A stretch of DNA of 34,366 nt from a virus. How positions within the stretch are numbered: the stretch's first letter is position 1; the number at the start of each line of letters is the position of its first letter. The position numbers were made by a program, and so were the translations under genes. The notes beneath the pieces are model-generated. The model was not told where the DNA came from and did no database searches. It saw nothing but the letters and a program-made list of their open reading frames with translations. The stretch is taken from positions 1 to 34,366 of the IMG/VR virus record IMGVR_UViG_3300046001_004537; one strand, 5' to 3'. Shown here one piece after another: positions 1-34,366 of this stretch.

Positions 1-289
1 AGACTGTCACGCCATCAAGGATATTTAGCTCTGCGGCTGTTGAAGTAACGCCATCAAGGATGTTCAACTCTGCTGCTGTAGAGGTTACAAGCACAGAGTT
101 CAGGGTCAGTGCGGGAATCTCCACTGTGCCTGTGAATGTGGGTGATGCAGTGTTTGATTTAGAGTTTACTGCTACAGCAATGGCGGCGTATTCGGCATCA
201 TGTTCTGCGCCTTTAACGATCTTTGCCGGATTACCAGAGGTAAGGCTATCTTTTGCCGTGAAGTTTGTAGTCTTGGTATAATTGCTCAT
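1..289 (-). CDS. Tail fibre protein, N-terminal part (gene cut by contig end)
   Basis: The ATG at 289 follows AGGG with a 7-base spacer. The frame encodes MSNYTKTTNF, then an alanine-rich segment, then the first TSTAAELNILDGV units, and runs off the left end without a stop. It is in the same frame as the fibre coding sequence at 32134-34366 when the 111-bp repeats are superposed. Joined this way the protein is about 801 residues. The N-terminal region would be the virion-attachment part, as in other podovirus fibres. The TAAELNILDGV repeat is the short phage-fibre repeat known from many tail fibres. The gene lies directly after the capsid gene and its terminator. Confidence 0.85.
   Translation of the reverse strand, partial: MSNYTKTTNFTAKDSLTSGNPAKIVKGAEHDAEYAAIAVAVNSKSNTASPTFTGTVEIPALTLNSVLVTSTAAELNILDGVTSTAAELNILDGVTV
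4..114. repeat. Left copy of 111-bp near-terminal direct repeat
   Basis: These 111 bases are identical to 34254-34364. The first three and last two bases of the window do not match the other copy, so the overlap is not flush with the ends. The repeat lies inside the tail-fibre gene and contains two of its 39-bp (13-residue) units. I infer that the genome is circular in assembly and that this is one locus read twice. A real terminal redundancy or an assembly break in the fibre repeats could give the same picture. Confidence 0.9.
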
Positions 290-313
290 CTGATAGCCCT
301 ATAAGTTAATGAG

Positions 314-344
314 GGTAAAACAAAGGGAGGGTGTTACCCCTCCC
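314..344 (-). terminator. Rho-independent terminator after the capsid gene
   Basis: On the minus strand a 7-bp G/C-rich stem (GGGAGGG at 325-331 with CCCTCCC-type pairing at 338-344, loop of 6) is followed by TTTGTTTT. It stands 13 bases beyond the capsid stop and before the fibre ATG at 289. The T-rich tail occurs only in the minus-strand reading. It would reduce transcription from capsid into fibre and tail genes, much as the terminator after T7 gene 10 does. Confidence 0.8.
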
Positions 345-356
345 CTCGTCTCTTAC

Positions 357-1361
357 TTAGGCATCAAGAACCGCAAGGATGAAGCCTGCTTCCGGACGGT
401 GAGCCTGAACACCGTAAAGGGTGTCGGCAGTGTACAGAGTAGACAGGTACTCCTGCTTGTACTGAGTCTGTGAACGAACGCTCATCTGCTCGCCAAGAAC
501 CAGTGCATCCTTATGGAAGAAGAACGCACCACGCACGTCAATAGTGCCAGCAGTGTTAGAAGTAGCATCTTCAATCAGCGGGCAATTGGAAGATACGTAA
601 ATCTGAATGCCGTACACACTGCCGATCAAACCTGACTGCACAGCACGCGCATCAGTGAAGTCGCTTGATACGTAGCGGTCAACGCCCATGATCGCAGAGC
701 GCAGGGCCGGAGGAATCACGAATACTCGATCAGTCATGGGGACGTCTGCGTCATCCATTTTCTTAATCAAGGCACGGAAGCCTGCGTCAGTGAACACGTC
801 ACCCGTTACTACTTGGTCAACAGCATACGCAGTCAGACCAGTAGAGGCATCAACGTAGTAGCTGTTGGTGTTAACCCACTGGGCACCAGTACAAGTACCA
901 GAGACAGGAGTAGTCAGGTCAAGGGTGCCGTTACCAAACGCAGTGCCCGCACGGAACAGGTCGTTGTCGATCTGGCGAGCCAGTGCGTATCCTGCATCTT
1001 CTGTGTAGAACTGACGCAGAGAAGACAGAGCCTGGACGTTGACAATATCTTCGATCAAACGAGAGTACTCGAAGTGACGGTTAATCGTCAGAGTGGTTTC
1101 GGACTCAAGGTTCGCTTGAATCGTAACCGCTGTCGCTTCTGCCTTGGCATTAGCAGAACCACGAACAGGCTTGGGCAGATGGATAACATCGCCTTTCTTG
1201 CCCTTGAAGTTCATCTTCTTAACAAGCGGAGCCATCTTGAGAGACTTCTGATAGGCAGCAATCACCTCATCAGACCAAATCTCGGGAATGAACTTATCTG
1301 CCGCTGTCTTATCTACTACTGCGTTTGCTGTAAAGAACGCGCCTGAAGTTTCGCTAGCCAT
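357..1361 (-). CDS. Major capsid protein
   Basis: A 334-residue protein that by sequence character and position is the major head protein with an HK97-type fold. It follows a scaffold-like gene and precedes the tail genes. Recognisable stretches are FIPEIWSDEVIAAYQKSL near the N-terminus, the LPKPVRGSA loop region, and FYTEDAGYALARQIDNDLF in the likely spine-helix region, with a conserved beta-rich C-terminus ending RPEAGFILAVLDA. The length fits podovirus capsids (about 310-350 residues). The ATG at 1361 has GAGG about 10 bases upstream and starts 17 bases after the scaffold stop. No separate decoration protein is evident. The assignment rests on family resemblance recalled from memory and on gene order. 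Confidence 0.88.
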   Translation of the reverse strand: MASETSGAFFTANAVVDKTAADKFIPEIWSDEVIAAYQKSLKMAPLVKKMNFKGKKGDVIHLPKPVRGSANAKAEATAVTIQANLESETTLTINRHFEYSRLIEDIVNVQALSSLRQFYTEDAGYALARQIDNDLFRAGTAFGNGTLDLTTPVSGTCTGAQWVNTNSYYVDASTGLTAYAVDQVVTGDVFTDAGFRALIKKMDDADVPMTDRVFVIPPALRSAIMGVDRYVSSDFTDARAVQSGLIGSVYGIQIYVSSNCPLIEDATSNTAGTIDVRGAFFFHKDALVLGEQMSVRSQTQYKQEYLSTLYTADTLYGVQAHRPEAGFILAVLDA

Positions 1362-1377
1362 GATGTAAAGCCTCTAT

Positions 1378-2148
1378 TTAGCGAACTCTACCTTCTGCGT
1401 AAGCCTGTCTTATTTCAGGCTCCATAGCGTGGTATCGTTCTGGATTGGTTTGTATGAGTTCAATAATGTCCCGTCTGCGGTAGAAGGTCTTGCCTTTCGG
1501 CTCAGAGCTTCCTTTAGATGACCCCGTTGACGCCTTCTTCAAAGTCTCCTTACGAGATGCCTTCTCTGCATCTAATACGCTTGATGATGCGCTTTTGGTT
1601 GACTTCCACTGGGAAAACAACTCGTCTGCGGCCTCTGCATCAAACTGACTATCTGCTCGGGAGTACAACTCTTTACGCCACTTGCTTGACTGAATCCAAT
1701 CTGCAAACGCAGGGTCTCCAGCAATCTCAGCGGCATCAGGATGCTTTGAAATCAACGCACTCTTTGCCTGTTCGCTCTGCATCCTGGCGTTAAACTCTTG
1801 CGCCTGCTTAATGGCAGGGTGGGAGGATATACGTCTATCAACAGCTTTATCAGGGTCAGAGAAGAAGTCAACTTCCTCTACGGGTTCGGTCTTTGTTTCA
1901 TCTGATCGTGAGAGAATGAACTTGTCGACAACTTTGCGTAACTCGCCTACCTCTGACCCTTGCTGACCGATGCGGGACTCAGCTTCTTGGTGCATCTTTA
2001 CCAGGTCTTGAATAGATTTATTACGGTACTTGTTGGGAACTTCCGGTTGTCTCTCTTCCTCTACCGATACTTCTTCGTCGTTAGATTCATCGAGTACGGA
2101 GAAATCTTCTTCATTTTGTTCTACACTATCAATTAGTTCTGCCATCAT
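1378..2148 (-). CDS. Scaffolding protein
   Basis: A 256-residue, highly charged protein with an acidic N-terminus (about residues 8-35), a predicted helical segment with coiled-coil character (YRNKSIQDLVKMHQEAES and following), and a basic, serine/lysine-rich C-terminal third. This composition and the position just before the capsid gene are typical of phage scaffolds, which direct procapsid assembly and leave before maturation. Two ATGs are adjacent, at 2148 and 2145. GAGG is 4 bases from the first and 7 from the second, so 2145 is the more likely start. A hairpin precedes the gene (2176-2206). Sequence alone does not exclude another head-assembly role. Confidence 0.8.
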   Translation of the reverse strand: MMAELIDSVEQNEEDFSVLDESNDEEVSVEEERQPEVPNKYRNKSIQDLVKMHQEAESRIGQQGSEVGELRKVVDKFILSRSDETKTEPVEEVDFFSDPDKAVDRRISSHPAIKQAQEFNARMQSEQAKSALISKHPDAAEIAGDPAFADWIQSSKWRKELYSRADSQFDAEAADELFSQWKSTKSASSSVLDAEKASRKETLKKASTGSSKGSSEPKGKTFYRRRDIIELIQTNPERYHAMEPEIRQAYAEGRVR

Positions 2149-2175
2149 TAAGCCTCATAAGACCAATCTAGCTAC

Positions 2176-2206
2176 CCGTCTCACTGTTTCGCTACAGTGG
2201 GAGCGG
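2176..2206 (-). other. Intergenic RNA hairpin upstream of scaffold gene
   Basis: Bases 2176-2187 pair with 2194-2206, giving about 12 bp with one bulged G (2203), one G-T wobble and a 6-base loop. On the minus strand the hairpin begins 1 base after the stop codon at 2208-2210. No T-run follows, so it is not a standard terminator. A processing site or 5' stabiliser of the scaffold-capsid message is possible; this is inference. Confidence 0.55.
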
Positions 2207-2207
2207 A

Positions 2208-2435
2208 CTAATCTTGGTTTGCCTTAAGTTCTTTTGCGATCTGCCTATCTCTTGAGTTTAACCATTTCATCGTAGCACCTGGGAAGTGCCCAGATGTAGG
2301 GTCTAAATACACTCGTGGAGCACAGAGCATCCTGCTACCAATCTCACTGCACTGAGGGCAATAATGATCTTCTTCACCTCTGACAAAGCACTCAAATACA
2401 TGAGCGTTTTTACATTGATAATCAAAGATTCTCAT
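2208..2435 (-). CDS. FmdB-like zinc-ribbon protein
   Basis: A 75-residue protein opening MRIFDYQCKNAHVFECFV, with C8 and a CPQC pair near residue 26, the layout of the FmdB/regulatory zinc-ribbon family. The second half (VYLDPTSGHFPGATMKW) resembles the C-terminal extension seen in phage copies of this family. The start overlaps the previous gene by 14 bases. Such small zinc ribbons are common between portal and scaffold genes in marine-type podoviruses. Their role is unknown. Zinc binding is inferred from the cysteines only. Confidence 0.7.
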   Translation of the reverse strand: MRIFDYQCKNAHVFECFVRGEEDHYCPQCSEIGSRMLCAPRVYLDPTSGHFPGATMKWLNSRDRQIAKELKANQD

Positions 2436-2664
2436 TGCTTGACTCTTTTTTGCTGTGGTCTATGGTAGATTCTAGGTTAAGGATAAAAGATAGACTGTTT
2501 AGCTGCCCTTTGCGAAAGAACAGATCATTCACATCCTTTGTTGCCTCAACAGAATTTATGTTGTGAGCATTCTCTTCAAGCTCACCTATCAATAATCGCC
2601 AGCCATCTGACGCAAATAGATCATCCATGGCGTTAAAGTATTCCGGGTCTGTCATTTCAGTCAC
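2422..2664 (-). CDS. Conserved small phage protein, function unknown
   Basis: An 80-residue acidic protein (MTEMTDPEYFNAMDDLFAS), probably helical, with no motif I recognise. Two starts are possible. GTG at 2664 overlaps the stop of the preceding gene as GTGA and has AAAAGG 8 bases upstream. ATG at 2655 is in frame three codons later. It sits between portal and scaffold genes in a tightly packed late operon, so a minor virion or assembly role is plausible but unproven. Confidence 0.6.
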   Translation of the reverse strand: MTEMTDPEYFNAMDDLFASDGWRLLIGELEENAHNINSVEATKDVNDLFFRKGQLNSLSFILNLESTIDHSKKESSNENL

Positions 2665-2795
2665 TTAACATTCCTTTTGAGAATTTCGCGCTTAGGTTCT
2701 TGCGCTTTCTCTAATTCTGTGATTCTATTTTCAAGGTTCTTCAGTATACCATTGATCTGAGAAACAACGTCCTGTAAGTTCTGCGGCGTTACCAT
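2661..2795 (-). CDS. 44-residue coiled-coil protein downstream of portal
   Basis: A short frame whose ATG (2795-2793) overlaps the portal stop by one base (TAATG) and whose stop overlaps the next gene. The product MVTPQNLQDVVSQINGILKN continues with ENRITELEKAQ. Hydrophobic residues at heptad positions predict a short coiled coil, with a basic tail at the end. The perfect coupling on both sides is the main support. Function is unknown. Small coiled-coil proteins at this place occur in many podoviruses. Confidence 0.65.
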   Translation of the reverse strand: MVTPQNLQDVVSQINGILKNLENRITELEKAQEPKREILKRNVK

Positions 2796-4729
2796 TAGGT
2801 AAGCTCCTTTGCAATGGCTAAGTTAACCTTCTTTTCGTTCATGACCCTATCGGCCACCTTGAGTCTGCGCTCAAACTCTCGGTCATCTTCTGTGCCTGCC
2901 GATAGATTGCTCGTAATGGCCCTAATTTGGGCCGTCTCAAGCTCTACGGGGATTGCCTTGACTTCGGCCAGCATCTTGATTGCGCGAGCTTCTGACTCCT
3001 TAGCTTGGCCGTTAAGGGCATTCGTTTGAGACTGCTGAAAGTCTGTCTGAAGCTTCAGTGCAGCCTGTTGTTGGGCTTGTTGAGCTTGTTGCTGTTCTGG
3101 GGAAACCTGCCCAGCAGACTTGAGCATCTTGATAAGCTCTTCCCGGTTAGAGAGGTTCATGCTGTCAATGGCAGCTTCGATCAAGGACATATATGCAGGA
3201 GAGTCCTGCGGCATAGTCTGAAGTAGTTGAACCAGTTGAGTGACCTCGTACTCTCGGGCGATAATGCCCAAAGAGGAGGTGATATCAAACTTGTAGTCAG
3301 CTACAGGATACAGTTCTGGTTCAAACTGCATATACCGCCAAGCAATCTTCTCGATCATTGGTATCAAGAATGACTCTTGGAAGTTGATTAGGGTGCGTTT
3401 ATGACGCTTTATGATTGCCCCAAGGGACATGGAGATACCGGCAGCAGTGGCCTCGCCATTGATAGAGCCTGAGATTCCGGCTGAGTCAATAGCACCCGTA
3501 GCTGTCTGAACCATGCGCTGCAATTCACCAGCTTGGGCAAAGGTAATCTGAGAGACCTGCCCAAAGTTGAACGGCTGGAGAATCTCTGCCGGATTGCCGT
3601 TGGTCATGATGATCTTGCCGGGCCTTACTTCAGGCTTGGCCCCTCTTGGCATTCTTGAGGCGTCCATCGCAATCATAGGATGAATCGTGAGAGCAAGGGC
3701 ATCTATCCTGGCCCTAAGCTCTGCATCCAAAGCCTTCTGTGAGTTATAGCCCTTCTCGCACACACCACGACCCCAGAATCTTCCCGGAACTATGTCCCAA
3801 GGAAAGGCTATGACGGGCCGGTCATTCATCATGTAGGGGTTGCGTTCGGCCTTAACGATGGTACTGCCGTTAATGATAACGACAATAGCCTCAACGTAGA
3901 AAGATTCTTCTTCCTCATCAAGGTCTTCGTATTCCTCAGAGTCTTCAAGTAATGTTCGTGGAACTAGGCCAAAGTATTTAGTCCGACGAACCTTGTCATC
4001 AGGCTGGTCTACGAGTTCGTGATCTACATCCAGTGCTAGGTCTGGATAAGTGACATTGAATGGCTCGTCTCGGTATACCCCGGACTCCTGAAGCAGTTCA
4101 ATCTCGTGGGGAGAGCAGTATTCGTCAATGATTACGCCGATTGCGTCATCTACAGACGTAGCAATAGGGTCGATCAGGAAGTTCTGCGGGAGGATTGGCC
4201 TTAGCCTGCAAACAGTCCTGTCTGCAATAGTCACTCCAACGGCTTGTAGCTGACCACCCATGATGTCCTGCTTGGCAGGCTTCATTTCCTTCTCTTGGGC
4301 GATGACTATCTCTGCCATGCCCGTACCATAGACGGCTGAGTTAATCAGGCACTCGGCTACAGCTTTGCGAATCTTGTTTCTTTGAAGGTCTCGGTATAGC
4401 TGATCTCGCAGATACTCAACATCAGTAGAGTCTGGGTCTTGTAAGTCATCTCGCATATCAAAGAAGCGCCCTCTTCCGAAGGTTGCCTCTTCAATCTCCG
4501 CTACAGATGACTCAACAGCCTGCTGAAGGGCAGGGGAGATGATCTTGGAGCGTTCAGACTCACGGGTTTTGTCTTCATCAGCGTAGATGCCACGCCATAA
4601 ACGGTTGTATTCGTCAAATCGATCTTCGTAATTGTTTTCAAAGTGGTCGCGCCATGTTCTGCACTTGTCCATAATCCACCCATCAAGGGTTTCAGTCTGG
4701 GACATTGTTTCTTCGTTTGAATCAAGCAT
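2795..4729 (-). CDS. Portal protein
   Basis: A 644-residue protein directly after the terminase large subunit, as portals usually are. It forms the dodecameric DNA entry channel at one head vertex. The N-terminal part has WRDHFENNYEDRFDEYNRLW; the middle has the stem/wing-type RPVIAFPWDIVPGRFWGRG and AELRARIDALALTIHPMI. The C-terminal third is helical, with a glutamine-rich tract near residues 550-565 (QQQAQQAQQQAA) followed by a charged coiled coil, comparable to the barrel of P22-type portals. The length is within the range for podovirus portals. ATG 4729 is 2 bases beyond the terminase stop; an internal ATG at 4705 is a weaker alternative. Confidence 0.92.
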   Translation of the reverse strand: MLDSNEETMSQTETLDGWIMDKCRTWRDHFENNYEDRFDEYNRLWRGIYADEDKTRESERSKIISPALQQAVESSVAEIEEATFGRGRFFDMRDDLQDPDSTDVEYLRDQLYRDLQRNKIRKAVAECLINSAVYGTGMAEIVIAQEKEMKPAKQDIMGGQLQAVGVTIADRTVCRLRPILPQNFLIDPIATSVDDAIGVIIDEYCSPHEIELLQESGVYRDEPFNVTYPDLALDVDHELVDQPDDKVRRTKYFGLVPRTLLEDSEEYEDLDEEEESFYVEAIVVIINGSTIVKAERNPYMMNDRPVIAFPWDIVPGRFWGRGVCEKGYNSQKALDAELRARIDALALTIHPMIAMDASRMPRGAKPEVRPGKIIMTNGNPAEILQPFNFGQVSQITFAQAGELQRMVQTATGAIDSAGISGSINGEATAAGISMSLGAIIKRHKRTLINFQESFLIPMIEKIAWRYMQFEPELYPVADYKFDITSSLGIIAREYEVTQLVQLLQTMPQDSPAYMSLIEAAIDSMNLSNREELIKMLKSAGQVSPEQQQAQQAQQQAALKLQTDFQQSQTNALNGQAKESEARAIKMLAEVKAIPVELETAQIRAITSNLSAGTEDDREFERRLKVADRVMNEKKVNLAIAKELT

Positions 4730-4731
4730 AT

Positions 4732-5976
4732 TTAGTATCCAGAAACAGAGTCTAGCGCGATGAAATCATCTTCCTCGTAGTCTGACGAGTAGGATACTTT
4801 TGCTAATTGGTCAATATATGCCAGTGCGTCTATCATGTCATCGTGAGTAAGCGAATCCGGGAACTGAAATAGCTCATCCATGAATTGAGTATTCCATTCA
4901 CCCTTGTTAAGGGTGACCAGGCCATTCTCAAAGCGCCCTTGTAGCGCCCACATGACCCGATCTGTCTTCTTTTTATTCCCGTGGGTTAGCTCTTCCACTC
5001 TAAAGAACCTGCCGCTCTTCTTCATGAGGTCAGTCAGTGGAGACATTACCGCTTGCTTGGCAATACCTCTCTCGATTCCTACAGAAGACGGCTCGTAATC
5101 ACGCACAATTTGGAATATCTTGGTAGCGGTCTCATCCAAAGTCCATCTTCCGACTATGATGTCCTTAACCCACCACCCGTCAGGGCCGACTTTTACCACA
5201 GCTATGGCAGTGTTGTCAAGTCTTTTCGATTTAGTCTTCTTTCCGACCTCTTCAAAGCCCGCCAAGTCAATAGCGACGTGGTATTCGCCGGGAGGTTCGT
5301 CCTCTGAGAACTTAATCCAGGTCTCCTTGAACATCTCGGAGCCTCTAGCCTCAAAGGAAGCCATGAATTCCTGTCTAAAGGCATACGAACTCATTGACTT
5401 CTTGGCCTTGTCAACCTCCTCCTTCTCTAGGATAGGGTTGTCGTAGCTCGTGTAATGCCACGCCTTATAATCAGCATCTTGGCCTAGCTCTGCTAGCTTG
5501 TAGAGTTCATAGAAATGATTTCTACCCATCGGTGTGCCGATAAATAAGGCGCTGCCCTTGAGATCTGCTAGAGCCGGACGTAGGATAAGCTCCCAAACGT
5601 CAGGCTTCATGTCGGCGTACTCGTCCAGAACTAGATACTTGAGGCTTACGCCCCGCATCGTCTCTGGCCTATCTGCACCTTTCAGCGAGATCATAATCCC
5701 GTTGACTAGCTTGATCTGTAAATTGTTAATGTGGGAACTCTCGATAAGCCCTTGGCCTACCTCAAGTAGAGTGTTCCACATAATGTCTCTTGCCTGCCCC
5801 TGTGTTGGGGCAACGTAGAAGATATTCCCTCGATCTGCCTGCAGGGCGTTAACCAAGAGAAGGTATGCCGCTAGTCTTGACTTGCCTGTACGCCTGCCTG
5901 CTGCAACAACCTTGAATCTCGTGGGGTCATTCCAGACCTCTTGCTGCCAGGGCAGTAGCGATATATCCAAATCCAT
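4732..5976 (-). CDS. terL: Terminase large subunit (packaging ATPase-nuclease)
   Basis: A 414-residue DNA-packaging motor protein. The ATPase domain has Walker A AGRRTGKSR (about residues 26-34) and Walker B YLVLDE (114-119) with the catalytic Glu119, followed by a coupling motif FIGTPMGRNHF. The C-terminal RNase H-like nuclease shows the first aspartate in VAIDLAG (near residue 230) and the final pair in HDDMIDALAY. The protein docks on the portal and cuts concatemers. The ATG overlaps the lysozyme stop by one base. The family's length is usually 400-600 residues, so this is a compact, intact member. Confidence 0.95.
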   Translation of the reverse strand: MDLDISLLPWQQEVWNDPTRFKVVAAGRRTGKSRLAAYLLLVNALQADRGNIFYVAPTQGQARDIMWNTLLEVGQGLIESSHINNLQIKLVNGIMISLKGADRPETMRGVSLKYLVLDEYADMKPDVWELILRPALADLKGSALFIGTPMGRNHFYELYKLAELGQDADYKAWHYTSYDNPILEKEEVDKAKKSMSSYAFRQEFMASFEARGSEMFKETWIKFSEDEPPGEYHVAIDLAGFEEVGKKTKSKRLDNTAIAVVKVGPDGWWVKDIIVGRWTLDETATKIFQIVRDYEPSSVGIERGIAKQAVMSPLTDLMKKSGRFFRVEELTHGNKKKTDRVMWALQGRFENGLVTLNKGEWNTQFMDELFQFPDSLTHDDMIDALAYIDQLAKVSYSSDYEEDDFIALDSVSGY

Positions 5977-6398
5977 TACGGATACTCGCCAGTTCGAATC
6001 ATGTGAGCAATATCTTCAGCTCTCTTGCCTACCTGACTGGCCCATAGCGAGTCAAGAAGCTCAAGAGCTGCATCCTCGTAGTCGCCCACCTCTAAAGATC
6101 GCAGGGCTAGATGGAACTTCCTGAGTCGTGGGAGGCCGATGTTGAAACAAAGGTTAATCAGTGCGTCTCGTCTTACTGGGTCTAGGCCAACGTAGAACTT
6201 AAATGCCTTCTCTAACTCTTTGTCCACCCGGCGAATATCGTTCTTGAGCAGGTATAATATCTCTTCCTCTGATAAACCCATTCCCCCTATGGAGATGTTT
6301 CTGCCCACTCCAATAGTCCAGTGCCCGGTCGTGTCTTTGTAAACAAACTGCCGGGAGCCTTCGTGGAGGGTAAGCTGGTCAATCAGATTCTTGCTCAT
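5976..6398 (-). CDS. T4-type lysozyme (endolysin, GH24 muramidase)
   Basis: A 140-residue peptidoglycan hydrolase. The catalytic triad spacing of T4 lysozyme is kept: Glu13 in LTLHEGSR, Asp22 in YKDTTG and Thr28 in WTIGVG. The later helix RRDALINLCFNIGLPRL also matches the family. No signal peptide or signal-anchor is visible, so a holin should be needed for release. The gene starts inside the end of the small terminase gene (20-base overlap) and ends on the first base of the large terminase ATG. Placement of a lysozyme between the two terminase genes is unusual. Confidence 0.92.
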   Translation of the reverse strand: MSKNLIDQLTLHEGSRQFVYKDTTGHWTIGVGRNISIGGMGLSEEEILYLLKNDIRRVDKELEKAFKFYVGLDPVRRDALINLCFNIGLPRLRKFHLALRSLEVGDYEDAALELLDSLWASQVGKRAEDIAHMIRTGEYP

Positions 6399-6795
6399 AT
6401 ACTTCGCCTATCTGTTTTATAGTTGTCTCGCCTGCGGTAGTCACGTTGATGTTAATCATCGGCCTATCGCCCAGCTTGTTCTTGTCGTAATGACTCATGG
6501 GGGCCATCCTGTCCATGATTAGCTTCCATGCTGCTGCTTGGTTCTTGTTCTCGTCATCACAAGCAGCCCTAACGATAGAGTCGATTACCTTGTCTATCCT
6601 ATTGGCATCGAGAAGCCTTTCTTCCAGCTTCTTAATGGCAGTACGCATACCCTTTGGCCGACCAGCAACCTGCTTCTTCTGATCTTCCCACTGTAGGCGG
6701 GTCATCAGACGGTCTTCCTTTCTTGGTCTACCTCTCGACCGTTTAGCCTCTTGGCTAGTATCCGGTGTAGGTAGTTCCGCCTTTAGAACTTCCAT
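6379..6795 (-). CDS. terS: Terminase small subunit (probable)
   Basis: A 138-residue protein with a basic N-terminus (KRSRGRPRKEDRL, an AT-hook-like RGRP), a central helical region with AAAWKLIMDRMAPMSHYDKN, and a beta-strand-like C-terminus (INVTTAGETTIKQI). Small terminase subunits bind the packaging site and load the large subunit. The assignment rests on size, DNA-binding features and position one gene upstream of the large subunit. The two are separated only by the lysozyme gene. The ATG at 6795 has a purine-rich AGAAGAGAAAG upstream. Confidence 0.75.
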   Translation of the reverse strand: MEVLKAELPTPDTSQEAKRSRGRPRKEDRLMTRLQWEDQKKQVAGRPKGMRTAIKKLEERLLDANRIDKVIDSIVRAACDDENKNQAAAWKLIMDRMAPMSHYDKNKLGDRPMININVTTAGETTIKQIGEVYEQESD

Positions 6796-6856
6796 TGGAC
6801 TTTCTCTTCTTATCTTTGGATTTTTTACTTGGCTTGCCTTTTGTGGTCTTCAACAT
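6755..6856 (-). CDS. Possible 33-residue basic peptide overlapping terS
   Basis: An ATG at 6856 opens a lysine-rich frame (MLKTTKGKPSKKSKDKKRKS and so on, ending TTYTGY) that stops at 6755 and overlaps terS by 41 bases in another frame. An AGG lies only a few bases upstream. Short lysine-rich peptides occur near terminase genes in other phages. The long overlap and low-complexity composition make this uncertain. Confidence 0.3.
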   Translation of the reverse strand: MLKTTKGKPSKKSKDKKRKSNGSSKGGTTYTGY

Positions 6857-6905
6857 ATCCTAGCACCCTTTTTGATGGTCATGACATATTCTCTCAATGC
6901 TTTCT

Positions 6906-7109
6906 CTAAAGGGCACATAGCGCCTCTAAAAGCTCAGGGGTTAGCTCAACCCCATCTGGTATCTTAAGACCTCGGCCAGTTGCTCCTGAGTCCGTAGTAA
7001 TGCCGTCTAGCTGCCCATTGATGCAGATATAATCCGCACCGTCTAGGACTTTCATAGTGCTAGTGCAGCTCGTGAGGGTAACAGCTAATAGAGCAAGGAG
7101 CAGCTTCAT
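6906..7109 (-). CDS. Small lipoprotein
   Basis: A 67-residue protein starting MKLLLALLAVTLTSCTSTMK, a textbook lipoprotein signal peptide with lipobox LTSC, so Cys15 would be the lipidated residue. The mature part is about 53 residues, acidic, with no transmembrane segment. ATG 7109 is chosen because the signal peptide begins there. In a lysis context it could be an outer-membrane spanin component; it could equally be a superinfection-exclusion lipoprotein. No inner-membrane spanin partner is recognisable. The lipoprotein signal supports a Gram-negative host but does not prove it. Confidence 0.7.
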   Translation of the reverse strand: MKLLLALLAVTLTSCTSTMKVLDGADYICINGQLDGITTDSGATGRGLKIPDGVELTPELLEALCAL

Positions 7110-7113
7110 ATGA

Positions 7114-7269
7114 TTATCTCTTCTTTTTGGGAAGGTCTTCTTTGTGGACCAGGTACTTGCTGCTGGCCGTGTGAGTCTTCCCTGACATGATCTTTCCATT
7201 GGCGTCCTTGTGGGTTGCGCCCTTGTGCTCAGTGCCATCTTTGAAGTAATGCTTAACGCCCATTGCCAT
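7114..7269 (-). CDS. 51-residue conserved phage protein
   Basis: A frame from ATG 7269 (AGGA about 8 bases upstream) to TAA at 7114, encoding MAMGVKHYFKDGTEHKGATH and continuing with KDANGKIMSGKTHTASSKY and a basic end KKKR. Proteins of this type are frequent near the late-gene start of tailed phages. No function is known to me. The gene is 4 bases before the lipoprotein ATG and 9 bases after the preceding stop. Histidines and lysines make it strongly basic. Confidence 0.7.
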   Translation of the reverse strand: MAMGVKHYFKDGTEHKGATHKDANGKIMSGKTHTASSKYLVHKEDLPKKKR

Positions 7270-7278
7270 GATCTTTTC

Positions 7279-7557
7279 CTACCACTTAACTTTGTCTGCC
7301 CAAAATGCCGCAGACATCTTGCCCTTGGCTATGTTATCGCTATGCCTTGCCTTGAAGGACTCCCGCCTGGCCCTGTCAGCCTTTGACTCACCTTCTCTCT
7401 TGGGGGAGCCTGAGACACCCTGCTGACCAAATCGGATTGTCTTGACTTGGTCTCCATCCTTGGCCACAACAACATGAGATTTCGTGGGATGGTCTGGTGT
7501 TCTTTTGGGTTTATTAAATCCCTGCACTCCGGCTCTTTCAATTCTAGGGTCTTTCAT
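7279..7557 (-). CDS. Conserved phage protein of unknown function (92 residues)
   Basis: ATG 7557 (AAGG with a 7-base spacer) begins MKDPRIERAGVQGFNKPKRT. The protein goes on with a strand-rich THVVVAKDGD-like region, actually KSHVVVAKDGDQVKTIRFG, and ends SFKARHSDNIAKGKMSAAFW and DKVKW. I recognise this pattern from many marine podovirus and myovirus genomes, where it is annotated only as hypothetical or structural. It is basic and may bind nucleic acid; that is inference. An upstream in-frame TTG at 7563 is not needed. Confidence 0.75.
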   Translation of the reverse strand: MKDPRIERAGVQGFNKPKRTPDHPTKSHVVVAKDGDQVKTIRFGQQGVSGSPKREGESKADRARRESFKARHSDNIAKGKMSAAFWADKVKW

Positions 7558-7584
7558 ATGCAACCTTCTCGCGCTTAGAGATAA

Positions 7585-7615
7585 CCGCCACGTACAGGTA
7601 TCGCAGAGGTGGCGG
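7585..7615 (-). other. GC-rich hairpin between small late genes
   Basis: CCGCCAC at 7585-7591 is complementary to GTGGCGG at 7609-7615, with a 17-base loop. It lies in the 63-base gap between the 58-residue and 92-residue genes. There is no T-run on either side, so I do not call a terminator. Confidence 0.35.
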
Positions 7616-7620
7616 CCGTA

Positions 7621-7797
7621 TTACATGGTGGTTTTATACTTGTGCTCGTAGCCCTGTATCTCTGTCATCGTATGCGTTGCAAGCACATGAGCTAGGTTCA
7701 ATGCGGCCTGCGTAAACCTTAGCGCATCTCCAGAGTCTGTTGCTTTTTGCCCTTTGATTGCCAGAATCTCTATTGCAGTTTCAATTTCATTTTTCAT
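7621..7797 (-). CDS. 58-residue helical phage protein
   Basis: ATG 7797 to TAA 7621, encoding MKNEIETAIEILAIKGQKAT and then a long amphipathic helix (DALRFTQAALNLAHVLATH). GAGG lies about 9 bases upstream. Composition and length are like the small helical proteins found near terminase genes in many phages. No catalytic motif is visible and function is unknown. Codon use looks like that of its neighbours. Confidence 0.7.
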   Translation of the reverse strand: MKNEIETAIEILAIKGQKATDSGDALRFTQAALNLAHVLATHTMTEIQGYEHKYKTTM

Positions 7798-7855
7798 CTG
7801 GTTTTACCTCAGATTTCGCCTCTCTTTATCGGGTGAGCGGCTGTCCCGTAAACCG

Positions 7856-8215
7856 TTACTTACCTGCGAAGAAGGCGTCATCCCCGAAGTCTCTAACAGC
7901 ACCATAGTATTTCATGGCTCTAGCTCTTCGTGGGATGCGTAAGGTTTTGTTTAGAAAGCCAGGAGCGGACTCAATGATCGTGAGGAGATTCTGAAGGAAC
8001 TCCCAATCAGCGTGCGCTTTCTCTTCCAGAGTGGTGCCTAGATTATAACGCCAGTCGTGACGGAAGCAGGCTTCTGATATCTTGAGGCCGTAGATAGTAT
8101 CTGGGACGAAATCAAACTTGGCGTTAGCAGCACCGCATCCATTACAGATAGCAGCTCTTTGCTCTGGAGTAGCTTTATCGTAGCTAGGATGGGCTAGAAG
8201 ATTCATGCTGCTCAT
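7856..8215 (-). CDS. Phospholipase A2-like protein with HDxxY motif
   Basis: A 119-residue protein. Its centre reads IYGLKISEACFRHDWRY: His53-Asp54 and Tyr57 form the HDxxY signature of secreted-type and parvovirus VP1 phospholipases A2, where the His-Asp pair activates water and helps bind calcium. A possible calcium-loop region, VPDTIYGL, precedes it. Cys24, Cys27 and Cys50 could make a zinc site or disulphides. The C-terminal half is helical and basic (KTLRIPRRARAMKYYG). The start at 8215 has AGGAG with a 5-base spacer and overlaps the previous gene by 32 bases. Possible roles are membrane attack at lysis or entry. A structural domain without activity is also possible. Confidence 0.6.
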   Translation of the reverse strand: MSSMNLLAHPSYDKATPEQRAAICNGCGAANAKFDFVPDTIYGLKISEACFRHDWRYNLGTTLEEKAHADWEFLQNLLTIIESAPGFLNKTLRIPRRARAMKYYGAVRDFGDDAFFAGK

Positions 8216-8348
8216 TTAGCTCCTGAATGCCAGATCGCTTATGCTTGTGAGTTCTATTGGACTTACAGAATGGGCATGAACCGTTATTGCGACAGCCGGA
8301 AGAGTAAGACTTACCCCTGGTTAGAGGCTTACGAGTAGTTCTTGACAT
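8184..8348 (-). CDS. Small zinc-binding protein, first gene of the late operon
   Basis: A 54-residue basic protein (MSRTTRKPLTRGKSYSSG) with the cluster GCRNNGSCPFCKSNRTHKHK: three cysteines and two histidines in a short span suggest a zinc knuckle. It is the first gene downstream of the promoter at 8510-8539, with a leader of about 155 bases. A purine-rich GGGAGTAGG lies upstream of ATG 8348. Its position and likely nucleic-acid binding would fit a regulator or RNA-binding protein, but the sequence does not show a target. Confidence 0.7.
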   Translation of the reverse strand: MSRTTRKPLTRGKSYSSGCRNNGSCPFCKSNRTHKHKRSGIQELNEQHESSSPS

Positions 8349-8509
8349 CAAACCTACTCCCTTTGGCACCGATTGGTTCTCCCCCTGCCGTGGGAGTCAC
8401 AGACCAGCGTTCTGGCCTTGAGTCAATCAATCATTCTGTGCTGCTTGCAGTTACTGAGCTGGCGAAGTAATCTGCGGTTTTGACTTGTACACAAGCTAAG
8501 GTCAAGGGC

Positions 8510-8539
8510 ATTATACTGCTATGCAGGAAAAGCTGTCAA
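8510..8539 (-). promoter_or_regulatory. Consensus-like sigma70 promoter for the late (minus) operon
   Basis: On the minus strand TTGACA (8539-8534) is separated by 18 bases from TATAAT (8515-8510), both perfect hexamers. Transcription would start near 8503 and enter the gene at 8348. A CTTGT-AC-ACAAG dyad at 8484-8495 lies just downstream of the predicted start and could be an operator. Use of the host sigma70 polymerase agrees with the absence of a phage RNA polymerase. Confidence 0.85.
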
Positions 8540-8764
8540 GTGTTTCCTTATGATTAATTTTCATATCAAATGGATTCTTTATCACTTTTAGTTATATAGA
8601 AACCTTCTTTAAAATCACATTTCTTAATCTAAATTAGCTCTTTTTTTAAATTGCTGATTTCATTAGGGAATTTTGGATGTTTGAAATTTGCCTTTTGCAA
8701 AATTGGGAGGGTACTATAATAATACTGCTCTGCAATCCCCCCTCCCCCCTATCAAAACCACTGA

Positions 8765-8956
8765 ATCAATAGCTTTTCTCTATCACCTATCGATCACCCA
8801 CGATCAATAGATTCTCTGCATCCTATATCGATTCAGGGATAACGATAGCTTTTCTCTATCGATACAGCCTGGCTATCATCACCACGAGATCAATAGATTA
8901 TCTGCATCAATTCAGTTGGTCTATCGTCCAGCCTGGATCAATAGCTTTTATCTATG
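8765..8956 (+). repeat. Five-copy alternating iteron-like repeat array
   Basis: Copies of a 20-base repeat start at 8765, 8803, 8841, 8889 and 8937. Types alternate A-B-A-B-A: type A is close to ATCAATAGCTTTTCTCTATC, type B to ATCAATAGATTCTCTGCATC. Start-to-start distances are 38, 38, 48 and 48 bases. Copy 3 begins AACGATAG and contains the dyad CGATAG-N7-CTATCG (8843-8861). The even spacing, conserved length and place between divergent operons suggest sites for a phage DNA-binding protein, either as replication iterons or as a regulatory operator array. Fixed spacers of 18 and 28 bases and few, varied copies do not fit CRISPR. Confidence 0.85.
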
Positions 8957-9016
8957 GATTGGCAGGGTGGAATGAATGCGGAGAATATGCTGCCTATAGG
9001 GATACCTACCTATGCA

Positions 9017-9040
9017 TATAGAGATGCCTATAGAGATGCC
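9017..9040 (+). repeat. Two tandem 12-bp repeats
   Basis: TATAGAGATGCC occurs twice head to tail (9017-9028 and 9029-9040), followed by CATGCC, with diverged partial copies just upstream (GCCTATAGGGATACC near 8992). It lies between the 20-bp repeat array and the first early gene. Role unknown; it may belong to the same origin or control region. Confidence 0.7.
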
Positions 9041-9110
9041 CATGCCATTGCATATACATATATATGAATCACGACCCTGAAAATATTTTGAATATATTTG
9101 CAGAAAGGTA

Positions 9111-9126
9111 TTGTCATCTGTGACAA
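9111..9126 (+). promoter_or_regulatory. Operator-like dyad upstream of first early gene
   Basis: TTGTCA-TCTG-TGACAA is a perfect 6+6 inverted repeat 50 bases before the ATG at 9177. TATTGT/TTGTCA-like hexamers overlap it, but I cannot fix -35 and -10 boxes for an early promoter. A dimeric repressor such as one of the phage HTH proteins could bind here. Confidence 0.45.
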
Positions 9127-9176
9127 GGCGTGAGAGTATAGCCACATCGAAACAAAACAACCAACGGGGGATAACC

Positions 9177-9896
9177 ATGAAGCTTCTAAGCTTTAATGCA
9201 GACGCTAAAACAATAAAATCAAACGAGTCCGGATCGGAATATCTGACAGCTATCCTGTACCTTGCTCCTGCTGACAGTGTGCCGGGTATCAATACTTGCC
9301 CCATGGCAGAACTAGCAGGATGCAAAGCTGGCTGCCTTTATGGTGCAGGTCGCGCTGCTATATTCCCGGCCATTCACTTAGCCCGTAGAGCAAAAACAGA
9401 ACTATTCAGAGACGATAGAACTGCATTTATGCTTCAGCTAAAGAAAGAAATTCAGGCATTTCAAAAGAAAGCTTTCAAGCTTGGAAAGATAGCAGCTATT
9501 CGACTTAACGGAACTAGTGATATCGCATGGGAGAATATCCCTACTGATACAGGATCAAGCTTAATGACAGACTTTCCTGACATTCAATGGTATGACTACA
9601 CTAAATTGCCCGGTCGTCGTGTTCCAAGCAATTACCATTTGACCGCCTCTTACTCGCAAGCCAATCAGTCCTATGCTTCCAAGGTTTCTAAGACCTTGCA
9701 CAATATCGCCGTTGTATTCCGCACTAAAGAACTGCCCGACACTTTCCTTGGTCGCAAGGTTATTAGTGGCGATAAGACAGACCTTAGGTTCTTGGATCAA
9801 TCCGGCGTAGTTGTTGGTTTGTACGCTAAAGGTCCGGCTAAAAAGGATCAGTCAGGATTTGTTGTGGACTATAGCCGGATGATCGCAAGGGGATAG
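9177..9896 (+). CDS. GP88-family protein (mycobacteriophage gene 88 type)
   Basis: A 239-residue protein and the first early gene. It matches the pattern I know for the gene-88 family: an N-terminal LSFNADAKT, then YLTAILYLAPAD, the cysteine cluster CPMAELAGCKAGC (C-x7-C-x3-C) followed by LYGAGR, then RLNGTSDIAWE and WYDYTKLPGR. The three clustered cysteines suggest a metal centre. No reaction has been assigned to the family as far as I know. ATG 9177 is chosen over upstream in-frame starts because GGGGG stands 6 bases before it and the family begins there. A strong RNA hairpin starts on the base after its stop codon. Confidence 0.8.
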   Translation: MKLLSFNADAKTIKSNESGSEYLTAILYLAPADSVPGINTCPMAELAGCKAGCLYGAGRAAIFPAIHLARRAKTELFRDDRTAFMLQLKKEIQAFQKKAFKLGKIAAIRLNGTSDIAWENIPTDTGSSLMTDFPDIQWYDYTKLPGRRVPSNYHLTASYSQANQSYASKVSKTLHNIAVVFRTKELPDTFLGRKVISGDKTDLRFLDQSGVVVGLYAKGPAKKDQSGFVVDYSRMIARG

Positions 9897-9939
9897 TGGC
9901 TTACTAGATAGCATTTCCGAGTGCTATCAGTGAAAGCCA
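9897..9939 (+). other. 17-bp RNA hairpin immediately after the GP88 stop codon
   Basis: TGGCTT (9897-9902) pairs with AAGCCA (9934-9939); ACT (9903-9905) with AGT (9929-9931); GATAGCAT (9907-9914) with GTGCTATC (9921-9928, one T-G wobble). The loop is 6 bases; the only interruptions are a bulged A (9906) and a bulged GA (9932-9933). No U-run follows. It may separate expression of the first gene from the rest by RNase processing or by stabilising the upstream message. Confidence 0.7.
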
Positions 9940-9960
9940 TTAACCAACCAGAGGCATGAT

Positions 9961-10203
9961 ATGAGCACAGAAAACCAAGCAAGGCCGTTAAGCAATATCG
10001 CGCACGATATTAAGCGTGATTGGAAGCAAGTTAACTATGCCGCCATGCCATACCTCAATGCCATGTTAAACATGGATGGCATCGAAGGGAATTACTACCA
10101 CGACAGCGGCACATCAATTGTGCGATACTTTCTCGCCAATGCCGGGTCATGGCGCGGACACGTTGCACAATCCATCAAACTAGAGCTGAGAGGCATGATA
10201 TGA
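9961..10203 (+). CDS. Conserved small protein, function unknown
   Basis: An 80-residue protein (MSTENQARPLSNIAHDIKRD) with YAAMPYLNAM in the middle and YFLANAGSWRGHVAQSIKLE near the end. This arrangement, in particular the NA-x-WRG segment, occurs in many phage and plasmid hypotheticals, but I know no function. It is predicted helical and soluble. A 17-base sequence around its start is repeated at its end (10189-10205), where the next gene begins by an ATGA overlap. Confidence 0.7.
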   Translation: MSTENQARPLSNIAHDIKRDWKQVNYAAMPYLNAMLNMDGIEGNYYHDSGTSIVRYFLANAGSWRGHVAQSIKLELRGMI

Positions 10204-10283
10204 GCGAGAAAATGAAAGAAACGCTTTGCATGGTAGGGTGCTGTTTATGTTCAATAATAATTGCGGGAGCACTAGTGCTATGA
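10200..10283 (+). CDS. 27-residue cysteine-rich membrane peptide
   Basis: ATG 10200 overlaps the stop of the gene before (ATGA) and its TGA overlaps the ATG of the gene after (ATGA at 10280). The product begins MSEKMKETLCMVGCCLCSII and ends IAGALVL: a short charged N-terminus and a single hydrophobic segment with four cysteines. The shared 17-base start region AGAGGCATGATATGAGC is the same as that in front of the previous gene. Coupling on both sides is the main support for reality. An inner-membrane location is inferred. Confidence 0.6.
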   Translation: MSEKMKETLCMVGCCLCSIIIAGALVL

Positions 10284-10543
10284 TCAAAATTACTTGGTAT
10301 TCGATAGACCTGGGAGCGTACATCGATAGCTATTCAGACGGCACTTGGAGCTTGCGAAGCCTTTACGTTCTTGACAGTAAGGGCGGGATTTATGAGGAAT
10401 TGCCGGGTAACATGCTCACGGAAAGAGCCGACGCCGAAATTGATGCCCTGATTCAGAAAGCTTTAGACAGTGAACAGCCGGACTCAGATGGGCCAGACGT
10501 GCCCGATTACCCGCAATACACTATAAGGGGCGTGCAATGCTAA
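10280..10543 (+). CDS. Hypothetical acidic protein (87 residues)
   Basis: The start at 10280 (MIKITWYSIDLGAYIDSYSD) is preferred to an upstream in-frame ATG because it makes a 4-base overlap with the 27-residue gene. The N-terminal half looks beta-rich (WSLRSLYVLDSKGGIYEEL). The C-terminus is acidic and proline-rich (DSEQPDSDGPDVPDYPQY). I do not recognise the family. The next gene starts 7 bases before its stop. Confidence 0.55.
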   Translation: MIKITWYSIDLGAYIDSYSDGTWSLRSLYVLDSKGGIYEELPGNMLTERADAEIDALIQKALDSEQPDSDGPDVPDYPQYTIRGVQC

Positions 10544-10755
10544 ATTTACAGGATTGGTTAGACGAACACGAAGCACCGCAGACAATGGGAGGTGCGATTA
10601 TGTACGTGCGATCGGATGACGTGCGTACCTTGGTCGACCAGATCCGGCGAGAGCGGATCAGCAAGAGCGAGTTGATAGAAGTGCTGCTGGCTACTAGGGG
10701 TCTGTCTGAAGGCGTCACCGCTGATGCAATACTTGCGGCAATGGTGGCGTCATGA
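10537..10755 (+). CDS. Hypothetical small protein (72 residues)
   Basis: A 72-residue acidic protein, MLNLQDWLDEHEAPQTMGGA, followed by a charged helical segment with VDQIRRERISKSELIEVL. No motif is recognised. It is embedded in a chain of overlapping early genes; its stop overlaps the next ATG as ATGA. The even codon use and the coupling argue that it is translated. Confidence 0.55.
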   Translation: MLNLQDWLDEHEAPQTMGGAIMYVRSDDVRTLVDQIRRERISKSELIEVLLATRGLSEGVTADAILAAMVAS

Positions 10756-10880
10756 AAACAATTCAAGAACTCGGAAAAGAGGCAGAGCTTTTGCTTATCA
10801 TTGACCTGATAAAACAATCTCAGGCCGCGCAGTACCTGCAAACAGTCGAGCCGGGAATCATAATCCACACTACAGCTTAA
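10752..10880 (+). CDS. 42-residue hypothetical protein
   Basis: ATG 10752 overlaps the upstream TGA, and TAA ends at 10880, 9 bases before the dUTPase ATG. The product MKTIQELGKEAELLLIIDLI continues KQSQAAQYLQTVEPGIIIHT. It is a short amphipathic helix and nothing more can be said. The dUTPase Shine-Dalgarno AAGGAG overlaps its stop codon. Confidence 0.5.
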   Translation: MKTIQELGKEAELLLIIDLIKQSQAAQYLQTVEPGIIIHTTA

Positions 10881-10889
10881 GGAGACCGC

Positions 10890-11303
10890 ATGAAATTTAC
10901 AAAGTTAACAAGCACAGCAATAACCCCAACAAGAGCCACAACGGGCGCGGCAGGGCTTGATCTGTACGCCGATGCTGATGTTTTCGTATTGACAGGCGAA
11001 TCGGTTATGCTCGGCACAGGGATAGCAGTGGAAGTGCCTTTAGACCATGTTGGATTGGTGTTTATCCGCTCCAGCCTAGGCAAAGCAGGCGTGGGACTGA
11101 CCAACGCTGTGGGCGTGATAGATAGCGACTACCGTGGGGAGATAATGCTTTCTCTAGCATCTACATCGGGCCATTACATTAGACGAGGCGACAGAGTAGC
11201 TCAGATGATAATCATGCCGGTGGTGCCCGTGGAGATGATCGAAGTGGATGCGCTGAGCACTACGGATAGAGGCGCGGGATCTTTCGGGAGTACAGGCAGA
11301 TGA
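10890..11303 (+). CDS. dut: dUTPase (dUTP pyrophosphatase)
   Basis: A 137-residue trimeric-type dUTPase, hydrolysing dUTP to dUMP and pyrophosphate to keep uracil out of DNA and supply dTMP precursor. All five family motifs are present: I AGLDLYA (21-27), II RSSLG (60-64), III GVIDSDYRGE (75-84, catalytic Asp78), IV GDRVAQ (100-105) and V RGAGSFGSTG (127-136, the mobile C-terminal arm). The length is slightly under bacterial enzymes of about 150. The ATG has a strong AAGGAG upstream, the first good ribosome site after a chain of coupled genes. Confidence 0.96.
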   Translation: MKFTKLTSTAITPTRATTGAAGLDLYADADVFVLTGESVMLGTGIAVEVPLDHVGLVFIRSSLGKAGVGLTNAVGVIDSDYRGEIMLSLASTSGHYIRRGDRVAQMIIMPVVPVEMIEVDALSTTDRGAGSFGSTGR

Positions 11304-11485
11304 TGAAATTCCTGAAAAAGCTAAGTCAGAGCAAGCGTAAAGTGCTGTTATCTGATACCCTCACGGAGATTCAAAAAAGTTTAGACTCGGAGCATGGAAT
11401 CAGACCTATAAACGAAGAGCCGAGAGACAGTTACAGAAAACTCTCAGAAGTCCCAGCATCGAGGTGGCAAAATGGATCAGTATAA
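11300..11485 (+). CDS. Hypothetical basic protein (61 residues)
   Basis: Starts MMKFLKKLSQSKRKVLLSDT; either ATG 11300 (ATGA overlap with the dut stop) or ATG 11303 may be used. Lysine- and arginine-rich at the N-terminus, polar afterwards. No family recognised. Its end overlaps the next small zinc-protein gene by 14 bases. Confidence 0.5.
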   Translation: MMKFLKKLSQSKRKVLLSDTLTEIQKSLDSEHGIRPINEEPRDSYRKLSEVPASRWQNGSV

Positions 11486-11639
11486 GTGCGAAATATGCTC
11501 AGAAAGGAAAGGCTCGGGGAAAGATCACTCAAAGTGCTCAAGGACTTTACAAGCCAGGTACAAGGACAGGGAGAGACAGCCTAAGCCTGTCCACGAAGGC
11601 ACCATTAAGATGTATAAGGCGATCTACCAGCGATTTTAA
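11472..11639 (+). CDS. 55-residue zinc-knuckle protein
   Basis: ATG 11472 to TAA 11639. The N-terminus MDQYKCEICSERKGSGKDHS followed by KCS gives a C-x2-C…H-x2-C pattern, a likely zinc knuckle. The rest is basic (RTLQARYKDRERQ) and ends KMYKAIYQRF. I recognise the arrangement from other phage early regions but know no function. This frame is chosen over a serine-rich alternative frame starting at 11464 because of the cysteine motif and the sensible composition. Confidence 0.65.
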   Translation: MDQYKCEICSERKGSGKDHSKCSRTLQARYKDRERQPKPVHEGTIKMYKAIYQRF

Positions 11640-11666
11640 GAAGGAAGCAATGCTAGGGTAGCGGGT

Positions 11667-11692
11667 AAAAAAAAGCCCCAAGGAAAGGGGCT
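11667..11692 (-). terminator. Minus-strand terminator inside the plus-strand early operon
   Basis: AGCCCC (11674-11679) and GGGGCT (11687-11692) form a 6-bp stem with a 7-base loop. Read on the minus strand the stem is followed by a run of Ts (complement of the A-run 11667-11674). The plus-strand reading has AAAACG after the stem and should not terminate. It would therefore stop antisense transcription entering the dut region. The gap 11640-11766 also has a weaker 5-bp stem (CGCCT 11697-11701, AGGCG 11718-11722). Confidence 0.6.
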
Positions 11693-11766
11693 AAAACGCC
11701 TTAAGAGGGGGATGCTCAGGCGGTGACGAGAATTGATTATAGCACATACAAAATTAGGGGGATGAC

Positions 11767-12135
11767 ATGAGAGAGCTAAAGTTTAGAGCCTGGGATATAG
11801 AGAATAGAGTGATGGTGCAAGACTTCCTATCGATTGACGACTGCGGCGACGTATACGGGCGGCACACGGATGAAAGCATCAGCACCTGCCATATCATGCA
11901 GTTCACTGGAGTGGCAGACAAGAACGGCAAGGAGATTTGCGAGGGGGACATTCTTGCTAATGAAAATTATCCGGCAATAGACGAAACCTTGGAGATCTTT
12001 TTCCTGAATGGCAGCTTCCAGGCATTTCCGAGATCTGGGCCAGGCACTCCTTTGGGGCAGTTGAAGCCTCGTAATAGATACGAAGTCATTGGCAACATTT
12101 ATGCCAATATTGACCTTGTGTACGAAAGGGGATGA
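11767..12135 (+). CDS. YopX-family protein
   Basis: A 122-residue protein with the hallmarks of the YopX family: MRELKFRAWDIENRVMV at the N-terminus, then HIMQFTGVADKNGKEICEGD in the middle (the TG-x-D-KNGKEI-EGDI signature), and YEVIGNIYAN near the C-terminus. The family is common in phage early regions. Structures show an oligomeric beta-rich fold, and its biochemical role is unknown. The start follows GGGGGATGAC, a junction sequence used again at the next two genes. Confidence 0.92.
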   Translation: MRELKFRAWDIENRVMVQDFLSIDDCGDVYGRHTDESISTCHIMQFTGVADKNGKEICEGDILANENYPAIDETLEIFFLNGSFQAFPRSGPGTPLGQLKPRNRYEVIGNIYANIDLVYERG

Positions 12136-12136
12136 C

Positions 12137-12529
12137 ATGAACAAAGCAGACAAAATCATAGAAAGGCTGGAGCACTGCAAGCCGTCAGGAACTAACCGCT
12201 GGATTGCGAGGTGTCCAGCGCATAAGGATTCAAGCCCGAGTTTAGTAATAAGCCAGCCAGACAACGAGCGGGTTCTTATCCATTGTCACGCTGGCTGTAG
12301 CGCCGGGGATATCCTGGACTCTATAGGACTGGACTGGGGCGCTTTGATGCCTGACAAAGGCATGACGTATAGCGCGACGAGGATTACCCGTAAGGATGCG
12401 CCTCTCGTGGACGAGATGCTCATTGAGATTAGCAAAAGCATGTTATCTCGTGGGGAGCGAATGTCCGAACTAGACAAACAGGCGGTATTAGGCGCAAGAT
12501 TGAGAGTCCTACAAGCTAACAGGGGATGA
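12137..12529 (+). CDS. Stand-alone primase zinc-binding domain (CHC2-like)
   Basis: A 130-residue protein. Residues 1-70 resemble the N-terminal zinc domain of DnaG/T7 gp4 primases: RWIARCPAHKDSSPSLVI (Cys26, His29) and VLIHCHAGCSAGDILDSIGL (Cys50, Cys54). No TOPRIM domain follows; the rest is a charged helical tail. It could recognise priming sites for a host primase or for the phage helicase two genes downstream. The ATG is one base after the YopX stop, within the repeated GGGGATGAC-ATG junction. Longer in-frame starts upstream would overlap YopX and lack a ribosome site. Confidence 0.8.
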   Translation: MNKADKIIERLEHCKPSGTNRWIARCPAHKDSSPSLVISQPDNERVLIHCHAGCSAGDILDSIGLDWGALMPDKGMTYSATRITRKDAPLVDEMLIEISKSMLSRGERMSELDKQAVLGARLRVLQANRG

Positions 12530-12531
12530 CC

Positions 12532-13188
12532 ATGCACTACTACAAAAGAAATATAGGGGACTATCACAAGAAAGCAGGGAGGCTTTCTATTCTGGAGCAC
12601 GGAGCGTACACGCTCTTGATAGATGCGTGCTATGACCGTGAACGCTTTCCCACGCTTGAGCAGGCTATTGATTGGGCGTGGGCTTCAACAGAGGCTGAGA
12701 AGCAGGCGGTCGAGTCTGTCTTGCGTAGATTTTTCACGCTGGAGGATGGAGTTTATGTTCAAGGCAGAATCATGGAGGAGATCGCTGCTTACCACGAAAA
12801 CAGTAAGATAAACAAGCGCATAGCAATTGATCGTGAGGAGAAGAAGAGATCAATGCTGAACGCTTCGTGCACGGAGCGTGAACCAACCGTGAACGAACCT
12901 CCACCTAACCATAAACCATTAACCATTAACCAAGAACCACTTGGGGAAAAGCAGGCGGTGCGAAAGAGATTTAAAGCGCCAACTCCTGATGAGGTTCTTG
13001 AGTACGCTAACGGTATCGGATTCGACATTGACCATGAGCACTTCGTGACCTACTACACGGCGCAGGGGTGGAAGTTAAGCAACGGGGTAGCAATGAAGGA
13101 TTGGAAGGCAACAGTCCAGAACTGGAAGAGAAGGGAAGCGCAGAAGCTATCCATCCCCACGAATACAAGCTTTGTTAAGGAGGTTTAA
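12532..13188 (+). CDS. DUF1376-type replication protein (YdaU-like)
   Basis: A 218-residue protein beginning MHYYKRNIGDYHKKAGRLSI and continuing EHGAYTLLIDACY, the classical start of DUF1376/YdaU proteins. These sit next to helicase loaders or helicases in lambdoid and related phages. The linker has PPPNHKPLTINQEPLG, a run common in phage replication initiators. The C-terminus (YTAQGWKLSNGVAMKDWKAT) resembles the DNA-binding end of such initiators. I infer an origin-recognition or helicase-loading role. The second ATG (12532) is chosen because AGGGG is 6 bases upstream; ATG 12526 would have no spacer. Confidence 0.8.
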   Translation: MHYYKRNIGDYHKKAGRLSILEHGAYTLLIDACYDRERFPTLEQAIDWAWASTEAEKQAVESVLRRFFTLEDGVYVQGRIMEEIAAYHENSKINKRIAIDREEKKRSMLNASCTEREPTVNEPPPNHKPLTINQEPLGEKQAVRKRFKAPTPDEVLEYANGIGFDIDHEHFVTYYTAQGWKLSNGVAMKDWKATVQNWKRREAQKLSIPTNTSFVKEV

Positions 13189-14127
13189 ATGCAGATTCCT
13201 AATGGCGTGAACTTTTCAGATTACATCGAGATAGTGGGATCGGTAGAAGCCCAAGAGATTCACCCGGCAGGGTACTGGGAGAAGGAACTGATCGAGCGGA
13301 GTTATGGGGAGAAGGTAACTGGTGACTGTCTACCCTGGGCGAAGACCTTCCCGCTGTTTAGACTACGACCGGGTGAACTAACCCTCTGGGGTGGCATGAA
13401 CGGACACAGGAAGTCTATGCTCTTGGGCCAGGTGATGCTGAATCTCTTGGAGAGTCATCGAGTAGCCATTGCCAGCCTTGAAATGAAGCCGACAGAGACC
13501 CTTTGGAGAATGTGCTTACAGGCAGCAGGCACAGGAAGTCCTCCCGAGGCTTTCGTTAAACGATTCTCCGACTACGCCGACAAGACTCTCCTGATCTACG
13601 ACCAGCTCGACACGGTGAAGTCAGACAAGATACTAGGTTTCGTGCATTACTGTGCGAGTGTTATGCGGTGCGAACACATAGTCATCGACTCCCTCACGAA
13701 ATGCGGTTTAGGCACAACGGATAGGGATAAAGAGGCTGATTTCATTGACCGCCTACAGTGGGCTGCCAAGAGTTTAAAATGCCATATACATCTGGTTTGC
13801 CACGTTCGCAAGCCCAACGGCGTGGGTGAAGAGTACCAGCCGAATAAATTTGATGTTCGTGGAGCAGGTCAGCTCGTAGACCTATGCGATAACTTGGTAA
13901 TCGTCTGGAAGAATAAGAAGCGTGAGTCCATGAAGGGCATGAATCTGGAGCTGAAGAACTTGGAGTATTTCCAATCCAATTCCGACCAGGTATTGATCGT
14001 GGAGAAGCAGAGGCACGGAGCATGGGAAGGGAAAGTTAATCTTTACTTCCACGACCAGAGTTTGCAGTTTACATCCGAGGAGAATCGGGTCAAAAATCTT
14101 GACGAAGTCATGAAAAGAAACGCTTGA
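13189..14127 (+). CDS. DnaB/RecA-type replicative helicase with altered Walker A
   Basis: A 312-residue RecA-fold ATPase that corresponds to the C-terminal motor of DnaB-like helicases and lacks the primase-interacting N-terminal domain. Seen: Walker A region GGMNGHRKSM (68-77), the SLEMKP catalytic-glutamate motif (Glu98), Walker B HIVIDS (Asp167) and the sensor HLVCHVRKP (201-209). In the Walker A loop the glycine before Lys75 is replaced by arginine (codon AGG, 13408-13410); one base change would restore GKS. A perfect AAGGAGG precedes the ATG, which abuts the DUF1376 stop. It should unwind DNA at the fork, with the DUF1376 and zinc-domain proteins as partners. Confidence 0.87.
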   Translation: MQIPNGVNFSDYIEIVGSVEAQEIHPAGYWEKELIERSYGEKVTGDCLPWAKTFPLFRLRPGELTLWGGMNGHRKSMLLGQVMLNLLESHRVAIASLEMKPTETLWRMCLQAAGTGSPPEAFVKRFSDYADKTLLIYDQLDTVKSDKILGFVHYCASVMRCEHIVIDSLTKCGLGTTDRDKEADFIDRLQWAAKSLKCHIHLVCHVRKPNGVGEEYQPNKFDVRGAGQLVDLCDNLVIVWKNKKRESMKGMNLELKNLEYFQSNSDQVLIVEKQRHGAWEGKVNLYFHDQSLQFTSEENRVKNLDEVMKRNA

Positions 14128-14152
14128 CACCTGTTTTCACCTGATTTATATT
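14124..14152 (+). promoter_or_regulatory. Internal sigma70 promoter for the recombination genes
   Basis: TTGACA (14124-14129) and TATATT (14147-14152) are spaced by exactly 17 bases. The -35 box overlaps the helicase stop codon (14125-14127). It lies in the only sizeable gap in this stretch and would start transcription near 14159, upstream of the gene at 14182 and the erf-exonuclease-SSB set. Confidence 0.8.
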
Positions 14153-14181
14153 GTAGTCCTACAGCAACAAAGGGGAAAGAA

Positions 14182-14463
14182 ATGAAAATAATCGAAGATT
14201 GGATTGACAAAAGGCTGACTTCTCTGGTTTCGGGCGATGACGGGTTTATCATGCTGTCCAGTGATGAAATGGACGACCTAGCGGAAGTGCTCGGGATGAA
14301 TCCGTACACGGTCGACGACTTCAGTAACCGAGTTTTAAGAGATCACATCTACTACTTGGTAGATCAGCACAGAGATTACTTCCAAGAGAAGATGGAAGAC
14401 TTCCATCACGAATATACCAAACAAGAACGAGAAACTCACAGGGTGATGCAATCATGTCAATGA
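14182..14463 (+). CDS. Hypothetical acidic protein (93 residues)
   Basis: MKIIEDWIDKRLTSLVSGDD with a middle DEMDDLAEVLGMNPYTVDDF and a charged helical C-terminus rich in histidine and glutamate. I do not recognise a family. It has its own AAGGGGAAAG ribosome site and is the first gene after the internal promoter. Its stop overlaps the Erf gene by 10 bases, so it is probably co-expressed with recombination functions. Confidence 0.65.
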   Translation: MKIIEDWIDKRLTSLVSGDDGFIMLSSDEMDDLAEVLGMNPYTVDDFSNRVLRDHIYYLVDQHRDYFQEKMEDFHHEYTKQERETHRVMQSCQ

Positions 14464-14981
14464 AAGATATCCAAGCAGAATTGAAGGCACCGAAGGGCCA
14501 GTTCAACTCCTTCGGCAAGTACAAGTACCGATCATGTGAGGACATAGTTGAGGCTGCAAAGCCAGTCCTGTTCAAGCATGGATGCCATATCAACCTGAGT
14601 GACGATATGGTGCAGGTAGGAGACAGGATTTATGTCAAGGCGATAGCGACAGTCCTGAAGGGGGATGTGATTATCGGAACCTCAACAGCCTTTGCTAGAG
14701 AGTCCTTCGATAAGAAGGGAATGGATGACTCGCAGATCACAGGAACTGCTTCAAGCTACGCTCGCAAGTACGCACTCAACGGATTGTTTGCGATAGATGA
14801 CACCAAGGATGCGGATACTGACGAGCACAAGGTCGTTTCTCCTCCGACCCCTGCTCAGGTCAAGGCAGTGGCCTCAGCGTCGAACCTTGACGATCTACGG
14901 GCCTTATACAAGGCCATGACGCCTGATGAGAGAGCTAGTTGCGCTGGCATTATCGAAGCAGCTAAGGCAGGGCTGAAATGA
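14454..14981 (+). CDS. erf: ERF-family single-strand annealing recombinase
   Basis: A 175-residue member of the ERF superfamily of single-strand annealing proteins. Seen: APKGQFNSFGKYKYRSCEDI (the N-F-x-KYKYR signature), HGCHINLSDD, and GTASSYARKYALNGLFAIDD, the conserved helix of the family. A short C-terminal domain follows after a proline-rich linker. With the exonuclease encoded next it would form a recombination pair, resecting ends and annealing strands, which is useful for making concatemers and repairing breaks. ATG 14454 overlaps the previous gene; an ATG two codons later is an alternative. Confidence 0.93.
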   Translation: MSMKDIQAELKAPKGQFNSFGKYKYRSCEDIVEAAKPVLFKHGCHINLSDDMVQVGDRIYVKAIATVLKGDVIIGTSTAFARESFDKKGMDDSQITGTASSYARKYALNGLFAIDDTKDADTDEHKVVSPPTPAQVKAVASASNLDDLRALYKAMTPDERASCAGIIEAAKAGLK

Positions 14982-15583
14982 GAATCATAGAATGCGAACA
15001 GGGTAGTCCTGAATGGCTACTAGCAAGGCTAGGAGTTCCAAGTGCCAGCTCCTACTCCAAGTTAATCACAACTACAGGCAGGGCTTCTGCTCAGGCTGAT
15101 GCTTACATCAACCAGCTAGTGGCAGAAAGACTTACCGGAGAGCCTACGTTCTTTCAAGTCACCGACCCAATGCAAAGAGGCATGGACTTAGAGCCTTTTG
15201 CTAGACACGCTTACGAGATGGAGACGGGTAACCTGGTAATACAAGTAGGCTTCCTGATGCACGACACGCTAGAGGCAGGGGCAAGTCCTGATGGTTTGAT
15301 AGGTGAGAACGGAGGGCTGGAGATTAAGTGTCCATCTGGTCATACTCACGTTGAGTACCTAAGAGACAACGTATTGCCCACGAAGTATTTCCAGCAGGCT
15401 CAAGGATGCTTGTGGATATCAGGAAGGGACTGGTGGGATTTCATGTCCTACCACCCTAGGATGGAGCCGCTAATCGTCAGGGTTTTCAGGGACGAGCAAT
15501 TTATCAAGGCGCTTGAGTGTGCCGTGATCGACGCAGTAAAAACAATTGAAATATTAACAACGAAGTTTAGGAGCAATACATGA
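14978..15583 (+). CDS. YqaJ-like (lambda exonuclease-type) recombination nuclease
   Basis: A 201-residue PD-(D/E)XK exonuclease. QGSPEWLLARLGVPSAS is the family's N-terminal motif; RGMDLEPFARHAYE carries Glu80. Catalytic residues are Asp105 in GASPDG and Glu115-x-Lys117 in LEIKCPSG, followed by QQAQGCLWISG. It digests 5' ends to give 3' single strands for Erf. The length is close to lambda exonuclease (226). It overlaps erf by ATGA and the SSB-like gene by ATGA. Confidence 0.95.
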   Translation: MRIIECEQGSPEWLLARLGVPSASSYSKLITTTGRASAQADAYINQLVAERLTGEPTFFQVTDPMQRGMDLEPFARHAYEMETGNLVIQVGFLMHDTLEAGASPDGLIGENGGLEIKCPSGHTHVEYLRDNVLPTKYFQQAQGCLWISGRDWWDFMSYHPRMEPLIVRVFRDEQFIKALECAVIDAVKTIEILTTKFRSNT

Positions 15584-15897
15584 GTAAAATTGGGGTTCAG
15601 GTAAAGATAGATGTCTCGAAGATTGATAAGGCATTGCTGTACAAAGGAGCTAAGGGTACATACCTGGACGCAACCGTGTTCATCGACGTAGATACACCGG
15701 ATCAGTACGGCAATCACGGGATGGTAACTCAGGATATTTCAAAGGAGAAGAAGGATGCTGGAGAAAAAGGCCCAATTCTTGGCAATGTTAAGATATTTTG
15801 GAAAGATAGTGGCAGCAATCAAGCGGTACAGAGACCTGTATCAAAGCCTTCAAAGCCAGCAGGAGGAGATAACTTTGATGACGACATCCCTTTCTAG
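15580..15897 (+). CDS. Single-stranded DNA-binding-like protein
   Basis: A 105-residue protein placed directly after the exonuclease. The N-terminal 75 residues are beta-rich (YLDATVFIDVDTPDQYG) and of a type often found at this place. A proline/lysine linker (VSKPSKPAGGD) leads to an acidic tail, FDDDIPF, which mimics the D-D-x-I/L-PF tip used by bacterial SSB to recruit partners. I infer that it coats single strands and works with Erf and the exonuclease. The OB fold itself cannot be proved from sequence reading. Confidence 0.72.
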   Translation: MSKIGVQVKIDVSKIDKALLYKGAKGTYLDATVFIDVDTPDQYGNHGMVTQDISKEKKDAGEKGPILGNVKIFWKDSGSNQAVQRPVSKPSKPAGGDNFDDDIPF

Positions 15898-16087
15898 CCT
15901 TCCGCATTTCGGGGATTGTGTGAAGAAGCTACACGCCCAGAAGGGCATCTCTCAAAGAGAGGTAGCGGAGAAGATAGGGATGGATGCAGGCAACTATAAC
16001 CGCCTGTTAAACCGACCCAGCATGAGCGCCTCAACTCTCTGGTCTATCTGTAAAGCTCTTGATGTGAAGTTTGGTGACATAGCATGA
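15878..16087 (+). CDS. Cro/Xre-type helix-turn-helix regulator
   Basis: A 69-residue protein, mostly one HTH domain: GISQREVAEKIGMDAGNYNR (about residues 24-43) with the typical Q-x-E-x-A helix, then STLWSICKALDVKFGDIA. ATG 15878 is chosen because AGGAGGAG lies 9-11 bases upstream and only the HTH remains. Upstream in-frame codons would overlap the SSB gene in another frame. It may act as a Cro-like repressor, with the dyad at 9111-9126 or the repeat array as conceivable targets. Confidence 0.87.
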   Translation: MTTSLSSLPHFGDCVKKLHAQKGISQREVAEKIGMDAGNYNRLLNRPSMSASTLWSICKALDVKFGDIA

Positions 16088-16485
16088 GCGAATCTTGGGT
16101 AGCGAAGGATGAACACACAAGACAGAAGTTCCTAGAGTTTGCCCAAGAGTACATGAAGGACAAGCTCGTGGTGTGGACATGGAGGGGGGAGACTAGAACA
16201 GGTAGACAGAACGCCTCTCTCCATGTTTACCTGCGGGAAGTGTCCAAGACTTTGAATGACGCAGGGATATCAGTAGAGAAGTTCTTTAAGCCAGGTTATC
16301 AGGTTCCCTTTAACGAGATGACAGTGAAGGATGAAATCTGGCATAAGATGCAGGTAGCTGTAACAGGCAAGGAGCACTCTTCTGATCTAACTCCTGGCGA
16401 GATGACAGAGGTATTCGATAGACTCAACTCGGTGCTTGCAGACAAGGGGATTCACGTCCCTTGGCCTAGCAAGGACTCTAGATAA
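16084..16485 (+). CDS. ninB: NinB-family recombination protein
   Basis: A 133-residue protein with the family pattern: RTGRQNASLHVYLREVSKTL, VKDEIWHKMQ, LTPGEMTEVFDRLNSVLADK and HVPWPS near the end. Lambda NinB (Orf) binds SSB and single-stranded DNA and replaces RecFOR as a mediator of recombination. Here it follows an SSB-like gene and a regulator and completes an Erf/exonuclease set. It overlaps the HTH gene by ATGA. Confidence 0.87.
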   Translation: MSESWVAKDEHTRQKFLEFAQEYMKDKLVVWTWRGETRTGRQNASLHVYLREVSKTLNDAGISVEKFFKPGYQVPFNEMTVKDEIWHKMQVAVTGKEHSSDLTPGEMTEVFDRLNSVLADKGIHVPWPSKDSR

Positions 16486-16495
16486 GGACAGGAAC

Positions 16496-16681
16496 ATGGA
16501 AGGCATAAAGAGAGATCACGTACTGAGCGAAGAGGCTGTCAAGGTGTTCAGGAAATACAGTCCATACCTAGAGTCCTCACGAATCCCCCTCTTGTTAGCT
16601 AAGAGGCCGTACCTGAAAGGAGAGGATAGGATTAGGTGTGATAGAACTGTAAGAGCACTTAAGCATAACCGTTTCTTTTAA
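16496..16681 (+). CDS. Hypothetical basic protein (61 residues)
   Basis: ATG 16496 (AAGGACAGGA upstream) starts MEGIKRDHVLSEEAVKVFRK, and the protein ends DRTVRALKHNRFF. Basic and helical; no family recognised. It starts 10 bases after ninB and is followed by a nested hairpin. A short DNA-binding or adaptor protein is possible but unsupported. Confidence 0.55.
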   Translation: MEGIKRDHVLSEEAVKVFRKYSPYLESSRIPLLLAKRPYLKGEDRIRCDRTVRALKHNRFF

Positions 16682-16687
16682 CGAATC

Positions 16688-16739
16688 CCCGGCCCTGCTT
16701 TTTTCACGCTTGTAATTGGGTAAGCAGTGCAGGGTCGGG
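16688..16739 (+). other. Nested intergenic hairpin (structured RNA candidate)
   Basis: An outer stem pairs CCCGGCCCTG (16688-16697) with CAGGGTCGGG (16730-16739), one G-T wobble. Inside it, CACGCTT (16705-16711) pairs with AAGC-A-GTG (16722-16729, one bulge) around a 10-base loop, with TTTTTT between the two left arms. It fills the gap 16682-16756 between two small genes. There is no U-run after the structure on the plus strand and no tRNA-like features. Confidence 0.6.
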
Positions 16740-16756
16740 AACTAACGAGGCATAGC

Positions 16757-16987
16757 ATGGAACACAAGACAGCCCTAGAGAGTAAGCGTGACCTTTGTGA
16801 AAGTCTTGAGATGTTAGCCCTGCTCATGCAGGATATTTCTGACGAGATGCACTACTACGGCGGGTTTGACCCGGAGGCGCTGGAGCACTCTGTTGAACTG
16901 AGCAATGCTTCGCAACAAGTCTTGGAGTGGGCAGAGACTCTTTCCGGCAAAACAGGCGCAGTCATAAACTTCGGGAATGCAGCATGA
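16757..16987 (+). CDS. Hypothetical acidic protein (76 residues)
   Basis: ATG 16757 is preferred (ACGAGG six bases upstream); a GTG at 16727 lies inside the hairpin. The product MEHKTALESKRDLCESLEML is followed by LLMQDISDEMHYYGGFDPEA. It is helical and acidic, with no recognised domain. Its stop overlaps the NinG start (ATGA). Confidence 0.6.
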   Translation: MEHKTALESKRDLCESLEMLALLMQDISDEMHYYGGFDPEALEHSVELSNASQQVLEWAETLSGKTGAVINFGNAA

Positions 16988-17406
16988 AGAAGAAGACCAT
17001 AGCCAAAGTAGTAGAGGACTGTGCGGTAGCCTTGCAGAAGGTCGTGAGGATGAAGGCTGCGATAGCTGAGAACATTGAAGGATATGTGACTTGTGTTTCA
17101 TGCGGAATTAAAAGGCACTGGAAGGAGCTAGATGCAGGGCACTACTTCTCTAGGGGTGATAAGTCAGTCAAGTTAATGGAAGAGAACATCCATCCCCAGT
17201 GTAAGGGTTGCAATATCAGAATGTCCCACGGGGATATCAAGGTAGTTACTGCTTATCGAAGATACATGGTGGAGATGTACGGGGAGGACTTCTTGGATCA
17301 CCTTGAGGCTCTAGCCTGGACTCCAAAGAAGTTTGACAGGGCAGAAGTCGAGGAATTAACTAAGACTCTGAAGGCTCAAATAAAAGAATATGAATCACAA
17401 CTCTGA
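16984..17406 (+). CDS. ninG: NinG/Rap-like recombination protein
   Basis: A 140-residue protein matching the zinc-binding, endonuclease-like core of lambda NinG (Rap). CVSCGIKRHWKELDAGHYFS holds a C-x2-C pair and the DAGH motif; then come ENIHPQCKGCN (a second C-x2-C) and HGDIKVVTAYRRYMVEMYG. Lambda Rap binds and resolves recombination intermediates such as D-loops and Holliday junctions. This copy is shorter than lambda NinG (about 200) because it lacks much of the N-terminal region. It pairs logically with Erf, the exonuclease and NinB encoded upstream. Confidence 0.92.
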   Translation: MKKKTIAKVVEDCAVALQKVVRMKAAIAENIEGYVTCVSCGIKRHWKELDAGHYFSRGDKSVKLMEENIHPQCKGCNIRMSHGDIKVVTAYRRYMVEMYGEDFLDHLEALAWTPKKFDRAEVEELTKTLKAQIKEYESQL

Positions 17407-17413
17407 GGTTATC

Positions 17414-17602
17414 ATGCCTGTAATCAAAGCGGCCTGGGCAAGAAAGGTGGAGGAGGAGGAGGGAATGTGCATCCTCGACGTAATCAGACGGGAGAGAGCC
17501 TGTCATGTACCGGACTGCATAATTGCCGCCAGCTTTGAGATAAAATCAAAGTGCTTCAACATGACAATGAGAAGGCTTAGAGATAAGGGGATAGACATAT
17601 GA
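17414..17602 (+). CDS. Hypothetical helical protein (62 residues)
   Basis: ATG 17414, with GAGG 8 bases upstream, gives MPVIKAAWARKVEEEEGMCI and then CHVPDCIIAASFEIKSKC, ending MRRLRDKGIDI. The end resembles the recognition helix and wing of small DNA-binding proteins, but the match is too loose to name. ATG 17390 is an alternative that overlaps ninG. Its stop overlaps the next gene as ATGA. Confidence 0.55.
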   Translation: MPVIKAAWARKVEEEEGMCILDVIRRERACHVPDCIIAASFEIKSKCFNMTMRRLRDKGIDI

Positions 17603-17844
17603 TCTGTATGGCAGATGTACTCAGAGACATGAACCGGGTAGGATTTATATCCCTCACGAATCCAAGCAGGATGGAGGAGGAAGACCTTAAACACCACAGG
17701 GCTGTTGCTCCCTTCGCTGAAGTCGAGGAGGCCAGAAGGCTGCACAAGAAGGGCGTATCCCAGAAGGAGATAGCCATTAGACTCGGAAGATCAGGCAATA
17801 CAATCCATAGTTGGATTTACCACAACACAAGAAGGACGTCATGA
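17599..17844 (+). CDS. Helix-turn-helix protein (homeodomain-like)
   Basis: An 81-residue protein whose C-terminal half is a clear HTH: EVEEARRLHKKGVSQKEIAI followed by RLGRSGNTIHSWIYH, the pattern of resolvase/transposase-type HTH domains. The N-terminal 35 residues (MICMADVLRDMNRVGFISLT) are not recognised. It is likely a small DNA-binding regulator of early or late genes. ATGA overlaps exist at both ends. Confidence 0.72.
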   Translation: MICMADVLRDMNRVGFISLTNPSRMEEEDLKHHRAVAPFAEVEEARRLHKKGVSQKEIAIRLGRSGNTIHSWIYHNTRRTS

Positions 17845-18065
17845 TAACCGACGAGGAGTATACGATGCACAACAAAGATTACTTTAGGAAACTGTCGGAG
17901 ACGGCAACGCACGCGAAGAAAGCCGACCCGGCGATACTTGAAGCGAAGATAGCGAAGTGCCTCGCTGCAGGTAAAACAATCACCGCCATCCCCCGAGGCG
18001 CCTCGGGCATGACACTTTCACCAATGGGAATTTGTAGAAACGGCATTAAAGGAGCAGAGAAATGA
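17841..18065 (+). CDS. Hypothetical basic protein (74 residues)
   Basis: The start at ATG 17841 (ATGA overlap) gives MITDEEYTMHNKDYFRKLSE and then KIAKCLAAGKTITAIPRGAS. The segment from about residue 33 looks like the first helices of an HTH (LEAKIAKCLAAGKTITAIPRG), but no second helix is clear. Function unknown. It is coupled to the zinc-type gene that follows. Confidence 0.55.
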   Translation: MITDEEYTMHNKDYFRKLSETATHAKKADPAILEAKIAKCLAAGKTITAIPRGASGMTLSPMGICRNGIKGAEK

Positions 18066-18409
18066 ACCGGCATTGTAAAGATAAAAGCTGTACGTCAGCA
18101 GCCCTACCGTCCAGTGGTCTGTGTTATATGCACACCGAAGCCCTGCGAGACCCAGCGTGGCCTCAACCCACCGGCCACTTTGGTGTAGACGTGACCGAAG
18201 CTATCGCTGTGATGAATGCGAAAATTCGGCAAGCGGTTAATGAAGCAAAAACCGCGACATTCACCCCACCGAAGGTCGATGCGCCCCTGTCCACTCAGCA
18301 AGGAGCGCAGCATGGGCCTCAGCAAGGGAGCGCAGCAAGGAGCGCAGCATGGGACGCACAAAAAACAAAGCTGCTGCAAATTATAGCAGCCGGGGAGTGG
18401 GTGGAATGA
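18062..18409 (+). CDS. Zinc-knuckle protein with glutamine/alanine repeat tail
   Basis: A 115-residue protein. Residues 5-24 (CKDKSCTSAALPSSGLCYMH) form a C-x4-C-x10-C-x2-H module. The same kind of module occurs twice in the HNH protein at 20199-20729. The middle is helical (VTEAIAVMNAKIRQAVNEAK). The C-terminal part derives from short DNA repeats (18296-18353) read in two frames, giving QQGAQHGPQQG then AARSAAW. It probably binds zinc and perhaps nucleic acid; function unknown. Confidence 0.6.
   Translation: MNRHCKDKSCTSAALPSSGLCYMHTEALRDPAWPQPTGHFGVDVTEAIAVMNAKIRQAVNEAKTATFTPPKVDAPLSTQQGAQHGPQQGSAARSAAWDAQKTKLLQIIAAGEWVE
18296..18353 (+). repeat. 21-bp direct repeat read in two frames
   Basis: CAGCAAGGAGCGCAGCATGGG occurs at 18296-18316 and again at 18333-18353, with a partial copy between (CAGCAAGGGAGCG). 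The 37-base offset is not a multiple of three, so the copies encode different peptides within one gene. Confidence 0.85.
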
Positions 18410-18555
18410 TAACCGATCAGAACGGAGACCCTCTGAGCACTGAGGAAATAATTAAGCGAGCTGAGAAGAACCGTGACCGCTGGCAGTTTGTGGCATGGAT
18501 TGTGGCGAGCTGTATTCTTTTGATTGTTGCTGATATGTTTGGGGTTCGTTTATAA
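18406..18555 (+). CDS. Small single-pass membrane protein (49 residues)
   Basis: ATG 18406 (ATGA overlap) starts MITDQNGDPLSTEEIIKRAE. After the charged N-terminus, WQFVAWIVASCILLIVADMF is a transmembrane helix and the protein ends VRL. The topology is likely cytoplasmic N-terminus with a C-terminal anchor. Early expression and membrane location are compatible with superinfection exclusion or host-membrane modulation, but nothing identifies a function. Confidence 0.65.
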   Translation: MITDQNGDPLSTEEIIKRAEKNRDRWQFVAWIVASCILLIVADMFGVRL

Positions 18556-18570
18556 CCAAGGGGTGGCATT

Positions 18571-20199
18571 ATGATTATCCGTGATGACTTAATGGACTAT
18601 TGCACAACAGAAAAACAGCGTGAGCACTATCAGGCGATGATAGCCGCGCAGTCTTATAGCAAGGCGGCCAGGGTATTGGGCATCACTAGGGGCACAATAA
18701 CTGAGACATATGAGAAGCTCCTTGCTAGAGAGTCGAGAGGTGGAATTTACAGCCCTGCAACTAACGAGATCAAGCCGCTTGCCCCAAAGCAAGCCGAGCT
18801 AGTTTCGAAGCACATCAGCATCAAGGCCAAGGCCCGTTACGTTATCACCTCAGCCCAGAACGCCACGCCTGTATTCAAGGAAGGCCTAGACTCTCTGCGT
18901 CTGTACTGCCGGGAGAATGCCGCCGAGCTTATTGTCGTGCCGAACCGTTACCACAATCCGACTTCCTCATGGACTACCTCAGATGAGAAGCAGGATTGGT
19001 GGGCGAGTGAGATACAGCATGACCTCGTGGATAAACGGGTTGAGCTAAACGCTAACTTAGTCCTCCTGGCTGACATCCGAATCCAGCCGACAGCAGTACG
19101 CCCCACAAGCGGCATGGAGACATTCTGCGGGGGCCAGTCAACCATCATCGGCCATCCAAAGCTAGAGACTGTTTCAATCCCCACTCCTCAACATCGACTC
19201 GCCAAGATCGTACATACCACGGGGGCTATTACCCTAGACAACTACTCCGATTCAAAGGCAGGCAAGAAGGGGGGGCATCACCATACTTTCGGGGCTTTGG
19301 TCGTGGAGATAGACGGAGATAGGTTCCACATAAGACAGTTGAACCTTGACGATGACGGCAGCTTCTATGACCTGGATTGCTTGTACACACAAGATCGCGT
19401 GGAGCGAAACATCAGAATTGCGGGATTGGTTCTAGGAGATCTTCACGAAAGATTCGTAGACCCTGACGTGGTGAAAGCAACCTTTACTTCTAAGCACTCC
19501 ATGATGAATGTCTTAAATCCAGAGGCCGTTGTGTACCACGATGTGATGGACTTCCACTCTAGGAATCACCATCATCGGCATAAGCCATTCAGTAACCTTG
19601 CCAAGCAGAGAGATAAGAGATCAAGCGTAGAGGATGAACTAAGCGAGTGTGCTGCCTTTGTGGACAAGCACGCAAGGGAAGGGCAGAGGATTATCTTCGC
19701 TGCATCCAACCACCCTGATGCGCTTCTGAGATGGATTGAGGACACTGACTGGAAGGAAGACCCTGAGAACGCTATCTTCTACCTAAGGACTGCCTTAGAG
19801 ATCGCCATATCCGCTACCATGTCCAGCTCAGGAGCTAGTTACATAGACCCCTTTGTGTACTGGATGGAACGAAAGTTATCGTGCTCTCAGCAGTGCGAGT
19901 TCCCGCACAGAGACGAGTCTGTAATGATCAAGGGGATTGAAGTAGGGATGCATGGAGACAAAGGCCCAAATGGTTCTCGTGGTGCAATCAAGGGCTTCGG
20001 CAGGATAGGGGTTAAGTCTATTATCGGACACAGTCATACAGCGGGCGTTATGGATGGGGTGTACCAGACGGGCACATCTTCAAACCTTAGACTTGAATAT
20101 AACTCTGGCCCTAGTAGCTGGTCACATACGCATTGTTGCATATACGCTAATGGAAAAAGAACGCTTCTTTGGATAATTGACGGGAAGTGGAGAGCTTAA
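18571..20199 (+). CDS. T5 A1-like protein with HTH and metallophosphoesterase fold
   Basis: A 542-residue protein similar in length and motif order to phage T5 A1 (about 556), which is needed for host DNA destruction in early infection. The N-terminus has an HTH-like segment (SYSKAARVLGITRGTITETY). The C-terminal half has metallophosphoesterase-type metal motifs: GDLHERFVD (289-297), YHDVMDFHSRNHHH starting near 322, SNHPD (380), MHGDKG (460) and GHSH (486-489). These would bind two metals for phosphodiester hydrolysis. An AAGGGG ribosome site precedes the ATG and the stop overlaps the HNH gene (TAATG). A host-DNA nuclease role is inferred from the T5 comparison. Confidence 0.8.
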   Translation: MIIRDDLMDYCTTEKQREHYQAMIAAQSYSKAARVLGITRGTITETYEKLLARESRGGIYSPATNEIKPLAPKQAELVSKHISIKAKARYVITSAQNATPVFKEGLDSLRLYCRENAAELIVVPNRYHNPTSSWTTSDEKQDWWASEIQHDLVDKRVELNANLVLLADIRIQPTAVRPTSGMETFCGGQSTIIGHPKLETVSIPTPQHRLAKIVHTTGAITLDNYSDSKAGKKGGHHHTFGALVVEIDGDRFHIRQLNLDDDGSFYDLDCLYTQDRVERNIRIAGLVLGDLHERFVDPDVVKATFTSKHSMMNVLNPEAVVYHDVMDFHSRNHHHRHKPFSNLAKQRDKRSSVEDELSECAAFVDKHAREGQRIIFAASNHPDALLRWIEDTDWKEDPENAIFYLRTALEIAISATMSSSGASYIDPFVYWMERKLSCSQQCEFPHRDESVMIKGIEVGMHGDKGPNGSRGAIKGFGRIGVKSIIGHSHTAGVMDGVYQTGTSSNLRLEYNSGPSSWSHTHCCIYANGKRTLLWIIDGKWRA

Positions 20200-20729
20200 T
20201 GCCGGATAGAAAATGTTCAATTGATGGATGCGCTAGGCCATATAAGGCGAAAAACCTCTGTGCAGGACACCTAGCGCGAAAAAGAAGGGGCAACAATATG
20301 ATTGGCGCGATTAAGGATTCCGGCACGGCTGGTAGAGCATGCTCAGTAGAGGGGTGTGGCCGTCATCTTTCTGCGCGCGGCTACTGCGATACCCATTACA
20401 AGCGTTTGCTTAAAGGCAAGGATATGCTGGAGCCTATCAAGCCTAGGGCGGTAGTTGGAAGCGTGTTCTCGGATGGTAAGGGCTATCAAATACAGCTTGT
20501 AAACGGTAAGCGCGATCTTGTGCATCGAACCGTGATGGCATCTCACATAGGTCGCGATCTGCTAGCGCATGAAAACGTCCACCATAAGAACGGAGACCGT
20601 GCCGACAATAGGCTGGAAAACCTAGAGCTATGGAGCACGTCTCAGCCTTCCGGCCAAAGAGTTGCAGACAAAGTGAAATGGGCAAGAGAGATTCTGGAGC
20701 TTTATTCTGAAGAGGAGTGGCGAGCATGA
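20199..20729 (+). CDS. HNH endonuclease with two N-terminal zinc modules
   Basis: A 176-residue protein from ATG 20199. Two tandem modules, CSIDGC…LCAGH and CSVEGC…YCDTH (each C-x4-C-x9-C-x2-H), precede an HNH domain. The HNH core is HRTVMASHIGRDLLAHENVH followed by HKNGDRADNRLENLELW (His-His, Asn, and the N-R-x-x-N-L signature). This is the layout of phage free-standing HNH nucleases, which may be homing enzymes or packaging/recombination helpers. Alternative start GTG 20187 would overlap the A1-like gene without gain. Confidence 0.88.
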   Translation: MPDRKCSIDGCARPYKAKNLCAGHLARKRRGNNMIGAIKDSGTAGRACSVEGCGRHLSARGYCDTHYKRLLKGKDMLEPIKPRAVVGSVFSDGKGYQIQLVNGKRDLVHRTVMASHIGRDLLAHENVHHKNGDRADNRLENLELWSTSQPSGQRVADKVKWAREILELYSEEEWRA

Positions 20730-20875
20730 AACAGAAAACACAGATATTGATTTTGCTTACTTGTCCTGAATGTTATAATGACTTGTTCAATGTGTTTGAT
20801 AATGGTGATATAAAGTGTTCTGCGTGTGAGTGCGAGATCATAGCAGAGCGAGACAAAGACGTACTAATACACTAG
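20726..20875 (+). CDS. 49-residue zinc-ribbon protein
   Basis: ATG 20726 overlaps the HNH stop (ATGA) and ends TAG 20875. MKQKTQILILLTCPECYNDL and then KCSACECEII give two C-x2-C knuckles 18-20 residues apart, a minimal zinc ribbon. It resembles Com-type translational regulators only in size and knuckle spacing. Role unknown. Confidence 0.68.
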   Translation: MKQKTQILILLTCPECYNDLFNVFDNGDIKCSACECEIIAERDKDVLIH

Positions 20876-20884
20876 GGGAATGAT

Positions 20885-21070
20885 GTGACAGAAAAACAAC
20901 AGCAAGCATTATCCTTCATAGCTGAAAAGCCGGGGTGTTCAATCAAAGAAATAGCAGAGCACTGCGGAATAACTCACCAGTCAGCGTATGAAAGAATTGG
21001 ACAGCTTAAAAGGGACGGGCTAATCAGCACCGGGGATAAACACCAGAAGCGCAAAATGAGGGCTATATGA
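20885..21070 (+). CDS. Winged-helix DNA-binding protein
   Basis: A 61-residue protein consisting of one winged HTH of MarR/LexA-like shape: QQALSFIAEKPGCSIKEIAE then HCGITHQSAYERIGQLKRDG and a basic wing. The start is GTG at 20885, with AGGGG 6 bases upstream. No dimerisation or ligand domain is present, so it may bind DNA alone or be an anti-repressor-like decoy. Together with the Xre and homeodomain-like proteins it is one of three small regulators in the early unit. Confidence 0.78.
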   Translation: MTEKQQQALSFIAEKPGCSIKEIAEHCGITHQSAYERIGQLKRDGLISTGDKHQKRKMRAI

Positions 21071-21252
21071 TTAAAAGACCAAGCATGAGAAAGGCTATTA
21101 ACGATAAGTGCAAGGAGTGCATTTATGACGCTGTTTCAGGCCCAGGAACGTGGAGACAACAGGTAGAGGCATGTACGTCCAAGTCATGCTCTCTTTACGC
21201 TGTTAGACCCCTTGCATGTGCCGAGAAGGCCATTCCGTTGGTGGTCGTATGA
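21067..21252 (+). CDS. Conserved cysteine-rich phage protein
   Basis: A 61-residue protein: MIKRPSMRKAINDKCKECIY then SGPGTWRQQVEACTSKSC and SLYAVRPLACAEKA. The C-x2-C, the GTWRQQVEAC stretch and the LY-VRP ending are strongly conserved across many phages in my recollection, without known function. Four central cysteines probably bind zinc. ATGA overlaps occur at both ends. Confidence 0.78.
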   Translation: MIKRPSMRKAINDKCKECIYDAVSGPGTWRQQVEACTSKSCSLYAVRPLACAEKAIPLVVV

Positions 21253-21785
21253 CTCCATGTGAAGAGGCAGGATACAGGGTTAACGCTTGCTTCAGTGTGA
21301 CAGGCCACCCGTGGCTTGCTCCAGGGACTACAGTGCGGCTGATCGAAGATAACGGGAGTTGCCAGCCATTGTTTGAGGCGCTTAGACCTACCGACCCCAA
21401 GCCGGGGGCAGTGTATTATCGAGAAGGGACTAAACTGTATATGTCGCTTGGTTATCTGTCTTCGCGTCCAGTCTCTCAGCAGACCAGTAGCTCTGGGCCA
21501 GACTCCATTCCTTTCGTGGATACTGTGACTGTTACCCCGTATGTTAACCAGTGTGTTGATCCTTATGTTGATCCGTTTGATTCAGTCGAGAAGCCAGCCC
21601 ACTACGCTAGTGGTGAGATCGAGTGCATCGACGCCATGAGAGCGCAGATGTCTCAACAAGAGTTTGAGGGGCACATGAAGGGGAATGTGATTAAGTACAT
21701 GTGGAGATGGAGGGATAAGGGAGGAGTAGAGTCCTTGAAGAAAGCTAGGTGGTATCTCAACAAACTGATAGAGTCTGCCGAGTAA
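21249..21785 (+). CDS. DUF3310 protein, last gene of the early operon
   Basis: A 178-residue protein starting at ATG 21249 (ATGA overlap). The C-terminal 65 residues are a DUF3310 domain: PAHYASGEIECIDAMRAQMS, then KGNVIKYMWRWRDKGGVESL and KARWYLNKLIE. The family is frequent in tailed phages and has been loosely annotated as a nucleotide kinase, but I know no proven activity. The N-terminal 110 residues are a separate region with RLIEDNGSCQPLFEALRP. A terminator follows within 15 bases. Confidence 0.87.
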   Translation: MTPCEEAGYRVNACFSVTGHPWLAPGTTVRLIEDNGSCQPLFEALRPTDPKPGAVYYREGTKLYMSLGYLSSRPVSQQTSSSGPDSIPFVDTVTVTPYVNQCVDPYVDPFDSVEKPAHYASGEIECIDAMRAQMSQQEFEGHMKGNVIKYMWRWRDKGGVESLKKARWYLNKLIESAE

Positions 21786-21798
21786 CCACCTAGAGAAT

Positions 21799-21823
21799 AA
21801 GCCCCATAACGGGGCTTTTCTTT
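21799..21823 (+). terminator. Convergent terminator between early and late operons
   Basis: AAGCCCC (21799-21805) pairs with GGGGCTT (21811-21817), with a 5-base loop and then TTCTTT. It lies between the early stop at 21785 and the late stop at 21822. Read on the minus strand the stem is followed by ATTC, so it may also act weakly there. The stem sequence resembles the minus-strand terminator at 11667-11692. Confidence 0.88.
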
Positions 21824-24650
21824 ATTGAGCCTCTTGCTTCGCTCTATCCTCTATCGCCTTCTCCATGCCGCCACCAAAGAAGTTGTACCAGAGCCTGCCC
21901 ACTCCTGGGACTTGGGCCATAGTCTTGGACTCCTCGCCCACGAACTCTCCCTTCTGCGCCTTGTATATGTCAGTTCCTATTGCGTCAATCCAGTCGAGAG
22001 GAGGAGCTATCATCTCGCCAACAGCAGGGATGATTCTTCCCTTTGATACATAGTTATCCATAACATATTGAGATGAGCCGAAGGTCTTGAATAGGTTCTC
22101 GATATAATTGTCCTTGATTATATCTTCTGGGTTTCCTCCCCGGCCAAGCAAGAAGTCCTTTGCTTCAGCGACAGTAGCTCCCATCATTGGCATGATAGTC
22201 AGGTATGCTGCCGCATTCTTTCCAGCCTCTGCATAGTTTCCTTTCTTAATGTTATGCACCACGTCCTTCCTGAGAACGTCAAGCTGCTTTATGCTGAACG
22301 TCTTGAGCATATACAGAATGCGCCCGTTTGGTGACCGAAGGTATCCCTCTGGCATCTGAGATAGAGAGATTGGCTGGACATCAGCAAGGTCTGAGTACAG
22401 TAATAGCTTGACGTTATCACTTAGCTTCCCGCTATTAAGGTCATTCACAAGGGAGCTAAACTCGCCCTCAAATATTTTGCCGTACTTGTCTCGCAGTGCC
22501 TTGATTCCTGTCTCGCTCTTGGACATCCCAACGGCTTTTCTGTAGGAGGAGTTAATGAGGGTCTCCTTCCCCAGCTTGTCCATTCGCTTAAAGCCAACAG
22601 CCTTTAGGGTTGTGTTAAGAAACTTGGCGGTAGCACCAACAGATGAAAGCTCCGTGGAAGCTATGTCGTCCAACCCAAGGTCTGCAACATTGAAATACTT
22701 TTTGCCAGCTAAAGAGGCAAACGTATTCTTAAATCCATTGACATACATGGACATCCCTATGTCGCCTATCTGGGTTAGCGCAGACAAAGGGTTGCCTATT
22801 GTAGTCGAGTAGCCTATGTCTCTAAGGTTCTGGACTATCTTGGAGGAGCTTTGTTCGCCAACCCCAAATCTTACGTCAAACAAGTCTTGCAGCCTTTCAA
22901 CATCTTGATACTTCATCTCTCCAGCTTCAATGGCTTCATCAATATAGCTGCCTATGGATTGCCCCAGATTCTTACTCCTCGCTGCCTGGGTTGCATTGCC
23001 CCTGCCAAAGAACTTGCGAGTGTTAATGTCCTTGGTGGCTCTCTCTAGGTAGATGTTCATTGCATCAAGAGGCTTGGCGTAGAACTTCTCCATGCTAGGC
23101 AGTACGTTCTCCAATACCCTTGACTTCGTGAAGGATAGCTTTCCATCGACCAAGTTAAAGGTATGACCCCTGAGCACAGAATTAGTGACAGCGGCCCTAT
23201 CTAAAGTGGGAAGGTCTTTGGCGCTGTTCAGCCCAGCTTCCTTAGCTTTAAGCCTTAGTGCGTTCTCAAGGAGAGTCCTACGTTCTCGCCCAAGGGACTT
23301 AAGTAGGCCGTCATAGTCATTCACTATTCGTGGGAAGTAGTTCTCTCTTGGCTCAAATCCTTTATACCCGGCCTCACTTTCAAAGCGAGAGGCTATGTCA
23401 TCGAATACACCCTTGATGGCAGTAACACTGGCCTTAGCGTCAGGAGAGTACCTGCCGAGGATAGATTCCATCCCGCTGTAATCTCCATTAAGCATCATGC
23501 TATTAAGGGCAGCCTGCTCATTTGAGGATGTCTTTCTAACCGCATCGACAAATGGTTTTACAATAGCGCGATACGCATGGGTTTCCTGCCCCACATTAAA
23601 GTCGTGCTTGAGTAAAGCGGCATGAGCCTTTGGACTTATGCGCTCAATGTTCGTGGACAGGATGCCGAGTATCTTTTCAAAGCCCTTGCTTACAGCGCCA
23701 GGAGTTTGCCCCTCCTGCATAGACCGAGTTGCCAAGACCTCTTGAGCGACCTGCTGAGAATTCTCTTTGAATTTTCTATCAGATTTAATAAGTATGTCGT
23801 CCAATTTCTCTGGTGTCAGCCCCGTGTAAGATAGAAGAGCCTCCTTCATGGGAGCGCCATGCTGCACTCCTTTAGCACTCAAGTCGTCAGCTAGATTCTG
23901 AATCATTGTGAATGACTCTTCTGCCGCCCTCTTTTCCTGCGGGATGTTACGACCAAGCAGAGACCTTCTTGCCGCTGGAGTTAATGCCTTGATAACGGCA
24001 GACGTAGCAGGGGCAGCAATAGCTCCAATGCCAGCAGCTCCGGCAAGCTCTACCGGGTCTATCTCTCCCTTCTTTGCAAGCTGGTCAAGGGCGCTGTACT
24101 CAGCACCAAAGGCAGCGCCTATGGCAGCGGTAGCCTTGTATCCTTGATATGCCTTAGAGATAGGGATAAGCGTAGTCGGACTCATGAGGGAGCCTACAAT
24201 CATGCCAGTTACTCCAGCAGCTCCACCAAGATTGTCCTGAGCCGCAAGTTCTGGGTATGCCTGAGCCAGAGACATCTCTTTAGCTCTTACCAATACCTGC
24301 CGCCTTACGTCTGGAGAGGCATCCATGAACGCCTTACCGTATAACTCCTCCGGGGATTTGTAATCAAACCCGCCAGATAGACTTACCGATATTTTCCCAA
24401 GAGGAAACCTGCTCTCAAGATAAGTAGCGGCATTGCTAACATCTGTATCAGCTTTCTGAAACTGATATGCGAATCTCTCGGCTGCGCTTGACTGGCTCTC
24501 CGGGGCGGCAGGAGTTTGTGGCGCTGTAGCTTGTGGAGCAACAGGGAAGTTCTTCTCTAGAAAAGAAACCCCGTCTGCTGATATTGATGCCCAGTCTTTA
24601 TTGGCAACAGCTTGCTGGTCTGCGGAACTTAGTGAGGAAAAGTCAGCCAT
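21822..24650 (-). CDS. Large internal virion (DNA ejection) protein
   Basis: A 942-residue protein at the end of the late operon, where podoviruses encode their largest ejection protein (compare T7 gp16). It begins MADFSSLSSADQQAVANKDW, has alanine/glycine-rich segments (AGVTGMIVGSLMSPTTLIPI; AGAAGIGAIAAPATSA) that may interact with membrane, and long helical stretches. The C-terminal RILYMLKTFSIKQLDVLRKD recurs in phage polyvalent and ejection proteins. No lytic transglycosylase motif is visible, unlike T7 gp16. It is probably packed in the head and injected with the DNA. Confidence 0.78.
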   Translation of the reverse strand: MADFSSLSSADQQAVANKDWASISADGVSFLEKNFPVAPQATAPQTPAAPESQSSAAERFAYQFQKADTDVSNAATYLESRFPLGKISVSLSGGFDYKSPEELYGKAFMDASPDVRRQVLVRAKEMSLAQAYPELAAQDNLGGAAGVTGMIVGSLMSPTTLIPISKAYQGYKATAAIGAAFGAEYSALDQLAKKGEIDPVELAGAAGIGAIAAPATSAVIKALTPAARRSLLGRNIPQEKRAAEESFTMIQNLADDLSAKGVQHGAPMKEALLSYTGLTPEKLDDILIKSDRKFKENSQQVAQEVLATRSMQEGQTPGAVSKGFEKILGILSTNIERISPKAHAALLKHDFNVGQETHAYRAIVKPFVDAVRKTSSNEQAALNSMMLNGDYSGMESILGRYSPDAKASVTAIKGVFDDIASRFESEAGYKGFEPRENYFPRIVNDYDGLLKSLGRERRTLLENALRLKAKEAGLNSAKDLPTLDRAAVTNSVLRGHTFNLVDGKLSFTKSRVLENVLPSMEKFYAKPLDAMNIYLERATKDINTRKFFGRGNATQAARSKNLGQSIGSYIDEAIEAGEMKYQDVERLQDLFDVRFGVGEQSSSKIVQNLRDIGYSTTIGNPLSALTQIGDIGMSMYVNGFKNTFASLAGKKYFNVADLGLDDIASTELSSVGATAKFLNTTLKAVGFKRMDKLGKETLINSSYRKAVGMSKSETGIKALRDKYGKIFEGEFSSLVNDLNSGKLSDNVKLLLYSDLADVQPISLSQMPEGYLRSPNGRILYMLKTFSIKQLDVLRKDVVHNIKKGNYAEAGKNAAAYLTIMPMMGATVAEAKDFLLGRGGNPEDIIKDNYIENLFKTFGSSQYVMDNYVSKGRIIPAVGEMIAPPLDWIDAIGTDIYKAQKGEFVGEESKTMAQVPGVGRLWYNFFGGGMEKAIEDRAKQEAQ

Positions 24651-24651
24651 T

Positions 24652-26079
24652 CTAGTTTCCTTGAGAATACTTTTGGTTTACTCTTGTCCTAGCTTCTACC
24701 TGCAATTCTTGCTGAGTCTTAAAAGGCTTTCCGGCAGCGCGGTCTGAATTATTCTTTGCTGTCAGGTTAGTTAGCAGGGCAGCTACTTCTGCTTGGCGAA
24801 CATCATCCGATCTGCCGGGGACATTAGATGGAAGCGAGGGTCTTTGCGCCACGCCATTAACGCTCGGAGCAACTGTAGCAGGAATTGGAACCGGAGGATT
24901 AGTTATGGCCGGAGCAATAGATGCAGCAATAGCGTTAACGTCAAAGGTAAGCGGGGCGGGCTGACTTGCCTGTGAATTAACTCCAGGCATATTCTCTATC
25001 ACGGTGTCGGCATTGTTTTCAAGAGCTTGCGCGATTCCTGTTTTGATCTGAGCAGCAGCCGTTGCTACCCACTGCTCCATGCCTGCATTTGGATTCATCC
25101 TGCGGGCAATGGCAACTTGGTTGTATAGCTGGGCGGGGGGAACTGCCCTGCTGCCGTACCAAGTCTTAGCCAGCGGGTTCTCCTCTCCAAGCAAGTCAAC
25201 AAAAGTCATCGCTTGTAGCTGCTCGTCTTTGGTTAATGTCTTGTAGTCCTCTGCTGAAGACCTCAATAGATTTGCACTTAGAGTAGCAGCCTGAGACATT
25301 ACCCCAACAACGTCAGAACCGGGAGTTTCCATTAGAATAGCAAGCGGCTCATACGCTGTACCCATATTCCTAAGAGATGCCGCATTACTTTCTCGACTAC
25401 TCTCTCTTGCCTGTCGGTCAATTTCCTCTTGCCCTCTTTGTGAAATATCCAGCCCTATATTAAGTTGAGATAGAGTGCTTAGTTGCTCATCTCTTGCTGC
25501 CTTGGCCGCATCCCTTTCCTCTTGAGTGCCTGCTTGGTCGTATGCCAATTCTGCCATCTTCAACCTAGCGGCGCTTTCCAGTACGGCTCTTTTCTCTTCC
25601 GCTACAGCCATTTCCTGATTTGTTACAGCCCGCTTCTCTTGGGCTTGATTGAGGTCAATAGTTTGACGAGCAGCCTCTGCCTGCAAATCTACCGCCTCTT
25701 TCCTCTGCTGCTCCTCAAGAGCCATTGCAGCAAGCTGTGCGCCCTGCGCTCCCAATCCCATCTGCTGAAGCATCTGCGTAGTTTGAGATACGCTTGCCGG
25801 GTCTTGAGGATTGAACTGACTAAGGGCTGACTGCAGCTTCTCAGAGGTAGATCGAACATCCCTGCCCAAGAGTCTGCCTGCCCCTCTCTGAAGCATCTCG
25901 TTGCGCTGGCCTTGTAGTTCAGCCATAGTCCCTACCAAAGGGGCTGCTGCTGTAGCCAGGCCTGTTAGCTGAGACACTGCGTTCTGACTTCTTGCAAACC
26001 CTTCTGCCATCTGTCTTTGTTGCTTCTGCTCAGGAGACTCAAGGATGTCTCGGAACAGGGAGGTAATTTCAATAGCCAT
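24652..26079 (-). CDS. Internal virion protein with long coiled coil
   Basis: A 475-residue protein from ATG 26079 (one base after the stop of the gene before; an in-frame start 20 codons upstream would overlap that gene). The sequence is rich in Gln, Ala and Glu with a predicted coiled coil in the centre (EQQRKEAVDLQAEAARQTID, KRAVTNQEMAVAEEKRAV). It lies between two other internal proteins and is likely a core or ejection component, as T7 gp15. No enzymatic motif is seen. Confidence 0.7.
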   Translation of the reverse strand: MAIEITSLFRDILESPEQKQQRQMAEGFARSQNAVSQLTGLATAAAPLVGTMAELQGQRNEMLQRGAGRLLGRDVRSTSEKLQSALSQFNPQDPASVSQTTQMLQQMGLGAQGAQLAAMALEEQQRKEAVDLQAEAARQTIDLNQAQEKRAVTNQEMAVAEEKRAVLESAARLKMAELAYDQAGTQEERDAAKAARDEQLSTLSQLNIGLDISQRGQEEIDRQARESSRESNAASLRNMGTAYEPLAILMETPGSDVVGVMSQAATLSANLLRSSAEDYKTLTKDEQLQAMTFVDLLGEENPLAKTWYGSRAVPPAQLYNQVAIARRMNPNAGMEQWVATAAAQIKTGIAQALENNADTVIENMPGVNSQASQPAPLTFDVNAIAASIAPAITNPPVPIPATVAPSVNGVAQRPSLPSNVPGRSDDVRQAEVAALLTNLTAKNNSDRAAGKPFKTQQELQVEARTRVNQKYSQGN

Positions 26080-26080
26080 G

Positions 26081-27118
26081 TTAGTAGTTACCCAATTGTT
26101 GTGGAGGGAAAGGTAGGCTAAACAGCTTGCTACTTGCATTGGTCTGATTCTTTATTGCATCTGCTTGTTGCCCACCTGCCAGCAACTGGAATAGACCCTG
26201 AAGCTGCTGTTGTCTCTGGGCATTAATGAACGACTCAAGGTTAGTCTGAGTGGTAAGACCCTGTATGCCAAGGTTAGACACAGCCTCCGTACCGCCTGCC
26301 TGAAGTGCTGATTGGATTCGTGAGAGGTCAACAGAAGGACTCAATGCTCCAAGCAATCCAGCCTGCGGGGTGTAAGCTGCCTTCAAGAACTCAGGGATAG
26401 ACTGAGCCATCAAGCCTTGCTCTCTAAGCTGCGTCTCAAGAGCCGCAAGAGTCTGACCAGAGTATTGAGCCTGCTCTGCCCTAGCTTGACCCATTGCATC
26501 TACAGCCGTACCTGCTTGCTGTTCAGCAATCGCCTTCTCTAGGGCTAGGGCTTCAGGAGTTCCACCAAACATTGAGGTCTTAACGCCGAGTCTTCCTTGA
26601 TTCGAAAGTCTCTGCTCTAGCTGAAGTCTTGCACGCTCCTGCTCAGGGGCTTGCATGGCATTAAGCCTACCATAGATATCAGCTTCACGAGTCTGCTGAT
26701 CTTGAGGATTGCCTCTTAACAGATCCATGAGAGTCTGTTGACGTCCATACCCAATCCCGCCGGCAAGGTCTCCACTAAGGCCAAGCAGTTGCTGCTGAAG
26801 AGCTTGCTCTTGGGGGGTTAGATTAAGGTTCAGTCCACCTGCCGTATCCGTGGTAGCAGTGGCTCCAGTCCCAGAAGTCACAGTGAAAGGCTTGAACTGC
26901 ATGCCCTCTTTGACAGAGTTAAGCAGACCCCCAGGAAAAGCCCCTGCCAGGGTAGAGCTTCCTGTAAGCCCCTGCATTAATCCAGTCTGAGTATCCCGAA
27001 TATCAGAGATTCCTTTCTCTGTAGCTACAGCTCCACCAATCCCGGCAAGAATATCTCCGTACTGGTTTGTAAACTTGCCAACTCCGCTGAGTGCTTGCTG
27101 AAGTTCTGCTAACGTCAT
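26081..27118 (-). CDS. Internal virion protein
   Basis: A 345-residue protein, MTLAELQQALSGVGKFTNQY, with glycine-rich N-terminus (GDILAGIGGAVATEKGI) and glutamine-rich helices (EQERARLQLEQRLSNQGRLG). By place, directly after the tail nozzle and before two larger internal proteins, it corresponds to the smallest of three ejection proteins (compare T7 gp14). The function is inferred from synteny. It has 12 bases of spacing to the nozzle gene. Confidence 0.68.
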   Translation of the reverse strand: MTLAELQQALSGVGKFTNQYGDILAGIGGAVATEKGISDIRDTQTGLMQGLTGSSTLAGAFPGGLLNSVKEGMQFKPFTVTSGTGATATTDTAGGLNLNLTPQEQALQQQLLGLSGDLAGGIGYGRQQTLMDLLRGNPQDQQTREADIYGRLNAMQAPEQERARLQLEQRLSNQGRLGVKTSMFGGTPEALALEKAIAEQQAGTAVDAMGQARAEQAQYSGQTLAALETQLREQGLMAQSIPEFLKAAYTPQAGLLGALSPSVDLSRIQSALQAGGTEAVSNLGIQGLTTQTNLESFINAQRQQQLQGLFQLLAGGQQADAIKNQTNASSKLFSLPFPPQQLGNY

Positions 27119-27130
27119 GTTTATCTCCGA

Positions 27131-28657
27131 CTAGATGATTCGGCCTACTAGTGCCTGAATGTTAAATTCTTGGATGGCAATAGAGCTACCATCTACGTCT
27201 GTTTCAATGCCCACCGATACCACTGTCCCTTGGCCGCTTGCGTTAATCTTCTCTCGGTTAATCAGTGAAATAGACGAAGAGTATTCTTCGCCTTCATTAT
27301 ACTCGGCCTCCCCATATAGGGCGACATTGTTGGCGGGCAACACAAAGACACTCTTTTTGTAAGATGCCGTGTAGTCATAGGCCCACTTAAGAGAGACCGT
27401 AGCAGTATCTCCGTTGAAGGTGGTTAAGTTAATCTTCTTGAGGAACTTGAGTGTAGAGGTGCTGCCAAAGCTCAGTGGATGGCTCTCGTAGCTCAGAACG
27501 TATGACTCTCCGCTGTCTTGATAGCCTGAGTATTCCGCTATTCCCGACACAAGCCCCATGTAAAGCGTGTCATCCACGAGGTTTGTAAAGCACAGAGGCC
27601 GCATGGATGTCCATGTAGTTACCCGGTAGCTCCCATCTTGCATCGGGAATTGTGTGTCAAACACATAAGTCACATACTGAGAAGGGAGATTAACCAGCAC
27701 AAAGGCTTCTGTTGGAGAGTAATGAACAGAAACAGTACCAGTCTCTGCTGCTATCAGTATCTTAAAGTCTTGGCTGACATTTCGTGAGATATCTCCAATA
27801 GGCGCAGACTTCTCTTGTATAGTCCTAGAGAGGCTTCTAAGCCCTGATTTATCAAGGAAGATAAGGTCTTTGCCAGTAGAGGCGACGCAGTCCCTTCCGA
27901 AGCAACCAATGCTCGATATGGCATCGTAAAGGGTCATCGTCGAAGGGTCATTAGCGCCCTGATAGATAACCATTGACTCTTTGCCAAAGATCACAAGGAA
28001 TCCATTGTGTGCAGCAAGGGCTACGATCTCGTCATACCCGTTAGGCCAGACTTTACTTATGTCGATAGAGCCAGAACTGCCACCTGTCCACTTGGCCCCT
28101 TCAAGTAAGTCCGACCAGTAGATCGTAGACTTGTCTGTGGTGGTGTCAGCTACCCAGAGTCTTCCGAATGCAGCTAATGCTTCGTTACCATTAGGGGCAG
28201 TTCCAGTGTATCCAGGGTGCGCTGTAATAACTTTAACTGGAGTTGTGGCCGTTGAGTAGACAAGTGGAACATAGCCTCTTTGGAAGAAGTAGACGTGCTC
28301 GTTATGCGCAACAATCTTCCAGTTGTCTGAGGTAATGGTATAAGCAGCAGGGGTGACGTCCGTAAGGGTAGTAGTCCCTGTAAATATCTTGTTGTTGCCA
28401 ACAGAGAACACAATAGTGGCCCCTGAGTCATCACGGAACTGCTTAATAGCCTTAATCCCCTCGGATGACCCAAGAGGTGTTGCGCTAGTCGTGAGGAGCA
28501 AGGCTCCTTTTCTGGCAGCTACCCGACCCTGCTTGTCAATCACGCAGTTATCCGCAATAGCGCAATAGCTAGGGTCTTGAGCCAGAGGCGCGTCTTGGGT
28601 GTTAATCCCTGCAAACCCCGGAGCCGTGATCGTAATGTTCTGAATCTGCTGTGCCAT
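27131..28657 (-). CDS. Tail nozzle protein (tubular B / P22 gp10-like)
   Basis: A 508-residue beta-rich protein with the typical N-terminus FAGINTQDAPLAQDPSYCAI and repeating propeller-like strands (AAFGRLWVADT, GFLVIFGKESMVIYQG, KDLIFLDKSGLRSLSR). The family closes the podovirus tail tube below the adaptor ring and carries receptor-binding fibres or spikes. It is encoded directly after the adaptor, as in many podoviruses. Length is within the 450-800 range for nozzles. Confidence 0.85.
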   Translation of the reverse strand: MAQQIQNITITAPGFAGINTQDAPLAQDPSYCAIADNCVIDKQGRVAARKGALLLTTSATPLGSSEGIKAIKQFRDDSGATIVFSVGNNKIFTGTTTLTDVTPAAYTITSDNWKIVAHNEHVYFFQRGYVPLVYSTATTPVKVITAHPGYTGTAPNGNEALAAFGRLWVADTTTDKSTIYWSDLLEGAKWTGGSSGSIDISKVWPNGYDEIVALAAHNGFLVIFGKESMVIYQGANDPSTMTLYDAISSIGCFGRDCVASTGKDLIFLDKSGLRSLSRTIQEKSAPIGDISRNVSQDFKILIAAETGTVSVHYSPTEAFVLVNLPSQYVTYVFDTQFPMQDGSYRVTTWTSMRPLCFTNLVDDTLYMGLVSGIAEYSGYQDSGESYVLSYESHPLSFGSTSTLKFLKKINLTTFNGDTATVSLKWAYDYTASYKKSVFVLPANNVALYGEAEYNEGEEYSSSISLINREKINASGQGTVVSVGIETDVDGSSIAIQEFNIQALVGRII

Positions 28658-28664
28658 AAGTTTC

Positions 28665-29312
28665 CTATACGACTACGAAAGCTGTTTCAGTGGGGAAGTA
28701 GTTAGCGTCAATTGCAATGTAATCAGACAGAACTCTATCCGCATGAATCATCTGCTCCTGTCCTGACTGGCCGCCACTCTCTCCGCGCTCTCTCAGGGCC
28801 ATTGCGTAGGCCAACTGAAGCACTGGGTTATACGGAAGCAGCATCTCAGTAGCATCAGCCGAAAGGTCTGCTTGGCGAACTACCGCATCCACCCGAATGT
28901 TGTATGCCGCATCAGGCTGTGGATACAGCTTAATCCTCAGGTCTCCACTACTGTCAAGGCCGGACAGAGTAAAGTAGATGGGAGAACCCTCAAGCACCTG
29001 TCCCATGTAATAAGCTCGATTAAAGAAGTTCGCATCCCTAGAGGTAATGAAGTTATTCCCGCTGTCGTTAACAACAGCTTGGATGATAGGGTGAGTACCA
29101 CTGCCTGTCAGGGAATACAGGCTAGTCCCGGCAACTGTAGAGAAGGTCAAGGTAGTTCTTAATGCAGACCAAGAGTGAGATGACTCAATCTGAGACTTCG
29201 CATCATTAACCAAGGCCCCTATGAGAGTAGAGTATTCGTTAGCATCGGCGGTATCAACTTGATTCTCACGAAGCCTCTTAAGCACTCCATTTATAAGCTG
29301 TAGATATGTCAT
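28665..29312 (-). CDS. Head-tail adaptor (tail tubular protein A-like)
   Basis: A 215-residue protein: MTYLQLINGVLKRLRENQVD at the start, AKSQIESSHSWSALRTTLTF, then beta strands (AGTSLYSLTG) and PYNPVLQLAYAMALRERGES near the end. The pattern is that of P22 gp4/T7 gp11-like adaptors that bind the portal and form the top of the tail. Its ATG overlaps the stop of the preceding gene by 4 bases. Confidence 0.88.
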   Translation of the reverse strand: MTYLQLINGVLKRLRENQVDTADANEYSTLIGALVNDAKSQIESSHSWSALRTTLTFSTVAGTSLYSLTGSGTHPIIQAVVNDSGNNFITSRDANFFNRAYYMGQVLEGSPIYFTLSGLDSSGDLRIKLYPQPDAAYNIRVDAVVRQADLSADATEMLLPYNPVLQLAYAMALRERGESGGQSGQEQMIHADRVLSDYIAIDANYFPTETAFVVV

Positions 29313-30925
29313 GCTCTTGTCCTCATTACCATGTCAAAGAGTCCCTTGGTCGTAGCTTCCGACTTAAATAGCTCGGGCTTGAATAGCTGTGACGCAACAG
29401 GAGTGGCATTAACTAGGCTGGTTATAAGGCCCGTCCTTCCGTTAGTCCCGTTAGTCCCGTTGGTGCCATTAGTCCCCGCTGTTCCATTGGTTCCGTTAGT
29501 TCCGTTAGTCCCGTTAGTTGTCGTGCCTGTCGGAGCTGTTCCAGCTGGGCCAACCATGCCATCAGGCAATGTGCTCATACCGGGAGTGACAGGAATGCCT
29601 ACCCCAGTATATCCAGCACCTGTAGCGCCTCCAGTACCAGTATCACCAGCACTAGTGCCAGAAACGACACCGGAATCAGCAACAGCTTGATCGTTATAAT
29701 CAGCAATGGCCTTATCAATCTGAGCAGTAGAGAACCCAGACTCCTTGGCAACATCCTGAGAAGACTTTTTAAGCCTTGCCATTTCTGCAATAACATCGCC
29801 CACCCCCCTTGTATTAAATATTCCTGCCCAATCAACGGGAGTGATTAGATCGGTGGTTGTCTCATTTGGGCCTTGGCTTTTGTATATGTCCTTCATGTCT
29901 GTTGAGCTAACCACCTGACCGTCAGTGTAGGTTCCTTCTTTCGGTATGATTGTCTCGATTCCACCTGTCTGTCTAAACACTCCAGCCTTAGAGTCGTATA
30001 CCCATTCTCCGATAGCTGGCGACTCAGTTGACGACCCAGTTGACGGCCCAGTTGTAGAGCCGCCACTGCTTCCGGTTGTGGAGTCTGTAGAGGCGGTCTG
30101 GCCTCCGCTAGTCGTGGGCATGGGAACACTAACTAAAGGAGGATGAGTCTTTTTGGGATTGCCGTTATCTAAGACCCAGTATCCTTCTGTAGCTACATCC
30201 CTCAAGAAGCCCTGAGAGTCTTTAACATATCCTTCGGGCAAGTCTCCAGGAACGGAGTCTATTCCAAACTGAGTCTTAAGCTGATTCCTCATCTCTGTGG
30301 TATCAAGGCCAAGTTTGTCCGCATCCATTATCATGCCCGTAAGCTTTGCGTCTTGCCCCTCAGTAAAGCCACCGGAAGGTTGGTTCTGAAACAGTTGGTA
30401 TGCCGCCTCAACCTGTTGCTCAGGAGTTAGGTTAACAGCCTTTGGCCCGCCGCCCTTGAAGAATCCAAACTGGTCAAGGAAGGCTTTGAATATCTGGCCT
30501 GCTGGCCCGCCAATAATGCTGATGAGCGCATCCAGTGCGGCGTTCTTTCGGCCAGAGGCATCGTCTGCGGCGGCAAAGTTCAGAATTCCACTCTTTAATC
30601 CGGGAACAAGGCGCTCCCCAATAGTAGAAGTAAGGAACTCAGGATTGGCTAGACTTGACTTAATGACGCTTGCCGTGGTGGGCAGAAGCGGATTACCCGT
30701 AGAGCTTTCGTTAGAGGTAAGAGGATTGGACAATGGGTCTTGCTCAAGGGCTGCGTTGTATCTGCTAATGCCCTCGTTAGGGTCGATTCCAAGGGCTAAA
30801 GCAAGCTCTGAAGGATTGACCCCTGCCTGTTGCATTGCCTGAGCCATATCAGCGTCTGTAGCGTTAGGATTGGCCTGTTGCCACTGCGCAAATGCCTGAG
30901 CTAATTGATCTTGAGGAATAGCCAT
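29309..30925 (-). CDS. Large virion-associated protein with low-complexity repeats
   Basis: A 538-residue protein. The N-terminus MAIPQDQLAQAFAQWQQANP is glutamine-rich and helical. The centre has a hydrophobic segment (DALISIIGGPAGQIFKAFLD) and a Ser/Thr/Gly-rich linker (GSSGGSTTGPSTGSSTES). Near the C-terminus a run of NGT triplets (about residues 465-495) forms a flexible, collagen-like stretch before a basic end. It lies between fibre/holin genes and the adaptor, so it is probably a tail or internal virion component. I do not recognise a family. Confidence 0.62.
   Translation of the reverse strand: MAIPQDQLAQAFAQWQQANPNATDADMAQAMQQAGVNPSELALALGIDPNEGISRYNAALEQDPLSNPLTSNESSTGNPLLPTTASVIKSSLANPEFLTSTIGERLVPGLKSGILNFAAADDASGRKNAALDALISIIGGPAGQIFKAFLDQFGFFKGGGPKAVNLTPEQQVEAAYQLFQNQPSGGFTEGQDAKLTGMIMDADKLGLDTTEMRNQLKTQFGIDSVPGDLPEGYVKDSQGFLRDVATEGYWVLDNGNPKKTHPPLVSVPMPTTSGGQTASTDSTTGSSGGSTTGPSTGSSTESPAIGEWVYDSKAGVFRQTGGIETIIPKEGTYTDGQVVSSTDMKDIYKSQGPNETTTDLITPVDWAGIFNTRGVGDVIAEMARLKKSSQDVAKESGFSTAQIDKAIADYNDQAVADSGVVSGTSAGDTGTGGATGAGYTGVGIPVTPGMSTLPDGMVGPAGTAPTGTTTNGTNGTNGTNGTAGTNGTNGTNGTNGRTGLITSLVNATPVASQLFKPELFKSEATTKGLFDMVMRTRA
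29441..29519. repeat. Nine-base-unit low-complexity repeat in virion gene
   Basis: Units close to GTTAGTCCC/GTTCCATTG (complement of codons for Asn-Gly-Thr) repeat about nine times with synonymous drift. They encode the NGT run of the virion protein. Such tracts expand and contract easily and may vary between strains. Confidence 0.8.
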
Positions 30926-30965
30926 TTGATTACCTGAGTGCTAACGCGATTGCTTTGACTTATGG

Positions 30966-31253
30966 TTATAGCAGGCGATACGCCACGATAACTGTACCAG
31001 TAGATAATGCATTGGGCACAAGCTGGATGCCTGAGTTTAGAACAATACCGTCATACTCAAACTTAGCCGTTACAGCAGACAATGCTGTCAGCGTTCCTAC
31101 CAAGGTGCCTGATGCTCCGTCCGTGATGGTAACAACGTGTGCCGACATTACAACGCTAGGGCGTATGCTGATAAGTTCACTAGGAACTGTAGTAACACTC
31201 ACGGGTGTTGCCGTGGCTAAGTTGACTGCCTTGTACAGGACTGGGTTGTTCAT
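30966..31253 (-). CDS. Small beta-rich structural protein (95 residues)
   Basis: MNNPVLYKAVNLATATPVSV followed by alternating Val/Thr strands (VVTITDGASGTLVGTL) and ending GTVIVAYRLL. The composition is that of minor virion proteins; similar small beta-rich proteins occur beside tail genes in marine podoviruses. An AGAGGA ribosome site is upstream of ATG 31253. Function is inferred only from context. Confidence 0.62.
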   Translation of the reverse strand: MNNPVLYKAVNLATATPVSVTTVPSELISIRPSVVMSAHVVTITDGASGTLVGTLTALSAVTAKFEYDGIVLNSGIQLVPNALSTGTVIVAYRLL

Positions 31254-31299
31254 GTTTTTTCCTCTGAATTACCTATGAATTGACTTAGTTAATATGCGC

Positions 31300-31548
31300 T
31301 TATCTGAGTGCGGATGAGATTGCTGCGATTATGTTATCCCACATAAGGGTAGCTACGGCTAACACTACAGTCCATATAGCCACAACCACTGACATAGCCC
31401 CTGCTATATAACCTTTTTGCTTGCTTAGAGATAACTTGATCTCCTCTATATCCTTTCCTTGGTCTCGCAGGGCAAGAAGCACGTCGTCTAGCTTCTCTGT
31501 GTCGTTCATCTGTTGTATCTCCAGCGCCCTGATTCGCTCTACTGACAT
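31300..31548 (-). CDS. XhlA-like membrane protein with N-terminal coiled coil (lysis candidate)
   Basis: An 82-residue protein. Residues 1-45 are a charged coiled coil (RIRALEIQQMNDTEKLDDVL). Residues 47-68 (YIAGAMSVVVAIWTVVLAVA) are one membrane span, followed by an amphipathic tail. This is the architecture of XhlA/hemolysin-type proteins that help phage holins. It is the neighbour of a two-span membrane protein, so the pair may form the holin system for the lysozyme, although the lysozyme gene is far away in the same operon. Confidence 0.62.
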   Translation of the reverse strand: MSVERIRALEIQQMNDTEKLDDVLLALRDQGKDIEEIKLSLSKQKGYIAGAMSVVVAIWTVVLAVATLMWDNIIAAISSALR

Positions 31549-31559
31549 GAGATAAACCT

Positions 31560-31754
31560 TTACTTGCTGAGTTTCATCATCCAGTGGTAGAAGAATGTGA
31601 ATTCTCCAGCCGTCAGTAGGATAAATATCTCTTTGTTAATGGGCGGGTTAATGTCTAACGTATAGCAAGTGAGCAGTATTTGTACCAAGAGCATCGTAAA
31701 TAGACTTGTGGCAAGAAGAGCAAGTATTGCTATGCCTATCCTGCCCCAGATCAT
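31560..31754 (-). CDS. Two-span membrane protein, holin candidate (64 residues)
   Basis: ATG 31754 overlaps the previous stop (ATGA). MIWGRIGIAILALLATSLFT with LLVQILLTCY makes a long first hydrophobic segment, and IFILLTAGEFTFFYHWMM a second, separated by a short polar stretch (DINPPINKE); a basic KLSK ends it. Size and topology fit a class II holin. No family is recognised, so this remains a candidate. Confidence 0.58.
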   Translation of the reverse strand: MIWGRIGIAILALLATSLFTMLLVQILLTCYTLDINPPINKEIFILLTAGEFTFFYHWMMKLSK

Positions 31755-32131
31755 GATGGAATCAGCGAAGCACAAGCCGCTACAATTTCAGCAGGAGTTG
31801 TGCTCTCCGTAAAGTCAAAGGCAACCGCGCAGTCTCCAGGATACCCACCCTCCCATCGAAAGTTCAAAAGGTTATTTACAAAGTCAATACTTTGAACCTC
31901 AATGCAGGGATGAGTCAGAGATGCCGTATAGATAAACCAGCCGCTACCTGTAGATTCAGGAACCACTGCCTCTCCTGCAAGATACACAGTGATGGCATCA
32001 GTGGCCTGCTGTAGCTCAAAGCCAGTACTCCACTCAAAGGGAACAGCTCCGACGCTTGTATGAATTATGTCGTTCACAATATCCCCCGAGTAGCAGTCTA
32101 CAGTTAAATCATCTACCACAATTGTAATCAT
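31751..32131 (-). CDS. Hypothetical beta-rich protein after the tail fibre (126 residues)
   Basis: MITIVVDDLTVDCYSGDIVN is followed by many short strands and ends TPAEIVAACASLIPS. It starts 2 bases after the fibre stop. Place and composition suggest a fibre-associated protein or chaperone, or a minor tail component; I recognise no family. Confidence 0.58.
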   Translation of the reverse strand: MITIVVDDLTVDCYSGDIVNDIIHTSVGAVPFEWSTGFELQQATDAITVYLAGEAVVPESTGSGWFIYTASLTHPCIEVQSIDFVNNLLNFRWEGGYPGDCAVAFDFTESTTPAEIVAACASLIPS

Positions 32132-32133
32132 TA

Positions 32134-34366
32134 TTAACCCTCCAATCTGTAGTAGGTGATGACCCAGGCAATGCTCATTGTCGCAGCAGTGTCAGGCGTG
32201 ACAGTAAGCTTGAGGTTCGTCGCGTCAGTCGTGCGATTGGCAACTGTGAATGTATTGGTGCCCGCAGCAAGAGCCGTAGTAATCGTGACGTATCGGTTAG
32301 TGCTTGACCCGTTGCCAACAACAATGTCGTGGGGTGTAGCGCCTGACACCGTACCGACGATTGACTCGATGTAAGCATTGGATGGAAGGATGGCTTGGTT
32401 AATGCCGCCAATGTACTGAAGCTCTAAAGTGCCCGCCCAAGTGTTAGTCCAGCGAACCTCCCTGCGTCTTGCTGAAATTGCGCCAAGAGTAGACATTCCC
32501 GCTTCTGCAAGCTTGGCGTGCTGCTTGTTGCCTGATGAGTCCAAGACCTGACCATTATCTGTCTGGGCGTTCTGGGCTAGCAGCTCGGAGGTGATGCCAA
32601 TGGATGTAATAGTAACAGCGCCAACTTCGTGAATGTCCCCTATCACCTCGGCAGTTCCCGATATTGTAATCGCCACTCGATCAGACGTGCTTGTTACAAT
32701 GTGGTCTAAGTAATAAGTGCCGGTAGATGATATTAATGAGCCTTGTTCAACAACCGCGTTTGACCCATTTAAAACAGCAATTCTCCACTGATTGCCAGAC
32801 GCAGGAACAGCGTCCATTGTCACCGATATTCGCACCAGTTTTCCAACGCGAGGAAACGTGACAACGCGCCTAGCAGAAGGCGTGCCTGAAAAGTTGGCAA
32901 CTATTTGAAGTATTAGATTGCCCCCTGACTGAGTGACACTCATTTGAGCGCCGTTCGTTGATGAAAACGAATCGACGCCAGCACTAAAGTCGGCGGTATA
33001 AACTGACGTTTGTGTTGCCCCCACATCCGCAGCCGCCATGCCATTCACAAACATGGAAAGATTCTCAGCAACAGTCTTCGCCCGATTGAACAGGCGATGG
33101 CTGAACCACTGAGCCGCCGAGCGCACTGCCGAGGTGCCGCAGACGTAAAGGGAGCTGGTGTTGTCTACTGTGACAGGAGCGCCCGCAGTAATTGCCACAG
33201 ACGCGCCCAAGATAACGCCATTGAGCGTGTACACAACAGACCCGGCAGCAGATGCGGATGAACGAGTGATGTCCACATCAATCACGGCCACGTAGTCGTC
33301 AGTCATGCCTGTTGCCACTGTTGAATCGTAAGTGGTTGCGTTGATCGTCGTGCGGAGAATGCCCGTGGTCAGCAGCGTCAGAATGTAGCCATTCGTGCCG
33401 TCGTGTTTATTAATCAAGATCACGTTAGCCGCAGGAGTCCAGTCCGGGACAGAGCCTCGCCATTGGAGTGCGAAATTGCCAGTGCCGAAATTGTTCTGCA
33501 CATTCGTCAGCTGCTGAATCCCGTTGCTTGCGGAGGTTGCGGCAGTGATTGAGACCTGCACTGCGCGAGCGAGAGCTGTCTTCTGAAGATGTAATGGGCC
33601 TCTAGCGTCAGAGATGTCCGTACCCGTAATCGTGGACATTGTAATCGTTGACCCGGAGATGTTTGAATTGGTGATATTCATCGCATCTAGGTCAAGAATA
33701 GAAATAATCGGAGTCACAAGATTGGCATTGGTAATCGTGGGGGCTGTAGCAAATACCAAAGAGCCAGTTCCCGTCTCGTCAGTGACTGCGGTTCTTAAGT
33801 TAGCACTTGAAGGTGTTGCAAGGAACGAAGCTACCCCTGCCGCAAGGCCAGATACTCCGGTAGCAATGGGCAGCCCGGTAACATTGGTCAAGGTTCCTGA
33901 AGTCGGAGTTCCGAGGGCGGGAGTCACAAGAGTAGGGCTTGTTGCAAACACCAAAGCTCCCGTGCCTGTCTCGTCAGTAACCGCTGTTATCAGGTTAGCA
34001 CTTGAAGGTGTTGCAAGGAATGCTGAAACACCCGAGGCTAGACCACTAATCCCTGTAGATACCGGAAGCCCTGTAGCATTGGTCAAAACACCCGCAGAGG
34101 GAGTGCCAAGATTAGGGGTTACTAGGGCTGCATTGGTAATCGGAGCCTTGAGGTCTATCTGTGCTTGGATAGGGCTTGTTACACCATCCGTGTAGTTCAA
34201 TTCAGTGACAGTAGAGGTAATGCCATCCAGTGCGTTGATCTCTGCGGCGGTAGCTGTCACGCCATCAAGGATATTTAGCTCTGCGGCTGTTGAAGTAACG
34301 CCATCAAGGATGTTCAACTCTGCTGCTGTAGAGGTTACAAGCACAGAGTTCAGGGTCAGTGCGGCT
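32134..34366 (-). CDS. Tail fibre protein, C-terminal part (gene cut by contig end)
   Basis: The open frame enters from the right end and stops at 32134; its real start is at 289 through the circular join, giving about 801 residues. In order: 13-residue repeats (TSTAAELNILDGV, then diverged copies to TSTVTELNYTDGV); two tandem 65-residue repeats (33736-34125); a laminin-G/lectin-like domain (about 33060-33600; GNFALQWRGSVPDW, NKHDGTNGYILTLL, YTLNGVILG); a second beta-sandwich region; and a C-terminal knob ending TMSIAWVITYYRLEG. The repeats suggest a trimeric shaft, and the lectin-like domains would bind host surface glycans. The right-end copy codes Ala where the left copy codes Pro at the edge of the overlap. 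Confidence 0.87.
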   Translation of the reverse strand, partial: AALTLNSVLVTSTAAELNILDGVTSTAAELNILDGVTATAAEINALDGITSTVTELNYTDGVTSPIQAQIDLKAPITNAALVTPNLGTPSAGVLTNATGLPVSTGISGLASGVSAFLATPSSANLITAVTDETGTGALVFATSPTLVTPALGTPTSGTLTNVTGLPIATGVSGLAAGVASFLATPSSANLRTAVTDETGTGSLVFATAPTITNANLVTPIISILDLDAMNITNSNISGSTITMSTITGTDISDARGPLHLQKTALARAVQVSITAATSASNGIQQLTNVQNNFGTGNFALQWRGSVPDWTPAANVILINKHDGTNGYILTLLTTGILRTTINATTYDSTVATGMTDDYVAVIDVDITRSSASAAGSVVYTLNGVILGASVAITAGAPVTVDNTSSLYVCGTSAVRSAAQWFSHRLFNRAKTVAENLSMFVNGMAAADVGATQTSVYTADFSAGVDSFSSTNGAQMSVTQSGGNLILQIVANFSGTPSARRVVTFPRVGKLVRISVTMDAVPASGNQWRIAVLNGSNAVVEQGSLISSTGTYYLDHIVTSTSDRVAITISGTAEVIGDIHEVGAVTITSIGITSELLAQNAQTDNGQVLDSSGNKQHAKLAEAGMSTLGAISARRREVRWTNTWAGTLELQYIGGINQAILPSNAYIESIVGTVSGATPHDIVVGNGSSTNRYVTITTALAAGTNTFTVANRTTDATNLKLTVTPDTAATMSIAWVITYYRLEG
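33736..34125 (-). repeat. Two tandem 195-bp units in the fibre gene
   Basis: Units 33736-33930 and 33931-34125 each encode 65 residues with the shared pattern LVTP-LGTP…LATPSSANL…AVTDETGTG…LVFAT. The 27 bases 33799-33825 and 33994-34020 are identical. They are likely shaft modules, and unit number may vary by recombination. Confidence 0.85.
34254..34364. repeat. Right copy of 111-bp near-terminal direct repeat
   Basis: Identical to 4-114; see the left copy. The flanking bases differ (TAG against AGA on one side, CT against GA on the other), so a simple end-to-end trim at the window borders would not be exact. Confidence 0.9.

Follow-up and report, generated by a model that had tools for sequence, protein, structure and literature searches.

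Several described systems place arrays of regulator sites in control regions or on replicons, and the locus reported here shares features with them. In phage phi29, the sites for the protein p4 lie between the early A2b and A2c promoters and the late A3 promoter. Phage GIL01 is repressed by the host LexA through SOS boxes (PMC4551915), and this is a precedent for host LexA acting on a phage control region. The precedent for titration comes from datA of E. coli and the DnaA-box clusters of B. subtilis, sets of boxes for a host protein that hold or titrate it (PMC5010248). OxyR binds the dyad ATAG-N7-CTAT, with two tandem dyads separated by an interval of 7 to 10 bp (PMC8787470, PMC5002191), while in phage lambda the initiator iterons lie inside the O gene itself (PMC7466680). 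Within an open-access library, we found no paper on a swappable slot and no precedent among phage-borne operator decoys or arrays of host-regulator sites.

We analyzed a viral DNA window of 34,366 nucleotides (positions 1 to 34,366 of IMG/VR record IMGVR_UViG_3300046001_004537). As in phi29, several dyad sites lie between divergent early and late promoters, but the window has five units of two types that overlap no recognized promoter, and the proteins scanned included no p4 homologue. GIL01 P1 is comparable in that a host repressor acts on phage control DNA there at a strong and a weak operator; GIL01, however, has one fixed pair of sites at its promoter, whereas the family described here has four to five sites in a slot where they are exchanged for unrelated specificities. 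The clusters of datA and B. subtilis find their likeness in the DnaA arrays of five relatives, but they are carried on chromosomes instead of phages and are not exchangeable for arrays of the LexA type.

The control region and its array

The leftward (late) genes of the window end at 8369 and the rightward (early) genes start at 9177, leaving a noncoding control region of 0.8 kb. The array had been placed between the early and late operons in the initial annotation, and its position is indeed that of a control site between divergent promoters. The leftward sigma70-type promoter, TTGACA-18-TATAAT (8510 to 8539, minus strand), agrees with the consensus at 12 of 12 positions, is kept at 11 to 12 of 12 across the window's clade, and is predicted to drive the late operon. 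The probable early promoter is TTGTCA-18-AGTATA at 9111 to 9140, and its −35 element is overlapped by a palindrome, TTGTC-N6-GACAA (9111 to 9126), recognized by inspection; inspection also finds this palindrome kept in L001 and nearly kept in L030. The array lies ∼210 bp from the perfect leftward promoter and ∼150 bp from the early one and overlaps neither, with second, looser repeats (TGCCTATAGRGAT; 8990 to 9061, plus strand) between it and the early promoter. To its left, an AT-rich stretch (76% A+T; 8560 to 8690) is followed by a conserved, putatively promoter-like block, TTTTGCAAAATTGGGAGGGTACTATAATAATACTGC...CCCCCCTCCCCCC (8692 to 8749), which adjoins the array flush. The profile of this block, TTGCAAATTTGGGGGG.TACTATAATAATTAC..CCCCCTCCCC, matches 50 records, 49 of them distinct (L034 and L116 are the same). 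The part TTGCAAATTTGGGGGG.TACTATAATAATTAC is deeply conserved and is followed by a C-run interrupted by a single T.

Neither a scan of the control region against Rfam nor a BLAST search of the region against cultured phages returned a match. The leader of the leftward transcript (8372 to 8512, minus strand) contains conserved hairpins (CTCCCACGGCAGGGGGAG; GCAG...CTGC) and could be an antitermination or attenuation leader; with just two compensatory pairs, we make no claim of a conserved RNA structure there.

Untuned repeat finding places the five copies of the array at 8749, 8787, 8825, 8873, and 8921, in steps of 38, 38, 48, and 48 bp, and the letter that follows ATAG in copies 1 to 5 (C, A, C, A, C) gives the order A-B-A-B-A, both of which confirm the initial annotation. 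The 20-base repeat described there is real in all its copies but represents merely the right part of a 37-nt unit, CTATYR-N12-YRATAG-N7-CTATYR, and the five units span 8749 to 8957. One half-site, CTATYR (YRATAG in reverse), is used three times per unit, with h1 at 0, h2 inverted at +18, and h3 at +31. The 24-bp dyad CTATYR-N12-YRATAG has four matches in the 34-kb window, all of them inside the array (0.01 expected), and YRATAG-N7-CTATYR has two, again both inside the array (0.04 expected).

The type A units carry ATAGC and a good third half-site (ATAG-CTTTTCT-CTAT); in the type B units, ATAGA goes with a degraded third half-site, and CCACGAG is conserved within N12. On the plus strand, the type A units are unit 1 (8749 to 8785; CTATCA-N12-CAATAG-CTTTTCT-CTATCA), unit 3 (8825 to 8861; ATATCG-N12-CGATAG-CTTTTCT-CTATCG), and unit 5 (8921 to 8957; CTATCG-N12-CAATAG-CTTTTAT-CTATGG); the type B units are unit 2 (8787 to 8823; CTATCG-N12-CAATAG-ATTCTCT-GCATCC, with the third half-site degenerate) and unit 4 (8873 to 8909; CTATCA-TCACCACGAGAT-CAATAG-ATTATCT-GCATCA). 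The CGATAG/CTATCG dyad that had been singled out in copy 3 is present at 8843 to 8861, within unit 3, but is not peculiar to that copy; YRATAG-N7-CTATYR has an exact match in copy 1 as well and a near match in copy 5.

Since the motif was derived from the array first, the independent test is that it recurs, with its geometry unchanged, in three other phages. Motif, internal geometry, and alternation are all kept in three independent IMG/VR records, G001 (L001; contig 3300046000_003290), G002 (L030; 3300046001_002700), and G004 (L035; 3300020048_001449). The half-site offsets of 18 and 13 are constant in all four phages wherever the half-sites are intact, and the order A-B-A-B is present in each of the four. 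The unit spacings are 38, 38, 48, and 48 in the window, 38, 38, and 48 in G001, 47, 38, and 48 in G002, and 58, 38, and 48 in G004, where, as in G002, one additional overlapping half-site pair lies within the last 48-bp gap. The four distinct spacings cluster modulo 10 (P of about 0.002 against random integers, with the spacings treated as independent draws). In the slots of the four array-bearing phages, CTATYR-N12-YRATAG is found 14 times, compared to three scattered single matches elsewhere. Part of the identity is due to common ancestry, but the remainder of the region is just about 71 to 77% identical.

The sequences thus demonstrate the sites, their invariant internal geometry, their quantized spacing, and their conserved alternation. 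The two site types, from which two binding modes or two proteins at one site had been suggested, are borne out and conserved in relatives, and the 38/48 spacing noted at first is conserved as part of a set (38, 47, 48, and 58) quantized by helical turns. Because the unit spacings cluster in this manner and the order holds in four phages, the stepped spacing is a real constraint, under which units shift by whole helical turns. With repeated dyads, helical spacing, and conservation in relatives, the array has the sequence properties of a phased multisite operator array.

Phased spacing also suits DNA bending, and the array could be read as a row of IHF sites forming an architectural element. The element ATCAATAG[CA]TT resembles WATCAANNNNTTR, 38 bp is near the size of an IHF footprint, and several copies, such as unit 4 of L001 (TATCAATAGATTA), match the IHF consensus. 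However, unit 3 in both the window and L001 is AACGATAG, in which the IHF core is broken while YRATAG is kept, and mirrored CTATYR half-sites at fixed distances on both sides are unnecessary for IHF, making this reading very improbable.

Unrelated arrays in the same slot

Scanning with the large terminase gave 80 relatives, and a helicase-alignment scan returned only loci known already. By TerL, all cultured relatives are under 60% identity, and the same holds for plasmids. To the right of the conserved block, relatives hold arrays unrelated to that of the window in the same slot. LexA boxes in the control region, as in GIL01, are found in L034, L117, L132, L139, and L173, which carry three to five CTG-N10-CAG boxes; DnaA-box clusters occur in L128, L131, L134, and L137, with five perfect TTATCCACA boxes each, and in L140, with two boxes before the contig ends (both consensus sequences are from PMC6015884). 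L124 and L125 have three ATTGGTNNGACCA boxes that form a PdhR-like array (site consensus from PMC7660256), and an array of the palindrome TGGCGAGATTCGCTA is present in L122, L141 to L143, L148, L151, L155, L158, and L166. Array lengths may be incomplete, since these are metagenomic contigs and several of them stop within the array, but independent contigs agree.

The box TTATCCACA is found 22 times in slots versus twice elsewhere in 523 kb; for the LexA pattern CTGKN8MCAG, the corresponding counts are about 36 in slots versus about 45 elsewhere. The slot of the window contains no LexA boxes (CTG-N10-CAG) between 8752 and the early genes and no TTATNCACA DnaA boxes. A search of IMG/VR with the LexA-type pattern of L034 gave 58 contigs, with two copies only in L034 itself.

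The exchange of arrays is seen most directly between close neighbors. L131 (DnaA) and L132 (LexA) are 97% similar over the 400 bp left of the array and show only background similarity within it, while L030 (window-type) and L034 (LexA) are 84% similar on the left and 95% in the block and share nothing in the array. On the TerL tree, where L034 is sister to G002 (support of 99/92), 8 changes are required to account for array type, and given the well-supported branches, the LexA arrays must have changed at least 4 times. These comparisons establish that there is a slot and that its content is exchanged for arrays matching DnaA, LexA, and PdhR-like boxes.

The best explanation, in which we have middling confidence, is that the array serves a dimeric regulator, probably one encoded by the host, as an exchangeable operator platform anchored at the conserved promoter-like block. 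We favor a host regulator on the grounds that exact boxes of host proteins (DnaA and LexA) make up two of the sister arrays, and by analogy with the relatives that carry other arrays, the reader of the window array is most likely a host-encoded regulator as well. The five tandem, helically phased docking sites in the fixed slot would bind a dimeric, sequence-specific DNA-binding protein, with the type A units acting as strong sites (two good half-sites in the ATAG-N7-CTAT dyad) and the type B units as weak or composite sites (a degenerate third half-site and CCACGAG in N12). Regulator dimers would fill the strong A units and then, with help, the weak B units, giving rise to a cooperative complex whose occupancy could switch transcription from the block and the flanking promoters, or silence it, according to the state of the host. 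Alternatively, at high phage copy number, the array might titrate the regulator.

Known cases of regulator borrowing by phages involve a single host regulator at a time. We tentatively propose a broader arrangement, toward which we remain somewhat skeptical, in which one fixed slot serves a large family of uncultivated phages as a plug-in socket; host operator arrays would be swapped there by recombination, each phage sensing or soaking up a different host global regulator (DnaA, LexA, a PdhR-like regulator, or, in the window, the reader of an OxyR/LysR-like dyad). A docking array that is a swappable cassette, in DnaA-, LexA-, and PdhR-type versions, among otherwise near-identical neighbors would offer a natural experiment on the ways in which viruses read the state of the host or disarm it, and such a family would give a direct way to ask whether the arrays are sensors or decoys.

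Other repeats were also observed around the slot. Single LexA boxes (CTGTATAAAAGAACAG and similar) lie near the early promoter or the start of the early operon in L131, L132, L134, L137, L139, L143, L151, and L166, and in L030 at about 2507, and they occur even with a main array of another type. A second array of GTTACCGGTAACAC / CGGTAACAC direct repeats is located farther right in L141 to L143, L149 to L152, L157, L160, L164 to L166, L169, L171, and L172 and is absent from the window. Immediately right of the block, a CGAACGAACGCTCG-like motif is present in L122, L124, L132, L144, L155, and L169 to L172, usually as a single copy and twice in L172.

Candidate readers of the window array

The type A units of the window resemble OxyR/LysR-type operators, holding ATAG-N7-CTAT with a T at position 6 and the T-N11-A layout of LysR-type sites. 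This dyad is seen in units 1, 3, and 5, and the type B units have half of it. Unlike in OxyR tandem sites, there is an additional upstream half-site in the opposite orientation, and the intervals between dyads are 23 or 33 bp instead of 7 to 10 bp; on account of this interval, we do not call the window array an OxyR site. For the motif of the window itself, no host regulator gives a convincing match.

Among the phage proteins that had been put forward as readers, the winged-helix protein at 20885 is discarded, its gene being absent from the array-bearing G001 and G002. Both of these genomes also lack the PLA2-like gene that lies beside the region, and the other relatives of that gene are in nonsyntenic positions. 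The candidates left are possibly an Xre/Cro-type helix-turn-helix (HTH) protein (15878 to 16087, plus strand), a small HTH_38-type protein (17599 to 17844, plus strand) found in three array-bearing genomes (93% and 59% identity), or a host protein such as a LysR/OxyR-like factor.

Either of the two phage proteins could use the array as an operator for switching the divergent promoters, in the manner of phi29 p4 or lambda CI/Cro, and the position between early and late promoters suits such a switch. Both are encoded by each of the three array-bearing genomes with coverage of the region. The three array-bearing phages with a readable Xre also have the same recognition helix, DAGNYNRLLN, which differs in phages with other arrays. 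The differences in Xre, however, follow the general phylogeny, and the covariation with the array is therefore not independent. Moreover, L131 has an Xre although its slot holds a DnaA-type array, which means that the slot needs no Xre site, and Xre could equally well target the palindrome TTGTC-N6-GACAA at the early promoter. We consider a phage-encoded switch protein a serious but minority possibility.

Replication, packaging, and genome ends

The initial annotation expected an origin or a switch at the array. The array could be the initiator-binding part of a replication origin in which the AT-rich stretch at 8560 to 8690 unwinds, with the DnaA arrays of relatives representing the same origin served by host DnaA; five DnaA boxes beside an AT-rich stretch do look like a theta origin. 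Cumulative GC skew turns at about 9 kb, in the array region, as such a reading would have it, but all genes on the right are on the plus strand and all genes on the left are on the minus strand, so that skew is fully confounded with gene direction and does not tell the two apart.

The DUF1376 primosomal-type protein (12526 to 13188, plus strand), which had been named as a possible array-binding protein, was set aside. Its C terminus is conserved, and its N-terminal domain is swapped between relatives without any link to array type. This domain is only 28% identical between the window and G002 despite their matching arrays, and 25% identical over 67 aligned residues between L131 and L137, both with DnaA arrays, yet it is 94% identical between L137 (DnaA array) and L139 (LexA array). 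An AlphaFold model of the N terminus has a winged-helix-like layout, and the best Foldseek matches are mostly winged-helix proteins, at nonsignificant scores.

The linker of the DUF1376 gene contains repeats of its own (12881 to 12933, plus strand), with AACCAT/A at 12907, 12914, 12921, and 12928, and in 39 of 45 relatives such in-gene repeats exceed all 50 codon shuffles. Direct repeats of the CGAACCGTGAA and AACCATA types are seen in the linker in the window, L001 to L030, L125, L131, L134, L137, and L139. Tandem initiator-type repeats inside the gene are the layout of lambda oriL and O, from which we infer that the DUF1376 linker is probably a better candidate origin than the array. The array, on the other hand, is intergenic (8749 to 8957), lies 3.6 kb from the initiator-like gene, consists of dyad half-sites at 38 to 58 bp, and does not follow the type of the initiator's DNA-binding domain.

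The in-gene repeats and the unlinked DUF1376 types both weaken the origin reading, and the same slot is filled elsewhere by boxes for LexA or a PdhR-like protein, which are not initiators. Relatives with intact replication genes that lack the array do exist, an outcome held at the outset to refute the first reading, but in the slot they hold arrays of other kinds, an observation that speaks for a swappable operator platform more than for a fixed origin. An origin at the array is therefore unlikely, and the control array and the replication origin, merged in the first reading, can be considered separately.

All phages with this terminase share the conserved block if their contigs cover the region, and the array directly adjoins it, which would suit a packaging (pac/cos) recognition site for the small terminase. 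In such a case, the site type should follow the small terminase, but the probable TerS (6379 to 6795) is 89% identical in G003, where the array is completely different, and we regard a packaging site as most improbable.

Two further features were observed in G001. The contig ends (L050/L051) overlap by about 240 bp on window coordinates, which suggests a circular or circularly permuted genome. In its early region, a 12-nt tandem repeat (CGCTGCTGGGTA...) is present in fifteen copies at 3567 to 3793 of L001, possibly in a coding frame.
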